DNA from: Sphingomonadaceae bacterium
GTDB lineage: Bacteria; Pseudomonadota; Alphaproteobacteria; Sphingomonadales; Sphingomonadaceae
NCBI GenBank assembly: GCA_021732525.1
Contig: JAKFUU010000035.1
Span: 1 to 63,551, forward strand
Direction: 5' to 3'
Length of the DNA stretch: 63,551 nucleotides
A model generated the notes under the pieces. That model was not told where the DNA came from. It saw nothing but the letters and a program-made list of their open reading frames with translations, and searched no databases. The position numbers and the translations under genes are program-made. This document shows positions 1 to 63,551 of the stretch, piece by piece (positions within the stretch are counted from its first letter, which is position 1; each line of letters opens with the position of its first letter).

Positions 1-96
1 TATTATGACCCGACGCTGAGTTTCGGATCGGAAGATCCGACCGATCTTTCCAAAACCCACCGCGTGCTCACCATCCTGCTTGCGAGCGAATATTGA
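1..96 (+). CDS. C-terminal end of an unidentified protein (partial)
   Basis: An open frame enters from the left edge in frame 1 and ends at TGA 94-96, giving 31 residues that finish in LASEY. The next gene's ribosome binding site lies ten bases further on, so this is probably the upstream member of the same operon. Too little is visible to assign a family. Confidence 0.5.
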   Translation, partial: YYDPTLSFGSEDPTDLSKTHRVLTILLASEY

Positions 97-118
97 TGAT
101 GGGCCAGGAGTTTTGCCG

Positions 119-472
119 ATGAGCCGCCACAGCCTTCAGCCCTTGCCGGGGCGCGGTGCGATCTATGAAGTCGCCATCGGCTGGGACCGTCCTTTGGGTA
201 CTTTCTTCGTCATCATCTTTGGCACGCCCGACGACGATGGTTCTGCTTTCGACCGCGACGAACTCACGCCTTTGCTCTGGGAAGGGACAGCGCCAGGCGC
301 GCTTTCGACCCCCGATGCGGCCATCGCGCTCGCTTCATCCTATGCCGTCATACCTGACGGCTTTGCGGCACAGCTTGCGGCCGACCGCTGCGCCGACCGC
401 AGCGCCGCCAATGGCCCTGTGCAAAGCGCCGCGCTTGCAACGCTCTGGCCCAAACCGAAAGACAGACCATGA
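119..472 (+). CDS. Hypothetical protein, 117 aa
   Basis: No family recognised. The start is the ATG at 119, with AGGAG at 106-110; an upstream GTG-type start would lack this site. The protein is small, neutral to acidic and has no signal peptide or membrane segment. Its stop overlaps the next gene's start as ATGA at 469-472, so the two are translationally coupled and probably act together. Similar small genes of unknown function are common in accessory regions of sphingomonad plasmids. Confidence 0.7.
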   Translation: MSRHSLQPLPGRGAIYEVAIGWDRPLGTFFVIIFGTPDDDGSAFDRDELTPLLWEGTAPGALSTPDAAIALASSYAVIPDGFAAQLAADRCADRSAANGPVQSAALATLWPKPKDRP

Positions 473-1131
473 CCGATTATCAGACCGAAACCGCATTCAG
501 CATATTAGTGACCCCTGCAGAAGCCGCGCTAGTCGCCGAAGCCGTCGCGCTCGCCAATGCCCTGATGGCGGCAAAGCCGGGTGATGAACCACCGCCGCTG
601 AGTCCCGCATTTGCAGCCCTGTTCCCACCATGGCCGCAAGGCGAGGGCGATGCGCACTCGGGCTTTCGCCAGCTGTTCAGCGACGGTGAGTATCCTGATT
701 TCGGATGCGATATCGAGGTGGGCGAGGCCGGGGAGGGGCATAAAGCCAGTTTTGCCGGATCGCAGATCGACACGAGTGCAGTTGCCGAACTGATCCGGCG
801 CTGTTGCGCGTCAGCCTTGCCGGTGCGCTTCGGGTGGGCGGCGACCTGCTCCAAATATCGCGACGATGGCTTTGGCGGCGGGACGATCGAGATTACCCAG
901 CTGGATATCCGCGATATCATCGATCCCAATCTCGACGACCCGCTGCTGGTGCTCACCACCAGCGGCGGGGATGGCGAGACGCTCTACTGGAATGAGGAGA
1001 CAGGCTTTGGTCCGCTGGAGGCGGCGACGGTCTATACGGACAACGAAGCTGAACGGGTGACGGTGATTGCGGACGATGCGCCCGAATGGGAAGCGCTTCC
1101 GCGCCGTGTGCCGCCGGTGCATCTCGGGTGA
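469..1131 (+). CDS. Hypothetical protein, 220 aa
   Basis: No family recognised. It is an acidic soluble protein without signal peptide or membrane segment, with a Pro-rich stretch near residues 42-60 and a Gly-rich stretch near 135-140. The start overlaps the preceding stop by four bases (ATGA). It ends 50 bp before the convergent umuC gene. High third-position GC and the overlap support real coding. Confidence 0.7.
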   Translation: MTDYQTETAFSILVTPAEAALVAEAVALANALMAAKPGDEPPPLSPAFAALFPPWPQGEGDAHSGFRQLFSDGEYPDFGCDIEVGEAGEGHKASFAGSQIDTSAVAELIRRCCASALPVRFGWAATCSKYRDDGFGGGTIEITQLDIRDIIDPNLDDPLLVLTTSGGDGETLYWNEETGFGPLEAATVYTDNEAERVTVIADDAPEWEALPRRVPPVHLG

Positions 1132-1181
1132 GACGGGTTTCGGTTTTGCGAGCGTACGGCGTCATCACCGCGGCTGGGCAC

Positions 1182-2459
1182 TCAGCCCGCGCGCACGCGC
1201 GGCACCTCGTCGATCCGCGTCGTCCAGGCCGGCGACTTGCGTTCCGAACGCAACCGCCAGTTGCGCTCGAAGCCCTGTACGCCCGGCACCGCCGTGAATT
1301 TGCCGAAGCGCCCGTTGATATCATCGAGCGCGCCAAGCAAGCGGTCCCTTTTGGCATGCGCCTGGTCGTCCTCAAACAGGGTGCGCGGTCGCTTGTCGGC
1401 ACTGAGCAGATCATCGAGCATCACGCCTGCCTTGCTATAGGCAAAGCCGTCGCGCCAGCTCCGCTCGACACCGCGCCGGGCGGCTGCAATGAGCTCGAAA
1501 CTGTCGGCGGTCATTGGATGGAGCGCCATTGTCCTGCTGGCGGCATATTGCGGGGCACCGGTCTTGTGCCGGTTGGTGTGGAAGAAGACCGTCAGCCGTG
1601 CTGCGACCAGCCCATGCTGGCGCAATTTCTCGCCTGCGCGCATCGCATATTGCGCGACCGCGCCCATCAGCGTTTCCATGTCAGTGACAGGTTTGCCGAA
1701 CGAGCGCGTCACCGCCATGCCTTTGCGCTGTGGTGCGACCAGTTCGACCGCCGAGGCGCGCACGCCGTTCAACTCGGCAACCAGCCGTTCGAGCACAACG
1801 GTGCCAAGGCCGCGTGCGGCTTTCATCTGCATGTCGGCAAGCTGGCCTGCGGTCCGGATCCCCAGTTCGTCAAGTCGCGCGGCAGTGGCCGAACCCACAC
1901 CCCAGACATCGCCAACCGCAAAGCGGTCCATCACCCACCGCCGGACACGGTCGTCGCGCATGTCGGCAACGCCGTCGAACAGCGGGTTCTTCTTGGCGGC
2001 TGCATTGCCGAGCTTGGCGAGCGTCTTGGTCGCGCCGATGCCGACGCAGGAGGGGATTGTCGTCCATTGTTCGACCCGCGCGCGGATCTCCTGACAATGG
2101 GCGACAAGGTCGCGATCCTCAAAGCCTTCAAGATCGAGAAAATTCTCGTCGATAGAATAGATTTCGACGTCGCGCACCAGCGGTTCGATGGCCGCCAATA
2201 TCCGCCGCTGCATATCGGCGTAGAGCGCATAGTTGGACGAACGCACCGCGATGCCGTGCTTTTGGACCTTGTCGCGAATGAGATGAAGCGGGTCGCCCAT
2301 CTTGATGCCCAGCGCCTTGGCTTCGGCCGAGCGCGCAATCGCGCAGCCGTCATTGTTCGAAAGCACGATGGCAGGCACACCGCGCAGCGACGAATCAAAG
2401 GCGCGTTCGCACGAGACATAGAAATTGTTCGCGTCCTGCAGCGCGATCGGCGCGCTCAC
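1182..2459 (-). CDS. umuC: Y-family translesion DNA polymerase V subunit UmuC
   Basis: Error-prone Y-family polymerase that copies past DNA lesions as part of polymerase V with UmuD'. The N-terminal nucleotide-binding motif with [10 protein letters not shown] is at residues 9-18, and the catalytic acidic pair is in [10 protein letters not shown] (D104, E105). Helix-hairpin-helix and little-finger regions follow, and the C-terminus resembles the DUF4113 tail of UmuC proteins. The start is taken as GTG 2459, overlapping the umuD stop (GTGA), which gives 425 aa, the usual UmuC length; the longer frame upstream lies inside umuD. Plasmid-borne umuDC is widespread and raises mutation after SOS induction. 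Confidence 0.93.
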
Positions 2460-2881
2460 AGGAAGCGCCGGGCAAGCGCTGTCACCACGCCCCATATCTC
2501 GACATGCTCGTCGACGATGATGTGCGGATAACCCTCGGCTTCGGGGACCAGCCACAGGCGGCCATCAAGACGCGCCAGCCGTTTGAGTGTGCGGTCGCCA
2601 TGGACGAGTGCGACCACGATGCGTCCTGCGCGCGGCGTCTCGGCACGGCTCACCACGATGAGGTCTCCGTCATGGATGCCAGCGCCCGTCATCGAATGAC
2701 CATCGACGCGCATCAGATAGGAGGCCGCAGGCTTTTCGATCAGCCAGGCCCCGATATCGATCGGCTCTTCCATGTCGTCTTGCGCAGGCGAAGGGAAGCC
2801 TGCGGGCGTCCGGCACAGCAGGATCGGCACGTCGCGCGGGATCATCTCCCATTCCATTTCGCGCACTGTTGCCGCCATCAT
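2456..2881 (-). CDS. umuD: UmuD-type S24 peptidase, polymerase V accessory subunit
   Basis: Self-cleaving LexA-fold protease whose processed form joins UmuC. The predicted cleavage bond is Ala27-Gly28 in TPAGFPSP. The catalytic Ser63 lies in GHSMTGAGI and Lys100 in DRTLKRL, matching the Ser-Lys dyad of S24 peptidases. The length of 141 aa is typical. The start ATG 2881 (or 2878) follows GAGG by ten bases. A LexA box sits just upstream, so the operon should be SOS-induced. Confidence 0.92.
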
Positions 2882-2894
2882 CGAATCATACCTC

Positions 2895-2909
2895 GTTCAC
2901 TATTCGTTC
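2895..2909. promoter_or_regulatory. LexA operator (alphaproteobacterial SOS box) for umuDC
   Basis: The sequence GTTCACTATTCGTTC is an exact match to the GTTC-N7-GTTC LexA box known from Alphaproteobacteria. It ends 14 bp upstream of the umuD start, where it would overlap the promoter. The remaining bases up to 3193 show no other gene or clear signal. Confidence 0.85.
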
Positions 2910-3193
2910 TCGTGGTAGGCGCTGCGACGGGCATCGGGCAAGGCGGTTTCAATCCAGACGAGGGAGCGGGCGTGCTGGGCGACCCTGAAACCGGGCAGGA
3001 AACCCGCATTTCGGCGGGTCATGCTCGCGCCGCCCGCCTACAAAAAGGCCCGCCGGTCAGACGCGCCTCAGGGGCGAGGAAGATGCGCTTGTTCGCAAAT
3101 GCCCCCGGGTCGCCGACTCGGCATAACCGAATTTGCTTGGGTTTCCCGCAGTATCTGCCCGCGCCAGGTCGCGGGACCAATTGGAGACGAACG

Positions 3194-3466
3194 ATGAACC
3201 TTGAACGCGAAACCTATATCGTCCTGTCGATCGCGCATATTACGCCGTCAACCGCTGCAGCGCTTGCGGGACTGCCGATCCTTTGCGACGCGACCGACCA
3301 TCGCTACCACATCCCTTTGGGGCCTGCACTCGAGCGGCGCGATGGTCTCCCGTGCGACCTTGCTGTGTTGTTGACGACGATCGCGGCGGCGGCACCCGAG
3401 GCTTATGGCGTGATGCTCGATTGTGACGGGCCGGTCGTGACCGGCCTTGCAACCTTTGACTGGTAG
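3194..3466 (+). CDS. DUF5983-like small protein, 90 aa
   Basis: The N-terminal IVLSIAHITPSTA, the central YHIPLGP and the C-terminal tail ending TGLATFDW resemble the pattern of DUF5983 proteins carried by plasmids and phages, whose function is unknown. That assignment is from memory of the family pattern. The ATG at 3194 follows GGAGA at 3183-3187; the longer frame upstream lacks a ribosome site and runs through the umuD promoter. It is soluble, with no signal peptide. Confidence 0.6.
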   Translation: MNLERETYIVLSIAHITPSTAAALAGLPILCDATDHRYHIPLGPALERRDGLPCDLAVLLTTIAAAAPEAYGVMLDCDGPVVTGLATFDW

Positions 3467-3717
3467 GCACGGCTTCGCTGCCGCATAATTGGCGGGGCGG
3501 TTCTTTGGGTGATGTACTGGCTTCGGCGCTGAGCGCGCCGGGGCCATTTTTTTGCCTGCTGCTTGCGTCCGCCGGCGCGGTTATAGGACCGAAGCAATTG
3601 CCTACAAGACTGTGTCGGTACAACCATGCTCGCATTGATCATCGAACCGTCCGCATATTTACTTGTTGGTTGCGATTGCCCGGTTAATATTGCTCCAATA
3701 GTGCAAGAAAGGCGGCC

Positions 3718-4218
3718 ATGTTGGGACCGGACAATGCCATTTGGGATGATGGGGAATGGGTTAGCTGGGACGAGATAAACCAGCAGATTCAATATAAGGA
3801 ATGGGGCGCCAAATATCCCAATGCCGATCGATCACTGATTCCGATCTTCGAAGACCTTTTGTCGACTGCAGAACATTACCACAATGTCACAGGGAGCCAC
3901 CTTCAGGTCTATGGCGATATCGGCGAGCTTTTCTGTGCGATTACCCATGGCATGAAATTGAACCGCAACTACGCGGCCGGTGCGGATGGCCGGTTAGGCA
4001 ACGACCATGTCGAGGTCAAAACCATCACCCCGTTCAAGAACAGCGATATGGTTGAGGTCAAAGCCAGTGGCAATTTCAGCAAATTGTTCGTCGTCAAGAT
4101 TACCGCCAAGTTCGAGATTGCCGGGCGGTTGATCGACCGTAAATATCTGCCGCCAGCCAAATGCGGTAAGATTCAGGTCAGGTGGCGCGATCTGCCAAAT
4201 TTGGGACCGCAGACCTAA
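3718..4218 (+). CDS. Hypothetical protein with PD-(D/E)XK nuclease-like motif, 166 aa
   Basis: The core has E70 in GDIGELF, D90 in AGADGR and the pair E99/K101 in HVEVKT. This spacing is that of a PD-(D/E)XK phosphodiesterase fold, with E70 on the first helix. It could be a small nuclease, or a catalytically inactive relative. No specificity domain and no methylase neighbour are visible. It is followed by about 830 bp without a clear gene. The fold call is inference from the motif. Confidence 0.55.
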   Translation: MLGPDNAIWDDGEWVSWDEINQQIQYKEWGAKYPNADRSLIPIFEDLLSTAEHYHNVTGSHLQVYGDIGELFCAITHGMKLNRNYAAGADGRLGNDHVEVKTITPFKNSDMVEVKASGNFSKLFVVKITAKFEIAGRLIDRKYLPPAKCGKIQVRWRDLPNLGPQT

Positions 4219-5049
4219 GCTTTCGCAATTCATCGGGCAACGGTGCCTTCGCCTTTCCCGCTGGCGCGACCTTGGGCTGGACAAAGGTGCGCGGGCTGGT
4301 GTCGCCCACCGGCGACGCTGCGCTGCGCCAGAGGGCGGCGTTATCTGTCACCGCGCGGGCACTCTCCCGCCGGTCCGGGATGCTGGGCTGGCGGGTGCGG
4401 GCCAGTCGACCTGCGCCCGACTGGCCTTGCATCCTTGGCCCTTGGCATCTCGTTCCGGTCCGGCGGCGAGGGTGCCGTTTTTGGTCGGGCCTTTGCGCGG
4501 GCGACCGGGCGGCGCTTGCGCTTGCGCTGCACCCGCGCGTCGGCACCGCTGGTGCGGTGTGCCCGTTCGGCTTCCGCGCTGCGGCGGTTCTGCCCTGCGT
4601 GCCGGCCTGTCGGCCGTCACGCGCAGATGGGGGTGATACTGGTTTTGAGAGCAGGAACAGATGTTATCTCTTGATATACGCTATGGAGACTGTGTTCCTT
4701 CGCATTGGGAGGACCCGGCGCGCGCACCGGCGCGCTTGGGCAACCTTTCCTACGCGCCAGGCCGGGATGTGGGCGAACGATGCGACCGGCCGGCCTGGCG
4801 CGCTGAGCCCGGCGCTGCCGGTCTCAGCCCTGCGGGTAACGGCAAGGCCTATGGGCATTGGCGATGCAGGTGGCGTTGGTGTTTGCTGGATATTGTGTGT
4901 TCGCCCCGCATTGTCCCTTCGGGCCCAAGAGAGGCGAGGGGGGAAAGAGCGGGATTGAGCCTTTTATGGCCAAGTGGCCAATGATCTTGCCGATAAGGTA
5001 GTTTCGTGCTACATGATAGCAACACAAAGTGATGTTTTGGAGATGCAAA
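4219..5049. other. Gene-poor GC-rich interval
   Basis: Several overlapping open frames exist on both strands, but they are low in complexity, rich in Arg/Pro/Ala and lack ribosome sites, so none is called. The right end (about 4975-5049) turns AT-richer and holds the promoter zone of the RES/Xre pair, with TGCTA-N5-TAGCA at 5007-5021 as a weak operator candidate. Confidence 0.4.
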
Positions 5050-5421
5050 ATGGTTGCGACACTGCTCGATCCGGTTATTGATGCGCTCAGCGCCGATGCG
5101 GGCGCGGGCATCGAGCCCAAAAGGCTCGGTGACATGTTGCACATGACTCAGGCCGAAGTCGCCGATTTGGCTGGCGTCCATCGGACCACGCTGGCGCGCA
5201 ATCCCGGTTCGCCCGAAGTCCAGGCCAAATTGGGGCCGATTGCCACCATATTGTCGCGCGCAAGCGACATGGGCGGCGGCCTTGCCAAAGCGGTGATCTG
5301 GTTTCGCCATCAGCCCATTGCCGCCTTTGGCTACAAGCGCGCGGTCGATATCGTCCAGGGTGGCGAGGCTGCCCAAGTGTTGCGCTGGCTCGATGCGCTC
5401 GAAGACGGCGCCTACGCCTGA
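5050..5421 (+). CDS. Xre/MbcA/ParS-type antitoxin of a RES toxin
   Basis: 123-aa antitoxin with an N-terminal helix-turn-helix-like segment (MTQAEVADLAGVHRTTL, about residues 33-50) and a C-terminal toxin-binding segment ending WLDALEDGAYA. It would neutralise the RES protein encoded 5 bp downstream and bind its own promoter. The start is ATG 5050, preceded by GGAG at 5039-5042; an ATG 21 bp upstream has no ribosome site. A paralogue lies just after the toxin. Confidence 0.82.
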   Translation: MVATLLDPVIDALSADAGAGIEPKRLGDMLHMTQAEVADLAGVHRTTLARNPGSPEVQAKLGPIATILSRASDMGGGLAKAVIWFRHQPIAAFGYKRAVDIVQGGEAAQVLRWLDALEDGAYA

Positions 5422-5426
5422 CCGAC

Positions 5427-5918
5427 ATGGATGCGGCAAGCCTGTTTACGGCGAGGACATATCGCGTCGTTCCGCCGCGCTGGGCGCACACACCGCTTTC
5501 GGGTGAGGGCGCGCGGCTCCATGGCGGGCGATTCAACCCGCCAGGCACTCGTGCTTTTTACTCCGCGCTCGACCCGCACACGGCCTATGCCGAATATACC
5601 CAGGCGCTCTACGACCGGCCCGGCTTGCTGTGCTCGTTCGACATCGAAAGCGCGACGGTGCTCGACCTGACCACGCCCGACGGGCTTGCAGCTGCTGGCC
5701 TGACGCCTGCAGATCTGCGCCAACGCTGGTTCGGGTGCAACGACGCGCCAAGCCAATTGACCGCCGCGCGCTTGCAGGCGGTGGGGATCGATGGCCTGAT
5801 CTATGCTTCACGGCAGCACGAATCCGGTCGCAATCTGGTGCTCTGGCGTTGGAACGGGCCACCCATAGTCAATCTCGTCGACCGGTTGGGCGAGGCGGTA
5901 GAATCGCCGCTTCGCTAG
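5427..5918 (+). CDS. RES-domain toxin
   Basis: RES toxins such as MbcT and ParT attack NAD+ or modify metabolic enzymes. The conserved Arg is R35 in GGRFNPPG, the Glu is E56 in YAEYTQ, and a Ser lies in the ASRQHESG region ahead of RNLVLWRW. These are the R-E-S residues that name the family. At 163 aa it is a typical single-domain length. It starts 5 bp after its antitoxin and is probably translationally coupled to it. Confidence 0.88.
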   Translation: MDAASLFTARTYRVVPPRWAHTPLSGEGARLHGGRFNPPGTRAFYSALDPHTAYAEYTQALYDRPGLLCSFDIESATVLDLTTPDGLAAAGLTPADLRQRWFGCNDAPSQLTAARLQAVGIDGLIYASRQHESGRNLVLWRWNGPPIVNLVDRLGEAVESPLR

Positions 5919-5953
5919 ATCCATATTAGGGGTCAGAAAGGAAGGACTTACCA

Positions 5954-6313
5954 ATGAGTGATTCGATCTTTTCCGATGCCTTGGTTGAGGGCGATGTTAT
6001 TCCGCAAGCTGTTGCCGAACTGCTTCATATCACGCTGTCCGAATTGGCCGCCACTTTGGGGCTATCGCGCCAAGCCATGGCGAACTCGGATCATGTGCGC
6101 TCGGCCCCGGTGCAGGCGCGATTGCGCGAACTCGAGGATATCCTCAACCAGATCCTGCCGTGGGCAGGATCGCCGCTTGCGGCCTACGCCTGGTACCGGT
6201 CGCAGAGTCTGCCATCGTTCGGCGGTGCACCTACAGAGCAGCTCGTGCGCGACGGCCGCGCTGACGATGTGCGGCACTACCTCGAACGGCTCGCTGAGGG
6301 CGGCTTTGCCTGA
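5954..6313 (+). CDS. Second, orphan Xre/ParS-type antitoxin
   Basis: 119-aa paralogue of the 5050 antitoxin. Both share a WF/WYR-x-Q motif in the last third and the ending LE-x-L-x-E/D-GG/A-F/Y-A. It begins 35 bp after the RES toxin stop with AAGGAAGG ahead of the ATG, and no toxin gene of its own follows directly. It may be a spare or decoy antitoxin, or half of a pair that lost its toxin. Confidence 0.72.
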   Translation: MSDSIFSDALVEGDVIPQAVAELLHITLSELAATLGLSRQAMANSDHVRSAPVQARLRELEDILNQILPWAGSPLAAYAWYRSQSLPSFGGAPTEQLVRDGRADDVRHYLERLAEGGFA

Positions 6314-6379
6314 CGCTCCGCAAGGTCGAAGGATTTCAGGTCTGTGTGCCTAATCGCCGACGCGCCGCACTCCAAAACC

Positions 6380-6415
6380 TTGACAATCGCACCATATGAT
6401 GCGTATATACACATC
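6380..6415 (+). promoter_or_regulatory. Promoter with embedded operator palindrome for RES/Xre unit 2
   Basis: TTGACA at 6380-6385 and TATATA at 6404-6409, 18 bp apart, form a sigma-70-like promoter. The 18-bp sequence GATGCGTATATACACATC at 6398-6415 is a palindrome with one mismatched pair and is centred on the -10 box. This suggests that the antitoxin encoded downstream represses its own operon. Confidence 0.7.
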
Positions 6416-6430
6416 AGGAGAAGCGTTCTT

Positions 6431-6868
6431 ATGGCAAGTGCTGCACTCAGGCCCAAATATCCGACCGCTCCAGCGGGGCTCCAGACCTTTGCAGGCGACG
6501 GCGATCGCAAGCGGCTGACGGCCGCTGCGGTAAAAGCGGTGCTGCGGCTCGTCCAGGCCTGGGGCGGCGACAACGCCGAAGGTGCGGCGCTGCTCGGCGT
6601 ATCGACAAGCACTTGGGACCGGATGAAGGCCGGGGCCTGGAACGGCACGCTTAGCCAGGACCAGCTCACCCGCGCCTCGGTGCTGATCGGCGTGTTCAAG
6701 GGTCTGCACCTGCTCTTTGCCGATTCCATGGCCGACCGCTGGCCACAATTGCCCAATCGCGGGCCGATCTTTGCCTCGAAATCGCCGGTTGAGGCGATGA
6801 TCGAAGGCGGCATCCCGCGCATGCTCGAAACCCGGCTCTATATCGACGCATTGCGTGGCGGGGTCTGA
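6431..6868 (+). CDS. Xre/MbcA/ParS antitoxin of RES unit 2
   Basis: 145 aa, with an N-terminal Xre-like segment (residues about 30-75, LLGVSTSTWDRMK in the recognition-helix position) and a C-terminal toxin-binding domain with FKGLHLLF and the ending PRMLETRLYIDALRGGV. The start is ATG 6431, 10 bp after AGGAG (6416-6420). The longer frame would run through the promoter and palindrome. It overlaps the RES toxin by 14 bp. Confidence 0.87.
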   Translation: MASAALRPKYPTAPAGLQTFAGDGDRKRLTAAAVKAVLRLVQAWGGDNAEGAALLGVSTSTWDRMKAGAWNGTLSQDQLTRASVLIGVFKGLHLLFADSMADRWPQLPNRGPIFASKSPVEAMIEGGIPRMLETRLYIDALRGGV

Positions 6869-7556
6869 CGCGCCGCCAGCACACCCGCTGGTTCGCGAAG
6901 CCTTTCCGCGCACGATCCGGCTGGTCGCAAGCGCCCGGTTGCGCGCAGCGGTGCTGGCACCTCTGGCCGATGACGACGACGAACGCGCCCTCCTTGCCGA
7001 AATCGAGGGCGCGACCAGCGGCAGGCTGATCGCCGAAGAACGCGGGATAGGCGGGCTCGGGCCCGATGAACTGGTCCACGGTGTCCCGCATGCGCGCTTC
7101 ATCAATGCAAGCTTTGCCTATGCCAAGCCGCGCGCGCCGATGCGCTTCAACCCGGCCAACCGCGGTGCCTGGTATGCAGCCCTTGCGCTCGAGACGTGCA
7201 TTGCCGAGGTCGGGCATCATCTGACTTTGGCGCTGGCGGACACAGGCGATTTTAACGCCGTGGTCGACTATGGCGAGATGCTCGCAAGCATGTCGGGGCT
7301 GTTCATCGACCTGCGCGCGGCTGTTGGTCACGCTGCGCTCGATCCCGATCCCGCCACCGGCTATGCAGCGGGCAATGCACTTGCGGCTGAAGCGCGCGCG
7401 CAGGGACATAACGGGATCATCTACCCTTCGGTGCGGCACCCTGGCGGGACTTGCATTGCAGCGCTCTGGCCCAATGTCGTCCAGTCGGTGGTCCAGGGCG
7501 ATATGGTTCGGCTCACATGGGCGGGCAGCCCGGACTATCGGTGGGAAGCGCTTTAG
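6855..7556 (+). CDS. RES-domain toxin, unit 2
   Basis: 233-aa RES protein starting at GTG 6855 inside the antitoxin's end, so the two are translationally coupled. The motif Arg is in MRFNPANRGAWYAA, the Glu follows in LETCIAEVGHH, and the Ser is in YPSVRHPGG. It belongs to the longer RES class rather than the 160-aa form at 5427, so the two units are not simple duplicates. It probably depletes NAD+ when free of antitoxin. Confidence 0.88.
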   Translation: MAGSDAPPAHPLVREAFPRTIRLVASARLRAAVLAPLADDDDERALLAEIEGATSGRLIAEERGIGGLGPDELVHGVPHARFINASFAYAKPRAPMRFNPANRGAWYAALALETCIAEVGHHLTLALADTGDFNAVVDYGEMLASMSGLFIDLRAAVGHAALDPDPATGYAAGNALAAEARAQGHNGIIYPSVRHPGGTCIAALWPNVVQSVVQGDMVRLTWAGSPDYRWEAL

Positions 7557-7642
7557 CGCGCTGCCCCAGCTTCCGGCGTCAGAGGGGAGGAGGATCGAAC
7601 GGGGTAGCGGGCAGGGTGCTCGCTTGGCCCGAAAGGATCCTC

Positions 7643-8095
7643 ATGGCTGAATTCGTCTCCGCGCGCATCCGCATTGGCGGCACGCTCCCTCACACATGCT
7701 ATGAAGAGCTTGCCGGCCACATAGCAGCCTACGACTTGCGTACCGAATGGGATGGGCCGCCCTTTGATAGCCAATTCCCGCACAGCGACGGGCCGCTTGA
7801 TCTGCATGCTTATGATGTCTCGAACGGGACCTTCGATGATCTCGAAGAATTTTGCATCGACCATGGCCTCGCCTTCTGGCGCTGGTCGGGCGGCAGCGCT
7901 GGAGCCTTCGACCCCGAGATCGTCGTATACACAGGAAGCGGCGAGCCTGAGGATTTCACTGCCGCTGAAGACGAATATGCCGTATTCGATGCGGAGGCGA
8001 TTTTCCAGCTTGGCAGTTACGAAGCGATCATGGCGGCAATCGGCCGCAGCCGCTTCGATCCGCCGCCGTTCCGGCTTGCAGGCACGCCGTCATGA
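7643..8095 (+). CDS. Hypothetical protein, 150 aa
   Basis: No family recognised. It is strongly acidic and rich in aromatic residues (FWRWSGGSAG near residue 79). The start ATG 7643 follows GAAAGGA; the longer frame starts inside the preceding RES gene. It overlaps the next start as ATGA at 8092-8095, so it forms a coupled unit with the 94-aa protein. Confidence 0.7.
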   Translation: MAEFVSARIRIGGTLPHTCYEELAGHIAAYDLRTEWDGPPFDSQFPHSDGPLDLHAYDVSNGTFDDLEEFCIDHGLAFWRWSGGSAGAFDPEIVVYTGSGEPEDFTAAEDEYAVFDAEAIFQLGSYEAIMAAIGRSRFDPPPFRLAGTPS

Positions 8096-8376
8096 GCTTC
8101 GCCGTCGCCTTTTACGAGATCGGTCTGGCCTATGGCGGGCCTGAGGAAGGTGGCTGGTGGTATGAGACCGGCGAGATCGTCCGGCTGATCAGCCTGACCC
8201 GAACCGAGGGTGCAGCGCTCGCCATTGCAGCGCGGGCCAATCGCCTGCTCGACCGGATACAGCGCCACCGTCGCCCGGTCCACTCGGCGGCCTATGACGG
8301 CGGCCGCTACCGCGCTTTGATCTTCGCCGGGCTTCCGCCAGCCAACTTTCCGGTCGAACGCCCGACCTACAGCTGA
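8092..8376 (+). CDS. Hypothetical protein, 94 aa
   Basis: Small soluble protein with the conspicuous motif YGGPEEGGWWYETG at residues 14-27, a pattern seen in small plasmid proteins of unknown role. It is coupled to the 150-aa gene upstream by a 4-bp overlap. No function can be given. Confidence 0.7.
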   Translation: MSFAVAFYEIGLAYGGPEEGGWWYETGEIVRLISLTRTEGAALAIAARANRLLDRIQRHRRPVHSAAYDGGRYRALIFAGLPPANFPVERPTYS

Positions 8377-8445
8377 ACCGCCGCACTGTTCTGCTTGAGC
8401 GTTCCGCCATGCAGACGCGAGCATTGCCCTCAAGGAGCCCCGCTT

Positions 8446-8796
8446 ATGGACTTCGAACCCGACCGTTTCGCTTTCTCTTATGCGCGCGCCTTCTGCTTTG
8501 CGTCGAGCGGCAATGCCTATGATGCGACCCAGACCGACGCGGCGATCAGCCGCGGCGCCATCCTGCTCATTGCTTCGGAACGCATCGTCGGTCTGGCCGA
8601 CACCTGGCCCATTGCCGTGACCCAGACGCATGGCGCGCTCCATCAGGTCGCGCGCGGGCGCTTTGCCGGTCTTGCTGAAGCGGCGAGCGAATTTGACCTC
8701 ACCGAAAGGGACTTTCTCGACGCGGCCCGGTTGGCGCGCGATCTGGGCTACGCCCTCGATCCCACGCTTGAAGCCCTCTTTCGGAGCCTCCTGTGA
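8446..8796 (+). CDS. Hypothetical protein, 116 aa
   Basis: All-helical looking soluble protein of unknown family. The start ATG 8446 follows AAGGAG at 8431-8436. It sits in the run of small same-strand genes between the RES units and DUF736. No motif gives a function. Confidence 0.65.
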   Translation: MDFEPDRFAFSYARAFCFASSGNAYDATQTDAAISRGAILLIASERIVGLADTWPIAVTQTHGALHQVARGRFAGLAEAASEFDLTERDFLDAARLARDLGYALDPTLEALFRSLL

Positions 8797-8905
8797 CGGG
8801 TCTGCGCGCGGGCGCGCAGCGATCGGCCTGCAGCCGAGAGGGAAGGGGGGTGGAGGAAAGTGGTCAGGCAAGGGTTTGACCAGACAATCCATCAGGAGAA
8901 AATCG

Positions 8906-9427
8906 ATGAATATCGGAACGATCAAGAAGAACGCCGCTGGCCAGCTCATTGGCCAGGTGAGCACGCTCGCTGTGACGCTGACCGTTGGTCTGCGCGGCGT
9001 CATGAGCAACAACCCGCGCGCGCCCAAGTTCGAAATCGTCGCATTGAACGCCGCCCGCCAGTGGGTCGTGGTCGGTGCGCTGTTCGAGCTCACCGCCAAC
9101 GCTACCGGCGAAAGCTTCTACCAGGGCAAGATCGACGACCCCAGCATGGCGAACCCGCTCTACATTGCGCTGTTCGCGCAGGAAGACGGCTCGTTCAACG
9201 TCGCTTGGCAGCGCCCGACGCGCCGCCGGACGAACACGCTCGAAGCCACCGACTATGGTGAAGGCGACATGTTCGACGGTGCTGACAATCGTGGCGGCCC
9301 CGAAGACCAGGGCGGCGATGGTCTGGGTGAAAGCACCGCTGAAGGTCCGCGCAAGAGCAAGGCCAAGGCCGGCGTAGATGCAGGTGCCAAGACCGAAGAC
9401 GCACTCCCCCCGCTGGTCGACGCCTGA
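8906..9427 (+). CDS. DUF736 family protein
   Basis: The first 107 residues (MNIGTIKKNAAGQLIGQVSTL onward, with the LFAQEDGSFNVAWQRP block) match the DUF736 fold found on conjugative plasmids and ICEs of Alphaproteobacteria; its function is unknown. A hydrophilic, Gly/Asp/Lys-rich tail of about 65 residues follows. The start ATG 8906 has AGGAG at 8894-8898; the longer frame overlaps the previous gene. Confidence 0.88.
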   Translation: MNIGTIKKNAAGQLIGQVSTLAVTLTVGLRGVMSNNPRAPKFEIVALNAARQWVVVGALFELTANATGESFYQGKIDDPSMANPLYIALFAQEDGSFNVAWQRPTRRRTNTLEATDYGEGDMFDGADNRGGPEDQGGDGLGESTAEGPRKSKAKAGVDAGAKTEDALPPLVDA

Positions 9428-9453
9428 CCCCTCCCGGGCACGGCCAGTACCCC

Positions 9454-9491
9454 GGCAAGGGCTCGTTCGCATCCGCGAGCGGGCCCTTGCC
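9454..9491 (+). terminator. Hairpin after DUF736, possible terminator
   Basis: GGCAAGGGCTCG pairs with CGAGC-(GG)-GCCCTTGCC around a short loop. There is no clear T tract, so termination may be weak or factor-assisted. Confidence 0.5.
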
Positions 9492-9525
9492 CTTCATCAG
9501 GAAGCCAGAACGCTGCGGATATTCC

Positions 9526-9554
9526 TTGTATTCCGTAAATTACGGAACTATAAG
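9526..9554 (+). promoter_or_regulatory. Promoter and palindromic operator of the Phd/PemK-like pair
   Basis: TTGTAT (9526-9531) and TATAAG (9549-9554) are 17 bp apart. The spacer is filled by TTCCGTAA-A-TTACGGAA (9531-9547), an 8-bp inverted repeat around one base. The placement fits autorepression by the antitoxin. Confidence 0.65.
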
Positions 9555-9616
9555 AAACTCGAGTCGATGGTTGCCGCGCAGATATCCGTTGTATTGCGAA
9601 TTTCTTGAAAGGATAA

Positions 9617-9886
9617 ATGATGACAGCAAGCCTTCCCCTTGCCAGTTCGAGCGAAGTGTCCAAACGCTTTGGTTATTATTACGATGAGGCAATGACCCAT
9701 CCGGTCGGGATTGAGCGCAACGGCGCGGCCCGCGTCGTCATGCTTTCAATGCCCGAATATCAACGCCTCGCTTTGCTTGACCATGTCGCGACGGCCAGCT
9801 CGGAAATGCCCGATGAAGACTATAAAGCCCTCCGCGACGCCCGCGTCTCCGACGAAAGTGTCGCCCTCAACGCCCTCATGGACTAA
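9617..9886 (+). CDS. Phd/YefM-like antitoxin
   Basis: 89-aa protein with the Phd-fold order: SSSEVSKRFGYYYDEA, then PVGIERNGAARVVMLSMPEYQRL, and a flexible acidic C-terminus that would wrap the toxin. The ATG at 9617 follows AAAGGA. It precedes and overlaps a PemK-like gene. It would bind the palindrome at 9531-9547. Confidence 0.78.
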   Translation: MMTASLPLASSSEVSKRFGYYYDEAMTHPVGIERNGAARVVMLSMPEYQRLALLDHVATASSEMPDEDYKALRDARVSDESVALNALMD

Positions 9887-10280
9887 ACCGGTTGCGGGTG
9901 ACGTAATCCATTACCGTTATCTTTGGCGGCATGAAGCGGATGCGGGACGCGAAGACGGACGGAAAACCCGTCCCTGCCTTGTCCTTGCAACCCGCGAGTC
10001 GGCCAAAGGACTGGTTGTCCACATTGCGCCAGTAACGACCCAGCATTTTGCCGATGCTGGACATGTTGCGATACCGGATGCCGTTATCCGCCATCTAAGC
10101 CTCGATGCGCGGTCTATCGTCGTGACCAGTGAGTATAACACGTTCGTCTGGATCGGACCCGATGTCTTTCCGCGCGCCGATGGCCTCGTCCATTATGGCA
10201 AAGTGCCGGAGCGCTTGCACGATCAGATTCGAAACGCAGCCATTGCGAAACGCGCCCGAAATATCGTGAGGACTGAGTAG
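9858..10280 (+). CDS. PemK/MazF-like growth-inhibitor toxin
   Basis: Starts with GDVIHYRYLWRHEADAG and continues GRKTRPCLVLA, which resembles the beta-barrel start of PemK/MazF-like ribonuclease toxins. The C-terminus is longer than in classical MazF. No ATG is available near the domain start; GTG 9858, inside the antitoxin's end, is the likeliest start and gives 140 aa. The toxin role rests on the partner gene and the motif, so nuclease activity is inference. Confidence 0.65.
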   Translation: MSPSTPSWTKPVAGDVIHYRYLWRHEADAGREDGRKTRPCLVLATRESAKGLVVHIAPVTTQHFADAGHVAIPDAVIRHLSLDARSIVVTSEYNTFVWIGPDVFPRADGLVHYGKVPERLHDQIRNAAIAKRARNIVRTE

Positions 10281-10472
10281 CCACTGGCGAGGTCTAACAC
10301 TCCTCAACGCAGCGCCATTGCCTATCGATGATCTCGTCGGTCGGATCTGGTATCGAATTTCACCCGTCATGCGAACGTCCTGATCGCCAACTTCGCTTTG
10401 TGTCCCTTCATTGATACTGCCGCATCTGCCCTGGCGTTGCGATGAACCATGCGACGGTCGGGCCGGGGCACA

Positions 10473-10629
10473 ACCGGTAAAGCAGCGGACCGGGAAGCCC
10501 TGCGGGCTTGCCGCACCACTCCTCGCTTTACCGGTTCCCCGCTGCTGGCGCGCGGTGTGCCTCCGTCCCTTGTCCCGCCGCTCCTTCTGTTCATCGCCGG
10601 GCAGTTCCGGCGAGTTTCAACAAGGAGGT
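10473..10629 (+). promoter_or_regulatory. Structured 5' leader of the ssb-like gene
   Basis: The 356-bp gap before the gene holds interlocking inverted repeats: ACCGGTAAAGC (10473-10483) with GCTTTACCGGT (10525-10535), AGCAGCGG (10481-10488) with CCGCTGCT (10539-10546), and the hairpin AAGCCC-TGC-GGGCTT (10495-10509). The first two pairings share bases and exclude each other at the junction. The leader ends in TTTCAACAAGGAGGT. Its 3' block CGGTTCCCC resembles those in the two leaders downstream. Confidence 0.6.
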
Positions 10630-10636
10630 ACATCAC

Positions 10637-10972
10637 ATGAAAAATCTGGTCATTCTCATCGGGCGCATCGCATCGACTCCTGAAACCCGCAACAACGGGA
10701 CCACCAGCATCACCAACTTCACGCTTGTCACCGACCGGCCCAAAATCGTCGAAGGCAAGACCGTCAAGAACGATGCAGGCTATACCGAGACCATTCCGGA
10801 ATTTCACCGCATCACCGTCTTTAACGGCCTCGGCCAGACCGTCGCCAAGCACAAGACCAAGGGCGATATGGTCGAAGTCCAGGGCCGCCTCCATTATTCC
10901 AAATGGACCGACAAGGACCAGATCGACCGTTACTCGGTCGAAATCATCGCCGACGAGGTCCTCTTCCTCTAG
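10637..10972 (+). CDS. Single-stranded DNA-binding protein-like OB-fold protein
   Basis: 111-aa SSB-type OB fold: MKNLVILIGRIASTPETR at the N-terminus, the IPEFHRITVFNGLGQTVAKH block, and GDMVEVQGRLHYSKW. It lacks the long flexible tail and acidic tip of chromosomal SSB, as do several plasmid SSB-like proteins. A strong AAGGAGG lies at 10622-10628. It should coat single-stranded DNA during transfer or repair. Next to other leading-region-type genes, this fits a role in the recipient just after DNA entry. Confidence 0.85.
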   Translation: MKNLVILIGRIASTPETRNNGTTSITNFTLVTDRPKIVEGKTVKNDAGYTETIPEFHRITVFNGLGQTVAKHKTKGDMVEVQGRLHYSKWTDKDQIDRYSVEIIADEVLFL

Positions 10973-10991
10973 GCGAACTGGCCCGGCACAG

Positions 10992-11025
10992 AGCGGCGCT
11001 GCCCATCCGGGCAGTGCCGCTTTTT
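10992..11025 (+). terminator. Rho-independent terminator after the ssb-like gene
   Basis: AGCGGCGCTGCCC pairs with GGGCAGTGCCGCT (one mismatch), with a 4-base loop and a following T run. Confidence 0.8.
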
Positions 11026-11071
11026 GCTGTTGTCTGCTCTTTGCGGCTGCGCATGCGTTCTTCCCATATTG

Positions 11072-11091
11072 GCCAAAATTGCTATTTTGGC
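11072..11091. promoter_or_regulatory. Palindromic operator before the orphan Phd-like gene
   Basis: GCCAAAATTGCTATTTTGGC is an 8-bp perfect inverted repeat around TGCT. It lies 27 bp before the Phd-like start and is the probable autoregulatory site. Confidence 0.6.
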
Positions 11092-11118
11092 AGCAACGAC
11101 AAACAGGGGGATTCGATC

Positions 11119-11337
11119 ATGGCCGAAAATGAGCCGGACGGCGCACCGGCGCGGGTGAGTGTGCCGCTCACCCGCTTTCACAACAATACCGGCGAGTTTC
11201 TTGACCTCGCGCTGGTACAGCCGGTTACGCTCACCAAGCATGACCGGGTCGTGCTCACCATTTGCGAGGCGGGCTATTTCGAGCGTCTTGAGGCCTTCGC
11301 CGCTGCCCATAGCGGCCCGGTGCCGCCGCGTGGCTGA
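11119..11337 (+). CDS. Orphan Phd-like antitoxin
   Basis: 72 aa. RVSVPLTRFHNNTGEFLDLAL and the VTLTKHDRVVLTICEAGYFERL block match the N-terminal DNA-binding fold of Phd/YefM antitoxins. No toxin gene follows; the next 344 bp are a structured leader. It may be an orphan regulator that binds the palindrome upstream, or an antitoxin against a toxin elsewhere. Confidence 0.68.
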   Translation: MAENEPDGAPARVSVPLTRFHNNTGEFLDLALVQPVTLTKHDRVVLTICEAGYFERLEAFAAAHSGPVPPRG

Positions 11338-11493
11338 CAGGGCAGGGACGTTTTGGCGACCAGTCTGAGGTGATTTGCTGTTAACCGGCCCGCCGACGCG
11401 TGCCGGGCAAATCTTTAACTCTCTCTCATCTCGCCATCAGGCTGACGCTTCATCGCCATAGCATGACGCTTGGGTGCTGGCGGCCGTCAAGGA

Positions 11494-11564
11494 CCAGTGG
11501 TTCCCCCAATTTTGCGCATCGGACCGCTTCGCTTGTCCGCGCACAAAATCGGTTCCCCCACTGG
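11494..11564 (+). promoter_or_regulatory. Structured leader element, copy A (before DUF2493)
   Basis: Nested stems are seen: CCAGTGG (11494-11500) with CCACTGG (11558-11564), ATTTTG (11509-11514) with CAAAAT (11544-11549), and GGAC (11521-11524) with GTCC (11535-11538). Unpaired TTCCCCC blocks lie on both sides. The element sits in a 344-bp leader that ends in TTTTCAATTGGAGGT before the ATG. Copy B at 12812 keeps the layout with different paired bases. Confidence 0.65.
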
Positions 11565-11681
11565 CGGGCGGAGCCGCGACGGCGCGTGCCGCGCGTCGTC
11601 CCTGACTGCCTGGCACCAGCGTCCAGTCGATCTCCATCTTTCATCCATCGGGGATGAGAGGGTTTTCAATTGGAGGTTTAT

Positions 11682-12638
11682 ATGTCCCAGCGTTTTTCAA
11701 ACTTCGCCGATCTTGCCGATCATTATGCCGAGCAGGTCGCAAGCCCTGATTATGGCACCGCGTTCATGGAGCAGACCGAGATGGCCCGCCTCTCGATCGC
11801 CGAGGAACCAACCACAGCGGATATGCCCGATCCGGATAAGGCGCAGGCTGCGCTTGAGATGATCATGGCAACGGTCTTCGACCTGTTCCGCGATACCCGC
11901 ATGGAAGATTTCTCAGGCGAGGTTGCATGGGGCATTGCCAACAGCTTCCATGTCGTTGCCAAGCGGCTCGATGACCGGGAGGATGCCGCCAGCCAGAAGC
12001 TTACGGAATTGCTGAAGACCTGGGACCCGTCGGAAGTCTATCAGACCGAGGTCGAGGACCTGACGATGACAGCACGGAGCCTGTCCGAATGCCGTGACGC
12101 AATGGAATGCATGCGCGAACATGCGGCCCGCATCTACCATGTCGAAACCGGCAGGCCGTTCTCTCCGGTGCGCGGATCACGGGTTGCATCAAAAGCCACA
12201 GCATCAATGATTGAAGCGCGCGACTATATCGCCAGTCGTGCCCAACAGCGGCGCGAACAATATGCACCATCAGGGGCCGTCGTTGCCTTTTCAGGCGGGC
12301 AAACATGGGCTGACCATGAACTGATCTGGGAACATCTCGACTGCATCAAGGTGCGAATTCCCTCAATGATCCTCGCCACCACGGCGCAGAACAAGGGCGC
12401 CGATGTGATCGCGGCAAGCTGGGCTGCAAAGAATGACGTGAAAGTCGTGCTGTGCCGTCTCGACCGTGCCTTGGGCAACCGTGCGGCCTTTGTGCGCAAT
12501 GACCGCATCGTTGGCTTCCGTCCGGTGGAAGCGATCGTGTGCAGCGGAACCGGTATCCAGGCCAATCTCGCAGACAAGTTGCGGACCGCAGGCGTGCCGC
12601 TTCACGTCTTGCGCGAGCGTTCGGCGATGCAGGGCTGA
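11682..12638 (+). CDS. DUF2493 (SLOG-superfamily) protein
   Basis: 318 aa. The C-terminal 120 residues, from AVVAFSGGQTWADHELIW through CSGTGIQANLADKLR, are a DUF2493 domain, a Rossmann-like SLOG-superfamily fold thought to bind nucleotide-derived ligands. The first 190 residues are helical and acidic. The start ATG 11682 has GGAGG at 11672-11676. Genes of this family recur on alphaproteobacterial conjugative elements, but their role is not known. Confidence 0.87.
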   Translation: MSQRFSNFADLADHYAEQVASPDYGTAFMEQTEMARLSIAEEPTTADMPDPDKAQAALEMIMATVFDLFRDTRMEDFSGEVAWGIANSFHVVAKRLDDREDAASQKLTELLKTWDPSEVYQTEVEDLTMTARSLSECRDAMECMREHAARIYHVETGRPFSPVRGSRVASKATASMIEARDYIASRAQQRREQYAPSGAVVAFSGGQTWADHELIWEHLDCIKVRIPSMILATTAQNKGADVIAASWAAKNDVKVVLCRLDRALGNRAAFVRNDRIVGFRPVEAIVCSGTGIQANLADKLRTAGVPLHVLRERSAMQG

Positions 12639-12661
12639 TCCACTCACCCATTCATCTATCA

Positions 12662-12699
12662 GGGGTGCCAGGCCTTACGGGTCTGGTGCCCCTTTTTTT
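12662..12699 (+). terminator. Rho-independent terminator after DUF2493
   Basis: GGGGTGCCAG pairs with CTGGTGCCCC and is followed by seven T residues. Confidence 0.88.
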
Positions 12700-12811
12700 G
12701 CCCGTTCGCACATCTAGGGGAACGGGTGACGGGCAGTGCACCCAAACCCAAACACACACTCTCGCAAGACCTCCAAGGATGAAGACCGGAGCTGGCCCGC
12801 CTCAAGGATGC

Positions 12812-12880
12812 GCGGTCCCCCCAATTTTTTCCTCCTCTGCGCTTGCGCTTCGCTCCAGAAAAAATCGGCTCCCCCACGCC
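12812..12880 (+). promoter_or_regulatory. Structured leader element, copy B
   Basis: ATTTTTTC (12824-12831) pairs perfectly with GAAAAAAT (12858-12865). The flanks GGTCCCCCCA and CGGCTCCCCCAC match copy A. The loop contains the GCGCTTGCGCTTCGC run. It lies in a 328-bp leader that ends TTTTCAACAAGGAGGT before the ATG at 12967. Confidence 0.65.
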
Positions 12881-12966
12881 CCGCTGTCGCGGCCTTCGGT
12901 CCTTGACCCGGACCAGCTCCGATCTTCGCTGAAGAAGCCTCTTCGATTTTCAACAAGGAGGTTATC

Positions 12967-13275
12967 ATGTTAGCACTTGCCGTTCAAAATATCGCCGTTT
13001 TCAATCAGCCCGCTTATGACGCAGCCTATCGGACCGCGTCGATCCGGGCCCAGCACAGCTTCTTCGACCAGCACATCGTCGAGGACGAGGAAGCCGGTTT
13101 CATCGCCATCGACGAAGGCGATTATAATGGTCTGGCGCAACATCTGATCGACCGGATCGTCCACACCATCGCCGGGCAAATGGCAGACGATTTCGACCTT
13201 CCCAACTATAGCCGCGTGTCCCATATCGCCGCCGGAATCGACCTCGAATTCGATGCCGATGATTGCCCATTTTGA
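12967..13275 (+). CDS. Hypothetical acidic protein, 102 aa
   Basis: No family recognised. It is very acidic (VEDEEAGFIAIDEGDYN near residue 38, EFDADD at the end), soluble, and translated from a strong AAGGAGG site. Acidic small proteins of leading regions can mimic DNA to block host defences, but there is no sequence evidence for that here beyond charge. A strong terminator follows at once. Confidence 0.72.
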   Translation: MLALAVQNIAVFNQPAYDAAYRTASIRAQHSFFDQHIVEDEEAGFIAIDEGDYNGLAQHLIDRIVHTIAGQMADDFDLPNYSRVSHIAAGIDLEFDADDCPF

Positions 13276-13284
13276 ACGCAGACC

Positions 13285-13319
13285 GGGGGAGGAGCCGAAC
13301 GGCTCCTTCCCCTTTTTTT
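13285..13319 (+). terminator. Rho-independent terminator closing the left accessory block
   Basis: GGGG-(G)-AGGAGCCG pairs with CGGCTCCT-(T)-CCCC around a 2-base loop, followed by seven T residues. Confidence 0.92.
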
Positions 13320-13478
13320 GTACGAAACCAAAAGCCCCGACGCGGCATCGAGCCACGCCGGTGCTTGCCTTCTGGCATTACTATCAGGGCGCCTGTGGGC
13401 CGACCGGTCAATGCCCGCTTCATGACAAACGGACACTTCCGCAAGTGAAAGATCAGCCGACAGGAAAATCTGGGATAG

Positions 13479-13794
13479 AGTGTACACCCTACACTGCGGG
13501 CAGTTTTGAGAAATCCCGGAAATCCGACGGTTTCCAAGTGGTGGCCCAAGCGATCCGCTTGTGTTCGCTCTCCCGTGGGTCGGATAAAGTTATTATATTC
13601 AATTGCTTATGCCGAACACAAGCGAACCGCAAAATTGCATGCTATTTGGTCCGCAGACGAGCTGGAGCAATCGTCTTCCGATGGCGCGCGCATCGACAAA
13701 GAGATCGCGTTGGTGCCTCGTCAAGCCCAGGTGGCGTACCTGGAAACCAGCCATTTAACATCGGCAACAATGTCTAACATTAAAGGTGTTAGAC
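13479..13794. other. Candidate origin of transfer (oriT) region
   Basis: The 600-bp stretch before the ribbon-helix-helix gene has no convincing gene but is dense in inverted repeats. These are AGTGTA-CACCC-TACACT (13479-13495), the perfect 12-bp pair CGCTTGTGTTCG (13556-13567) and CGAACACAAGCG (13613-13624) around an AT-rich 45-bp spacer, and GTCTAACA-N7-TGTTAGAC (13772-13794). It lies next to genes for a DNA-binding accessory protein, TraD and TraI, which is where MobF oriT sites are found. The nic site cannot be identified. Confidence 0.55.
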
Positions 13795-13874
13795 CCGCAT
13801 CAAGCAAAGACCCAAATCACGTCGTTCTTGCAATGGCGACGAACAGACGCTACCAAGAACGCGCGTAAGAACCG

Positions 13875-13896
13875 CCAGCTCCGCAATGGGAGCTGG
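13875..13896 (+). promoter_or_regulatory. Hairpin covering the ribosome site of the RHH gene
   Basis: CCAGCTCC pairs with GGAGCTGG around a 6-base loop. The right arm is the ribosome binding site for the ATG at 13901, so the fold would limit translation. Confidence 0.55.
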
Positions 13897-13900
13897 ATGG

Positions 13901-14182
13901 ATGACATTGATATATGTTCCGCTCAGGCTCAAGCCAGAGCTGCTTCATGAACTCGACACCATAGCCAAGAAACGTGGGAAGCCCCGTGCGCATATCATGC
14001 GCGAAGGGCTGCACTTCTACGCCGAGCGGAACACCATATTATCCGAGATGGAATATCGCCGCCTCATGGCCGACGAGTTTATCTACCTCGCGCTCGACGT
14101 CATCATCCGGGAAAGGCATAACGGCGCCTATCAAAGCATTCTTGAAGAGGCCGCCCAGCGCGCGAAAGCGCTTTGTGCCTAG
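13901..14182 (+). CDS. Ribbon-helix-helix DNA-binding protein, likely relaxosome accessory factor
   Basis: 93 aa. The first 45 residues (a short beta strand TLIYVPLRL, then two helices ELLHELDTIAKKRG and RAHIMREGLHFYAE) form an RHH domain like TraY, Arc or CopG. An acidic helical tail follows. It lies between the oriT candidate and traD, so it probably binds oriT and/or regulates the transfer genes. ATG 13901 is preferred over 13886 because GGGAG lies 8 bp before it. The traD start overlaps its end. Confidence 0.72.
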   Translation: MTLIYVPLRLKPELLHELDTIAKKRGKPRAHIMREGLHFYAERNTILSEMEYRRLMADEFIYLALDVIIRERHNGAYQSILEEAAQRAKALCA

Positions 14183-16532
14183 GCCCGACACCTATTCCGA
14201 TACCGGTCGCTCGGGCAAGCTGACGCATCACTCAGCGCGCGGAGCGATGCCGCGCAATGCGGGAAACTTCACCCGTGGTTCCCAACTGATCACCCATGAA
14301 TTCATGATGTGGTTTGGCTCAGTGCGCATACCGCTTACCGTCTGGTTTTTTCTCTTCCTGATCGCCTTCATGATTACCTCCTTTCTCGTAATCCACGAGA
14401 ATGAGGCGCAGATGATCCTCATGAAAATCTACGCCGCCGGATGGCAGTTCATGGAGTTTAATTCCGCCAAGGTCATCAACCTCACACTGCCTTCAGGCGA
14501 AACAATCCTGGCTCCCGTCAACATGGTAGGCAGCCATCCGGCGGTGATCGATGCCTGGGCGCGGTTGATGCGCGCATTTTGGGGATCTGCTTTCATGTCT
14601 GCCGTTATCGCGGTTCCGCTGACCATCTGGTTTGTCGACTTGTCGCACAAACGCGGGCGCGGGATTCTTGAGGAACGCCACCAGCGCGGCGCGATGCTTG
14701 TCGACGCTGACGACCTTTCGGCTGTGATCGCCGCGCACAATATGGCCGAGTTTGAAAAGGAAGCCCAGCGCTGCTTTCCCAAAAATAGCCTGAGCGAAGT
14801 TCTTGCGATGGATTTCATCAAGCGCAAGCTGTGCGGTGTGCACCATCCCTACGATCTGGCGGGCGTGCGCTACCCTTGGCGCACCGAACAGTCGCACACG
14901 ATGCTCATCGGAACGACCGGGACCGGCAAAACCACGCAGATGCGCGACATGATCGCGCAAATGCGCGCGCGCCAGGATCGGGCCGTCGTCTTCGATCTGA
15001 CCGGGGCCTATGTCGAGGCCTTTTACAACCCGGAAACCGACATCATCCTCAACCCGATGGACAAAAGATGCCCATCATGGTCGGTCTTCCTGGAATGCCA
15101 AAACCATGCCGATTTCAGCAGTGTCGCGGCGGCGCTGATGCCCATCGATGGCGGGGCGTCCGAACCCTTCTGGATCCTCGCCGCGCGCACGCTCTTTGTG
15201 GAAACCTGCGTCCGGCTCAAACAAAAGGGCCAAACGACCAACCGTGATCTTGCGAGCCGGTTGATGATGGCGGACCTCAAAACGGTCCATAAGCTTCTTG
15301 AAAATACCGTGGCCGATCCGCTGACCGCGCCAGAAGCAGCCCGCATGGCAGAATCGATCCGCGCGGTGTTCAACACCAACGCGCAAGCACTCCGCTTTCT
15401 GCCAGAAGACAATCCGCCTTTTTCGATCTGCGACTGGATCGGCAAGACCGACAATCCCGGCAGCATCCTGTTCATTACCTCAACGCATAACGAGCTCGCA
15501 CTCAACCGTGCGCTGCTGACGGTCTGGATGAACCTCGCGGTTCATCGCCTGATGCGGCTACCGCGCACGCGTGATTTGCGAACCTGGTTCTTCTTCGACG
15601 AAGTCCATGCGCTGCACCGCCTGCCGGCGATCGAAGACGGTCTGCAAACAGCGCGCGGATTTGGCGGCGCCTTTGTCCTTGGTATTCACAGTTTTGCAAA
15701 ATTGTCTGAAACCTATGGCGAAGAGGGTGCCCAAAATCTCGCATCGCTTGCCCGGACAAAACTCATTCTCGCAACCGCCGACCGCGACACTGCGGAGCGC
15801 TGCTCGGACTATATCGGTCACCGCGAAGTGCGGATGATGGATGAGGCCTATAGCTATGGTTATTCCAACATCCGCGATGCGGCGACGATTACACCGCGCC
15901 AGCAGGTCGAACCGCTCGTTCTCCCCGATGACATCATGAAATTGCCGTCGCTGCGCGGTTTCCTTGTGTTTCCCGAAGGCTTTGATGCAGCGCGCGTGCA
16001 ACTACACTACCGCGACTTTCCAAGCCTCGCCGCACCTTATGAACCGCGCGAAAATGTTGAGCCGCTGGATTTTCTGGCAGATGATGCCGATGAGGACGGC
16101 GAGAGCGAGGCTGGCGGCCGCGAAGGCAATGCAACGCCTGAAATCCTGATCGAAAATAAGCCAGCAGCCCTTTCCATTCCTGCGCTGCGTACCGGCCTGG
16201 TCGACGAACCCGAACTTGAGGTTCCGAGCGAAGCTGACCCAAAGACCAATCCAACAGCAGCCATATATACCGAGCGCCAGGCCTTTATTGACCGAAGTTT
16301 CAAAGGCGATATCGGCTCAGCTGAAAGCACACGTCATCCCGCTGCAGCTTCCAAGGAAGGGGATGAACAGGCTGGCGCCCATATAGCCGGATCCCGTTGG
16401 CCGCCGGTCCAGGATCAGTACCGCCTTGATCTGGCCCGCCGCGAACTCGGCGAAACGCTCGAACCCGAAAGCCGGAGCGAACGCAGCGTAACCGCACCCG
16501 ACATAGGCCAAGCTGACGGACCGGAGTTGTAG
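14175..16532 (+). CDS. traD: Type IV coupling protein TraD
   Basis: VirD4-class inner-membrane ATPase that brings the relaxase-DNA complex to the mating channel. Two membrane helices (VWFFLFLIAFMITSFLVI, and FMSAVIAVPLTIWFV) precede the ATPase domain. Walker A is GTTGTGKTT near residue 245, Walker B is WFFFDEVHAL near residue 475, and an acidic hydrophilic tail ends the 785-aa chain. The start is uncertain: GTG 14175 overlaps the previous stop, while ATG 14247 would give a start at MPRNAGNFTRG, the usual TraD beginning. traI follows 4 bp downstream. Confidence 0.93.
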   Translation: MPRPDTYSDTGRSGKLTHHSARGAMPRNAGNFTRGSQLITHEFMMWFGSVRIPLTVWFFLFLIAFMITSFLVIHENEAQMILMKIYAAGWQFMEFNSAKVINLTLPSGETILAPVNMVGSHPAVIDAWARLMRAFWGSAFMSAVIAVPLTIWFVDLSHKRGRGILEERHQRGAMLVDADDLSAVIAAHNMAEFEKEAQRCFPKNSLSEVLAMDFIKRKLCGVHHPYDLAGVRYPWRTEQSHTMLIGTTGTGKTTQMRDMIAQMRARQDRAVVFDLTGAYVEAFYNPETDIILNPMDKRCPSWSVFLECQNHADFSSVAAALMPIDGGASEPFWILAARTLFVETCVRLKQKGQTTNRDLASRLMMADLKTVHKLLENTVADPLTAPEAARMAESIRAVFNTNAQALRFLPEDNPPFSICDWIGKTDNPGSILFITSTHNELALNRALLTVWMNLAVHRLMRLPRTRDLRTWFFFDEVHALHRLPAIEDGLQTARGFGGAFVLGIHSFAKLSETYGEEGAQNLASLARTKLILATADRDTAERCSDYIGHREVRMMDEAYSYGYSNIRDAATITPRQQVEPLVLPDDIMKLPSLRGFLVFPEGFDAARVQLHYRDFPSLAAPYEPRENVEPLDFLADDADEDGESEAGGREGNATPEILIENKPAALSIPALRTGLVDEPELEVPSEADPKTNPTAAIYTERQAFIDRSFKGDIGSAESTRHPAAASKEGDEQAGAHIAGSRWPPVQDQYRLDLARRELGETLEPESRSERSVTAPDIGQADGPEL

Positions 16533-16536
16533 CGCC

Positions 16537-19530
16537 ATGCACTCGATTGCTCCAGTTCGTTCCTCCGGTGGTGCCGCAACCTATTTTGCCCAGGACAATT
16601 ATTACACAGCCGAGGAGAACGCGGAAAAGGGAGTCTGGGGCGGTGCAGGCGCGCGCGATCTGGGGCTCGAGGGCATGGTCGACAAGGAGATGTTTGAAGC
16701 CGTGCTCAACGGACATTTGCCGAACGGCGAGAAGGTCGGGCAGGTTGAGGGCAGGCGGGCAGGTCTCGATCTCACTTTTTCAATGCCCAAATCAGCCTCG
16801 GTCATGGCCTATGTTGCAGGCGATGACCGCATTCTTGGCGCCAATATGCGCGCGGTCGAGAAAACCATGTCCTTTGTCGAGCGCTCCTATGCCGAAGCCA
16901 GGGTCTACGACCGGAACCGCAATGGCGAACCGCAAAAGACCGGCAAGCTTGTCTATGCGCTGTTCCCCCATGACACGAGCCGTGCGCTCGACCCGCAGGG
17001 TCATATCCATGCCGTCGTCGCCAATGTCACTCGGTTGGCGAACGGCAGCTGGAAGGCGCTGTGGAACGGCGAAATCTGGAAGAACAACACCGTTATCGGT
17101 CAAGTCTATCACGCCGCTTTGCGCACCGAACTGCTAACGCTGGGCTATGAAACCGAAGCGGCGGGGAAACATGGCGGTTTTGAAATCAAGGGCGTGCCCA
17201 AAGAGGTTCGCGACGAATTTTCCAAACGCCAGCAGGTGATTGACGACAAGGCCCGCGCGCTCGGAATTCGATCGCCGCAGGGACGCGACCAGGTGGTCAT
17301 CAACACCCGTGATGACAAACGCGTGGTTGAAGATCGCGGCGCACTGGTTGCAAGCTGGAAGGACCGTGCCCAAGCATTGGGCTTTGACGGGGCAGCCCTT
17401 CAAAAGGCGGCGCGCGAGGCCGCGCAAGACAGTCAAGCATCGGGTCGGACGGGTTCGGCCGCTACGACCATGGCCGATTTGATCGACCGGTTGGGCGGGT
17501 TGCTGCGACCGAGCGATCCACTGGTGGCGTCGGGTGCAGCCGCACTCTTCATGCCAGCGGACACGATCAAGGCGCAGCATGCGGTTGCCTCGGCTGTCCG
17601 GCATTTATCGGAGCGCGAAGCTGCCTTTTCGCAAGGCGAGATCATCAAAACCGCGCTCGGCTTCCAGATCAAGGGCGTCGAAGTAGAGCGCGTTACAAAG
17701 CGCATTACAGAATTGATTGGCGCGGGCCGGCTCATTCCAGGCGTATCGGACAGGGCCGATGGCCATGTCGATCTGGTGACAACGCCTGCAGCGCTCGCCA
17801 TGGAACAGGCCATTCTCGAGCATATCGATGCCGGCAAGGGCCAAGGCCGTGTCATCCTCTCTCCGGACAAGGTGCTCGATCGGCTGCAGGAGGCTGCAGG
17901 CGACCGCTTACTTAATGCCGGGCAAACCGCAGCCGCGCTGATGATCCTGTCGTCAGGCGACCGTTCAACGCTGATCCAGGGCGTTGCCGGTGCCGGCAAA
18001 TCGACGATGATCAATGCCGTTGCCCGCGCCGCTGAAAGTGAAGGCGTCCGTGTCCTTGGCTTGGCATTTCAGAACAAGATGGTCGCTGACCTGCGCGGCC
18101 CGGATCAAACAGATGGCGGACGAGGAGAGGGCATTGAGGCGCAAACCATCGCCTCCTTCATAGGCCGCTATGGTGGCCTCGTCAGCCGGGGCGCGGGTGC
18201 AAAATTCGAGGCGGCCCGCGGTGAGCTCAAGAACACGGTCCTCCTGGTCGATGAATCCTCGATGGTCTCATCGCGTGATATGTTGCGGCTTAGCGAAATC
18301 GCCAGGGCTTTCGCGCTCGACGGTCTCCATTTCATCGGCGATCGCCAGCAATTGTCTGCCATCGAACAGGGCAAGAGCTTTGCTGTCGCGCAAGCGGCAG
18401 GGTCGCCGATGGCGCGGATGGACGAGAATATTCGCCAGCGCAATTCGCCACTTCTGCTGGCGGTCGCAGGACTGTCGAACGAGGGCTTTGCCGCCCAGGC
18501 GCTCGATCTGCTGGCAGCCCATGGCCGCGTCATCGAGGATGGCAAGGATCATGTCGCAAAGGCTGCGGAAATATGGCTGGGGCTGTCACCCGAGGCGCGC
18601 GAGCGCACCGCCATATTTACAGCCGGGCGCGACGATCGGGCACAAATCAACCAGATGGTGCAAAAAGGGTTGCTGAAGGAAGGACGGCTTTCCGGCGAAG
18701 GTCATCGGGTTACGACGCTCCAAAGCGTCAATGCGAGCCGCGAAGAATTCCGGTATGCCTCGACCTATCGGACCGGGCAGATCTTCGAGGTGCGCAGGGC
18801 CGTTTCTGAAATTGGCCTGGTCAAAGGAAATTATACCGTCACCGGCATCGACCAGCGCGGACGGGTCGCGCTGAGCGACGGCCGCAAGACATTTAAATTC
18901 GACCCACAGCGCATCGATCCCCAAAATCGTCATGACCGCATGGCGCTGTCCGAACGCGTCGCGCTCAAACTTCACGATGGCGAGACGATTTTGTGGCGCG
19001 AGCGCGATTCCGCGCGCGGAATCGAAAAGTCGACCTATGCCAAAGTTCTGAAAGCCGACGGCGACGGCATAACCGTCGAACTCGCAGACAAACGCCAACT
19101 CATGCTCCTCAGTGGCGACCCAATGCTTGCCAAACTCGACCTTGGCTATGCGCTCAACGCCCATATGGCACAGGGCATGACCAAGCCCGAGAGCATCGAG
19201 GTGATTGGCTCCTACCAGCGCAACCTTGCCACCCAGCGCACACAAAATGTGCTCAACACAAGGGCGACCGACGACATCAAGGTGGTGACCGACAATCTCG
19301 ACCGGTTGAAGACGCAGCTCGATCGCACCCCCGGCAACAAGACCTCGGCACTCGAGACGCTGGGCCATCTTGCCGTCGATCCCAAACCCGCTGAGCTCAT
19401 CCGCAAGGGCGAAGTACCGCCGCTCGCGATGAGCCCGGAGCTGCTTGCCAAGATCGAGGCGCTGCGCCCGGCGCCCGAGCCGCGCGCTTTGCCGGTGCCT
19501 GAGAAGAAACTCGGGCTCGACCTCATGTGA
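16537..19530 (+). CDS. traI: MobF relaxase-helicase TraI
   Basis: Nicks oriT and unwinds the transferred strand. The N-terminus closely follows F TraI: candidate catalytic Tyr residues Y16, Y22 and Y23 (TYFAQDNYY), the metal-binding histidines H145, H156 and H158 (FPHDTSR and GHIHAVVANV), then a TrwC relaxase domain to about residue 300. A RecD-like SF1 helicase follows, with Walker A GVAGAGKST near residue 482 and LLVDESSMVS. At 997 aa it is much shorter than F TraI (about 1750) and close to TrwC, so it lacks F's second, inactive helicase copy and long C-terminal region. Confidence 0.96.
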   Translation: MHSIAPVRSSGGAATYFAQDNYYTAEENAEKGVWGGAGARDLGLEGMVDKEMFEAVLNGHLPNGEKVGQVEGRRAGLDLTFSMPKSASVMAYVAGDDRILGANMRAVEKTMSFVERSYAEARVYDRNRNGEPQKTGKLVYALFPHDTSRALDPQGHIHAVVANVTRLANGSWKALWNGEIWKNNTVIGQVYHAALRTELLTLGYETEAAGKHGGFEIKGVPKEVRDEFSKRQQVIDDKARALGIRSPQGRDQVVINTRDDKRVVEDRGALVASWKDRAQALGFDGAALQKAAREAAQDSQASGRTGSAATTMADLIDRLGGLLRPSDPLVASGAAALFMPADTIKAQHAVASAVRHLSEREAAFSQGEIIKTALGFQIKGVEVERVTKRITELIGAGRLIPGVSDRADGHVDLVTTPAALAMEQAILEHIDAGKGQGRVILSPDKVLDRLQEAAGDRLLNAGQTAAALMILSSGDRSTLIQGVAGAGKSTMINAVARAAESEGVRVLGLAFQNKMVADLRGPDQTDGGRGEGIEAQTIASFIGRYGGLVSRGAGAKFEAARGELKNTVLLVDESSMVSSRDMLRLSEIARAFALDGLHFIGDRQQLSAIEQGKSFAVAQAAGSPMARMDENIRQRNSPLLLAVAGLSNEGFAAQALDLLAAHGRVIEDGKDHVAKAAEIWLGLSPEARERTAIFTAGRDDRAQINQMVQKGLLKEGRLSGEGHRVTTLQSVNASREEFRYASTYRTGQIFEVRRAVSEIGLVKGNYTVTGIDQRGRVALSDGRKTFKFDPQRIDPQNRHDRMALSERVALKLHDGETILWRERDSARGIEKSTYAKVLKADGDGITVELADKRQLMLLSGDPMLAKLDLGYALNAHMAQGMTKPESIEVIGSYQRNLATQRTQNVLNTRATDDIKVVTDNLDRLKTQLDRTPGNKTSALETLGHLAVDPKPAELIRKGEVPPLAMSPELLAKIEALRPAPEPRALPVPEKKLGLDLM

Positions 19531-19566
19531 TGACCGACAAATTGACTAGCAGAAAGGAGCAAGAAA

Positions 19567-19773
19567 ATGGCGTTTGATTTTGATGAAGCAGGTGATTTTG
19601 GGTCAGAGCATGACGCCCGCGAGTGGGCCGAGCGCAACAATATCGACCTGGCTGATCTTCATATCCGCAATCGCGGTGACCGCGGCGTCACCTTGAGTGT
19701 CCGCCGCTCAGCGCTTGGCGACAGCGCAAGGAGCGATCTTACCTATGGCCGTCGGACCGGCTTTTTCACCTGA
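19567..19773 (+). CDS. Hypothetical protein, 68 aa
   Basis: Small acidic protein with a strong AAAGGAG site, 36 bp after traI on the same strand. Residues 14-45 (EHDAREWAERNNIDLADLHIRN) are helical. No family recognised; it is probably cotranscribed with traI. Confidence 0.68.
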   Translation: MAFDFDEAGDFGSEHDAREWAERNNIDLADLHIRNRGDRGVTLSVRRSALGDSARSDLTYGRRTGFFT

Positions 19774-19790
19774 GACTGAAGGAGAGTGAC

Positions 19791-20237
19791 ATGAAGAAGA
19801 TGACGTTGATCCTTACCTGTGGCGCCGCATTATTGGCGACACCCGCCTTGGCCCGGGAACCCGTGCCGCAGTCGCAAGCCGAAATCGAGCATCATATCGA
19901 GGCAGCTGCAAGGCAAGCTGCGGCGGCACAGCAGCTTATCGCCGATCATGCGTCGGAGCATGGCAAGGACACAAGAGGCTGGCCGTGCGGCGGCCCAGGT
20001 AGTGAGGCTGTCGCGAAAGCGCTCAAAGAGACCGCGCTCGTGCTCGCGGAACCAGCGCACCGCCATGCGGTTTCAGTCGGTCGGTACAGCCCGACGATGC
20101 GCGATTGCGGCGCGTGCGATGATTGCCCGGACTGTGACATATGCACAAACGATCGCTGCTTGGAGACGATCCAGACGCGTCGTTCGGGCATCAAGGTCGA
20201 TTGTGTCGATTGCCCCGGCCAAGTCAGCCTGGCCTGA
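19791..20237 (+). CDS. Exported Cys-rich protein, 148 aa
   Basis: A clear signal peptide ends in LLATPALA-RE (cut after residue 21). The mature part has a helical Ala-rich segment and then a cluster of ten Cys in 45 residues (DCGACDDCPDCDICTNDRC and DCVDC), suggesting disulfides or metal binding in the periplasm. It starts 18 bp after the preceding stop and is followed at 10-13 bp by a zinc-ribbon membrane protein. No family recognised. Confidence 0.68.
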   Translation: MKKMTLILTCGAALLATPALAREPVPQSQAEIEHHIEAAARQAAAAQQLIADHASEHGKDTRGWPCGGPGSEAVAKALKETALVLAEPAHRHAVSVGRYSPTMRDCGACDDCPDCDICTNDRCLETIQTRRSGIKVDCVDCPGQVSLA

Positions 20238-20249
20238 GGTGGCAGTGTG

Positions 20250-20699
20250 ATGAACGCTGCGCTCCATAGCAGCGTGTGTTGCCCTTCGTGCGACGCGAGA
20301 ATTGCATCCTGGCCGCAGCATCGGCTCGTTCAATGTTGCGAACGATGTTTGCGGCCGATGCTGATGCTGCGGGTCAAGGCCAAGCCCTTCAAGCTTTACC
20401 GGCTCATTCGGCTTTTTGCGGCTGTGCGCATGGTCCTGGCGCTTCTGGCTTCGGTACTGCTCGTCGCGCTGGCGGCCCAGCTATTGCCGCTTGCCTGGAT
20501 CGTTGGCGCAAGTGTTGCAGCTTTCGCGCTTCAGGGAGTTACCGATCTGGCAGATGGCCTTTTGGGGCTGCGCTCGGGCCATATGCGCAGTGGGCAGCGA
20601 CCCCATCTCGGCGCGGCCGCGCGCCGCCAGTCTTTGATCAAATGCGCCGTTGGTTTGCTGCTCATCGGACTCGCTTTTTTTGGCTTGCTGCTCAGGTGA
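20250..20699 (+). CDS. Membrane protein with N-terminal zinc ribbon, 149 aa
   Basis: Two CxxC-type pairs (CCPSC and CCERC, within residues 10-35) form a zinc-ribbon-like head. Two hydrophobic segments follow in residues about 52-90, and a third spans the last 18 residues (CAVGLLLIGLAFFGLLL). GAGG at 20236-20239 serves ATG 20250, or GTG 20247. It lies in the traI downstream cluster; its function is unknown. Confidence 0.65.
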   Translation: MNAALHSSVCCPSCDARIASWPQHRLVQCCERCLRPMLMLRVKAKPFKLYRLIRLFAAVRMVLALLASVLLVALAAQLLPLAWIVGASVAAFALQGVTDLADGLLGLRSGHMRSGQRPHLGAAARRQSLIKCAVGLLLIGLAFFGLLLR

Positions 20700-20717
20700 T
20701 CGGAAGGGAGAGAACTC

Positions 20718-21956
20718 ATGACACAGCATTATAAATTTGGCGACGAAATCCTCGCAAGCGATGATGCGAAGTTCCTTTCGCGGGTCGCAATGGCCCATTC
20801 GCGCAGGATCCGGCCCTTATGCATGTGTGTGCCGAGCGGCAACGGGATCGAAGTCTATGTCGCCCGCCGGTTCGAGAAATATCATCTCAAACGCATGCCC
20901 AATAGCGGGCCAGGCCATGCCCCAGGCTGCGACCATTATGAACCCCATGATGATCTGACCGGTCTCGGGCAGCTTCGTGGACAGGCGATTATCGACGATG
21001 AAGCGACTGGCGAAACCTTACTGAAGCTCGCCTTTCCGATGAGCCGGGGTCCCGCCCGCCTGGCAATGGCGTCAGCCAATGAAACCAAGCCCTCGGTCAA
21101 ATCCGACGGCACCAAACTCTCTATCAGAGGCCTGCTCCATTATCTCTGGAACGAGGCCCAGCTGACTCATTGGCATCCAAGAATGCAGGGCAAAAGGGGA
21201 TGGGCCGTGGTGCGCAACGAACTTTTGCGCGCCGCCGAGCAGAAGATCACGAAGGGCAAGCATTTCTCCGAAATGCTCTATATCCCTGAGCCGTTTCAGG
21301 CCGCCAAGAAATATGAGATTGCGCGCCGAAGACGCGAGATCACTGCGCGGGCACAACAGCACACCAAGCAGCTCGGCATGATTATCGGCGAGGTCAAAGG
21401 CTTCGACGTGTCGATCAACGGCGAGCGGATCGTCATCAAGCATCTCCCCGACTGGAATCTCTTCCTCAACAATGTTCTCGCGCGGCGCCTGCGCAGCAAT
21501 TTCGAGCGCGAAATCGAGCTCGTGGCTCAGAATATGGGCTCGCATCTCGTCATTTGTGCCACCTTTGAGATGAGCCGCGCGGACTATCCGCATGTCTGCG
21601 AGCTCACCTTGATGCCGGTCAATGAGCAATGGATTCCTTATGAATCATCCGAGGACTTGGCGCTTGTTACCCAATGCGTTGAGGAAGAGCGGCATTTCAT
21701 CAAGGGCATGCGGATGAACCTCGCCCATGACAGCCCGATCGCCGCCGTCATCCTGACCGATACCGAGACGATGAGCACCGCGCTTTATCATAGCAATGGC
21801 CGCGCCTCGGCCGACGAACTTTCCATTCTCGCCGAACGCATGGCTTTCAAGGGATCGGCGCACAGGCTTGTGACTCCCGGTGCGAAGCTGCCATCTCGTT
21901 TCGGATACCGCGCCCCGAGGTACGAAAATCAATCGAAGTCGAGAGCGCCAGCGTGA
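20718..21956 (+). CDS. DUF1173 family protein
   Basis: 412 aa with the DUF1173 hallmarks: an early CMCVPSG motif, VARRFEKYHLKRMPNSGPGHAPGCDHYE (Cys/His pattern at residues 52-75), and the long central and C-terminal blocks typical of this plasmid family. Its role is unknown, though it regularly travels with MobF transfer genes in sphingomonads. AAGGGAGAG precedes the ATG. It overlaps the next gene at GTGATG. Confidence 0.88.
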   Translation: MTQHYKFGDEILASDDAKFLSRVAMAHSRRIRPLCMCVPSGNGIEVYVARRFEKYHLKRMPNSGPGHAPGCDHYEPHDDLTGLGQLRGQAIIDDEATGETLLKLAFPMSRGPARLAMASANETKPSVKSDGTKLSIRGLLHYLWNEAQLTHWHPRMQGKRGWAVVRNELLRAAEQKITKGKHFSEMLYIPEPFQAAKKYEIARRRREITARAQQHTKQLGMIIGEVKGFDVSINGERIVIKHLPDWNLFLNNVLARRLRSNFEREIELVAQNMGSHLVICATFEMSRADYPHVCELTLMPVNEQWIPYESSEDLALVTQCVEEERHFIKGMRMNLAHDSPIAAVILTDTETMSTALYHSNGRASADELSILAERMAFKGSAHRLVTPGAKLPSRFGYRAPRYENQSKSRAPA

Positions 21957-22816
21957 TGCAAAATCCAACGGCACGGGCTCATGGTGGGTACTTATTCAAG
22001 TTGCCTACTTGCGCATTGGCGACGCAAGAGTCCCCGTCACGCCAATCTCTAACCCTGGTCAGTACGAGTGATCTGACACTCGACGAGAGTTGCGATTTGG
22101 CAGGAGCTGATCGCCTGGCTGACGGGATCGATGCGAAGGACTATATTCGCCGATGCATTACAACCCTTGCGCCACGCGAGGAACGCGTCCTGCGCCTGCG
22201 TTTCGGATTGGGCGGTGTCGGTGAGCACACGCTGGATGAAATCGGCGAGATGCTCAGTCTTAGCGGATCACAAATTAGGAATATTGAGAAAAAGGCGTTA
22301 CGCAAGTTGCGCCACAAAGCGCGCCGTACTTGGTCCGCGGGCAGCGTGCAGACAAGCGACCCGCCTCCCAGAGCCAACCGCAAGCAAGCTGTGCGACGAC
22401 ACAATGGAGAAGGGTTTGATACGGGTGATGCCCGGCGCACTCGACTGTATCGCGGATGGCAGGCTGAAAGAGATGCGGCGCTGGCTAACGGCACCAACAT
22501 CGAGACCGTTTCTGAGCGCAGCGACATCGAGACCGGCACCCGAGAAGGCAGCCGCGGTCTGCGGAAGCTTTTCCGCGCCACAGCCTACGCCATATCGGCA
22601 GTGGCCTGCTTTGTTGCCTGGGGGTATGCTGTCGATGCGTCAGCAAAGGAAGCCTTTAACATCAATTTCGGCCACCAGGATGGACCGCTAATTCGGTTGT
22701 TGGTGTGGATGGTCGGCATAGTTTGTACGCCGTTTTTGGTCGCTTTGGCGAGGTTTGAGTTTGAGGATTGGTATGACTTTCGTCGTTTGAAGTCTCGACA
22801 TGCGGACAAGAAATAG
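21953..22816 (+). CDS. Sigma-70 region 4 protein with two C-terminal membrane helices
   Basis: Residues about 62-125 (ITTLAPREERVLRLRFGL, then TLDEIGEMLSLSGSQIRNIEKKALRKLR) are a region 4.2 helix-turn-helix of the RpoD/RpoH type. There is no region 2, so it cannot be a complete sigma factor. A hydrophilic linker leads to two membrane helices at about 209-227 and 246-266. It would be a membrane-tethered DNA- or RNAP-binding protein. The start is GTG 21953 or ATG 21956, overlapping the DUF1173 stop. I know of no characterised homologue with this layout. Confidence 0.75.
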   Translation: MMQNPTARAHGGYLFKLPTCALATQESPSRQSLTLVSTSDLTLDESCDLAGADRLADGIDAKDYIRRCITTLAPREERVLRLRFGLGGVGEHTLDEIGEMLSLSGSQIRNIEKKALRKLRHKARRTWSAGSVQTSDPPPRANRKQAVRRHNGEGFDTGDARRTRLYRGWQAERDAALANGTNIETVSERSDIETGTREGSRGLRKLFRATAYAISAVACFVAWGYAVDASAKEAFNINFGHQDGPLIRLLVWMVGIVCTPFLVALARFEFEDWYDFRRLKSRHADKK

Positions 22817-22962
22817 CAGTGACATCGCAACGGATGATTTGCGACTGACAAATCTCAATGGTATAGCGATATGGATATCTAAGATATTGATTCAATTTAA
22901 CATAATCTAACTTATCGCACTTTCTGATTGCAAGCGCAATTTAGAGATGACACCCCTGACCC

Positions 22963-23949
22963 TCAGCGCGCTGGTTTCTTGGCCTCCCAACACTCAAAAT
23001 GCGATTTCAGCGCGTCGGGCAGTTCTTCGTAGAAGGCATTTTCAATGGGGTAGTGCGGCATGGTCAGCCAGACGGCATCTAGCAGCGCATTGCCTTGCCT
23101 TCGGTCTTTGTCCTTTTTCTGGATGTTACGTTCCGGCTTCTCGGAGAGCCAGAGCTTTTGCAAGGCAAACCAGCGTGGATCTGGAACCACCATGCGCGCT
23201 GCATCGCCGTCGCGCACGCCAACCACGCGGTCTACAGGCCGACCGTTGAGAAGCCATTCCTGCTCAGGAAGCGGGATCGGGCGCGGCCTGTCCTGGGCGA
23301 TTTGTCCGTCGGCCCGGCTTGGGGCTGACAATATTTCCACCTCATACGCCTTGGCATTGCGTGCCTGGAAAGGCCGCTCGGTGTTGACCGTATAGGTCAT
23401 GTCAGCCTCTTTGAGCACCTTCCACAAGGTAGGCCGGCTTTCGTCGGCTTCGGTATTGGTCAGGGCCATATCGAAATCCAGCGTCGCATCCGGCGCATCC
23501 CGGATGAACCCGTTCGCTTCCAGCGCATAAGCGATAAGGGCGTTGGTGCCGACGACCATCGCCTGCTCGCCCAGAAATCGCAGCCGGTCGGCTTCACGCA
23601 AGATCTTGCCGGCTTCGGTCGGGAGCATGGGCAGACGCAGTGCTCGGTAAAGACTGGCTTGCTCTTTGAGCGTATCTTTCGAACGGGCAAGACGATCCTT
23701 CAATGCGGCTTTTTCGGCCTTATATTGATCGAAGTCAGCCTGCTTGCCCGCATCGAGCGGGCCCTTGCTTTTCATCGCGCCGCGACGGTCAGTGACCTCG
23801 TAGAGATATTCCCGTCCGGAAATCTCCTTGATCCGCATATTGTACGGCATGTCATTCAAGGTGCGCAGAGCATCCATCCAGACCTGATAGGCTTGGTCAA
23901 GATTGACGATTACCCTCGTCTGCTCGTCGGAAAATGGTTGGAAGTTCAT
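22963..23949 (-). CDS. GSU2403-family nucleotidyltransferase-fold protein
   Basis: 328 aa. The segment AMVVGTNALIAYALEA followed by ATLDFDMAL is the nucleotidyltransferase-like core of the GSU2403 family, related in fold to MNT/AbiEii toxins. The N-terminal 120 residues are helical with a Lys-rich coiled stretch. A winged-helix gene is encoded just upstream on the same strand. The pair looks like a toxin-antitoxin or abortive-infection module, although the family has no established role. Confidence 0.78.
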   Translation of the reverse strand: MNFQPFSDEQTRVIVNLDQAYQVWMDALRTLNDMPYNMRIKEISGREYLYEVTDRRGAMKSKGPLDAGKQADFDQYKAEKAALKDRLARSKDTLKEQASLYRALRLPMLPTEAGKILREADRLRFLGEQAMVVGTNALIAYALEANGFIRDAPDATLDFDMALTNTEADESRPTLWKVLKEADMTYTVNTERPFQARNAKAYEVEILSAPSRADGQIAQDRPRPIPLPEQEWLLNGRPVDRVVGVRDGDAARMVVPDPRWFALQKLWLSEKPERNIQKKDKDRRQGNALLDAVWLTMPHYPIENAFYEELPDALKSHFECWEAKKPAR

Positions 23950-23951
23950 AA

Positions 23952-24051
23952 TTTACCCTGCATGTTGACCATTATGGCAATATGCAGGGTAATTCGCGGG
24001 AATGCAATGTTTACCCTGCAAAATATGGGATTATTGCATTTGCGGGGTAAA
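23952..24051. promoter_or_regulatory. Two tandem inverted repeats upstream of the nucleotidyltransferase gene
   Basis: The half-site TTTACCCTGCA occurs at 23952-23962 and 24010-24020. Its reverse complement occurs at 23982-23992 (perfect over 11 bp with the first) and 24041-24051 (one mismatch). This makes two operator-like palindromes in 100 bp, directly before the - strand start at 23949. The regulator encoded at 24075-24635 is the obvious candidate to bind. Confidence 0.75.
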
Positions 24052-24074
24052 TGTCTGCACCAGACAAGTCTGCA

Positions 24075-24635
24075 TCACATGGCAAACAATTGGCCCTGAA
24101 TAGGGTTTCTCGATGGCCTATGCGGGACGGATATAATTGGTCGCCCCAAAGCGGCGAGGATCTGCGGTGCAACAACATAGACGGCATGACGGCCGCCGCC
24201 ACGATTTGCATGGTTGGTGGCGTAGCCAGCATAATGGCGGCTCAGGAAGCCGGCCTTGACCAGATCGGAAATCGCGCGGCTGATGTTGCTTCTACCCGCC
24301 GCGAGTACCTGCTCTTCGACGGCCCCAGCAATCACGGCCTCATCGGTTTCAGTGTTGCCCGTGAGACGGTCGCCAAGCGATGCGACAACACGAGCTCGAA
24401 GCGCAGACCGGCGATCATCGCGTTCGCTCAACGGCAGCAATTGGGTGCATAGCCAGTCACGAAGGTAAAGCGGCTGGTTGCTGCCATCCCGAACCAGCGG
24501 TCCAGCCCTGCCCTTTGCGTCGGCAGCCTCGATAACAAGCTGAAGGACCAGGAAGGCGTAACGTGGCCTCGCCGACACTTTTGCCAGCGTCACAAAGATG
24601 GAGCCGATGCCCGAAAAGTGCGTGTGGTTCTGCAT
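24075..24635 (-). CDS. Winged-helix transcriptional regulator paired with the nucleotidyltransferase
   Basis: 186 aa from ATG 24635; an ATG at 24695 is also possible. The C-terminal 80 residues hold a winged helix: EEQVLAAGRSNISRAISDLVKAGFLSRHY, then a wing with RGGGRHAVYVVAP. The N-terminal half is helical. It lies upstream of the nucleotidyltransferase gene, with the double operator between them, so it probably represses that gene and may be its antitoxin. Confidence 0.7.
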   Translation of the reverse strand: MQNHTHFSGIGSIFVTLAKVSARPRYAFLVLQLVIEAADAKGRAGPLVRDGSNQPLYLRDWLCTQLLPLSERDDRRSALRARVVASLGDRLTGNTETDEAVIAGAVEEQVLAAGRSNISRAISDLVKAGFLSRHYAGYATNHANRGGGRHAVYVVAPQILAALGRPIISVPHRPSRNPIQGQLFAM

Positions 24636-24699
24636 GGACCAGTATTGAGCACAAAAGGTGAATCCTGTGAATCCCCTTTCTTGGATCTCGTGCATTTTG

Positions 24700-24741
24700 T
24701 CAGCCGTGACACTTTACCCGAAGGTAAAGTGTCACGGCTGA
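24700..24741. repeat. 42-bp perfect palindrome (19-bp arms, CGAA loop)
   Basis: TCAGCCGTGACACTTTACC is followed by CGAA and then its exact reverse complement. It sits between the divergent winged-helix gene (- strand) and the GntR-like gene (+ strand). Neither side has an immediate T run, so it is not a standard terminator. It may be a strong operator or a cruciform-forming site. Confidence 0.9.
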
Positions 24742-24889
24742 TCATCTTTTCGGCTTCGACACGGTTGGGTTTTGTTTTTTTGTTAAAGAACAGCCACTCA
24801 TGGCGAAAATCTTGCGGCGAACTATTGCCATGCACTCACGACATCTTCACAGTCGGTCCGGGTGGTCATGGCAAAGTCGGCAGATTTTC

Positions 24890-25750
24890 ATGGGAGAGCC
24901 CCGCGTGGTCGGATCGCAGCACAAGATGCTCTCGTTCGAGAGCGAGCAAAGCCTGGGCCCCACAGGAGACTCCCTCTTTCTTGACGTACGCCACCAGATC
25001 CTGACGGCGCATTTTGCCCCGCGACAGCTGATCGACGCAGCCAAATTGGCAGCAGCGGCAGGTGTCCCAGAATCGCTTTCGCGCGCTGTCTTTCAAGCGC
25101 TCTCTGATCATGGCTATCTGACCATGCAGTCCGCAGAAGCCGCGCGCGTCGTGCATTGGACGAGCCAGCAACTTGTCGATCTTATTGAAGCTTGTCATGA
25201 CCTGATCGGACTTGCGATCGATAAATGCATGTCGCGCATAGACGAAGAAGGTTTGTCGCATCTGCGCGAAGCCCTCGATTTTGGGTTTCGTGATCCAATC
25301 ACGGCGGGACAGGTCGAGGCGTTCCAGATCCGATGGTGGATATTTTTCCATACCATCATATCGACGATTGAAGTTCGTAATTTCCGCAAGATGATGCTGA
25401 CGGGAATGCCCCCGGCGCTGCGGCGGCGGGTTATAACGGCGCTTGACGGCGAGGGGCTGCGCTCGATGCTTGGTGACATGACCAAGCTAATCGACACTCT
25501 GGCTGCACGCGATACCGCCAAAGGTCGGGCGTTGCTCGACCATCAATTCGCAGCCTTTACCCCCATGGTATCCGTTGCGAACGAGGGTTTCAACACACTC
25601 GCCCGCGAAGATGAAGTCGACTATCGCCTTGGTATGACTTCATTTGCACCGCTGTTCCGGACGAAGGATGCGCACCTCCCTCGCTTCGATCGCGGCATGC
25701 GCGAGCCATTGTCCTGGGCGGCGTTCAAGGCACTCAACCTCAGGACTTGA
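24890..25750 (+). CDS. GntR-like regulator with FCD-type domain (first of a convergent pair)
   Basis: 286 aa if started at ATG 24890; 24800 and 24926 are alternatives, and none has a strong ribosome site. Residues about 30-85 (LDVRHQILTAHFAPRQLID, then VPESLSRAVFQALSDHGYL) fit a GntR winged helix. The helical C-terminal 190 residues resemble an FCD ligand domain with extended helices. No metabolic operon is adjacent. It ends 5 bp from the convergent GntR gene. Confidence 0.65.
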   Translation: MGEPRVVGSQHKMLSFESEQSLGPTGDSLFLDVRHQILTAHFAPRQLIDAAKLAAAAGVPESLSRAVFQALSDHGYLTMQSAEAARVVHWTSQQLVDLIEACHDLIGLAIDKCMSRIDEEGLSHLREALDFGFRDPITAGQVEAFQIRWWIFFHTIISTIEVRNFRKMMLTGMPPALRRRVITALDGEGLRSMLGDMTKLIDTLAARDTAKGRALLDHQFAAFTPMVSVANEGFNTLAREDEVDYRLGMTSFAPLFRTKDAHLPRFDRGMREPLSWAAFKALNLRT

Positions 25751-25755
25751 TGTGG

Positions 25756-26550
25756 TTATTGTCGAGACTGGTGTGCGCCAAATGGAATGGTGCGACCGTC
25801 GAGACCAACTTCGCGGTCGCCAGGGCCGTAGCGACAATCATTGACGGTGATCGAACAGTTTATGCGTGAAATGGCGGGGAACTCAGGCCAGGCGGCGCTG
25901 GGAAGCGTCTTCAACGACACAAGAAGCGGCGCGCGCGTTGCCTCGACAAATTCGGTCATCCTGACATGGGCATCATTCGTGTCCCGGTGGGCAATCGCCT
26001 GACAGGTTTGCGCCATCCGCTTCCACATATTGTTCAACTGTCGAGGGTTTTGCGACCAGACGCTCTTACGAAACAGGGCATTGGGCCCCATGCTCCGAGC
26101 AATCTCCGAAATTGTTGAAACACGCGCCATTTGCACGACCATATTCTGGAGTCCGGCGCAGCTGGTTATGAACCTTTCGGTGGCATCTGCATCCGAATAA
26201 TCAAAGGGTGATGCGAACTCCAAGGCGCGGCCCAGAATGCCGACTTCGAGGTCAGTTCGCCGCTCTGCAGCACGCGCCGCAGCCATCGCCATCATCGTTG
26301 CTCGAATGTCGAACAGGTCATTGATTTCAACCGCGCTCCACGTGCGAACGCCAAAGACGCCTCGCTTGGGAATGTCGAGATAGCCTTCGTGGACCAGAAC
26401 ATTGAGCGCATCAACGACGATCGCTGACTTGCAACCATAGACCAGGCAAAGTTCGTTGCGGTCCAGAATCTGGCCTGGACGATAAGCTCCTTGCAGGATT
26501 GCAAAGCGCACCTCGAGGTAAATCGATTTGGTGGTTGAGCTCTCAGCCAT
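25756..26550 (-). CDS. GntR-family FCD-type transcriptional regulator (second of the pair)
   Basis: 264 aa. The winged helix (YLEVRFAILQGAYRPGQIL, then ALNVLVHEGYLDIPKRGVFGV) spans residues 10-68. The FCD domain follows from EINDLFDIRATMMAMAAARAAERR. About 45 extra residues follow the FCD core. It starts 8 bp inside the hipA end, and probably continues the hipBA transcript. The ligand is unknown. Confidence 0.78.
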   Translation of the reverse strand: MAESSTTKSIYLEVRFAILQGAYRPGQILDRNELCLVYGCKSAIVVDALNVLVHEGYLDIPKRGVFGVRTWSAVEINDLFDIRATMMAMAAARAAERRTDLEVGILGRALEFASPFDYSDADATERFITSCAGLQNMVVQMARVSTISEIARSMGPNALFRKSVWSQNPRQLNNMWKRMAQTCQAIAHRDTNDAHVRMTEFVEATRAPLLVSLKTLPSAAWPEFPAISRINCSITVNDCRYGPGDREVGLDGRTIPFGAHQSRQ

Positions 26551-27790
26551 CGTTGCAAGCTAGCCTGAAGCAGGTCGCAAATCGACGCCGATCTGCCTCT
26601 CCCAAACCAGCGCTTTCAAATTGCGCTTCCCAGCGGGAAGCGACAAGGCTGCGCATCTCGTCGACGATCAACCTCGCGTCGGCCGCTCCAAGGTCAAAAA
26701 CCGCAGCGCCAGCGAGCGCGTTATCAATCGTGGCCGCACGCCCCGCCGGGCCGACTGCAAGGACCAGCCGGCGTTCCAAACCGACCTGAGGCTTTGGCAC
26801 GACGTCGTAAAGCGGCGACAACCGCCACCCCTGCCCATCCCACAAGAAGCCGTGATTGCGCAGATGATCGTCGTCATTTGTCACCAGGATGTTGAAGACC
26901 ATGCGGCGAAACAGCTCGTGCAGATCATTGCGGACCAGTGTTCCGTGCCGGCGAAGGACTGCCGCCAAGTCCGCATAGCCATAGAGACTGGCTTCGCTTT
27001 CATGCGCGCCGAGCATGGTCAGTCCCGAGACGAAATGGCGCCGCTCCATCCAGTTGCCGTGCGCAATCCGGTCAAAGCGTTCGATCAAATAGATGTCGCG
27101 GTCGAGCACGCGCTTAAAATCCAGTGCGGGGACATCAAGCCCGCATTCTGCGGCAAGACGCATCGTCGCGAGCTCGACCCGGCATTCCGGAAAACTGTCA
27201 TTGCGCGCCTGAAATTTGGCAATCCAGGGTTGCTTGCCGATCTCGGTCACAGCCTTGGGACGGGCTCCGCCAAGGGACGATCCGGTGAGCAATCGTCGCA
27301 GATTCTCATCAAGCAATTCGACATGCTGCGCGCGTTCTGCGGCCTCTGCCAATTCTTCGAGTGTGAAATATTCCCCAGGTGCATCGCCATCACCCCATGG
27401 CGTTAGACGCTCGGGCCGTTCCAAAGTGGGTCCGAAGGCCAATGCGCCGACGCGGTGGTCACCCGATGCCAGAATGAGATCAATGTCGCTTGGTGTTCGG
27501 TCGCCCAGGGCCTTGTACATGAGATATTGGCCCCACCCGTCAGGCGCGGCGTCGCGAATGCCTCCAAAAACTGCAAAGCCTTCCTGCGTCCGAAAGGTCT
27601 GGCTTTCGCTGGAATCGTGGAGTGGCAGGGATAATGGATCGACGGCAATCCGGTCCGACCGCTCAAGGTAGCGGCGACCATAAGCAAAGGTCGCAAATTT
27701 GTTCCGCGGCTCATCAGTCATGGTGAGCAATCCAGCAGGGACCGCCCCATGGCGCAGATGGACAAAAACATAGGAGCGCACGGTTGCCAT
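26543..27790 (-). CDS. hipA: HipA-family serine/threonine kinase toxin
   Basis: HipA kinases stop growth by phosphorylating glutamyl-tRNA synthetase or similar targets. The 415-aa chain shows the HipA N1 barrel, GSSLGGARPKA (P-loop-like ejection segment), the ATP-binding PWIAKFQ and the catalytic block FNILVTNDDDHLRNHGFL with SPLYDVVPKP. It starts 4 bp after the hipB stop. All expected motifs appear intact. Confidence 0.93.
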   Translation of the reverse strand: MATVRSYVFVHLRHGAVPAGLLTMTDEPRNKFATFAYGRRYLERSDRIAVDPLSLPLHDSSESQTFRTQEGFAVFGGIRDAAPDGWGQYLMYKALGDRTPSDIDLILASGDHRVGALAFGPTLERPERLTPWGDGDAPGEYFTLEELAEAAERAQHVELLDENLRRLLTGSSLGGARPKAVTEIGKQPWIAKFQARNDSFPECRVELATMRLAAECGLDVPALDFKRVLDRDIYLIERFDRIAHGNWMERRHFVSGLTMLGAHESEASLYGYADLAAVLRRHGTLVRNDLHELFRRMVFNILVTNDDDHLRNHGFLWDGQGWRLSPLYDVVPKPQVGLERRLVLAVGPAGRAATIDNALAGAAVFDLGAADARLIVDEMRSLVASRWEAQFESAGLGEADRRRFATCFRLACNDG

Positions 27791-27793
27791 GAT

Positions 27794-28135
27794 CTAGAAG
27801 TCCAGCCCGTCGTCACTAGCGGCGTGAGTTGTCTTGGGCAGGCGCGCCAGGTCTTCGCTGATTCCTGCAAGGTCCGTGTCAGGTGCGACCAGTGCTGCAA
27901 GGCGCTGCGTCATGCCGAAGACGTGCAGCGCACTCGCAAGGACGGCCAGCCCCACGGTTGGATCGCCCGCTTCCAGCCGCTGCACCGTTTGAACCGAGAC
28001 AAGCATGCGTTCCGCCATAAGCCGTTGGGGCAATTTGCGCCGGCGACGGGCCAAAGCGATATCCTTGCCAAGCTGAACGATGGCACGATGGCTTTGGGGC
28101 GGCAGTCCGCTGGCGGCTCGAGATGAACGGGGCAT
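27794..28135 (-). CDS. hipB: HipB-like Xre antitoxin/repressor
   Basis: 113 aa. The helix-turn-helix is QLGKDIALARRRRKLPQRLMAERMLVSVQTVQRLEAG at residues about 22-58. The C-terminus is acidic. It neutralises HipA and represses the operon. ATG 28135 is chosen because the in-frame ATG at 28147 lies inside the operator repeat. No ribosome site precedes 28135, so translation may be near-leaderless. Confidence 0.87.
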   Translation of the reverse strand: MPRSSRAASGLPPQSHRAIVQLGKDIALARRRRKLPQRLMAERMLVSVQTVQRLEAGDPTVGLAVLASALHVFGMTQRLAALVAPDTDLAGISEDLARLPKTTHAASDDGLDF

Positions 28136-28144
28136 GCTTATATA

Positions 28145-28190
28145 CATGACATATCATGTGTAAAAGTTCAATTAAAAATGATATGTCATG
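28145..28190. promoter_or_regulatory. hipBA operator: 13-bp inverted repeat
   Basis: CATGACATATCAT at 28145-28157 is repeated in inverted form at 28178-28190, with an AT-rich 20-bp spacer. Each arm is itself partly palindromic. It covers the promoter just before hipB, as in other hip operators. Confidence 0.78.
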
Positions 28191-28546
28191 CGAAGAACTG
28201 GGAGCATGTCTCATATGATAAGCTGTTGATGCAGGAAACCAAAATGTCCCAACACGCAATTGTAAGGAATAATCCCGATCCCAATACACTTCTGTGGCGG
28301 GCGCAAGCCAGAAACATCGCCCGGACTCCGGCCAATGAGGAATGCTTCCTGCGTCAGCAGCCTGTCCCCCGAGGGCGATTTGCGATTTAGACCGCCAATA
28401 CCTCGGACCGCCCTGACAGCTGCGCCATGACAATGGAGTGGTGATAAATATTCACAAAATTTGTTACATGTGATAGCGTTTCGCAGAAGGTGAAGGAGAT
28501 TCGCGAGAGACGGCAGCCGAGGTGATTGATTTTCGCGGAGAAGTAT
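28191..28546. other. Intergenic region between hipBA and fic
   Basis: Holds a weak 48-codon + frame (from ATG 28244 to 28390) without a good ribosome site, which I do not call. The last 110 bp are AT-rich and probably contain the fic promoter. Confidence 0.4.
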
Positions 28547-30088
28547 ATGGGTGAATGGCCATCACAGGCGGTGAACAGTTTTCGCACACGGGCGCTCCCT
28601 GAGCCTGCGACGCCAGTCGGCTATGCTGCGTTGATCGCCGCCTTTGATCTCGCCCTTCCGCTCCCGCCGCGACTGGCGGCCATCGCGGAGCGACACCATC
28701 CGGTTGCGACTGCGGACTGGCTTCTGCTTACGCCGCGCCACCGGCCTGACCCAAATCTTGCAGCCCAGCTGACCTTCGCCATCAAATGGGAAGGGATTGA
28801 TCTCGCCGTTCTCGCCAAGCTCTTCCAAAATGTTGAAATCGCGACCATAACCGCTGTCATCAAAGCGACACCCACGGGCATATTCGCGCGCAGGATCTGG
28901 TTTCTCTATGAATGGTTGACCGGCAGCCAGCTGGACATTCCCGATGCGGGCAAAGTCAAGTACACTGCTGTCGTCGATCAAGAGCAACAATTCTGCCTGG
29001 ATCGAGGCGAACCATCACCTCGCCACAGGGTCAACAACAACTTGCCCGGTACGCCGAGCTTCTGTCCGATGGTGCGCCGTTCGCATTTGTTGGTCGAAGC
29101 GGAAGCCAAACGGCTCGATGCGCAAGCACGCGCGCAAATTGGCCGGGTGCGCCCCGACTTGATCGCACGCGCTGCGGCGTTCCTACTTCTCAACGACTCG
29201 AAATCTTCCTTTGCCATCGAAGGCGAGCGGCCTTCGGGAAACCGTGCGGTTCGCTGGGGGCAAGCGATCTCCGAGGCCGGAAACAGCGCGCTCAGCATCG
29301 CCGAATTTGATCGCCTGCAGCGCATCGTCATTGGCGACGCGCGCTTCGTTCGATTGGGGCTACGCGATGAAGGCGGTTTTGTAGGAGTCCATGATCGCGA
29401 AAGCGGTGATCCCCTCCCCGACCATATAAGCGCGCGCGCCGAAGACCTAACCGACCTTGTTGAGGGCTTGGTCGCTTATGCTGCAAGAGCCCGCGCCGGG
29501 GCCCTCGATGCTGTGGCGACTGCCGCCGTGCTCGCTTTCGGATTTGTTTATATTCATCCTTATGTCGACGGAAATGGCAGGTTGCACCGATGGCTTGTGC
29601 ACCACGCTCTCGCAGCTGCAGACTATAACCCCCCGGGGCTCGTCTTCCCCGTGAGCGCCGCAATATTGCGGCGCCTCGATGATTATCGCGCTGTGCTCGA
29701 GAGCTATTCCAGGCCACTTCTCCCGGAAATCGAATGGAAACGAACCGCCAAGGGCAATGTTGAGGTGCTGAATGACACTGCGGGGTTTTATCGGTTTTTC
29801 GATGCCACCGCGCATACAGAATTTCTCTATAGCTGCGTCGAACAGACCATCGTCGAAGATCTTCCAGCAGAAGTGGCTTTCCTTGAAGCCTTTGATCGCT
29901 TCAGCCAAGGTGTGCAGGAAATCGTCGATATGCCTGCTGACCGCATCGAAATTTTGCAAAAGTTTCTGCAACAAAATGACGGCCGCCTCTCGCAGCGGGC
30001 AAGAACGCGGGAGTTTGAAGCACTGACCGATGAAGAGGTGGTTCAGGTCGAGCAACTCTATGGTGATGCATTTGGGCAGCGAGAATAA
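28547..30088 (+). CDS. Fic-domain AMP/nucleotide transferase
   Basis: 513 aa. The Fic active-site loop HPYVDGNGRLHR is near residue 337. The inhibitory helix motif SFAIEG, of the (S/T)xxxE(G/N) type, lies N-terminal at about residue 220, making it a class II, self-inhibited Fic enzyme. The N-terminal 200 residues and the C-terminal helical region are extra. ATG 28547 with GGAGA is preferred over TTG 28526. It probably AMPylates a host protein under stress or infection; the target is unknown. Confidence 0.92.
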   Translation: MGEWPSQAVNSFRTRALPEPATPVGYAALIAAFDLALPLPPRLAAIAERHHPVATADWLLLTPRHRPDPNLAAQLTFAIKWEGIDLAVLAKLFQNVEIATITAVIKATPTGIFARRIWFLYEWLTGSQLDIPDAGKVKYTAVVDQEQQFCLDRGEPSPRHRVNNNLPGTPSFCPMVRRSHLLVEAEAKRLDAQARAQIGRVRPDLIARAAAFLLLNDSKSSFAIEGERPSGNRAVRWGQAISEAGNSALSIAEFDRLQRIVIGDARFVRLGLRDEGGFVGVHDRESGDPLPDHISARAEDLTDLVEGLVAYAARARAGALDAVATAAVLAFGFVYIHPYVDGNGRLHRWLVHHALAAADYNPPGLVFPVSAAILRRLDDYRAVLESYSRPLLPEIEWKRTAKGNVEVLNDTAGFYRFFDATAHTEFLYSCVEQTIVEDLPAEVAFLEAFDRFSQGVQEIVDMPADRIEILQKFLQQNDGRLSQRARTREFEALTDEEVVQVEQLYGDAFGQRE

Positions 30089-30181
30089 GGCTCAGGCTCG
30101 GCCTAATCTGCGCGTTCTTTTCGCGTTCAGATATCGTCTGACCGGATTGCGAGGGAATTTTAGCAGGAACCGCAAGGATTA

Positions 30182-31099
30182 TTAGCCAAACAGTACCCGC
30201 TGCAATGCCTCGACCAGTTTTCGGCGTTTGTCAGCGGGGAGATTGCTCAAATTGTGCTGCTTCCAGCGCACGGCAGGCAAGTGCGGGGCGCCCGGTATCC
30301 CGAGAAGGTCCCAGTCCGGCTCCCCTCGTTTGAAGCCGACTAGGAAATGCCGATGTTCGTCGGGCATGTCGGCGATCATTGCCGCAATTATCGCCTCACG
30401 CGCGGCTTCAAGATCTGCAAGGGCAACGGGATCTTGCGTCATGCCAACGAAACCGCGCGCGAATTCCTCTGCCAGTGGCTTGCGGGTCGGTGCCAGGACC
30501 TCGGCCATGGGCCGGTTGTGGCTGATGAGATAGACTAGGAAAGCGCGCCGCAGTTCGTCGCTTATGCCTTCATGTGCCAACAGGTCGCGCACGTCGAACA
30601 GATCGCGCGGATGCTGGCGGTCGAGCGCTGCCACGATTTTGCCTGCATAGAGGTCGGCGAAGGACACGACCTCCATTTCGGCAAACCCGAACTCGTCCTC
30701 CACCGACGGCATCACGGGTGTCACCACTGGATCGTAAACCGTGCCGCGCAGCACAGGCGTAATCTCGATTTTGATCTGAACGCCTCCGGCGCGAACGATT
30801 AGCTTCGTGACGATTTTCTCATCCGCTGAGCGGGACGGGTTGACCTTCGCGCCGGGGATTCCAGCTTCGATCCGTTCGGCGATCCGCAGCATTGCTGCGT
30901 CGATTGCGGCAAGTGATGTGGCGCGGTCCTCGACGGGCAGATATGTCAGGTCGATGTCCACCGACAGGCGCGGCATGTTACGCACGAACAGGTTGATGGC
31001 TGTGCCGCCCTTGAGCGCGAATGCCGTTTCCTTCGCCACGAAAGGAATGGTGCGAATGAGAAGCGCGACCTGCTGCCGGTAGGTATCGAGAAAGGCCAT
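30182..31099 (-). CDS. abiEii: AbiEii nucleotidyltransferase toxin
   Basis: Toxin of the type IV AbiE phage-abortive-infection system. It has the DNA-polymerase-beta-like core ALKGGTAINLFV, then RLSVDIDLTYL (the active-site acidic residues), a central KIVAALDRQHPRDLFDVRDLL block and a helical C-terminus. The length of 305 aa is typical. It starts 4 bp after the antitoxin stop. It probably modifies tRNA or GTP-related targets. Confidence 0.93.
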   Translation of the reverse strand: MAFLDTYRQQVALLIRTIPFVAKETAFALKGGTAINLFVRNMPRLSVDIDLTYLPVEDRATSLAAIDAAMLRIAERIEAGIPGAKVNPSRSADEKIVTKLIVRAGGVQIKIEITPVLRGTVYDPVVTPVMPSVEDEFGFAEMEVVSFADLYAGKIVAALDRQHPRDLFDVRDLLAHEGISDELRRAFLVYLISHNRPMAEVLAPTRKPLAEEFARGFVGMTQDPVALADLEAAREAIIAAMIADMPDEHRHFLVGFKRGEPDWDLLGIPGAPHLPAVRWKQHNLSNLPADKRRKLVEALQRVLFG

Positions 31100-31103
31100 A
31101 AAT

Positions 31104-31892
31104 TCACTTGCCTCCCAGATCGGAAGGCACGGTTATATGGTAAGTGGGGTCGAGCCTGCCGCCTTTAACGAGGACGCGCTTGCCCGATCCGAGATCAACG
31201 CGGGACACGTCGAGCCGGGATCGCCAAGCATGGCGGTGGCGGTCGGCAAAGAACAGGAATAGCCGCTTCACTTTCACGCTGGCGCACGCTCCCAACAGGG
31301 TTTGCAGGCGGCGCGGGCTGAGGTCGCTCAGCCCTTCCATCAGGGCATCGACCTGGTGGAAACTTTCGCGCTCGGGCAACTCGTCGAGCAATTCCAGCAC
31401 GGCCCGTTCCTTGCTCGAATATCGGATCGGCAAGTGCATCCCTGCGGCGCTTAACATGACGGGACTTGGCTCTGGCGGTGCATCGGCATCGCTCGGAAAC
31501 AGCCGTATGCTGTTATGCCACTGGAATTTCACGTCGAGCGGCAGATCGACCAACCATGTCGGCGCTCGCTTCGGCCCGTAAAGATGGACCTCCTGCAGCT
31601 CCGCCGAGAGGTAATGCGCATAACCCAGTTGTTCGAGCGCGGTGCGCCCGCCAACGGCGAGCGGTAAATTCAGCAAGGTCTGGAGAGATATGACGGCCTG
31701 TTGCCATGTCAGCGGCGTTCGCGAACGGCGATAAACGCGCCGCGCCGGGTTATCGAGCCATCCGGCACGAACATACTGGCTACGGAGTGCCGATGAATAG
31801 CCGTGGGCTTCCAGCCAGCCAGCATCGACCAGAAGGCCCTCGGGAAGTTCCTGCTGGAGTCGGTTTAATTTGCTATCGGAACGCGTAGCCAT
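31104..31892 (-). CDS. abiEi: AbiEi antitoxin and transcriptional repressor
   Basis: 262 aa. The N-terminal winged helix has LLVDAGWLEAHGYSSALRSQYVRAGWLDNPARRVYRR. The AbiEi C-terminal domain follows (YSSKERAVLELLDELPERESFHQ onward). It represses the operon and counters AbiEii without binding it. The start is ATG 31892. Upstream lie short repeats of GATATTT near 31935-31950 that may be part of its operator. Confidence 0.92.
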   Translation of the reverse strand: MATRSDSKLNRLQQELPEGLLVDAGWLEAHGYSSALRSQYVRAGWLDNPARRVYRRSRTPLTWQQAVISLQTLLNLPLAVGGRTALEQLGYAHYLSAELQEVHLYGPKRAPTWLVDLPLDVKFQWHNSIRLFPSDADAPPEPSPVMLSAAGMHLPIRYSSKERAVLELLDELPERESFHQVDALMEGLSDLSPRRLQTLLGACASVKVKRLFLFFADRHRHAWRSRLDVSRVDLGSGKRVLVKGGRLDPTYHITVPSDLGGK

Positions 31893-32168
31893 GCTTAGTG
31901 TTTTGGCACATTCCCAAACCAATGTCTAGTTTATGATATTTGATATTTGCTAAGCTCGGCTATGCATTCTGGTAACCAGGTAAACTCCCGCCTTAGATCC
32001 CATCCGAGATTTCCGTAATGCACATGGTTAATCGACAGTCGGCGTCGGAGTGTCAATTTCGGATGCCAGCGTCGCGCAGGTTCGGAACTGGACGAGGAAA
32101 GGGAGAGAGGCGAGAATTGACTCGAAAGGTAAGGAGGAATAGCATTTGAAGGTGAGAAGGCATGTGCA

Positions 32169-32372
32169 ATGAAATACGATCCATCAATGTACATCGGAAT
32201 TGGAAAAGACGGATTCTTGCCTCCTGACAACTGGGAGCCGGATGAAGATCATTCTTGGGTTGGATCATATGGATCCGAGCGCCCACGAGGCGGGATCGCT
32301 AGCTGGATAGCATTTACTGTTATCTTTGGCGGGGTCGCAACATGGATTGGGTATTCCTTCCTCAGCACCTAA
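32169..32372 (+). CDS. Small single-span membrane protein, 67 aa
   Basis: Residues 44-64 (SWIAFTVIFGGVATWIGYSFL) form one membrane helix after a Pro/Trp/Asp-rich N-terminus. It ends overlapping the convergent traG stop by 3-4 bp. AAGG at 32154-32157 is a distant ribosome site. It is plausible but not certain. Confidence 0.5.
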   Translation: MKYDPSMYIGIGKDGFLPPDNWEPDEDHSWVGSYGSERPRGGIASWIAFTVIFGGVATWIGYSFLST

Positions 32373-35300
32373 CTTTTCCGCTTGCTCACATGGAGATGAT
32401 TGCGGTTGGGTTCGTCCGGGAAGACCTCGAACTGCACCCCATAGCCCTTTCCTAAGGTGTCAGAGACGCCTTCGGCCCATTGCCTTCCCTGTTCAACGCT
32501 GATGTTCTTGCCCCGAAAATCCAGTCCGCGATCGTCGTAGTGTGCTGAACCGGGCTTATGGGTGCTGTCGTTACCCGAGGTGATAATAGGCTTTGGAAGA
32601 CCGAGCCGCTGCGCTTCTGACGCGACCGCTGCCATTGCCGGGATCATATCGCCTTCTATACTCCTGATGTTGGCGCCTTGCTTCAGTCCAATGCCGAGTT
32701 CGCGCGCATAGCGTCGGCCATCGACATTACCCTCGGGCGCATCTGGCAGAGACGCTGCCGATCCGGACCCGTCCACTGCAGTTGACCCAATGCCTGCTCT
32801 GGAGGGAGTGCCGAGGTCGACGTTGGAGCCCAACGCACCGATCGTCCCAATCCCTGCGACGTCGCCAAGTTCTGACAGCTTCCGTTCGCGCAAGTCGGAC
32901 ATGAGGTCGGCCATGACGGCAGTGACACCCTGGTCGCGACGCTGCATCTCCGTCAGGCTAAGGTTTGGATTGGCGAGGTCTGGAAGGTGTAGTTCGGGCT
33001 GTTGGCGCCGCAAGTCCTCATAACGCTCCTGCACCAAATTGGAGAGGTCGGACGACATCTGAAAGCCGTTGCTCTGTGCATAGCTTGCTTCGGCAACCAA
33101 CCGGTTCCCGATCTCGCGATAGCGCGACGCTGCGGCGCGTCGTTCGTCGGCCTCGCTTGTCCGGCTCTCGGTGCCCGTGGCCGCGCTCTCGCTGCGGCTA
33201 GTGTCGCTATAGCTGGTTTCGCGCGCGAATGTGCCGGACGATGAGGTAGAAGAATCAGTCGCGCCAAGCGAGAAACGGCCGCTATTGTCTTCCGACTTGT
33301 CGGTCGCGCGGGTGGTAAAGGTTTCCAGGCCCCTTTGCTGGACCCGACTAGATATGTCGGAATTGTCACGACCCGCGTAGACAGAGCCTGAGGCTTCGAC
33401 ACCAATGCCGGTCCCTACGACGTCGCCTAGAGGCGTTCCAGTCTTTGCGGTCGCGGTCAGGTTACCTCTCACACCCCTCGAATCGGTGGCTATAAAGGAG
33501 TTGCTGACACTGTTCCCTTGGGAAATCCGAAGCCCGTCATTGGTTGAGGTCCGCTCCGAAACACCGACCGAACCTTCGGTTCCGCGATACTCCCTTTGAT
33601 CTTTGCTGAAACTTGATTGCTTGCCGCTTTCGCTTCGGTTGCCGGTCACGCTCGAATTTGTCGTGACAGCCGAGCTGAACGCGGATTTGGAGGTTGACCA
33701 GGTGGTCGAAGTGCCATTCTCGATGCGGTCGGCCTCGTTGAGATAGTTCTGGCCCTGCATCCGCAGGTCGCTGGCATAGCCAGCCGTCATCATTGGCTTG
33801 AACGGAAGCTGCGATATGCCACCTGAGGAGTCGATGACGGTGCGGCCATTGCCATATTCGGAATAGGTCACGCCATCATTGCCCCTGAACGAGCTGCGCA
33901 TGGCACCCGCAAAATAATTGCCCGCTTCGGTCCATTGATTGGCCTGCCGGTTGTTGCCGTTGAAGTTCGAAAAGCTGACATCGCCATAGGCATAATTGCC
34001 TGTTGTGCGTTCGAGCGCTGCAGCCTCGCCGCCGCTTTGCACTGACTGGAGAAACCCTGCCGCGCTGTTAGACGCCGCCATCGCGCCGCGCGCTAGCATG
34101 GCCGCAAGCGCCGGCACCGACATGATCAGAAAACCAGCGAGTGTTGCCGTGTCCTGATTGACGGCCTGGATACCGCCCCATCCTGCCAGCGAAATGCCGC
34201 CAGGGGCAGCGGCCGCCATTTCGTTTGCGATCCTGTCCATGATGAACATGTGGAGCAACACATAGAGCGGGCCCCAGGCCGCCAGATAGAAGAAGCCTGC
34301 AAGATATCCCTTGAGTGCCGGAATGCCGGTGCGCGGGAAGAGAAACAGCGGAAAGATGACCGGGAACATCGCATAAAAGACGAGCGTGAGGACGATGTTC
34401 AGCACCGGAACCCATACCATCGCTTGCTGCGCCACCGAGGTCATGGAATTGCGGGCCTGGGTATCCGCACGCTCCAGCGCAAAGCCGTCCGCCTCATCAT
34501 TTCCGAAATCGAGCTGGGCGGACGCAAAGGCATCGACCAGCGACTTTTGCCGCAACACCTCGGGCGCCGTCTTGGCCGAACCATGCAGCAACTGGCTCAC
34601 CACGGGGACATCATTAGCCAGCCGCGTGTTGGCGGCGGCCTCGGTCAGTTTGGGATAGAAGGTTCGCGCAAATTTGGGGACATTGGCGGCCAGATAGGTG
34701 TTCCAGCTTTGCGTGAGGGCGGTATAGGCGTCGCGGCAGGTCAGATATTCAATGTCGACCGTCCCGCCTGTTTCGCGCATATATTTTTGGGCGCGGTTGA
34801 CGGCGGGGTTGTTGCCGATCTCGACCCACATGTCGGTGGACTCGCTGAGGGTCCGCATGCTCGTATTGCCGTAGAGAATGTCGTAGAACACGCATTGCTT
34901 GAAATGGGCATCGAGATTGGCCCTGAACACCGGGTCCTTGATCTCGAAACTGCGGACCTTGTCCCAGAGCCGCGCACCATAGACCATGCCGCCATTGGAA
35001 TATTGCAGCGAATTGGGCATCACAAACACGGTCTCTGCCTGGCGCGTCAGATAGTCGCTGACTTGGCTCGTGAACGACGCCATCACACCAAGCCCCAACG
35101 GGACATCGGAAACCGTTGCTGGGGCAAGACCTGGATTGATACGGTCGGTGACCTTGATGTCGACGGTCGGCACCATCAGGCAGCTGTAAATCAGCGTTGC
35201 CTGAAGGAACCAACGAAACCAGGCGCGCCAGTCGAGATTGAAAGCGGTAACGGTAAGCGCAAAGATCAGCCCCATCACCATGACAACGCGGATCAGCGAC

Positions 35301-35389
35301 TTGAACCCACCCGAGCCAGTCCATGCTGAAACGGCGTTGAACGTATTGACGAGATACTCGCCGCCGCCGACCGTGAACACCTCAAGCAT
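32369..35389 (-). CDS. traG: F-type mating-pair stabilisation protein TraG with C-terminal peptidase-like domain
   Basis: 1006 aa. The N-terminal 450 residues carry several membrane helices (VVMVMGLIFALTVTAF, VLNIVLTLVFYAMFPVIFPLFLF and others) as in TraG, which acts in pilus assembly and mating-pair stabilisation. A long Ser/Thr/Gly-rich region spans about 500-830. The last 75 residues hold THKPGSAHYDDRGLDFR and NHLHV, a Zn-ligand pattern like M15/DD-peptidases. It is the last gene of the operon. Confidence 0.93.
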   Translation of the reverse strand: MLEVFTVGGGEYLVNTFNAVSAWTGSGGFKSLIRVVMVMGLIFALTVTAFNLDWRAWFRWFLQATLIYSCLMVPTVDIKVTDRINPGLAPATVSDVPLGLGVMASFTSQVSDYLTRQAETVFVMPNSLQYSNGGMVYGARLWDKVRSFEIKDPVFRANLDAHFKQCVFYDILYGNTSMRTLSESTDMWVEIGNNPAVNRAQKYMRETGGTVDIEYLTCRDAYTALTQSWNTYLAANVPKFARTFYPKLTEAAANTRLANDVPVVSQLLHGSAKTAPEVLRQKSLVDAFASAQLDFGNDEADGFALERADTQARNSMTSVAQQAMVWVPVLNIVLTLVFYAMFPVIFPLFLFPRTGIPALKGYLAGFFYLAAWGPLYVLLHMFIMDRIANEMAAAAPGGISLAGWGGIQAVNQDTATLAGFLIMSVPALAAMLARGAMAASNSAAGFLQSVQSGGEAAALERTTGNYAYGDVSFSNFNGNNRQANQWTEAGNYFAGAMRSSFRGNDGVTYSEYGNGRTVIDSSGGISQLPFKPMMTAGYASDLRMQGQNYLNEADRIENGTSTTWSTSKSAFSSAVTTNSSVTGNRSESGKQSSFSKDQREYRGTEGSVGVSERTSTNDGLRISQGNSVSNSFIATDSRGVRGNLTATAKTGTPLGDVVGTGIGVEASGSVYAGRDNSDISSRVQQRGLETFTTRATDKSEDNSGRFSLGATDSSTSSSGTFARETSYSDTSRSESAATGTESRTSEADERRAAASRYREIGNRLVAEASYAQSNGFQMSSDLSNLVQERYEDLRRQQPELHLPDLANPNLSLTEMQRRDQGVTAVMADLMSDLRERKLSELGDVAGIGTIGALGSNVDLGTPSRAGIGSTAVDGSGSAASLPDAPEGNVDGRRYARELGIGLKQGANIRSIEGDMIPAMAAVASEAQRLGLPKPIITSGNDSTHKPGSAHYDDRGLDFRGKNISVEQGRQWAEGVSDTLGKGYGVQFEVFPDEPNRNHLHVSKRKS

Positions 35390-35398
35390 GTCGGTGCC

Positions 35399-36877
35399 TC
35401 ACTGCATCTGCGAACTGAGCGACTTCGAAAAACGCAGCGAAGCGGTCATTTGCGGCGTCATCTGCGTGCGGAGCGTCTTTTCCAGCATTTGGGTGCGCTG
35501 GATCAGCTGAAAGGTCTGGTCGAACCGGTCAGCGGTCTTGGCCGATATTCCCTGCAGGTTGCGTTGGGCAGCCTGCAGCTGCTCGCGCCAGTCGCTCAAG
35601 GATTCCTGGTCTGCTCCCTGAAAATCGGACTTGGCATTCAAGGTGATTTCGATGAACCGGCTCGCCATGGTGCCGACCAAGTCGACCGCGACGATCTCGG
35701 ACAGGTCGTTGATCTGCTGGTTGGAGAGGCCAAATTCGGCGGCCGCGCTTACCGTGATCATCTTGTAGACGGGAATGCTCGCCATCCCGAGCAACTGCAG
35801 TTCCTGCGCTGTGAGGGCCAGATTTGGATTGCGCGCCTTATTGGCCATGCTGGTAATGAGTGCGCGAACCCGGGGTTTGATTGCTGCGCCGTTTGAAATG
35901 ACCAGATCAACCTGGGTCGGATTGAGGCAGGTGGAACGACCCGACAGATCGGTGCCCCCATCGCATTTCCATCGCCTATAGCTGACCGCACTCGTCCCAT
36001 CGAGCATGGCGCTGATCAGCGAGGCGTCTGCTGGGCCGATATAGCGGACCTGCGGCCTCGCACCGTCGGTTTCGGCGGGCACATAGATAACCGTGCCGAC
36101 CATGGTCATCAGAAACTCTTTGAACTCGTCGTCGAACGCGCCATATTTTCCCTGAAGCGCTTTCCAGGTGTAATTGGCTTTCATCGATGGCTGGTCTTCC
36201 ATCGCAGGGTCATTGTTGGCCGACTTTATGGACTCGCGTTGCCCGCCATTGTTGCAATTCTGGCGGGCTTTAGCCCAATCGCTTGCCGCCCCTTGGCTGT
36301 TGGCGATCATTTCGCAGACGATGCTGCTCGCAGCCTCGCCTTTCCAGATGCCATTCACGAGCGTTTGGGCAGACTCGCAGCTCGAAATGTTCATCTGGTT
36401 CATTTGCTGAACCTTCTGCGCCAACTCATCCATGACCTTGCCGATCTCGGGGGAGATTGTGTCGATCGCCAGCTTGAAGGCAAAGCCGAGTGCGTTGTTG
36501 GCGGTGGCCTTGAGCATCGCCACCAATTCGGCCGTGTTGATGAAGGAGAAACTCCCCGCAAACAGATCGATTCCACCGCATCCTGCGCGGGCGTGCGGCA
36601 ATTGCAGATTGAAGGGTTGAACATTCTTTTGCGGAAAGCGGGACCAGACATTGCCGAGCGAATAATAGCCCGCGGCCTGCCCCTGATAGGCGATCGGTCC
36701 GGTGGCATTCGCTTGCACACCCATATCGCTCATGAAGGATTGCATCTCGCCATCGACACTGGCGAATGCCGGCGTTGGGGATGCGAACACCACCGACAAG
36801 GCAACCAAGCTCGCACCCATGTGCTTGGCGTAGTTTGCAATTCTGAGCCGGCGACGGCTCTTGCAGGTGTCAGACAT
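35399..36877 (-). CDS. traH: F-type pilus assembly protein TraH
   Basis: 492 aa with a signal peptide ending SPTPAFA. The mature chain has the TraH pattern: GGIDLFAGSFSFINTAELV, then Gln-rich helices and paired Cys (SSCESAQTLVNGIW). It acts in the outer-membrane/periplasmic pilus assembly complex with TraF, TraW and TraU. ATG 36877 overlaps the traF stop by one base. Confidence 0.94.
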   Translation of the reverse strand: MSDTCKSRRRLRIANYAKHMGASLVALSVVFASPTPAFASVDGEMQSFMSDMGVQANATGPIAYQGQAAGYYSLGNVWSRFPQKNVQPFNLQLPHARAGCGGIDLFAGSFSFINTAELVAMLKATANNALGFAFKLAIDTISPEIGKVMDELAQKVQQMNQMNISSCESAQTLVNGIWKGEAASSIVCEMIANSQGAASDWAKARQNCNNGGQRESIKSANNDPAMEDQPSMKANYTWKALQGKYGAFDDEFKEFLMTMVGTVIYVPAETDGARPQVRYIGPADASLISAMLDGTSAVSYRRWKCDGGTDLSGRSTCLNPTQVDLVISNGAAIKPRVRALITSMANKARNPNLALTAQELQLLGMASIPVYKMITVSAAAEFGLSNQQINDLSEIVAVDLVGTMASRFIEITLNAKSDFQGADQESLSDWREQLQAAQRNLQGISAKTADRFDQTFQLIQRTQMLEKTLRTQMTPQMTASLRFSKSLSSQMQ

Positions 36878-37686
36878 CAATAATCTCCTCCGGCCTCGAC
36901 TTGCGTCAATTGGAACACGCGATCGATGATTTCGTCCTGCGACAGGATGCCGTAGCCGATGGGCATGGGTTGCTTGGTCACACTGTCGAACAGAACGAGA
37001 GCGGGCACCTGGCGCTGATCGCCAAGTCCGAGCCGCTCATATTGGCCAGAGTCGACCATATAGTTGGGAAAGACCGCAGACGGGCCGCCGTCCATCGACA
37101 CGGCGAGGACCGACATTCCATATTTGTCGCTGACCGCCTTCAGAATGGGCGAAAAAATGTCGCACGCGCCGCACGACGATGAATAGAAATAGAAGACGCC
37201 GTAGCGCTGCGACAATTGCGACAGGATGATGTCCCGATCGACCTTGCGTTGATCGAGCCACGCCCTTTTGCCGAGCGTCGAAACGGGGCGCTGGAGCGTA
37301 TAGTCGAGACCAGGATCTTGCCACAAAGCGCGTTGCCATACGTCCGCGAAGAGGGATGACCGATCCAATTGCTCGCGCTGGAAACGGACATAGGCGGTGA
37401 CATTTTCCGGCGACGGATCGAGAATGGCTGCCGCCTTCATCTCTTCGAGCTGGCCAGTGATCGCCGCGAGCCGTGCTTTGGCAGAGACCATAAGAGGCGA
37501 CTGTACGGGCTTCGATTGTGGCCTTGGCTTTTCGCAGTAGAACCATGTTCCGAGCTTGCGCTCGGCGCAGTAGAGCGCATCTTCCTGATGCTGGACCTCG
37601 ACGCCATCTTCGACGCTCGCAGCGATCGGGCTCGAGACCAGCATGGCAGCAACCACGGCCATAGCGCACAGTTCACCGAACTTCAT
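36877..37686 (-). CDS. traF: F-type periplasmic thioredoxin-like protein TraF
   Basis: 269 aa with signal peptide (AVVAAMLVSSPIAAS) and a C-terminal thioredoxin fold containing FYFYSSSCGACDIFSPIL near residue 170. The SCGAC keeps the CxxC pair that F-plasmid TraF itself lacks, so this version may be redox-active. ATG 37686 lies inside the end of the preceding small gene. Confidence 0.93.
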   Translation of the reverse strand: MKFGELCAMAVVAAMLVSSPIAASVEDGVEVQHQEDALYCAERKLGTWFYCEKPRPQSKPVQSPLMVSAKARLAAITGQLEEMKAAAILDPSPENVTAYVRFQREQLDRSSLFADVWQRALWQDPGLDYTLQRPVSTLGKRAWLDQRKVDRDIILSQLSQRYGVFYFYSSSCGACDIFSPILKAVSDKYGMSVLAVSMDGGPSAVFPNYMVDSGQYERLGLGDQRQVPALVLFDSVTKQPMPIGYGILSQDEIIDRVFQLTQVEAGGDY

Positions 37687-38053
37687 GATCAAAGCTCCTT
37701 TCAAAATCCTTCATGATGGACATGAACACGCCGACATCGAGGAATCGCTGTCCCCGGTCGAGCAGCCGGATTACCGCGGCGTACACGCCCTTGACCGCCT
37801 CGCTGCCGGAATCGGCTATGGCGTAGACGCCCGCATCGGCGCGAACCCAGCCGCGCGCAGTGACCGAGGCCAATGTCGGCCGAATTTCGGCAACCCGGAG
37901 TTTGCAATCGAGCCATCCGGACACTTCGCGGGCGATCACGGTCGAGGAAGAAGGGCCACAGCGACACAGGACCATGCCCACAAGAAACTCGATCACCGAC
38001 ATATCGGGGACCAGACCGTGACGACCCAAAGGGATGATGTGCCTGTCTGCCAC
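37673..38053 (-). CDS. Small winged-helix-like protein inside the tra operon
   Basis: 126 aa from GTG 38053; TTG 38059 and ATG 38002 are alternatives. VIEFLVGMVLCRCGPSSSTVIAREVSGWL, followed by LASVTARGWVRADAGVYAIADSGSEAVKGVY, resembles a PadR-like winged helix. There is no signal peptide, unlike the exported products on either side. It overlaps traF by 14 bp and begins at the traN stop. It may be a regulator embedded in the operon. Confidence 0.62.
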   Translation of the reverse strand: MADRHIIPLGRHGLVPDMSVIEFLVGMVLCRCGPSSSTVIAREVSGWLDCKLRVAEIRPTLASVTARGWVRADAGVYAIADSGSEAVKGVYAAVIRLLDRGQRFLDVGVFMSIMKDFERSFDHEVR

Positions 38054-38055
38054 GC

Positions 38056-40173
38056 TCAATTCCTGCCCCCATGATTGGCGTAATAGGCTTCGATCTTTGC
38101 CTGGATGTCTGAAAGGGCTGCGGCTTCGTCCGGGAGCCGCGCTGCATCCTGAAACTCGGCATAGACTTCGCTGAAGTCCATGACCGACAGATCGAGTTGC
38201 TGGAATTCATAGATCGTGAAACCCTGGCAGCTTTCGGTCTTGGGGGCGCCCCAAGGCTTGCCGATTTGCGGTCGTCCCTGTTCCTGCAAAATCCGGCTGA
38301 TCTTGGATTGGAAGCAGCAATAGGCATCCTTGCGGGTTACACAGATGCCGAGCACCCGGTCGGAACAATAGGTGCCAACTTTGTGGCAGAGCCCCTTGTC
38401 GTCCTTCTCATCAAGCTGGCGTTCGGCGGCGTTACACAGAAACGGCGTGAGCAGGGGAACCCCTTTGCCCGAGCAGCAATTGCTCAAACCAAATACCTTT
38501 TTGTGGCAGGTTTCGCGCGTGCCACGAAACAGGGTGAGCGTGTTTTCATCAAACTCGGCATTGGCCTGGCCCAGTGCATTCAAAGCAACGACCGCGTCCT
38601 TGAATTCGGTCGACGCTTCACGTTCAATCGGTTCGCAATCGCCGTTGATGCAATAGACATCGTCGCCACAGATATATTGCGCCGGCTCCGGCGTTGTTCC
38701 GGGAATTGGGCAGCGATAGACCCGTTCGGAGACTTGGCACGCGCCGTCTGCAGGATCGTCGAGGCAGATCTCGCGATCGAGCACGCAGGATGGTTTGGAT
38801 GCAAGCGCTGTACAGTCATTGCCGCCACCAACGATCGACTGGCATTGATAGGTTTTGGAATATTCCCAGCAGCTGCGTGTGATTGCGACGCCGTTTATGA
38901 TCCGCGTTTCGTTGACGCCTGCTGTGCACTGCTCGCTTGCGTAGGTGCAGTGCGCGGGATCAATATTGCATGGCGGCTCGGTCCAGCTTTCGGTGAACCA
39001 CTTCGAACTTCTGCGTTCCGCGACCGCGCCTGCAATCGCCGAAGAGCATTGGTAAATCTCTTCAGGCGCGGCAAATTCGGCGCATATCAGATACCCGCCG
39101 CTGAAGGGGTCGCCAACGAAATCAACCGTTTTGCAGAGCGTGCGCTCGGAGACGCCCGCAGCTGAAGGTGAAGATCTGGTACAGGTTGGGCTTGCCGCCA
39201 TTGGCGCGCAGGACTGGAGTCCGGTTTCATAGCCGTTGATGAAACCAAAGACCGGATCGACGTTGAATGCGCCCGTCAATCCTTCATTGTTGCAACGATA
39301 GACAGAGTCGCTGACCTCAAACGCCCCGGGTGGCGGGGGTAGGATCGTCGTGCCATAAAGGTAGACATTGGGATCGCTGATCGGCGTCGCACAATCATAG
39401 TAGTCGATGGTGATGCCAAAATCCGGAATAGGAAAACTCTGCGTGCGGCGGCACTGCAAGTTGCCTGCGAGCGAGCCACAATTGTCAAATCCGCCACCAT
39501 AGGCGCACAGATATTGATAGGCGGTCCCGTTCCACTCCTCGACACTCAGGCTGCGCCGGCAAGACTGCGGTTGATCGATCACCGCCGAGCCGATGTTGCA
39601 CGTCCATTCGGCATAATTTGTGCCGCCGCCGCCGGGCGGCAAAGGCACACAGCTGCCCGTCCCCGACCCCAAATTTTCTCCCTCGAGATAGTCCTGTGGT
39701 GCATCCTCAATCGCAACAGCGCGCGCAATGTCGGTAGGAGCGATCGCTACGACAGGGCGGTTGGGGTCGTTGGAGGTTTGGTAAGCCTCATTCGACAGGC
39801 TGGCGACGACGCCATCTCCCGACAAGGCGTCGGCATCATCATAATAGCGAGCTTGGGCCGGAACACCGTCCTGATAAAAGGGAATCTGCCCTGCCGCCCC
39901 GGGCTTGAGTGGAATGTCTTTGTAGCTTTCGCGCAATTGTGAACCGATCGCCTTTGCCTCTGCTTTGGCTTCGGCATTTGTCATCGGAAGCGCCGTCGCT
40001 GGCGGAGGCGGATTGCCAGGTAGGGGCAAGCCGGGATCGATATCTGGCTCCATGACAATGGGCTCCACCGGGTCGACCGGCGGCGGAACATAGATCGGAC
40101 TTTGCGACCAGAGGGGCTGGCCAGGAAGCAGGGCAAGCAGGATTGCCGTCCAGACGAGCGCACCGATCCTCAT
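38056..40173 (-). CDS. traN: F-type mating-pair stabilisation protein TraN
   Basis: 705-aa outer-membrane protein with signal peptide, a Pro-rich stretch at residues 27-60, and dozens of Cys arranged in repeating CxxxxR/CxxC units typical of TraN, the adhesin that recognises the recipient's outer membrane. The C-terminal half is the conserved Cys-rich base (CHKKVFGLSNCCSGKG). ATG 40173 overlaps the trbC stop. Confidence 0.93.
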   Translation of the reverse strand: MRIGALVWTAILLALLPGQPLWSQSPIYVPPPVDPVEPIVMEPDIDPGLPLPGNPPPPATALPMTNAEAKAEAKAIGSQLRESYKDIPLKPGAAGQIPFYQDGVPAQARYYDDADALSGDGVVASLSNEAYQTSNDPNRPVVAIAPTDIARAVAIEDAPQDYLEGENLGSGTGSCVPLPPGGGGTNYAEWTCNIGSAVIDQPQSCRRSLSVEEWNGTAYQYLCAYGGGFDNCGSLAGNLQCRRTQSFPIPDFGITIDYYDCATPISDPNVYLYGTTILPPPPGAFEVSDSVYRCNNEGLTGAFNVDPVFGFINGYETGLQSCAPMAASPTCTRSSPSAAGVSERTLCKTVDFVGDPFSGGYLICAEFAAPEEIYQCSSAIAGAVAERRSSKWFTESWTEPPCNIDPAHCTYASEQCTAGVNETRIINGVAITRSCWEYSKTYQCQSIVGGGNDCTALASKPSCVLDREICLDDPADGACQVSERVYRCPIPGTTPEPAQYICGDDVYCINGDCEPIEREASTEFKDAVVALNALGQANAEFDENTLTLFRGTRETCHKKVFGLSNCCSGKGVPLLTPFLCNAAERQLDEKDDKGLCHKVGTYCSDRVLGICVTRKDAYCCFQSKISRILQEQGRPQIGKPWGAPKTESCQGFTIYEFQQLDLSVMDFSEVYAEFQDAARLPDEAAALSDIQAKIEAYYANHGGRN

Positions 40174-40916
40174 CAATTTTGCTTTCGGTATCGGGCAAGC
40201 GCGACCCCGGCAACAGAAGCACCAGGCCCGCGGCCATCGACAAAGGACTCGAGAGCATATTCAAGCGTGACATTGCCAATCATGCGGTCATGCGCCGGCA
40301 CGGCCGATGTGCAGTTCAATCCTGAGCACAGCTCAAAATCGGTCGACACAGCAACAAAAGTAGGGGCTGCCGATACTTTGAAGGCACGAAACAGCCGCGG
40401 ATCGATGGCAATTTGCGCCTGTTGCTCTGGTCCGCTCAGGACGGACTGCATTCCTTTCACAAAGGCTTTGGCGTCATTGCCAGGAAAGCCGCGAAAAACG
40501 ACTACGCCCCCTGCCCGCGTTGTATCAACGATCAAACGCGAGAGCGCTTCACGAGGCATCGACAGGCTTGCAAAGACAATAAAGAGTGGTCCGCTGCCGT
40601 CAGGGGCGTCGGCATTGGCTGCGGCACCTGCAACAAGGGCATCAAAATCGACGTCGCCGGTTGGGCCTTTGGGCAAATCCTCGGGCCGAAGATTGGCGAG
40701 TGCCGCCATGCCGTTCGATTGTATCTCCTGCGCTTCTTCCTCAAAAGCCTTGCCGCGATCGAGAACGCCCGCGACAAAGTCCTCAGCCTCCTTCATCTCG
40801 GCTTGGGTCTTTGCCTTGATGGCGGTCACATCGATGCCTTCGACATTCTGGGCGACGGCGGCAGACACCAGTGCGATGCCGAGAAGGGCAGCGGCGGATC
40901 CAATTGCTGACTTCAT
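40173..40916 (-). CDS. trbC: F-type pilin assembly protein TrbC
   Basis: 247 aa with signal peptide (AALLGIALVSAAVA). The TrbC_Ftype domain includes LFIVFASLSMPREALSRLI and GGVVVFRGFPGNDAKAF, a thioredoxin-like arrangement without CxxC, ending in SAAPTFVAV. It works with TraW in pilus assembly. ATG 40916 is chosen; the upstream extension lies in traU. Confidence 0.92.
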   Translation of the reverse strand: MKSAIGSAAALLGIALVSAAVAQNVEGIDVTAIKAKTQAEMKEAEDFVAGVLDRGKAFEEEAQEIQSNGMAALANLRPEDLPKGPTGDVDFDALVAGAAANADAPDGSGPLFIVFASLSMPREALSRLIVDTTRAGGVVVFRGFPGNDAKAFVKGMQSVLSGPEQQAQIAIDPRLFRAFKVSAAPTFVAVSTDFELCSGLNCTSAVPAHDRMIGNVTLEYALESFVDGRGPGASVAGVALARYRKQN

Positions 40917-40930
40917 CGGTCCATCCCCCC

Positions 40931-41950
40931 TCACAGCATGCAGCAATTGCGTTTGCGCCAGACCAGATAGCCAAAATCCTCGCCCTTCACTGGATAGGCT
41001 TTGCCTGTCTGCGGGATGATGGTGGTGGCGCCGATCGGTGCACAGGCGTATCTGCCGCTTGTGGTTGCGACCGGATTGGTCATCTGCAAACGATATTGCT
41101 GCTTGCGCATCACCGGCATCAGATATTTGCTGCAAAGCGCCTTCGAGCCCATCGTGCCCCAGGCCAAGGCCTGCCGATGCACCTTGTAGAGCATGCGTTC
41201 AGCAACCAGCCGCGAAGCTTGCACCTGGGCTACATGGGCCGCGACATGGCCATTGAGCGGATACATGCCGCCATTGCATCCCGCGCACCAGAAGAGCTGG
41301 TCGATCGGAAGTTTGCGCGTAGACTGGACACAATCAGCGGCACAGGCTGCGGTCGCAATCGGATTGGCAAAGAGCGCAACTTCAGGGTTGATGATCGAGG
41401 TGAGCGACGAGTCCTGCCACAGCGGGTCGAGTTCGGTGACATAGGCGACATCGAAACTGCTCTGCTCGAAGCAGAGAAAGTCGACCAAAATTTCCATCCA
41501 GTAAAGCAATGGATAGATGTAATAATGCGATTGCCACTGCGACGAGTTTTGCGTCTTGCCGCCGATTTGTGAGCGCCCCTGGACATGGCCATGGCCAATG
41601 TCGAATCCCGGATCGAGCTTGATCCCGCCAAGATTGGGAAAACACCAGGGCTTGTTGGTGACATCGACAAGCCGCACCGGTTCCCAAAACCCGACCGAAA
41701 TACCGATGCGCGGGACCGGGCTGCCACAGGCGCAGATGGGATTGGCGGGGTTTTTGGGATCGGGTCGGTCGCCCTTCCAGATGTCAAGGCCGCCGATCGA
41801 CAGCGGGAAAAGGCAGGACCAGCAGATATCGGTGATCGGGTTCACAAACTTGCCGTGACAGGTCACATTCTGCGCCTGTGCGGGCGCCGCAACAAACGCT
41901 GATATGCACGCCAGTGCTGCCCAAACAGGCTTGAAAAGACGCCCGATCAT
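40931..41950 (-). CDS. traU: F-type conjugation protein TraU
   Basis: 339 aa with signal peptide ending VAAPAQA. The Cys-rich mature chain has the conserved start CHGKFVNPITDICWSCLFPLSIGG and ends in RKRNCCML. TraU is a periplasmic protein needed mainly for DNA transfer rather than pilus formation. It overlaps the 90-aa gene upstream by 4 bp. Confidence 0.95.
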   Translation of the reverse strand: MIGRLFKPVWAALACISAFVAAPAQAQNVTCHGKFVNPITDICWSCLFPLSIGGLDIWKGDRPDPKNPANPICACGSPVPRIGISVGFWEPVRLVDVTNKPWCFPNLGGIKLDPGFDIGHGHVQGRSQIGGKTQNSSQWQSHYYIYPLLYWMEILVDFLCFEQSSFDVAYVTELDPLWQDSSLTSIINPEVALFANPIATAACAADCVQSTRKLPIDQLFWCAGCNGGMYPLNGHVAAHVAQVQASRLVAERMLYKVHRQALAWGTMGSKALCSKYLMPVMRKQQYRLQMTNPVATTSGRYACAPIGATTIIPQTGKAYPVKGEDFGYLVWRKRNCCML

Positions 41951-42219
41951 GCCTCAGGCTCTTTTGCATTCCATGCCGCATCAGCACGGTTTTTGGCGGT
42001 GAAGTAGACCCAGCCGATCCACAATGTGGCGATCGCAAGCACGATAACCGCGACCGAAGCCCAAAGGCCAAATATCCCTGCCCAGAAGCGGATCAGGCCG
42101 ACGCCCACGCACAGGCAGGCGCACAGCGTGACCCAAGCCCAGCGAAGCCTGCGCAATGCAGGTGTTTCGGGGGCAGCCATGGGCGTGGCCATAAATTCGA
42201 GGAGCACATGCCGTCTCAT
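41947..42219 (-). CDS. Small two-span membrane protein in the tra operon, 90 aa
   Basis: Two hydrophobic segments (WVTLCACLCVGVGLIRFWAGIF and LWASVAVIVLAIATLWIGWVYF) with a short basic N-terminus. It is overlapped by 4 bp on both sides by traW and traU, so it is certainly translated with them. I recognise no family; F has no equivalent at this place. Confidence 0.75.
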   Translation of the reverse strand: MRRHVLLEFMATPMAAPETPALRRLRWAWVTLCACLCVGVGLIRFWAGIFGLWASVAVIVLAIATLWIGWVYFTAKNRADAAWNAKEPEA

Positions 42220-42866
42220 GTCGGAGATACTCCGATCGGCGTTTCACTTATACTGAGCATGTCGCCTGCGGCGGTGACGACCGCAGGCGTGTGCCGGATA
42301 CCGAACCGACCGGTCAATTGCCCGCCCTGGTCGAAATAGAAGCGGCGCTGGTAGGGCTTCATCAGGTCGAAAGGAGAACCATCGACAAAGATGATCTTTG
42401 CTTTCAAAGTGCTCCACCGCGCGACCGCCCAGTCGACCTGCGCCTTTTCGCGACCGTCGACGAATACCAGATCCTGTGTCAGCTTGACGAAAGCCATCGG
42501 GTTGACGCGTTGCCCGCGTGTTGCGATGACATTGCCCTTATCGTCGCGAATGTCCTCTGTGACGACGGTGGACGGATCAAAAAGCCATGCGCGCTTTTGC
42601 GTCGCTGCGCTGAGCCCGGCGACGGGTTTGGGGCGCCGGACACTGGCGACGGCCTGTTCGCGCATTTGCGTCTGGAGCGCTTCGAGTTTCCCCGACGATT
42701 CCAGATTCCTCAGCCGGGCCTCTATCGTCGTGAGCAAATCCTGCTCGATGATCGGGAAGGTTTCGCCCATCTGACCAAAGTCATGCGCTTGGACATGGGC
42801 GGCGAATAAGAGCGCGGCAGTGCCGCACAAGGCAAACACTGAGGCGATGGCGATCTTGTTTTTCAC
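42216..42866 (-). CDS. traW: F-type pilus assembly protein TraW
   Basis: 216 aa with signal peptide ending HVQAHD. Typical TraW segments include WLFDPSTVVTEDIRDDKGNVIATRG and FVDGREKAQVDWA. GTG 42866 overlaps the peptidase stop as GTGA; the longer frame lies inside the peptidase gene. Confidence 0.93.
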   Translation of the reverse strand: MKNKIAIASVFALCGTAALLFAAHVQAHDFGQMGETFPIIEQDLLTTIEARLRNLESSGKLEALQTQMREQAVASVRRPKPVAGLSAATQKRAWLFDPSTVVTEDIRDDKGNVIATRGQRVNPMAFVKLTQDLVFVDGREKAQVDWAVARWSTLKAKIIFVDGSPFDLMKPYQRRFYFDQGGQLTGRFGIRHTPAVVTAAGDMLSISETPIGVSPT

Positions 42867-43381
42867 AGGATCGCCTTTCCGGTGCCGATAATCTGGCGGC
42901 GGCACACAAAGCCAATATCGGCATAGCGGCTGTCGAGCCCATCGCGGTGCGGCGTCGCCATGAAATAGCATCCATCGGGGATCACGCCGGTGGGCCCCGG
43001 CAGCAGCCTCTCTCCGAACCGGGACGCGGGTTTCAACATCGCCACGGGTTTGCCGTTTACAGCGACAATATTGCTAGAACGGCTCACAACATCGCCCGCG
43101 ACACCATAGACGATCTTGCCAAATGGTGGCGCTGTGCGCCCGAAATGCCTGGACACAAGCGCAGTTTGGGGTGCCCGGAAAAAGGCAAGGTCGCCTTTTC
43201 TCGGCATCTGCCCGCTTTCAACAAAGAAAGCCCAATGCGCGAGTGACGCACTGCTGTTGATGAACAGCGCGTGACCGTCGCGCCAAGCCCCAAGCATCTG
43301 TGTGCCTGCCAGCACGGCAGCAAGCAGTGCAATGCTCAGATAGCGGCGCTTGTGGTCGGGCAGCTTAGTTGCGCGGTCCAT
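42863..43381 (-). CDS. S26-family signal peptidase of the conjugation system
   Basis: 172 aa with one N-terminal membrane helix (LSIALLAAVLAGTQMLGAW). The catalytic Ser lies in FINSSASLAHW and the Lys in GKIVYGVAGDVV, the S26 dyad. It resembles RP4 TraF and R27 TrhF, peptidases that process or cyclise pilin, so it probably matures the TraA-like pilin. ATG 43381 lies inside trbI's end. Confidence 0.88.
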   Translation of the reverse strand: MDRATKLPDHKRRYLSIALLAAVLAGTQMLGAWRDGHALFINSSASLAHWAFFVESGQMPRKGDLAFFRAPQTALVSRHFGRTAPPFGKIVYGVAGDVVSRSSNIVAVNGKPVAMLKPASRFGERLLPGPTGVIPDGCYFMATPHRDGLDSRYADIGFVCRRQIIGTGKAIL

Positions 43382-43910
43382 TGCCAATCCCCACCGGCGG
43401 CAGCATGGCCGGATCGGCCATTGCCTGCTGCATCGCGCCCATCACACTGGCGGCCTGGGCCTGGGCCGGTTGCGGCATCTTCACCTTGGCAAAGACCTGC
43501 TTTCGCACTTCGGCCGTGATATCGGGGACGTCACCCGCCAGCACGGCCTCACCGACCAAGATGATCTGGCCCTTTTGTCCTCTGGCTTTGAGATTGCCTT
43601 CAACCTCGGCCATGAACGCCTTGGTTTCTGCCGTGACCTGGTCGGGCGGCGTTGCCGAACGCGCCTGTGCCTGGACATATTCGCCGACCATCGTTGACAG
43701 CTGAATACGTGCCATGGGGGCGATATGCTCTTTGCTGACCAGTTCGCGAGTGACCCATGCGCCCCAAAGTCCCGTGCATACGAGCGCGCAGACAGCCGCA
43801 ACCGGGACCCAGCTGATGGAATGCGCTGTGGTTGCAGCAGCTATCGTCGTCACGCCCTCAAACAGGGGACCGTCACCCGAAACCGGCGTTCTAGGTTTAC
43901 TTGCTGACAT
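43365..43910 (-). CDS. trbI: F-type TrbI-like inner-membrane protein
   Basis: 181 aa with a single membrane helix (VPVAAVCALVCTGLWGAWVT) and a periplasmic TrbI_Ftype domain (QILVGEAVLAG-type block and VFAKVKMPQP). In F, TrbI affects pilus retraction and length. It overlaps its neighbours on both sides. Confidence 0.85.
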   Translation of the reverse strand: MSASKPRTPVSGDGPLFEGVTTIAAATTAHSISWVPVAAVCALVCTGLWGAWVTRELVSKEHIAPMARIQLSTMVGEYVQAQARSATPPDQVTAETKAFMAEVEGNLKARGQKGQIILVGEAVLAGDVPDITAEVRKQVFAKVKMPQPAQAQAASVMGAMQQAMADPAMLPPVGIGNGPRN

Positions 43911-44280
43911 CACTTATCTCCTTCTTGTCGGCAAAAAGGGGCGGGAATGAATGCCGCCGGAAAAACCCGATCAGGGCAAAAAGGGCTGCACTCAGGCCGG
44001 CAAGCTCCGCTTCAAACCGCGCCTGCCGCGCTGCGTCTGCAGCGAGGAAACGGTCGCCGAAATTATCGAAGTGCAGGATCAAACCGGCCAGGCTGAACTT
44101 TCCGAGCATCCAAAAGAATGCGACATAGACCGCGACGACACAGCAGGTGGTCACCACCACCCAACCCGATAGCCGCAACGCCAGATAGCAAAGGTCCGCG
44201 ACGCGGATGCCGTGGAGCAAAGAGAAGCGAGTCCCCTGCCCTGCGGCCTGCACTGGCGTTGTTGCAGCCTGGGCGCTCAT
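43897..44280 (-). CDS. Membrane protein between traC and trbI, 127 aa
   Basis: Two membrane helices (LSGWVVVTTCCVVAVYVAFFWML and FEAELAGLSAALFALIGFF) flank a short loop. It is overlapped by 4 bp with traC and 14 bp with trbI. No family recognised; the position suggests a part of the inner-membrane assembly complex. Confidence 0.75.
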   Translation of the reverse strand: MSAQAATTPVQAAGQGTRFSLLHGIRVADLCYLALRLSGWVVVTTCCVVAVYVAFFWMLGKFSLAGLILHFDNFGDRFLAADAARQARFEAELAGLSAALFALIGFFRRHSFPPLFADKKEISDVSK

Positions 44281-46865
44281 TCTGCCGCCTCCAGGAACTC
44301 AGCCGCTGGCTCTGGCTGATGATGCGGGAAGGCAACCCGTTCGATCGCATCGGCAAGGGGAACTCCACTTTTTACCAGCGCTTCAATGTCGGCAAATATC
44401 CTCGGGCTCGACGAGTAAAGCGTCGCCGAATAGGGATCGAGGACAAGGCGGCCCACCGCCAGCGTTTCGGGCCCTTTGATCAGCACGTCGGAATACTCGA
44501 CCCCGTTGCGCTTGAGCGATCGGAGCAACGCCTCGGTATAATGATCCATCTCGAACCGCTGGTGTTTGGCGAGATCATTGATGGTTTCCTCCTTTTGCTG
44601 GAGAACCACCGACCAATCCGAATTTTCAAGCGCGGCGAGCGAGCCTTCGGACTTGTAGAAATCATTGAGCGATTGGGTGGCCGTGATCAGCGAAGAGCCA
44701 TATTTACGGCAGGTTCTTGCATAGGTCTCGATCGCCTGCCCCATCTGGCCACCACCCAGCAGCTGCCAGGCCTCATCGATCATCATCGCCTTGGGGATAG
44801 ACCGGTCCATCTGGCGCATCACGCGCAGCGACAGGAACATGAGTGCTGTCAGCGAGACCGACCGCAACTCAGGCTTGGAGGAAAGGTCCGACAGCTCGAA
44901 GACGGTGAGCCCTGCGCTCAAATCGATCGAGCAGGGACCATCGAAAAATTTGCCATAGGTCCCGCCCCGCACAAAGGGTGACATCGCGTCGGCAAGGTCA
45001 TTGGCATAGGGTGACGGCTGTGATCGAAGTGCCGCAACAACATCGTCAATCGTTCCTTCGCGCTTGCGAGCGTTCCACACCCGACTAACCGCAACATCGA
45101 TCAATCCGCGCTCGGTGTCACTCAATCGATCCTGCTGCCGTGCCATCTGGCCAATGATCGATTTGAGCATTGCCAGGCATTCGATCTCATAATCCTCGCC
45201 ATCTTCGGCATGATCGAGTGCATCGACGTCGATCATGTCGAATGGGTTTAAAGAAAAGCCTGAAGAGAGCCTGAACTCGACAAAGGCGCCGCCAAAGGCG
45301 CGGGCCATATGCTCAAACGAACGGCCGTCATCGATGACAATGACTTTGGCACCGGCTCCGGCCATGGCGGCGCAGATGTCCTGCAGAAAGACCGACTTGC
45401 CCGAGCCCGATTTGCCGAACACCGCAACATTGTGGTTGCCCGCCGCGTTCTGGAAGGGAGACCAGAAAAAGGGCTGGCCACGCCGCCCGATCAGCAAGAT
45501 GTGCGGAATGGCGCCACCCGAATATTCGCCCTGGATGGGAGCAATTGAGGCAGCAGTTGTCGTCAACATCGTGCGGAACCGCTTCATTCGCGACAAGTCG
45601 GTACTCAGCCCGTTAGGGAGAGACAGTGGCATCACCGCGAGCAACCCCATCAGCTGCAAATAGCGCTCGTCGATCAGGTCCCAGCCGGCACCCTTATAGA
45701 CGCTCTTGAGCATCCGTTCGTTGATGTCGCCACGGCCGAGCGGCGACAGCGCGCCGACGCCATAATAGGCCTGGCACAGCTTCCGGCCCTGGCGCATCTC
45801 TTGCTGGACATGCTGCCACTCGTCGCGCTGGTCGGCGAGCTGTGGCAGAAAACGAGCGGATTTGGTGTCTGCAAGGCTGGTCGTGCGCATCACCTTGAAA
45901 CCGGCCTTGGAAGTGGCCGATTCCTCATCGGGATAGGTAAGCCCCAGGACCGTCATCACGTTACAGCCGAAGCGCAGCTTGTCATTGATCATGTCGCCGA
46001 TGATCTTCTGGACGTCCCATGGCGCCCACTGCTTTGGAAAATTGCGAACCGAAAAGAAGCGCCAGTCAAACTGGTCGGGGATGATTTCGCCAATGATCGG
46101 CACGCCATCGACCCTTTCGCCGGTCGCGCGGAAGCGTTCGGCGTGAAAGAGCAGCCGGTCGGGGGTGACCTGTGTCTCGAGATCGCGGCGCACGCATTGA
46201 TAGGCGATCGGATCGAGCTCGCTATAGGTCTCGGGCTTGTCGCCATTGTCGACAGCTGCGCACAGAAAATCGTCAAAATAGCCGATAAGCTCCACAGGCG
46301 AGACGTCGCGGTGGGGGATGCTGAGGGCCTGTAACGTGCCGTACAGACTGTCGCGGACGCTGGACAAAGTCTCGGGCGTCACACCCCCGTTCAAGGGTGC
46401 GCCAAGACTGATGAAGACCCGGTGATTCCTCAAATAAAAGGGTGCATCGCGCGACAGCGATTCCCAAGCGCCGCGCCGAAGCCAGCGCGCGCGATGTTGG
46501 GCGGCGCGTCCGTAAACGCCTTTGGCGACGATCCGCGGCATCACCCAGTCGGCAATTTTTTCACCGATACTCGGGCTTTGCCAATGGATGAACTGGATGT
46601 GGCAACCCGAAGGCACCCCATCGGACAGAAATTGGGTGAGTATTTCGCCGCTTTTCTCGTCAGCCCCCATCATGGGAGCCGTTTCGAGCACAAAGCCGAG
46701 CGAGTCGGTGTTGACGAACATCCGCGTGCGCGTGTCATAGGAGCGATAGGGCACCCAGCTCGCGAGCATCGGTGCCCCCAACCGGCCACGCTCGCCTTCG
46801 GGCTGCGCGGCATCGCCGAAACACATGGTGAGGAAACGGTCCCATAGGCCGGCACCCTGCGGCAT
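44277..46865 (-). CDS. traC: F-type type IV secretion ATPase TraC
   Basis: 862-aa VirB4-class ATPase that powers pilus assembly. Walker A FGKSGSGKSVFLQ is near residue 485 and Walker B AMMIDEAWQLLGG near residue 695. The N-terminal TraC_F domain starts LWDRFLTMCFGD. ATG 46865 shares one base with the traV stop. Confidence 0.96.
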   Translation of the reverse strand: MPQGAGLWDRFLTMCFGDAAQPEGERGRLGAPMLASWVPYRSYDTRTRMFVNTDSLGFVLETAPMMGADEKSGEILTQFLSDGVPSGCHIQFIHWQSPSIGEKIADWVMPRIVAKGVYGRAAQHRARWLRRGAWESLSRDAPFYLRNHRVFISLGAPLNGGVTPETLSSVRDSLYGTLQALSIPHRDVSPVELIGYFDDFLCAAVDNGDKPETYSELDPIAYQCVRRDLETQVTPDRLLFHAERFRATGERVDGVPIIGEIIPDQFDWRFFSVRNFPKQWAPWDVQKIIGDMINDKLRFGCNVMTVLGLTYPDEESATSKAGFKVMRTTSLADTKSARFLPQLADQRDEWQHVQQEMRQGRKLCQAYYGVGALSPLGRGDINERMLKSVYKGAGWDLIDERYLQLMGLLAVMPLSLPNGLSTDLSRMKRFRTMLTTTAASIAPIQGEYSGGAIPHILLIGRRGQPFFWSPFQNAAGNHNVAVFGKSGSGKSVFLQDICAAMAGAGAKVIVIDDGRSFEHMARAFGGAFVEFRLSSGFSLNPFDMIDVDALDHAEDGEDYEIECLAMLKSIIGQMARQQDRLSDTERGLIDVAVSRVWNARKREGTIDDVVAALRSQPSPYANDLADAMSPFVRGGTYGKFFDGPCSIDLSAGLTVFELSDLSSKPELRSVSLTALMFLSLRVMRQMDRSIPKAMMIDEAWQLLGGGQMGQAIETYARTCRKYGSSLITATQSLNDFYKSEGSLAALENSDWSVVLQQKEETINDLAKHQRFEMDHYTEALLRSLKRNGVEYSDVLIKGPETLAVGRLVLDPYSATLYSSSPRIFADIEALVKSGVPLADAIERVAFPHHQPEPAAEFLEAAE

Positions 46866-48088
46866 CAGTCCTGCTCCACCGTTCCGGGAAAGCTTGTGGG
46901 CTTGTTGGCGACCGCTGGTTTCTCGTCGGCTGCGCGTTGGCTCTTGTCCTGGCCGTCACCGCTTGTTTTGCTTTGGCTGGCCGGTGTCACCGAGCCCGGT
47001 CCGACCGCGGGCGTTGATTGAGGATTCTGGGCCAAACTGGCAGCGCCAAGCCCGGGCCCGGCAGCAACCGGCTGTGCTTTGCCGCTTAGCTGCTCGTCGA
47101 CGGCAGCCTTGATCTCAGCTGGCGTCGTCGGCCGCCGCCCAAGACCGCGCGCACGCGCCGCAGCGACGGTTGCGGGATCGGGCGCGCGTGCACCCACGCC
47201 CGCTCCATCCGGTTCCTGTGTGCTGGGCCCGCCTTGACCCCGCGCCAGCGACCAATCCGCCAAACCTGCCTGGGAAACGCCGTGCTCCGCAGGGAGGGGC
47301 GCAATCTGAGCCGCCTGCTCACGCGACATGGGTGTCGGTGCTTGCGGTCCAGGGCCAGCAGCACCGAGCTCCATCCAGCCACCTGCGTCGGCAACTGCAT
47401 GGACCACGCGGGCTTCATGGAGATAGCCGCGCTGGTCGACATAAGAAGGGAAGACAACTTTCACAACGCGCCGATCACGATGCACAACGCCGTTCGCCGC
47501 TGTAGTGATTTTGCCCTCACCGCGAATGTGCGGCTGTGGCCATCGACCCGAAGACGGCGTCATTGGACGCGCATTCTGAATGGTGGCAAGGGCCGCATCG
47601 TCAATCACCGTCGACGGCGCACAGGTGCCGCCAGGCGCCGAGCAGGAAAAATTTCCTTTCACATTTCCGCCGAATAACGTCGCACAGGCAGCGAGCGGCA
47701 ACGCCGCAAGGCAGGCCGCAACGGCCCCGCCTCCACGCGCGAAGCGTTTTCCGTCACGCGACACCGGCAATGGCGACACCGCGCTGGCGATGCGCCAATA
47801 GGCATGGGCTTCAGCGATCGTCACCCGAGCGTGCACACAATGCAGCAACCCGCGCGATTGGTGCGTCAACGCCGGATTGAGCCTCGCCATCTGTTCCGCG
47901 CCGAGGAATTGAACGCGGCTAGGGTCGTGGCTCGTGACGAGGGGCGCTTCCGCACAAACGGCCCGCCACAATGCTACAGCCTGGGCTTCGTTCAAGGCCG
48001 GGCGCGACTGCGTAAGACGCAGGCCCGACCGCGCAGCGATCGCATCTGCAAGGCGGCGGGTTTCCGTGGGGGAGAGAAAACGGCTCAT
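46865..48088 (-). CDS. traV: TraV outer-membrane lipoprotein with N-terminal extension
   Basis: 407 aa from ATG 48088, which has AGAGG and overlaps dsbC as ATGA. TraV proper is recognised from a lipobox LPLAAC (Cys near residue 135) followed by GNVKGNFSCSAPGGTCAPSTVIDDA, then a long Pro/Ala/Gln-rich tail. Ahead of it lie about 108 residues without a signal peptide. An in-frame GTG at 47764 would create a normal lipoprotein start, so one fused protein or two products are possible. Confidence 0.85.
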   Translation of the reverse strand: MSRFLSPTETRRLADAIAARSGLRLTQSRPALNEAQAVALWRAVCAEAPLVTSHDPSRVQFLGAEQMARLNPALTHQSRGLLHCVHARVTIAEAHAYWRIASAVSPLPVSRDGKRFARGGGAVAACLAALPLAACATLFGGNVKGNFSCSAPGGTCAPSTVIDDAALATIQNARPMTPSSGRWPQPHIRGEGKITTAANGVVHRDRRVVKVVFPSYVDQRGYLHEARVVHAVADAGGWMELGAAGPGPQAPTPMSREQAAQIAPLPAEHGVSQAGLADWSLARGQGGPSTQEPDGAGVGARAPDPATVAAARARGLGRRPTTPAEIKAAVDEQLSGKAQPVAAGPGLGAASLAQNPQSTPAVGPGSVTPASQSKTSGDGQDKSQRAADEKPAVANKPTSFPGTVEQD

Positions 48089-48924
48089 GACCGGACCTCT
48101 TTCAACCACTTTGCAATAAACTCTTTGGGACGATAACCCTCGATCACCGCACCGTCCGAGCGCACCAGCACCGGCGTGCCCGAAATCCCGTTTTCACGCG
48201 CATAACGCTCATTGGCATCAAGCGCCGAGGTGTCGCAATTGCGGGACTCACCGATGTCTTGGCCAGAATAGGCAGCCTTCAGGGCTTTGCGGCGGTCACG
48301 CGCACAATAGACCTGGTTGGCAATTGCACGGCTGCCGAGAATGGAAATCGGCCGTTCCATGACGCGCACGTCAAGCTGCTCGAGTGTGGTGGTCAGCGCT
48401 TTGCAATAGCCGCACGAAAAGTCCGAAAAGACGGTGACCGTCTTACCCGCCGGATTGCCCCAGATGATCGCGCCCGCCTCGGACAGGCTGGCGAGCGACA
48501 AGGTCTTGGCCATGCCTCTGCCCGTGGCATTGTTCTGGCCCCGCAATTGTGCTTGGCTGGTCTCCGCTTCACGGCGCGAACCCGCAGCGCCACCGATCAG
48601 AAGATCGGGATTGACGTCGACCAGCCGGGCCGCTGTCAGATCCTGGCGGGTTTCGAGATCGAATACACGCCCGATCATCAAATAGCGGGCACCCTGATCG
48701 ATGTAGAAGATTTGCGAACCGGCCGTGACCTCGCAAACACCGCTGACAATCTGGCAGTTGATCCGCGAAACCTGCGTTTTGGGAAGTCGCTGCTTCAGCT
48801 GGGCAAGGACGGACTTGTCCGTCTCGGATGCCACATATTCGCTGGTGTTCGACGCCAGGACGAGCGATGCGCCGCTTCCCAGAAGCGCTGCGGCCAGGCC
48901 CCAGCTAAGTTGCTTCCACTTCAT
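48085..48924 (-). CDS. dsbC: DsbC-family periplasmic disulfide isomerase
   Basis: 279 aa with signal peptide ending SLVLAS, an N-terminal dimerisation region and a thioredoxin domain with VFSDFSCGYCKA near residue 170. It folds Cys-rich Tra proteins such as TraN, TraU, TraH and TraV. ATG 48924 follows GAGGAG. Confidence 0.93.
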   Translation of the reverse strand: MKWKQLSWGLAAALLGSGASLVLASNTSEYVASETDKSVLAQLKQRLPKTQVSRINCQIVSGVCEVTAGSQIFYIDQGARYLMIGRVFDLETRQDLTAARLVDVNPDLLIGGAAGSRREAETSQAQLRGQNNATGRGMAKTLSLASLSEAGAIIWGNPAGKTVTVFSDFSCGYCKALTTTLEQLDVRVMERPISILGSRAIANQVYCARDRRKALKAAYSGQDIGESRNCDTSALDANERYARENGISGTPVLVRSDGAVIEGYRPKEFIAKWLKEVRS

Positions 48925-48935
48925 TGTCACTCTCC

Positions 48936-50303
48936 TCAACCGCTGATGAACACGCCTTCCAAAAACACGATTTCGACATCAATCCCGGTCGGCATCTCGA
49001 TGACCGGCTGATATTGCTCAGCGCGCTCGATGAGATATTTCGAGACCATGTCGGCCGAGGTCGCGACGCCCTCGCCTATTCCGCCTTCCAGAATGTCGCC
49101 GGTACCCAATTTCTGGCGTTTGCCGTCGACACTGACATTGGTGCCCTGGAACAGCGACTGGGTGTTCGCCGAAAAGCCCCGGCCAAAGCCGCCTGCCAGT
49201 CCTGCAATGAAGGCTTGGCCGACGAGCGAGCCTTCGCGGCTGACTACGCGGCCACGCACGCCCGTCTTGCCGCCAAAGGCAATGAACCCCTTTACGTCGC
49301 TAACGGCATAGCGCCCGCCCGGCTGGGGACAGGTCATGCGCTGCAGTTTGACGTAGACTTTCTCTGAACTGAGATCGCCGCGGGCAGCGCCATTGACCAG
49401 ACAGCCGGTGATGTTGGTGGTCAGCAAACGTCCATTGTCATAGACCGACCGTGCCGGCCCCGTGATCCGGAGCACGACCGGCAGCGGGTCGCTCTGGCTT
49501 TGAACGCTGGCGCTCGTATCCACCCCAACAATGACCTTGGCGACAGCAATCGAATTAGGGGGGAGATAGCTTGTGCTGTCGGTGTAGACGGTATTGCCTT
49601 TGGGTACTGGCATGCCGGTTCCGGTCGGTGTATCGCCGAATGACACCAGCTTGACCTCGCTGCTGCGTGCGACCGGTAGCCCTGCGGCTACGACTGCAGC
49701 TTGCCCCGAAGGCGTCAGCGGTTGTGCTCCGCCCTTGGGGTTAGCCTGCGCATAGCTCGGCGGGGATTGCCGTCCGTAGAGCGCACTGGGCCCGCCTTGC
49801 GGACCCATGACAGGCGACTGCCGTGCCGCCGCGAGCGCCGCCTTGAGCTGCTCATTCTCTTGCTGATAGGCGCCCAGCACACGCTGCGTGTCTTCCGTCA
49901 TTGCGCCATTCTGGCCGCTGACGCGTTGCAGCTGCTGTTCGAGCTGGTCGGCCTGCTGCGCGCGCGCCGCAAGCGAGCGCATCTGGTTGTTCATCGACTG
50001 GAGCTGGGCTTCGCTTTGTGCGCGCCACTCCTTCTCCGACATGCTCTTGTTGACCATGTCGTCGGTCGAGACTTCGGTCACCTTCTCTTCGAGACTGTCT
50101 TCGGCGGCACCGGTGCCGTCGTCAAAGATATAGAGCGAGCCGAGGACGAGCGCGACGGCGCCCGCTCCGCTCAGGAGCAGCATCTGCCTGCGCTTGACGG
50201 CCTCATTGGAGGCCATCGCGTCGCCAACCGGGCTCAATTCGTTTGCGGAGGTACCTGCATCGAGCGCTTTGGGTTGCCTGCGGAATATGTCGGTGAGCCT
50301 CAT
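48936..50303 (-). CDS. traB: F-type channel protein TraB (VirB10 class)
   Basis: 455 aa. One inner-membrane helix (LLLSGAGAVALVLGSLYIF, residues 42-60), a coiled coil at about 85-150, a Pro/Gln-rich linker, and the VirB10-like C-terminal domain that reaches the outer membrane (VRGRVVSREGSLVGQAFIAGLAGGFG). It spans the envelope and links TraK/TraV to the inner membrane. It overlaps traK by 4 bp. Confidence 0.95.
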   Translation of the reverse strand: MRLTDIFRRQPKALDAGTSANELSPVGDAMASNEAVKRRQMLLLSGAGAVALVLGSLYIFDDGTGAAEDSLEEKVTEVSTDDMVNKSMSEKEWRAQSEAQLQSMNNQMRSLAARAQQADQLEQQLQRVSGQNGAMTEDTQRVLGAYQQENEQLKAALAAARQSPVMGPQGGPSALYGRQSPPSYAQANPKGGAQPLTPSGQAAVVAAGLPVARSSEVKLVSFGDTPTGTGMPVPKGNTVYTDSTSYLPPNSIAVAKVIVGVDTSASVQSQSDPLPVVLRITGPARSVYDNGRLLTTNITGCLVNGAARGDLSSEKVYVKLQRMTCPQPGGRYAVSDVKGFIAFGGKTGVRGRVVSREGSLVGQAFIAGLAGGFGRGFSANTQSLFQGTNVSVDGKRQKLGTGDILEGGIGEGVATSADMVSKYLIERAEQYQPVIEMPTGIDVEIVFLEGVFISG

Positions 50304-51100
50304 CTGGCGCCTCCGTTCGACTGAATGAGATAGACAGCGCTCTCCTGGTCGGGGGCGAGTTCTGGGGTCGGAGCCATGAAGGCAATGGTTCCGCTTGGCG
50401 AAAACATCGTCTGGTCGAGAAGCAGGGGCTGCTTGCCAAGATTGCGAACGCGTAACACGGTCCCGCGTACCTCGGAGCCACGATATTCGCTGATTTGCTG
50501 GACCTGCAGCCGGCCGATCATCACGGGTTCAAGAACCGTCTGCCGGATGTCGAAGCCCTCGATCGACTGGTTCGCATACATCGCAAGCCCAAGCCGGACG
50601 GCGGTTTCTTCAGGAGAGGTTCGCAATTCCCAATCGCGCGCTTTGTCTTCGGACAGGCTGGCATTCGAGATGAAAATCTGTTCGGCGTCGTTGCCTTTGA
50701 CCTTGCACAGGAATTTGTAGACAAAACCTTTGCGCGTCGTCCCGAAGAAGGAGAGCTGCGGTTTTGAAAAGCCATCGGGAACCGACAGATAAATGTCGCC
50801 CCGGACGGGTTCGTTGACAATTTGGAAGTCCTCGGTCGGAATCCCGGTTGAAATCTTCGAAACTGATGCGAACTGGTCGCCGTCGAGGCTGATCCGTGTG
50901 AGGTCCTTTGCCGACGCGACGCAGTCAATCTGGCCATTGTCCTTGGCCAATACCGACTGATCGGCAAGCGCCGGGCTCGCTGACAGAACCAGTCCAAGTC
51001 CGACCATGATGCAGCCCACAGGGCGACCACAGTAAGACAAAGGTCGCGACATGAGTACGGCGCCCGCACCTACAATCCCCCAGGCGATTTGGGTCATCAT
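50300..51100 (-). CDS. traK: F-type secretin-like protein TraK (VirB9 class)
   Basis: 266 aa from ATG 51100, overlapping traE as ATGA. A hydrophobic export segment ends SASPALADQ. The mature part shows the TraK pattern with a C-terminal VRNLGKQPLLLDQTMF beta-rich domain. It forms the outer-membrane core with TraV and TraB. A start at ATG 51007 would give a shorter signal peptide. Confidence 0.92.
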   Translation of the reverse strand: MMTQIAWGIVGAGAVLMSRPLSYCGRPVGCIMVGLGLVLSASPALADQSVLAKDNGQIDCVASAKDLTRISLDGDQFASVSKISTGIPTEDFQIVNEPVRGDIYLSVPDGFSKPQLSFFGTTRKGFVYKFLCKVKGNDAEQIFISNASLSEDKARDWELRTSPEETAVRLGLAMYANQSIEGFDIRQTVLEPVMIGRLQVQQISEYRGSEVRGTVLRVRNLGKQPLLLDQTMFSPSGTIAFMAPTPELAPDQESAVYLIQSNGGAR

Positions 51101-51669
51101 GCCCCCTCCCCTTTCTCGTCCTTTTTCTTGATGGCACCAAAGGCAGCGAGCTTCAGGGACACACCGGTGTAGGTCCAGACGAAGCGGAAGGTCCGAGCTT
51201 CGGCTGTCACTTCCTTCGACCCGACGACGGTGTGCATGATACCGTTGACTTCGCTGGTCAGCGCTTCGGGATCGACGGTCAGCTTCTCGATCGTGAAATA
51301 TTGGGAGACGCTGGAACCGTTTTGCTCGCCCACCACTTTCATCAGTTCGGCGCGCATCTTGCCGTGCGTGCGCGGATCCGTGATCGAAAGGATCGAATCC
51401 ATCCAATATTGCAAATTGGAGGGCGACCTGTTCAGCGTCAGCAAAGCTGCATCGCGCGTGACCATTTCAAGATAGTCGTGCGGCACGCCTGAAGAGCTAA
51501 GCGTCAGGGGTTTGGCCAGGACCGGCTGCAACACGACTTCGCGGTCGCGGCTCGCAGCAAGCAAGGTCAAGACGATGGTAAGGGCAAAAAGCAGGACGCC
51601 GACCACCGCGAGCAAATTGCGTTGCTTCAAGAGGCGCTGCGATTGCGCATGGGATAGTCCCAGGTCCAT
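51097..51669 (-). CDS. traE: F-type pilus assembly protein TraE (VirB5/8-like)
   Basis: 190 aa with an N-terminal membrane helix (LLAVVGVLLFALTIVLTLLAA) and the TraE periplasmic domain (GVPHDYLEMVTRDAALLTLNRSP). It is part of the inner-membrane assembly complex. It begins 1 bp after traL. Confidence 0.94.
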   Translation of the reverse strand: MDLGLSHAQSQRLLKQRNLLAVVGVLLFALTIVLTLLAASRDREVVLQPVLAKPLTLSSSGVPHDYLEMVTRDAALLTLNRSPSNLQYWMDSILSITDPRTHGKMRAELMKVVGEQNGSSVSQYFTIEKLTVDPEALTSEVNGIMHTVVGSKEVTAEARTFRFVWTYTGVSLKLAAFGAIKKKDEKGEGA

Positions 51670-51670
51670 C

Positions 51671-51955
51671 TCAGCCTGCCATCAATCGAAGGTGAGAGGG
51701 TGGCGTTGCCTTAAGCCGCATGAAGGACCCCGGAAGGTACCAATAAGCAGTATGAATGATCCACGACACAGCACGACCGGCTTTCAATTTGCGTAAGAAC
51801 CACCAGCACGCACAGGCAATGATTAGTCCTATGATGATGTGTTGCGTCAGCACGCCCCAGGTGAACGGAATGATCATCGCCAGAAACTCGTCGAGCGTCC
51901 AAAATCCGATCAGTTCCGGATCATCGAGATGTGCAGGGATTGTGTATCGATTCAT
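51671..51955 (-). CDS. traL: F-type inner-membrane protein TraL (VirB3 class)
   Basis: 94 aa: the hallmark start YTIPAHLDDPELIGFWTLDEF, then two membrane helices (IIPFTWGVLTQHIIIGLIIACACWWF). It partners the TraC ATPase. ATG 51955 is chosen; the long upstream extension is a shadow of traA. Confidence 0.93.
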   Translation of the reverse strand: MNRYTIPAHLDDPELIGFWTLDEFLAMIIPFTWGVLTQHIIIGLIIACACWWFLRKLKAGRAVSWIIHTAYWYLPGSFMRLKATPPSHLRLMAG

Positions 51956-52019
51956 AACCAGCGCCACCCTCTGCCTGTCACCGCGGCCGGGCCGCATGCG
52001 GACCGGACCCGGAAACCAT

Positions 52020-52334
52020 TCAGACCGTCGCAGTGACTGCGGCGGTGACGATCGGAACGCCGGTGCCGGCGCCAACACCCACACCGACAGGGATTGCGAC
52101 CTGACCAAGGCTGAACCGCCCGGACGCCAGCCCGACAATGCCGCCTGCGAGCGACAGGACGGTGATGATCCGGCCACCAGATCCTTCAAGGAAACCGGTG
52201 AAGCTCGTCAGCGCTGAGTTGAAGGTTGTATCGGCCCCGGCCATTGCTGCTCCGGCACCCAATAGAGACACAGTCGCTAGCATAAGACCGGTCTGGGCCA
52301 GGGTGTGGCCGGATATTTTTAACTTTGTCTGCAT
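52020..52334 (-). CDS. traA: TraA-like conjugative pilin precursor
   Basis: 104 aa from ATG 52334, placed 7 bp after GAGG. A long leader ends near GAGAAMAGADTTF, a plausible signal-peptidase site. The mature pilin of about 65 residues has two hydrophobic helices (RIITVLSLAGGIVGLASG and VAIPVGVGVGAGTGVPIVTAAV), the layout of F/R27 pilins. It is the first gene of the mating-pair operon. Confidence 0.88.
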   Translation of the reverse strand: MQTKLKISGHTLAQTGLMLATVSLLGAGAAMAGADTTFNSALTSFTGFLEGSGGRIITVLSLAGGIVGLASGRFSLGQVAIPVGVGVGAGTGVPIVTAAVTATV

Positions 52335-52480
52335 TTCCATTCCTCTCTTCAATTGAATTGTCGTGATGATTACGACTTCAAGAAGGAGCAGAAATTGCGA
52401 TGAGAGCGCAACTCGAGAGGGCTTTCTAATCGGCCCGATTAAGTGATTCGGTTAGCGAGTGCACGGAATTGACGCTAGGC

Positions 52481-52566
52481 GTGCGTATTCACGCACAGTT
52501 TATTGCAGATGTTGTAGGTTATATTGCAAGTTGCACATGCCGACTTGCATGTCTGTGCAACTATCG
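52481..52566. promoter_or_regulatory. tra operon control region with clustered TTGCA repeats
   Basis: The 344-bp gap between traA and the + strand gene at 52679 holds GTGCGT-ATTC-ACGCAC (52481-52496). TTGCA or its complement occurs at 52503, 52524, 52531, 52545 and 52556, including the inverted pair TTGCACA (52531-52537) and TGTGCAA (52554-52560). This is the likely binding zone of the tra regulator. The rest of the gap shows nothing clear. Confidence 0.55.
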
Positions 52567-52678
52567 TTGTGCATACGCGCGCATGCGAGACGTGTCGAGC
52601 ACCGTAGGGTGATTCGCAGGCTGGTCTTCGGGTGAGCCAAGCGGCAATAAGGTCGCGAGACGCTCAAGGGAGGCAAGG

Positions 52679-53041
52679 GTGGCCGATCGAAAGAACAAGG
52701 CATTTCGGTTCTTGGTGAGCCAGGATTTTATCGACATCGCTGCTGACGCAATCGCGATGCATACCAAGAAAACCTGCCGATTCTCAACGCTTAGAAGCGC
52801 TGTTGAGACATGTTGCGCCTGTATGACGGCGGGTCAGTTTGACGGTGATGACTTTGACGTCTTCATGCGAACAACGCAGCTTGAAGGCGATGTGCGGGTC
52901 TATCTGAATATGCAAGCATCGTGGAGCCAACATTATGAAGAGTTAAAGGCCAGACTCTCGGCAATCGCCAATATCCGGGTTTTTGACCGAACAATGATCG
53001 CCTATTTGCTCCATATCGCCGTCAAAAACGATCTATACTGA
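52679..53041 (+). CDS. Hypothetical protein divergent from the tra operon, 120 aa
   Basis: Starts at GTG 52679 after GGGAGG (52668-52673). It is helical and basic at the N-terminus (DRKNKAFRFLVSQDFIDIAADAIAMHTKK), with no signal peptide. Its position across the tra control region suggests a regulator, but no helix-turn-helix is obvious. Confidence 0.62.
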   Translation: MADRKNKAFRFLVSQDFIDIAADAIAMHTKKTCRFSTLRSAVETCCACMTAGQFDGDDFDVFMRTTQLEGDVRVYLNMQASWSQHYEELKARLSAIANIRVFDRTMIAYLLHIAVKNDLY

Positions 53042-53064
53042 ACCGGCTTTCGAGCGTTTGCCTC

Positions 53065-53094
53065 TTGACTCGTGAAACTATGTTAAAACATAGT
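53065..53094 (+). promoter_or_regulatory. Promoter and operator of the 53118 regulator
   Basis: TTGACT at 53065-53070 is followed by ACTATGTT-AA-AACATAGT (53077-53094), an 8-bp inverted repeat covering the spacer and -10 area. The layout fits autorepression. Confidence 0.6.
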
Positions 53095-53117
53095 CTTAAT
53101 CGGGGAGGCCCCTGACG

Positions 53118-53657
53118 ATGCCATCGAGTGGATCCAGAAACCTGCACCTAGCAACCGACACGACCCCGTCGGACGCCGCCGCACTGCCTGTTTTCGATTT
53201 CATGATCGACGACCAGACCAGGTTCGACTGTTGCTGGGAAGAGCACGGCTATCGCACTTTGATCAACAGCGAGCTCCAACGGCAATCACGTCCCATCACC
53301 TTCCTGGTCGGGCCTTTGGGACGGTCGCGTTCCTATGTCAGCCGTGTCTTGTCGGGCCAGAACAAACTCACCCAGGAACTGCGGGAAAAAGCCTTTGCTG
53401 CGCTTGGGATCGATCCGATCCGGGCGAACATCGCCGTTGCTTGGCTGCACGATGTCAGCCTCTATGATGCCATGGAGATCAGGCATACCAGCGACTATTT
53501 CCGAGAATATCTCGAGGAAATCACATCGGTACGGCAAGGCTGTATCAAGCTGGTCGTGAAACCCGCCATATTGCGCGAAGCGGCCAAACGAACGATCGAC
53601 ACGATCGTCAGGCATCAGGAGCGCGTGATCGAAAACGAGACTTCGCTTCTTGGCTAA
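53118..53657 (+). CDS. Xre-like DNA-binding regulator, probable control of transfer
   Basis: 179 aa. ITFLVGPLGRSRSYVSRVLSGQNKLTQELREKAFAALGID (residues about 60-100) is a helix-turn-helix of Xre/Cro type. The remaining C-terminal half is helical. GGGGAGG precedes the ATG. It lies beside the tra operon start and its own promoter has a palindrome, so it may set the level of transfer gene expression. Confidence 0.68.
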   Translation: MPSSGSRNLHLATDTTPSDAAALPVFDFMIDDQTRFDCCWEEHGYRTLINSELQRQSRPITFLVGPLGRSRSYVSRVLSGQNKLTQELREKAFAALGIDPIRANIAVAWLHDVSLYDAMEIRHTSDYFREYLEEITSVRQGCIKLVVKPAILREAAKRTIDTIVRHQERVIENETSLLG

Positions 53658-53689
53658 TGACCCAAGATTTCCAAGGCGGCACAGCGTCT

Positions 53690-54673
53690 TCAAAACGCCT
53701 GAGATCGGCTGAGCCCGTCATAGCGGACGAGGTTTACGCTCCGAAATCCTGAGTTCGCGACAGCCGCTGCAGCAATGGCGCCGCGATCGACACTGGCAAT
53801 TTCTACATTGCGCGGCGACAGTCTTGTCCAGTTCGTCATGATCGTACGGACATAGTTGAGCGTCTCTGCGATGATCGGCAAGCGGCCCTCGCGCAGTGAA
53901 CGGCGATGCGGTCCGGCATTATAGGCTGCAAGCGCCAAATCGACGCGACCGAACCGGTCAAGCTGCTCGCGCAGATAGCGCGCGCCTGCCCGCATATTCG
54001 CCAAAGAGTTGAACGGATCCACGAGCCCAAGTTGACGCGCGGTTCCAGGCATGATCTGCATCATGCCCATCGCGCCTTTATGGCTTATCGCCCAGTATTT
54101 GTATCCGGATTCCTGCGCGATGACGGCATCAAGCAGTGAAGTTGATACGCCATATTCGCACGCGACAGCCGCAACCATGTCGAAATGATAGGCTCTTCGT
54201 GCCTCGACCTTCGGATCGAGCCACCAGGCCGGCGCGTAGCCTCTGCCGTCGCACCGGTCATAACTTCCGCCCGACAGATTGCTGCTGAACAGTACAGCTG
54301 AATGAAGTTGGTGCGACATGATGGGTCGCTTCGGCTGCATCCATGCTGGAATCTGGATACGCGCAGTCGGCAGCGGGTCCGGAATATGAGCGTCAGCGCC
54401 TATCCCTACCGGTTGCGGATGCGCGGCCAGTTCCAATGCCATCAGGTCGATCATCGTTTGCGACGGGGCACGTTGACTGTATTCGGGGCCGTCGACCTGC
54501 AAGGCGGCTCCCTTGCCTTCATCCAGCACATTAGCATTGGCCAATTGCGCAGCGACCGTTGCCGGTGCTGCCCTTGTAAAATCGATCAATGTTGCTTCTC
54601 GTGCATCAAGGCTGAAGGCATTCAACCCGATGCCCAGGGCAAGGGCGGTTCCGAAAATTCTTGGTTTCAGCAC
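53690..54673 (-). CDS. Lytic transglycosylase (SLT domain)
   Basis: 327 aa from GTG 54673, with GGAGAG upstream. An export segment near the N-terminus (IFGTALALGIGLNAFSLDA) leads to a Pro-rich linker and a C-terminal SLT fold: catalytic Glu in AQESGYKYWAIS, then GAMGMMQIMPGTARQLG and LALAAYNAGP. It opens peptidoglycan for the mating channel, as VirB1/TrbN-type proteins do. No palindrome or operon link to tra is visible. Confidence 0.88.
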   Translation of the reverse strand: MLKPRIFGTALALGIGLNAFSLDAREATLIDFTRAAPATVAAQLANANVLDEGKGAALQVDGPEYSQRAPSQTMIDLMALELAAHPQPVGIGADAHIPDPLPTARIQIPAWMQPKRPIMSHQLHSAVLFSSNLSGGSYDRCDGRGYAPAWWLDPKVEARRAYHFDMVAAVACEYGVSTSLLDAVIAQESGYKYWAISHKGAMGMMQIMPGTARQLGLVDPFNSLANMRAGARYLREQLDRFGRVDLALAAYNAGPHRRSLREGRLPIIAETLNYVRTIMTNWTRLSPRNVEIASVDRGAIAAAAVANSGFRSVNLVRYDGLSRSQAF

Positions 54674-54760
54674 TACAACTCTCCAACGAGTTGCGTGCAC
54701 AGTGGTTCGTACGCTCCGGCAATGGACCAAAAAACGGAATTTGAGTCAACAATTACTGAA

Positions 54761-55780
54761 CTAGGGCAAATGACTCCCGTTGTCCAAAGCGGGAGGGCCA
54801 GATCGAGTATCGACCGATAAGTAGAACTCAGCCAGCAAATGGCCTATCAATTCGGGCTTTTCCTGAATCACCCAATGCGTTCCGGTGTCGAGTTCGTTTA
54901 CCCAACCATTGTCGAGAAAGCGCGCATTCCGCCGGGCCAGATCAATCGGCGTAAACGCGTCGTCTGCGGCGATAATCATCATTGTTGGTGTTGATATCCG
55001 ACCTGCACCGATTTCCATTTGGAAATCCTTGTTGGCACGATACCACTTGCCCATACTGTTTATTGCGCCGTCATTGTCCCAGGCCGATCGAAACTGATCG
55101 AGGTCAGCGTCGGGAAAGGTGCCCGGAAGGGACGTCGCGCGTAGTGTCTTCTCAAGCAGCACCCAATTTCCCAACCGCCCTACATAGCCCGGCACCGATG
55201 GTATCTGCAAAAATGTCGCGTACCAGTCGATCTCATCTTCCTGCGTCTGATAATCAGCTGCTGCGAGGGGGTGTTCCTTGTTGATGACAACCGACTTTTC
55301 CACCCTTTCCGGATGCAAAAGTAGCGTCCACCAAGCAACTTGGCCGCCGAAATCGTGGCCGGCCAGAAAGAATTTTTGGTAGCCAAGCGCGTCGGCAAGC
55401 CCCACGACGTCACCAGCCAGCTTGTCAAGCCTGTAGGCCGCCACGTCGGCTGGTTTATCCGAACGGTTGTATCCTCGCTGGTCCGGCGCGATGACACGGA
55501 ACCCCGCCTTCGCCAATACCGCCATCGGGCCGCGCCAAGCATACCAGAATTCCGGATAACCGTGGAGCAGGATCACCGGCTTGCCATCGGCCGGTCCCGC
55601 AAATACGACATGCAACGATACCTCTCCGACGTCGACCATTTGGCTTTCAAAATCAACGCCAAACTGTTTCTCGGCTGCCGCGACAGAATCTCTTGGCGGC
55701 TGGTTTCCAGATACGTGTCCGCCGATAAGCCCAACCGACAGCAGCGCAAGCGCACACAGGGAGACCGTCCTCTTTTTCAT
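54761..55780 (-). CDS. Alpha/beta-hydrolase, epoxide-hydrolase-like, exported
   Basis: 339 aa from ATG 55780 with an N-terminal export segment (LCALALLSVGLIGGHVSG). The oxyanion motif is HGYP (73-76), the nucleophile is Asp143 in GHDFGG, and the catalytic His lies in TGTHWVIQEKP. An Asp nucleophile points to epoxide hydrolase or haloalkane dehalogenase rather than esterase. The substrate is unknown. It is probably cotranscribed with the hydroxylase-family gene upstream. Confidence 0.85.
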   Translation of the reverse strand: MKKRTVSLCALALLSVGLIGGHVSGNQPPRDSVAAAEKQFGVDFESQMVDVGEVSLHVVFAGPADGKPVILLHGYPEFWYAWRGPMAVLAKAGFRVIAPDQRGYNRSDKPADVAAYRLDKLAGDVVGLADALGYQKFFLAGHDFGGQVAWWTLLLHPERVEKSVVINKEHPLAAADYQTQEDEIDWYATFLQIPSVPGYVGRLGNWVLLEKTLRATSLPGTFPDADLDQFRSAWDNDGAINSMGKWYRANKDFQMEIGAGRISTPTMMIIAADDAFTPIDLARRNARFLDNGWVNELDTGTHWVIQEKPELIGHLLAEFYLSVDTRSGPPALDNGSHLP

Positions 55781-55846
55781 AAACGCATTCCACAATCTGA
55801 TTGAAGGCGCCATTGCTGCGCGCCCGGCACGCGGCAACGCTTCTTG

Positions 55847-56683
55847 TTAGCGAAAGGGCTGGATGAGTTGGCTTAAATAGCCGACCGGGTAATCCGGCTG
55901 GTCACCGATCCCAAGGTCATTTGTCCCGATAACCCTGTTTTTGTCATAATGGACTGTACCGAGGACATAGTCGGTCAAACTCGTAAAGAGTCCAAAATTG
56001 ACGTCGCCCTCTTCCGCTGTTTTGAGATGATGGAAACGATGGACCACATTGACCGCAAGCAGATATTTCAACGGGCCGGTAAAATAGGCGACGTTCGAAT
56101 GTTGCAGAAGCAATTGCAGTACAACCGCGACGATGAGCAGCGACAGCACATCCTGAGAGATGCCCATCAATAGCAGTGGGGATACGCCTGCGAGGGTTTC
56201 AATGAACTGATGCAATGGGTGTTTCATCAGGCCATTAAACCCGTACATGCGCTTTACGCTGTGGTGAACGGCGTGCAGGCGCCACAAAAGCTGGATTCTG
56301 TGACTGGCGTAATGGGCAAGCGTGATGCCTACATCGGCAATCATGATTGCTATCAGCAATTGTTGCCACAAGGGAAGCGCATGCGGCCATATCGAGGGTA
56401 GGCTAATGAAGCTCGCGACAAGCGGCACGCTTAGAACACCCATCACATTGGCAGTTTCATTGACCAGGGCATGATAAAAGTCACGTACGCGATCGCCTTG
56501 AGACTCATTGAACGCGGCGTCATAGGGAACAGCCCGCTCCAGCACAAAAGCCAGCGCAATGAAGGCTGAAACAAGCAAGAACAGCCAGCCCTTCGACTGA
56601 CCCGACTGAACGATAGAGACCGCGATCCCATTCCCAACGATTAAAAACAACGGCAGATAGAACAACCGTATCAGAAATTTCAT
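55847..56683 (-). CDS. Fatty acid hydroxylase superfamily (sterol desaturase-like) membrane protein
   Basis: 278 aa. It has several membrane helices and the di-iron His clusters HYASH, HAVHHS and VVHRFHH, which define the superfamily. It inserts oxygen or a double bond into lipids or sterol-like molecules. It forms a gene pair with the hydrolase downstream and lies 99 bp from an AraC regulator. Confidence 0.88.
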   Translation of the reverse strand: MKFLIRLFYLPLFLIVGNGIAVSIVQSGQSKGWLFLLVSAFIALAFVLERAVPYDAAFNESQGDRVRDFYHALVNETANVMGVLSVPLVASFISLPSIWPHALPLWQQLLIAIMIADVGITLAHYASHRIQLLWRLHAVHHSVKRMYGFNGLMKHPLHQFIETLAGVSPLLLMGISQDVLSLLIVAVVLQLLLQHSNVAYFTGPLKYLLAVNVVHRFHHLKTAEEGDVNFGLFTSLTDYVLGTVHYDKNRVIGTNDLGIGDQPDYPVGYLSQLIQPFR

Positions 56684-56782
56684 CACAGGTTTTTTCCCGC
56701 ATAAAAGGTCGACGCCAAGGTCAACAGTGATTCTTGTCGCTGTGAATGCGCGGAAAATGCGAGATGTGCTTGAATGCAGGGG

Positions 56783-57556
56783 CTATGAGGTGTTTTTTCT
56801 CGTCGTAACATTAGCCCGCCTATTCAGGTCGTTTGGCGACAGACCGAAAGTACGTTTGAATGTCCGCGACAGGTGAGCGGAATCTGCAAATCCTGCGATA
56901 TGCGCCGCACGCGTCAAAGAACTGTCGCTGGCAAGACTTTGGATAGCGCGGTGCAATTTTCTCCACAAAAGGTAGCTTTTGAGCGGCATGCCGATCTGAG
57001 CGCTGAACAAATGTCGAAAGCGGCCCGTCGAGAGGCCTGCGGCACGCGCTACCTGATCCAGGGTGATTCCTAAATCTTCGGCAGCATCGATCTCTTCAAG
57101 CGAACCTGCAATACGTGGATCTATCGAAGGAACGACCGCTTGATCTGAACAGGTCGGCCAGATCAATTGGGTGAGTTGGACGCCAAACTCAGTGGTTCTT
57201 GAAGCAGGGTTGGTTGCGAGCGTTTGTTCAAGCGCCGTTGACTGAGCAGATGAAAGTTTAAGCATCTCCACCCCTCCTGCACCCAGCCTCTCATGGCCTT
57301 TTCGAAAAAGACTGGGATCAATATAGAGAATCTTCGCAGTCTGGCTGGCTGCAGAAAGGCGATGGCTTATGTTCGAGCCGATCACCAGAATGCCCTTTGC
57401 GTTCAGTATTTGTCCTTGCGTTTCGATTTGAAGCGGACACGAGAAAGGGAAACAAATCTGAACAGCATAGTGCTGGTGAAACTCTGTATGGCCGACGGGT
57501 CCATCATAATAGACCCACCCCAGACCGATGGTAATATCTCCCGCCCAATTATTCAT
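56783..57556 (-). CDS. AraC-family transcriptional regulator
   Basis: 257 aa with an N-terminal cupin-like sensor (VGHTEFHQHYAVQICF) and two C-terminal helix-turn-helix units (ITLDQVARAAGLSTGRFRHLF and SSLTRAAHIAGFADSAHLSRTFKRTFGLSP). It precedes the hydroxylase/hydrolase pair on the same strand and probably activates it. Confidence 0.92.
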   Translation of the reverse strand: MNNWAGDITIGLGWVYYDGPVGHTEFHQHYAVQICFPFSCPLQIETQGQILNAKGILVIGSNISHRLSAASQTAKILYIDPSLFRKGHERLGAGGVEMLKLSSAQSTALEQTLATNPASRTTEFGVQLTQLIWPTCSDQAVVPSIDPRIAGSLEEIDAAEDLGITLDQVARAAGLSTGRFRHLFSAQIGMPLKSYLLWRKLHRAIQSLASDSSLTRAAHIAGFADSAHLSRTFKRTFGLSPNDLNRRANVTTRKNTS

Positions 57557-57979
57557 TTTTCGATCTTAAAGGCTTGAATTATTGCACCAACTGGCTCCTG
57601 AAAATACTGGACTCCGCGTATGCCACATTATATCCCACACCGTGCATCGTAGCAATGTAAAACCAATTGATGACCCATTCCAGACCTGCCCTACAATTGC
57701 CTTTAAGCTGCCGGACAGTCAGCGAGACAAAACGCGAGCGCGTAGATTGTTGTGGTTGCGAAACACCGGCTCATTGCCGCTCGTTCCGCTTTGTTACGAG
57801 CGTAAGGATTTCCGCCGGAGGCGCGAGAGGGGCAGCGGAGCACCTCCGGAGTGGCCACCCGTTCCGGCATATGTAGGGTCTCGCTCACGGGAGAAAATTT
57901 CCCTCCGACATGCGGGGTTGGCCAATCTCAAGCATGCAAAGCATCTTTGTCATAACACGGAACGGTGTCGACCCTGATC

Positions 57980-58160
57980 ATTGACTGATGTCTCCCAAAC
58001 TTGTTCATAAGCTCGGCGGCAATGGCAACTCATCTCGCAAACGGCTCCGCGTCTGAAGTCAGGACCACATGCACGGTCAGACTGGCGTCGTCACTAGGAA
58101 CCGACCAGACTTGGAGGTCATGTCTGCTCTCGACTCCGCCAACATCGTTTAGATGTTATT
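57980..58160 (-). pseudogene. Relic of a CDF-family (CzcD-like) cation efflux gene
   Basis: In one - strand frame the segment DVGGVESRHDLQVWSVPS, followed by ASLTVHVVLTSDAEPFAR, matches the C-terminal cytoplasmic domain of cation diffusion facilitators (usually HDLHVWxxST-xxALTxHLV). An in-frame TGA follows AR, then the reading resumes with AAELMNKFGRHQS. All membrane helices upstream are missing. It is a nonfunctional remnant. Confidence 0.6.
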
Positions 58161-58285
58161 GGAGTGCATCCTGCTCGATACGCCTTGCGAAAGGACATGA
58201 GTCGTCTCTCTGAGCAGCATGAACTGATGGGGTGGATGCGAATTGTGCGAGCATCGCATGTCGGCAAATGGGAAGGAATAGGGAT

Positions 58286-58492
58286 ATGAGACGGCTACCA
58301 GCGATTTTCTTGGTCGCCATAGTGTGCGGCGTGCTTGCCGCCTGAGGCGCCAATGAGGCTCACCACGAAAAGGCAGCGTAGGTCAGCACGGTGGCTGCAC
58401 CTTCGACCGAACCAGCAGCTCTGCGCAATTTCCACCGCCTCATTTTTAACAACTTCACTGTGCTTCATGATTTTCGGTCTCCTTGTTGGAGT
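58286..58492 (+). pseudogene. Relic of a small lipoprotein gene
   Basis: ATG 58286 opens a textbook lipoprotein signal, MRRLPAIFLVAIVCGVLAA, but the lipobox Cys codon is TGA (58343-58345). Reading on gives GANEAHHEKAA, another stop, and more frame to about 58492. A TGC-to-TGA change would explain the first stop. It might be the start of a metal-efflux adaptor or other lipoprotein. Confidence 0.5.
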
Positions 58493-58624
58493 GTCTAGCT
58501 CTCAAGTGGACGGCGCAAACCCGTTGAAAATTCGCCATATTTGACCGGAACGAATTTGCAGTCCGTCGCAAAAATCGGTCTTGCCAGCGACTGCATTTCG
58601 ATCGTGCAGTGTTGATGTTGACCA

Positions 58625-59404
58625 CTAAATTCCACGCATCATCACATAGATGCCAACAACGATGACAACGACCGCAAACAATCGTTCGAGCAGACCTTTG
58701 CGAGCGGCGAGCCGATTTCCGAGCGCAATGCCCGCCGCCGCACCGATCATTCCACCTGCAATCAAGATCGCGACCATCGGCCAGTCAACATATCCCGAAA
58801 GCGCATAGGACGTCGCGGTCGTTAGCCCCAATGCAGCCACTACCACGAGCGATGTCCCAACCGCGCTCACCAGTGGCATTGCGGTTGCGGCGATTAGCGC
58901 TGGCACGATCAGAAAACCACCACCAATCCCGAAGAACCCTGCAGTTGCACCGACGCCAAGTCCGGCAGGCACCAACCGGGGCAACAAGAAAGCGGCGCTT
59001 TCACGCGTCAATCGAACGTCGGGCGCTGCGACACCGCGCGGCTTGTGCAACATCGATAAACCTACGCCGATCATCAACAGCCCAAAAAGCAGAAGCAACC
59101 GCTGACCGTCGACCGACTTGCCCACCTCAGCGCCAATTGCCGCGCCAATTACGCCCGCGAAAGCGAAGACGAAGGCACAGCGCCACTTTACCCGCCCCGC
59201 GCGGGCATGCCCGGCCAACCCGGCAAGCGCGTTCGCCGCCACCGCCACCGAAGCAGTTCCGATGGCGGCATGGGTCGATCCAACGCCGACAGCATAGACG
59301 AGCAGCGGAACGGCGAGAATCGACCCGCCACCACCGACAAGGCCGAGGACCAGGCCGATAAGGCCGCCAGCGGTGAGCGCTAGCAGGGCTTGGACGAGTG
59401 TCAC
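58625..59404 (-). CDS. TauE/SafE-family sulfite/sulfur-anion exporter
   Basis: 259-aa membrane protein with about eight helices and the paired Gly-rich motifs GLVLGLVGGGGSILAVPLLVY and GATAGFFGIGGGFLIVPALI that mark the family. It probably exports sulfite made from persulfide oxidation. GTG 59404 lies 7 bp after the rhodanese stop. It is the last gene of the ArsR-rhodanese-exporter operon. Confidence 0.9.
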   Translation of the reverse strand: MTLVQALLALTAGGLIGLVLGLVGGGGSILAVPLLVYAVGVGSTHAAIGTASVAVAANALAGLAGHARAGRVKWRCAFVFAFAGVIGAAIGAEVGKSVDGQRLLLLFGLLMIGVGLSMLHKPRGVAAPDVRLTRESAAFLLPRLVPAGLGVGATAGFFGIGGGFLIVPALIAATAMPLVSAVGTSLVVVAALGLTTATSYALSGYVDWPMVAILIAGGMIGAAAGIALGNRLAARKGLLERLFAVVVIVVGIYVMMRGI

Positions 59405-59411
59405 CGAGTTT

Positions 59412-59927
59412 TCAGACAGCCGGTGCCGGCTGGTTCCACGGCATCGCACGCAATAGCCTAGCCATGCCGCACCAGCCGGTCGCGCCTGCCGTCATCAGTC
59501 CCGCTCCGACCAACGCCGATACTCCGAAGAATGCCGGCGCAACCAGAAATCCGAGAGCGACACCGATCAGAACAAGTCCACCGGCCCCCAGTTGAACTTG
59601 CCGCATGATTTCGAGCGGCTGGCGGATATCGACACGCGTCGGCAGTCCAGCAGCTCGCCACCCGTCGATGCCGCCTGCGAGCAGGTGCACGGGCGCGCCT
59701 TTTGCCGCAGCGATCAGTGCAGGTGCATTGCCCGTCGTGCGCGCGCCGGATCGGCAGTGAAATACGACCGGTCCTGAAGGCAGTTCGCACAAGCGGCTGA
59801 GCGGCACGTTTATCGCTCCGGGAATGTACTCACGCACATGTTCGTCGGCGTCGCGGATGTCGACCAAGGTCGCACCGGCTTCAATCAGCTTGAGTGCCTC
59901 GGCGGGCGAGATTGCGGATATCGTCAT
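59412..59927 (-). CDS. Rhodanese with DUF2892 membrane tail (YgaP-like)
   Basis: 171 aa. Residues 1-100 are a rhodanese domain with catalytic Cys58 in FHCRSGARTTG. The rest is a DUF2892 hairpin (LGAGGLVLIGVALGFLVAPAFF and ALVGAGLMTAGATGWCGMARLL). It transfers sulfane sulfur at the membrane and would feed the dioxygenase encoded divergently. Confidence 0.92.
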   Translation of the reverse strand: MTISAISPAEALKLIEAGATLVDIRDADEHVREYIPGAINVPLSRLCELPSGPVVFHCRSGARTTGNAPALIAAAKGAPVHLLAGGIDGWRAAGLPTRVDIRQPLEIMRQVQLGAGGLVLIGVALGFLVAPAFFGVSALVGAGLMTAGATGWCGMARLLRAMPWNQPAPAV

Positions 59928-59931
59928 CTGC

Positions 59932-60258
59932 TCAGTCCTTGCAGTAGAGTTGGTAAAGGCTGGCCATCAGCGTTTCGGTGCGCGGATCGGCGATCCGGTA
60001 CCAAAGCGTTTGGCTTTCGCGTCGAAAGGCGACGAGACCTTCCTCACGCATCTTGCCGAGATGTTGCGAACAGGCTGATTGCGATAGGCCGACTTCGCGG
60101 GCGAGATCGCCTGCCGTCATCTCGCCATGTTCGACCAGCTTGCACATCAACATCAGGCGTCGGCCATTGCCCATCGCCTTGAGCAGACCGGCAACGGTTT
60201 CCGCCTTTGTTTCGAAACTGGTAAGGTCCATCAGCGACTTGAGCATCGACATCTCCAT
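59932..60258 (-). CDS. ArsR-family BigR/SqrR-like persulfide-sensing repressor
   Basis: 108 aa from ATG 60258, or GTG 60264. A winged helix (TAGDLAREVGLSQSACSQHLGKMREEGLV) is flanked by Cys39 (LMLMCKL) and Cys106 (LYCKD). Their spacing equals that of the sensing pair of BigR/SqrR, which form a disulfide or polysulfide bridge with sulfide. It represses its own operon and the divergent dioxygenase gene. Starts 4 bp before the rhodanese in operon order. Confidence 0.9.
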   Translation of the reverse strand: MEMSMLKSLMDLTSFETKAETVAGLLKAMGNGRRLMLMCKLVEHGEMTAGDLAREVGLSQSACSQHLGKMREEGLVAFRRESQTLWYRIADPRTETLMASLYQLYCKD

Positions 60259-60315
60259 TAGCACTTGCTTATTTAGCTTCGACTAATATATCGTCAAGCG
60301 TAAATGGAGGCTACT
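60259..60315. promoter_or_regulatory. Divergent promoter region of the persulfide module
   Basis: An AT-rich 57-bp gap containing TTAGCTTCGACTAA (60273-60286, outer 4-bp arms inverted) and TAATATAT. It is the presumed operator of the ArsR-type repressor for both directions. Confidence 0.5.
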
Positions 60316-61191
60316 ATGTCCACACCACCCGTTATCGAAGCGTTCTTCGACGAACCGACCAACACGATCAGCTATCTGGTCGCCGATGCGGCGACGGGTG
60401 CAGCGGCTGTCATTGACCCGGTGCTGGACTTCGATCTGGCAAGCGGAAAGGCCGATGTGCGATCCGCAGAGCGGATCCTTGCGGCGGCTGAAGAGCGTGG
60501 TTTGCGCATCGTCATGGTGCTGGAAACGCATGCGCATGCCGACCATCTCTCCGCTGCGCCCTATATTAAAGCGAAAACCGGGGCGCCGATCGGGATTGGC
60601 GAACATATCCGCGACGTGCAGAAACTCTTCCGCCCAGTTTTCGCGCTCCACGACTTGAAGACCGACGGATCGGATTTCGACCATCTGTTCGCGGATGGCG
60701 CGCGCTTCAGGATTGGCGCGCTCGATGTGGAGGTCATGCATGTGCCCGGCCATACGCCCGCCGATGTCGCGTATCTGATAAGCGACGCCGCGTTCGTCGG
60801 CGATACCTTGTTCATGCCGGATTACGGCACGGCCCGCGCAGATTTTCCCGGCGGCGACGCGCGCCAGCTCTACCGCTCAATCCGGCGCGTGCTCAGTTTG
60901 CCCGATGAAACCCGCCTGTTTCTGTGCCACGACTATAAGGCCCCGGGGCGGGACGATTACCGGTGGGAGACCAGCGTCGGGGAACAGCGACGCGCCAGCG
61001 TACACGTCCATGACGGCGTTTCGGAAGATGAATTTGTCGCCATGCGCGAAGCGCGCGACGCGATGCTATCGGTGCCGAAGCTTTTGCTACCAGCCATTCA
61101 AGTCAACGTTCGTGCCGGTCGATTTCCAGAAGCGGAGGCCAATGGTGTTCGCTACCTGAAAATCCCGGTGGAGGCAGAGTTTGGGAAGTAG
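60316..61191 (+). CDS. MBL-fold persulfide dioxygenase-like hydrolase (ETHE1/Blh-like)
   Basis: 291 aa. The metallo-beta-lactamase metal motif THAHADHLSA gives H72, H74, D76 and H77. Further ligands are in VPGHTPADV, FVGDTLF and LCHDYK. The Blh/ETHE1 class oxidises glutathione persulfide to sulfite, matching the neighbouring rhodanese and exporter. TGGAGG precedes ATG 60316. Confidence 0.92.
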   Translation: MSTPPVIEAFFDEPTNTISYLVADAATGAAAVIDPVLDFDLASGKADVRSAERILAAAEERGLRIVMVLETHAHADHLSAAPYIKAKTGAPIGIGEHIRDVQKLFRPVFALHDLKTDGSDFDHLFADGARFRIGALDVEVMHVPGHTPADVAYLISDAAFVGDTLFMPDYGTARADFPGGDARQLYRSIRRVLSLPDETRLFLCHDYKAPGRDDYRWETSVGEQRRASVHVHDGVSEDEFVAMREARDAMLSVPKLLLPAIQVNVRAGRFPEAEANGVRYLKIPVEAEFGK

Positions 61192-61430
61192 AACCGGCGG
61201 CTGAGTCGCGGCAGTGGCCGACTTTGCTTCTTTCCTATCCTCCGATTGGCTGATCGAGAGCTTTCATACCCTCCGACACTCGCAGGCGACGGCAACTGGA
61301 TCGATTGCAGATAGAAAGACGCTGCACGAAGCGGAGGTGAGCAGGCAGGCAGCGGAAGGCCCTAGGTCAGGTGGGCTCAGCGACCTCTTGCCTGTAGAGG
61401 CTTGCGAAGGCGGCTGCTCATTAAGCCGCG

Positions 61431-61805
61431 GAGCGATTGTTATCAGATCCAAGTCCGAAACTGTGCGCAATTTTTGAAAACCGGACTTCTGCGCACGCCG
61501 GGCCGTGCGGCTGCAAACCATCGCGCTTGTAAGGATCGCTATCTTGCACGCCCCGTTATCATTCGCCGAGCAGAGAGTCTAAGCTTTGGTCTCGGGGCAG
61601 TCCACCAATTGCCTGGCTCGCAGATGATCCAGACCAGCTATGCGCGCACGTGGACAGTATGGCTTCCGAATAAATTGGCGAAGTCGATACGAAGTTTGAA
61701 GATCTTATGCGGCTTCGATCAGAGCGCTTCCAGCTGGCATCTGCTTGCGAGACAGGACCCGTTCGCGCATGCCGCATCGTCGAGGCGCTTGCGCGAACAG
61801 GTTGA
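61431..61805 (+). pseudogene. Relic of a MerR-family metal-response regulator
   Basis: MerR segments appear in order but in different frames: KSETVRNF, then KTGLLRTPGRAAANHR and YLARPVIIRRAESLSFGLGAV, then LADDPDQLCAHVDSMASE, a TAA at 61671-61673, and IGEVDTKFEDLMRLRSERF with RACRIVEALA. This is the CadR/PbrR/CueR-type order with at least two frameshifts and one stop. It is a dead gene. The upstream 61192-61430 shows nothing clear. Confidence 0.72.
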
Positions 61806-61854
61806 GATCACGTGCCCGATTGACAATCGGGGATGGGGCGCAGATATTTGCGGC

Positions 61855-62220
61855 ATGCGGCAGAGCTTTGTCAGACTGTTCATCTCAATTATGATGGTGC
61901 TTGGGGTAGGGGCAGCCAGTCTTGCGCACGCCAGTGGGCCTTGTGTGCCACAGATGCAGTCGCAAGAACTTTCGCCAACGGTGCTCTCTGACTGCGCTCA
62001 AGGGTTTTTTCGATCCGAGAATGGGACAATCCCTTGCGGAAAGATGCGCGCGGGGTGCGTAACGGCCGCTTCTTGCTTTTCCAATGTCGGCCTTGCTCCG
62101 ACCGATGTTCCATTTCCCATTTATCGTTGCTCCGATGCCAACCAGGGCACGATGCCCATCACTGTGCTTGGAGGCATCCGCATCGCGCCTCTGCTTCAGC
62201 CGCCTACCCCCGCTTCATAA
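61855..62220 (+). CDS. Exported hypothetical protein, 121 aa
   Basis: ATG 61855 opens a signal peptide ending VGAASLAHAS. The mature part has six Cys (GPCVPQM, SDCAQG, PCGKMRAGCVTAASC) and resembles small Cys/Met-rich proteins that sit ahead of metal-efflux genes, though I cannot name a family. The preceding merR relic strengthens that reading. An upstream in-frame extension is relic sequence. Confidence 0.6.
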   Translation: MRQSFVRLFISIMMVLGVGAASLAHASGPCVPQMQSQELSPTVLSDCAQGFFRSENGTIPCGKMRAGCVTAASCFSNVGLAPTDVPFPIYRCSDANQGTMPITVLGGIRIAPLLQPPTPAS

Positions 62221-62316
62221 GCAAATATCATGCTCCCGTCGCGGAAGCGTGCGCAAATATCGGCGTAGAGGTGACCAACCTGCTGCGCTGAAATCTAGCT
62301 TATGAGGGCTTTAGAA

Positions 62317-62589
62317 ATGAAACCTATGTTCTATTTGACCGTGCTGGCTTTGCTCGTACCGCAGATCAGCGCGGCACCCGCTTTGGCGCAAAAGCCTGGC
62401 TTACCGGGTTTCCGGTCGGAAACTCCCCAGCAAAAAGCAAAACGGCTCGCTTGGCTCGAGCGCCGAGCAGAAATTCGCAAAGAGCGAAAGCGTGAAAAAT
62501 GCTTGGCCAATCCCGCAAAGCGAGGCTGTGACAAGATACTTGCAGGTCCGCCTGCGGAAGTCGAAGGAGTCCCTGCCCGACCGCAGTGA
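62317..62589 (+). CDS. Exported basic protein, 90 aa
   Basis: Signal peptide MKPMFYLTVLALLVPQISAAPALA, then a Lys/Arg-rich helical segment (QQKAKRLAWLERRAEIRKERKREK) and two Cys. It is probably periplasmic; the function is unknown. It starts 96 bp after the preceding exported protein. Confidence 0.6.
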   Translation: MKPMFYLTVLALLVPQISAAPALAQKPGLPGFRSETPQQKAKRLAWLERRAEIRKERKREKCLANPAKRGCDKILAGPPAEVEGVPARPQ

Positions 62590-62897
62590 TGGAACCCGAC
62601 GTCCGTGCACGATGTGGCACGGACGTCGGATCTATCGGCGCTGCCGATTGGCGTGGCTATAGTTTGACGTCTTCTGATAAATGGAATTTGGTCAGTCGAA
62701 GGCGAACATCGTGGGCCGGCACAAGCTGTTGCCAACGTGCAACACAGCGACGAGAATCTGACGGCCTATTGTCAAGTCTGTTGTGCAACGCAGCATATTA
62801 TGACAGATGTGGAGAGCTGAACGTTCAGACCCGAAAACGGGCATCGTTTCTGGAATTGCAGGAGGAACAAATTCTTTAACTTTCAAGGAATTTGTTT
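62590..62897. other. Intergenic, no gene seen
   Basis: A short open frame crosses it, but no ribosome site or family is seen. The right end is the leader of the TorF-like gene, with AGGAGG at 62860-62865 and AAGGAA at 62884-62889. Confidence 0.4.
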
Positions 62898-63461
62898 ATG
62901 AAAATTATCCGCCTTGCTGCCATGGTCGCAGCCGGAGCCATTGCGATCTCGGCAGCGCATGCCGAGGACACCGAAGCTCCATCGGACATCACAATCTCGG
63001 GGGGCGCGACAGTAATCTCTGATTATCGTTTTCGCGGTATTTCCCAATCGAACAAAAGACCCGCGATCCAAGGGACGGCAACGCTCAGCCATAAGTCCGG
63101 CTTATATGCCTCAGTCTGGGGCTCATCGATCGACGATTACATAGCCGATAACAGCACCGAGCTCGACTTTGTCGCGGGTTTCAAAACGAATGTCGGGCAA
63201 TCGACGCTCGATGCTGGCGTCACTTACTATCATTACCCCAATTCGACATTTCCGTTTTCGGATTTTTTCGAAGTCTACACCTCGCTTTCGCACACGCTGG
63301 GGCCGGTGACGGGAAAAGTTGGGGTGACCTATGCGCCGAAGCAACAAGCGCTGTCTCTGGACGGGATATCCAAGGAAGATAGCCTCTATTTGAGCGGCGA
63401 CCTGTCAGCGGGCATTCCCAAAACGGGGTCAGGACATAGAACGGGCACAGATATACGCTAA
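62898..63461 (+). pseudogene. TorF-family putative porin, truncated by a transposon end
   Basis: The signal peptide (MVAAGAIAISAAHA) and beta-barrel start, ISGGATVISDYRFRGISQS, are typical of the TorF family (CHP02001), usually about 220-270 aa. The barrel reads normally to LYLSGDLSAGIPKT, and then enters a Tn3-type terminal repeat at 63425 and stops at TAA 63459-63461 inside it. Roughly the last quarter of the barrel is missing, so it is unlikely to fold. Confidence 0.75.
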
Positions 63462-63462
63462 G
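63425..63462 (+). mobile_element. 38-bp terminal inverted repeat of a Tn3-family transposon (left end)
   Basis: Begins GGGGTC, contains AGAACGG at the place of the usual AAAACGG, and ends ACGCTAAG exactly 38 bp later. These are the outer, middle and inner boxes of Tn21-subgroup repeats. The transposon body runs to the right, out of the window. Only 89 bp of it are present, so no transposase can be identified. Confidence 0.78.
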
Positions 63463-63551
63463 CGTCTCTGCGCGCACTTATGGGTCGACTCTATGCGTCG
63501 ACGACTCCAGCATTCCAAAGGCATCCATCGGACAGTTGTAGCATCGCCTCT

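Follow-up and report, generated by a model that had tools for sequence, protein, structure and literature searches.

At the minus-strand origin of M13-type phages, RNA polymerase presumably binds promoter-like boxes on folded single-stranded DNA to make the primer. The genes of an entering single strand have been shown to be expressed in the case of the F plasmid (PMC9849209), and the same has been proposed for its relatives. Frpo1 and Frpo2 (ssi), the single-stranded DNA promoters of F and its relatives, are described in PMC9849209 and PMC11541004. Further candidates, Frpo' and Frpo*, came from BLAST with known Frpo/ssi sequences, plus boxes in four islands (Samuel et al. 2024, main text). 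The main text of that paper mentions neither Alphaproteobacteria, Rhizobi, Agrobacterium nor Sphingo, and that of a 2026 survey (PMC12826799), in which PLSDB was searched by BLAST with the 18 sequences of Samuel et al., mentions neither Alphaproteobacteria nor Rhizobi. A literature search over main texts, few of them from subscription journals, turned up no description of such promoters in Alphaproteobacteria; the sole paper that it found for Frpo together with Rhizobi uses "Frpo" as a primer name.

We analysed 63,551 nucleotides of a Sphingomonadaceae contig (the window), in which three genes ahead of a transfer region follow long leaders. We consider it likely that the elements in two of these leaders, copies A and B, and their relatives elsewhere are Frpo-like promoters of leading-region genes, which would exist only as single-stranded DNA. 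Like Frpo1 and Frpo2, they would form a transferred-strand hairpin in the leading region, with -35 and -10 boxes inside the fold and an A/T-rich apical stem, and the Frpo2 fold is similarly long, with internal loops. The layout also resembles that of F, where the leading genes lie on the traM strand and run toward traM, with ssb among the genes served. As with Frpo' and Frpo*, the prediction relies on folded structures that precede leading-region genes and contain -35/-10 boxes. The M13-type origin, likened here by description, would likewise present boxes of this kind on folded DNA, but it is a phage replication origin. Unlike Frpo1 and Frpo2, the elements have a purine internal loop, different boxes and a length of ~160 nt, and occur in Alphaproteobacteria, on plasmids with TrwC-type or MobA_MobL-type relaxases. 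The covariance model of the family (R1) detected no sequence relation to Frpo, scoring no more than 9.9 bits (E 0.26) anywhere in the leading region of F, and a rhizobial copy had no blastn match in 5,426 E. coli genomes. The elements therefore lie outside the known F-like Frpo sequence family as judged by similarity. By function they would join the Frpo/ssi class: orientation to relaxase and nic motif places them in leading regions, a position that within the window is suggested by gene order only, and they are predicted to form box-bearing stem-loops on what appears to be the transferred strand, with weak boxes and variable spacers that a consensus scan misses. The features of the window are as follows.

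10446..10473, - strand (the folded strand): copy C candidate promoter TTGTGC-N16-CATGGT, -11A predicted unpaired (0.01)
10472..10536, strand not given: copy C main hairpin (inverted repeat I12; alignment of three ssb leaders)
10637..10972, + strand: ssb-like gene behind copy C, 111 aa (Pfam SSB, E 2.5e-21)
11454..11630, - strand (folded, probably the transferred strand): copy A, whole element (R1 101.4 bits; among the 52 model-building sequences)
11460..11465, - strand: copy A -10-like hexamer CATGCT, spacer 19 (-11A and -7T columns at least 90% conserved)
11485..11490, - strand: copy A -35-like hexamer TTGACG (located in the fold; column conservation)
11503..11559, - strand: copy A apical hairpin, its flanks GGGGGAACCGATTTT...AAAATTGGGGG conserved (pattern match and fold)
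11598..11606, + strand: copy A outer stem, right (template-side) arm GTCCCTGAC (fold)
11682..12638, + strand: DUF2493/YAcAr SLOG-family gene behind copy A, 318 aa (Pfam YAcAr, E 1.4e-21)
12770..12931, - strand: copy B, whole element (R1 116.9 bits; in the training set)
12776..12781, - strand: CATCCT, the -10-like hexamer of copy B, spacer 18 (predicted to be paired with a probability of 0.94 at -12 and 0.10 at -11)
12800..12805, - strand: copy B -35-like hexamer TTGAGG (fold)
12818..12875, - strand: copy B apical hairpin, its flanks conserved (pattern match and fold)
12899..12907, + strand: copy B outer stem, right arm GTCCTTGAC (fold)
12967..13275, + strand: 102-aa gene behind copy B, without Pfam match
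13276..13885, strand not given: putative oriT region, intergenic, upstream of the RHH-TraD-TraI genes, with inverted repeat 13550-13567/13613-13630
13886-14182: RHH accessory gene, before the relaxase gene (Pfam RHH_1, E 3.2e-05)
14247-16532: coupling protein gene, before the relaxase gene (Pfam TrwB_AAD_bind, E 6.5e-163)
16537..19530, + strand: MOBF (TrwC-type) relaxase gene (Pfam TrwC, E 1.9e-81)

Direct reading bore out the order CCCCCAATTTT - variable hairpin - AAAATCGG(T/C)TCCCCCAC that an earlier note had claimed for copies A (11503-11559) and B (12818-12875). The strict pattern occurred twice on one strand of the window's own genome, with no occurrence on the other strand or with a reversed-pattern control. 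The shared unit is real but larger than that note had it (11454-11630 and 12770-12931), since it includes an outer stem, GTCAAGGA/TCCYTGAC. R1 gave 116.9 bits for B and 101.4 bits for A, both in its training set, and the runner-up in the window reached 10.4 bits. The ribosome sites proved related, as proposed, those of B and C lying in a 19-nt repeat (95%) with TTTCAACAAGGAGGT, while A has TTTCAATTGGAGGT instead. Copy C, which had been grouped with A and B, does carry CGGTTCCCC, closing its stem (arms 10472-10483/10525-10536), but in the window search it had no match to R1, and we therefore treat it as a separate class.

Computation placed copies A and B in a family of ~160-nt elements. At least 120 stretches were matched (one genome per species), all those named to genus being alphaproteobacterial, and a single genome held up to 13 copies, while plasmid pNL1 of Novosphingobium aromaticivorans carries two; the absence of further copies upstream of plasmid genes in other genomes, which would have spoken against shared control, was thus not what we found. 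A rhizobial query had matches in 727 of the 72,556 plasmid records, and in 445 of these the match covered at least 80% of the query. The elements lie mostly 85-150 nt upstream of the start codons of unrelated genes: at 133 of 141 relaxed-pattern places a Shine-Dalgarno-preceded start codon lay downstream in the searched direction, the remaining 8 ending near the locus end, and from 111 distinct places with a start codon 80-160 nt away, 105 complete first genes fell into 10 families (BLASTP, E 1e-3). Rfam gave no match in the window and none at the elements of 16 loci; below threshold, 6 loci gave 7 matches at E up to 1, all of them away from the elements. Identity with an Rfam cis-regulatory RNA family was ruled out in this way for the elements examined.

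Removing 10 places whose right part was longer, and another 43 as redundant, reduced 106 places to 53 sequences, of which 52 were aligned (L057 was left out). In the resulting fold, 95.6% of 1343 cells were paired, and the covariation score was 0.285, against 0.098 for shuffled and at most 0.048 for slid alignments, the structure being derived from the same alignment in both measures. The pairs are kept on the strand opposite the mRNA, apparently the transferred one. Across 26 aligned pairs, the - strand had 118 G.T against 11 A.C cells, and 68 against 11 outside the pairs fixed by the search pattern. On the gene strand, 15 anchored stem positions gave 140 A.C against 18 G.T, and the two most telling ones had A.C in 72 of 106 and 45 of 110 sequences with no G.T; a single stem position was opposite (10 G.T against 1 A.C) and favours the gene strand. 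The internal loop consists of pyrimidines only on the gene strand (TYCCC x YTCCC) and of purines only on its complement. For all 53 sequences the - strand had the lower predicted energy, with RNA energies too (53 of 53); the asymmetry, -11.1 kcal/mol against -5.1 in shuffled elements, partly reflects composition. The earlier view of these sequences as leaders of their genes needs correcting for the conserved element, whose conservation lies on the opposite strand; shared control, proposed to act through RNA or single-stranded DNA, is supported as a leader family, and the wobble counts favour the DNA option over the RNA one.

On the 3' arm of the hairpin, TTGAC precedes a -10-like hexamer whose -11A and -7T both reach 90% conservation or more in the alignment. 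At least four of six letters matched TATAAT in 59 of 106 sequences, against a mean of 15.5 and a maximum of 29 in letter shuffles and 4 of 106 on the opposite arm; the box form and offset range were chosen after viewing these sequences. Predicted pairing fell from 0.70 at -12 to 0.22 at -11 (over 104 of 105), and three control windows had no such drop. Copy A is predicted to open less at -11 (0.47), owing to competition between two GCGTC repeats. The spacer between TTGACN and the -10 hexamer measured 15 nt in 34 cases, 19 in 22, 17 in 19, 20 in 15 and other lengths in 14 (of 104), only 29 of 104 having 16-18 nt, and the sphingomonad hexamers CATGCT and CATCCT are far from the TATAAT consensus. 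A consensus promoter scan of both strands of 10200-13300 returned no site (0.9 expected by chance), and so misses the boxes we propose and gives no promoter of the conventional type either. On the F plasmid, taken as a positive control, the box scan used for the elements had a single match, due to chance, within the AT stem of Frpo2 and none in the presumed Frpo1 region, so that the known case did not confirm the box criteria.

The elements are also oriented with respect to transfer. Within 25 kb of a relaxase gene, 63 of 64 lay on the relaxase strand with their genes pointing toward the relaxase (39 of 40 when counted by contig/relaxase group), a count that left out 11 MobA_MobL rows (fragments or weak), none on an element-bearing contig. 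One of the three elements beyond 25 kb points away, and 72 of 139 elements are on contigs without a relaxase hit. A word for the presumed Ti-type nic motif, with its presumed cleaved strand, gave 7 hits, all in one orientation, and was then used for the orientation test. All 14 elements within 15 kb of this presumed motif were on its strand, 3.7-9.6 kb 3' of it (compared by hand); a further element sits 82 kb from such a motif, to its opposite side. RSF1010 and R388-like words had no hit, and the short word TAAGNGCGC had 11 (6 + 5 per strand), which was uninformative. These words did not locate the window's own nic site, nor did the literature search yield one.

If the elements act as we propose, the transferred strand (the - strand of the window) would fold into a long hairpin at each of them as the plasmid enters the recipient. 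The 3' arm would provide the non-template -35 (TTGAC) and -10 (YANNNT) boxes, and the 5' arm the template, continuing into the gene. The duplex would stop at or near -12, leaving the -10 box open in a form resembling a pre-melted (fork-junction) promoter, and the A/T stem AAAATT/AATTTT, ~20 nt above -35, could serve as an UP element. We infer that RNA polymerase would be recruited here, that transcription would begin ~47 nt ahead of the start codon in copy A and ~28 nt ahead of it in copy B, and that ssb, the DUF2493 gene, the 102-aa gene and similar ones would be transcribed before the second strand exists; conversion to double-stranded DNA would abolish the fold. Transcript starts just downstream of the element, earlier named as a refutation, would be expected of such a promoter.

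We considered whether the structure could instead act as RNA. A cis-regulatory mRNA leader, folding in the 5' untranslated RNA to control transcription or translation, would fit the fairly constant distance to start codons, the strong covariation, the many Shine-Dalgarno sites seen by eye within small hairpins and the one stem position that favours the gene strand. Yet most variable pairs are lost on the mRNA strand (the 140 A.C against 18 G.T at 15 positions), the loop would be all-pyrimidine there, and Rfam had no match at the examined elements; on the wobble test and the loop we reject such a leader or riboswitch, to which we give almost no credence. A small or antisense RNA from the - strand would tolerate G.U wobble equally well, and RNA energies favour that strand; this is nevertheless improbable, as the conserved promoter-like boxes are found solely at the element's 3' end, nothing would explain how the elements are oriented to the nicked strand, and no sigma-70-type promoter was found on either strand of 10200-13300, which is weak evidence with 0.9 expected by chance.

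The boxes could also belong to an ordinary double-strand promoter directed leftward on the - strand, the hairpin being unrelated. In double-stranded form they do face away from the gene, and an HU-like gene of Agrobacterium pusense, read leftward, begins ~180 nt from the element. However, left-hand ORFs, called mechanically at those 69 loci (of 111) whose flanks were long enough, share no orientation (36 on the + strand and 27 on the -, with 6 loci having none), the left-hand frames considered in the window run rightward, and neither the covariation nor the -11 opening would be explained, which makes such a promoter very improbable. Somewhat better placed, though still unlikely, is a single-strand initiation site serving mainly to make a second-strand primer RNA, as at ssi, M13 and sso origins, rather than gene expression. 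RNA polymerase acting on a folded strand would serve both ends, and the two roles are mutually compatible; a position mostly 85-150 nt before Shine-Dalgarno-equipped start codons and up to 13 copies per genome are a better fit to gene expression.

Returning to single-stranded promoters, we lean, with less assurance, towards the joint reading that plasmids of Alphaproteobacteria have promoters of their own of this kind, unrelated in sequence to F Frpo, associated with both MOBF and MobA_MobL relaxases, of fork-junction type, and with a second class before ssb. If true, expression from the entering single strand would extend to conjugative plasmids of rhizobia, agrobacteria, acetic-acid bacteria and sphingomonads. 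The element family could then serve as a marker for leading regions and for establishment genes whose function is unknown, and its natural variants could be used to study how RNA polymerase opens promoters in folded single-stranded DNA. Copy C, before the ssb-like gene, would represent that second class and looks diverged. A layout TTGYGN-N16-YANNNT, a pattern picked after reading these leaders, was present in 5 of 5 ssb leaders examined, and in all five -11A was predicted to be unpaired inside an otherwise mostly paired stem.

Copies A and B, which the earlier note had described in front of the DUF2493/YAcAr gene and the 102-aa gene, are both present in the window and have more in common than was named there, each having, in addition, three stems: outer (GTCAAGGA/TCCYTGAC), middle and apical (A/T). 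A scan of one genome per species found at least 120 stretches matching the pattern CCCCAATTTT-N15-40-AAAATCGGNTCCCC; among the matches listed, we take all titles that name a genus to be alphaproteobacterial (Rhizobiales, Acetobacteraceae, Sphingomonadales, Paracoccus). When a similar pattern was applied to these loci as well as to the window and two plasmid regions, it gave 140 matches, 115 of them distinct; a relaxed version matched at 141 places. At 133 of these 141, a start codon preceded by a Shine-Dalgarno site lies downstream along the search direction, mostly 85-150 nt from the match end (a few, at 176-305 nt, are mechanical picks), and the remaining 8 end close to a locus end. Distinct places with sufficient flank numbered 111, and the 105 complete first genes starting 80-160 nt from the element fell into 10 families. 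The commonest first gene (44/105, the largest family) encodes mostly 45-60-aa proteins of unassigned function (M..HIEELRAEL.., for example L003:4861-5010).

For the covariance model R1, 106 places with both outer arms were narrowed to 96 with a short right part and then to 53 non-redundant ones; one of these was omitted, and the remaining 52 sequences were used to build it. R1 found 4 copies in the window's own genome and, with this genome counted, matched 12 of 385 genomes in a class sample (E 0.001) and 21 of 398 in a phylum sample (E 0.01); all 21 belong to the same class, the share of the sample outside that class not being stated. Across 40 genomes, all selected by way of loci where the element had been seen before, there were 139 copies, 1 to 13 per genome. 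Apart from A and B, two copies in the own genome lie on large contigs (G000:C2:209804-209970 and G000:C1:34281-34431; loci L127 and L128), the former near an ssb-like frame seen by eye. The genome of L050, Novosphingobium naphthalenivorans (G410), holds 13 copies and six TrwC-type relaxase matches.

The strand that folds can be read from the wobble pairs. On the + strand (anchored counts), the pair at outer-stem position 5 was A.C in 72 of 106 elements and A-T in 33, and the pair at middle-stem position 3 was C.A in 45 of 110, C-G in 46 and T-A in 13, with no G.T at either. Over 15 anchored positions the + strand totals 140 A.C and 18 G.T; one position is opposite in sense (10 G.T, 1 A.C). The - strand shows 118 G.T cells versus 11 A.C over the aligned pairs, or 68 versus 11 once pairs that the search pattern itself fixes are set aside. 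RNAalifold gave 26 pairs for the - strand alignment, with 95.6% of cells paired and 11 pairs showing double changes; the covariation score was 0.285, versus 0.098 for shuffled and at most 0.048 for slid alignments, though the structure was derived from the same alignment and is thus somewhat favoured by it. The internal loop is GGGRA x GGGAR on the - strand and all-pyrimidine on the + strand. Predicted fold energy favours the - strand in 53 of 53 elements, about half of the difference being due to composition (shuffled -5.1 versus observed -11.1; random window stretches -0.3).

On this strand the 3' arm carries TCCTTGAC followed by a hexamer of the form YANNNT, with -11 A and -7 T each conserved in at least 90% of the alignment. 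In 59 of 106 elements a hexamer agrees with TATAAT at 4 or more of its 6 positions, as compared with 15.5 in letter shuffles (maximum 29) and 4/106 in the other arm. On a YANNNT-weighted scale, 104 of 105 elements have a hexamer that scores at least 4, while the three control windows gave 28, 60 and 57; the box form and offset range had been set after inspection of these sequences. The predicted pairing drops at the real site, from 0.70 at -12 to 0.22 at -11, and not in the control windows; in the window it falls from 0.94 to 0.10 in B, from 0.93 to 0.47 in A and from 0.97 to 0.01 in copy C, the ssb leader. If transcription starts 6-7 nt past the -10, on the template arm, the resulting mRNA would begin about 28 nt (B) or about 47 nt (A, provided that pairing involves the nearer of two repeats) before the ATG. 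The spacer from TTGACN is variable (16-18 nt in 29/104), and a consensus promoter scan of 10200-13300 on both strands called no promoters; both are points of weakness for the promoter reading. This reading is supported by conservation, position and fold rather than by a validated scan, since the box scan did not recover the Frpo boxes on the F plasmid, used as a control.

By eye, a CTCTCTCTGAC tract, which reads GAGAGAG on the folded strand, recurs left of the -10 and away from the gene (for example at loci L011, L023 and L056). Also by eye, at several loci (such as L011, L098 and L104), a small hairpin, for example CCTTTCGTC..GCGAAAGGAG, often encloses the Shine-Dalgarno site just before the start codon, and such hairpins may add translational control.

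A TrwC or MobA_MobL relaxase is encoded on the same contig as 67 of the 139 elements (40 genomes); 11 fragmentary MobA_MobL rows, none on an element-bearing contig, were left out of the relaxase count. Among the elements within 25 kb of a relaxase, 63 of 64 drive genes toward it, on its strand, and the exception (contig G422:C4) agrees with another relaxase, of the TrwC type, that this contig encodes at a distance of 9.3 kb. Two of the three elements beyond 25 kb also agree in orientation. The Ti-type motif GACGTATAATTGCGCCCT, which we take to resemble the RSF1010 nic site (TGCG/CCCT), was found at 14 sites, distributed over 10 of the 40 genomes; its reversed control has no occurrence in the 40. 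In all 14 elements within 15 kb of the motif, on 10 contigs compared by hand, the folded strand is the motif's strand, and the element is located on the 3' side of the motif at a distance of 3.7-9.6 kb. One more element (contig G409:C15), 82 kb from the motif, is on the same strand but on the other side. With this motif taken as the nic site, the folded strand would be the transferred strand, and the elements would lie in its leading region.

The gene block of the window resembles a leading region, with all three genes on the + strand:

10637-10972, + strand, ssb gene
11682-12638, + strand, DUF2493/YAcAr gene
12967-13275, + strand, 102-aa gene
13276-13885, intergenic stretch 3' of the 102-aa gene

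Beyond this stretch follow an RHH gene, a TrwB/TraD-type coupling protein and a TrwC-type MOBF relaxase. The putative oriT region contains an 18-nt inverted repeat (89%; 13550-13567 / 13613-13630).

In the F plasmid, Frpo1 and Frpo2 are single-stranded promoters required in vivo for early leading-gene expression (PMC9849209). Samuel et al. (PMC11541004) looked for candidates in two ways, through resemblance to five known Frpo/ssi sequences and, in four islands, from the boxes. The gene layout of the F plasmid is the same as that of the element-bearing leading regions. Among the features comparable from sequence, the elements are like Frpo in position, strand, fold and box-like columns, but they fall outside the Frpo sequence family.

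Copy C gave no match to R1. TTGYGN-N16-YANNNT is found on the - strand in five of five ssb leaders (the window, Croceicoccus p1, pMI2, pF2 and pCAR3), from which the pattern was itself derived and which, the window and pMI2 apart, are close relatives. In all five, the -11A is predicted to be unpaired (pairing 0.00-0.01), and the pMI2 leader also retains CCCCCGATTTT...AAAAATCG and GGTTCCCC. With less confidence, we regard copy C as a probable diverged second class of element. Directly behind ssb on a Croceicoccus plasmid, a match to the suhB/mmgR small-RNA family was seen (L155:3441-3517, 51.2 bits, E 2.9e-7).
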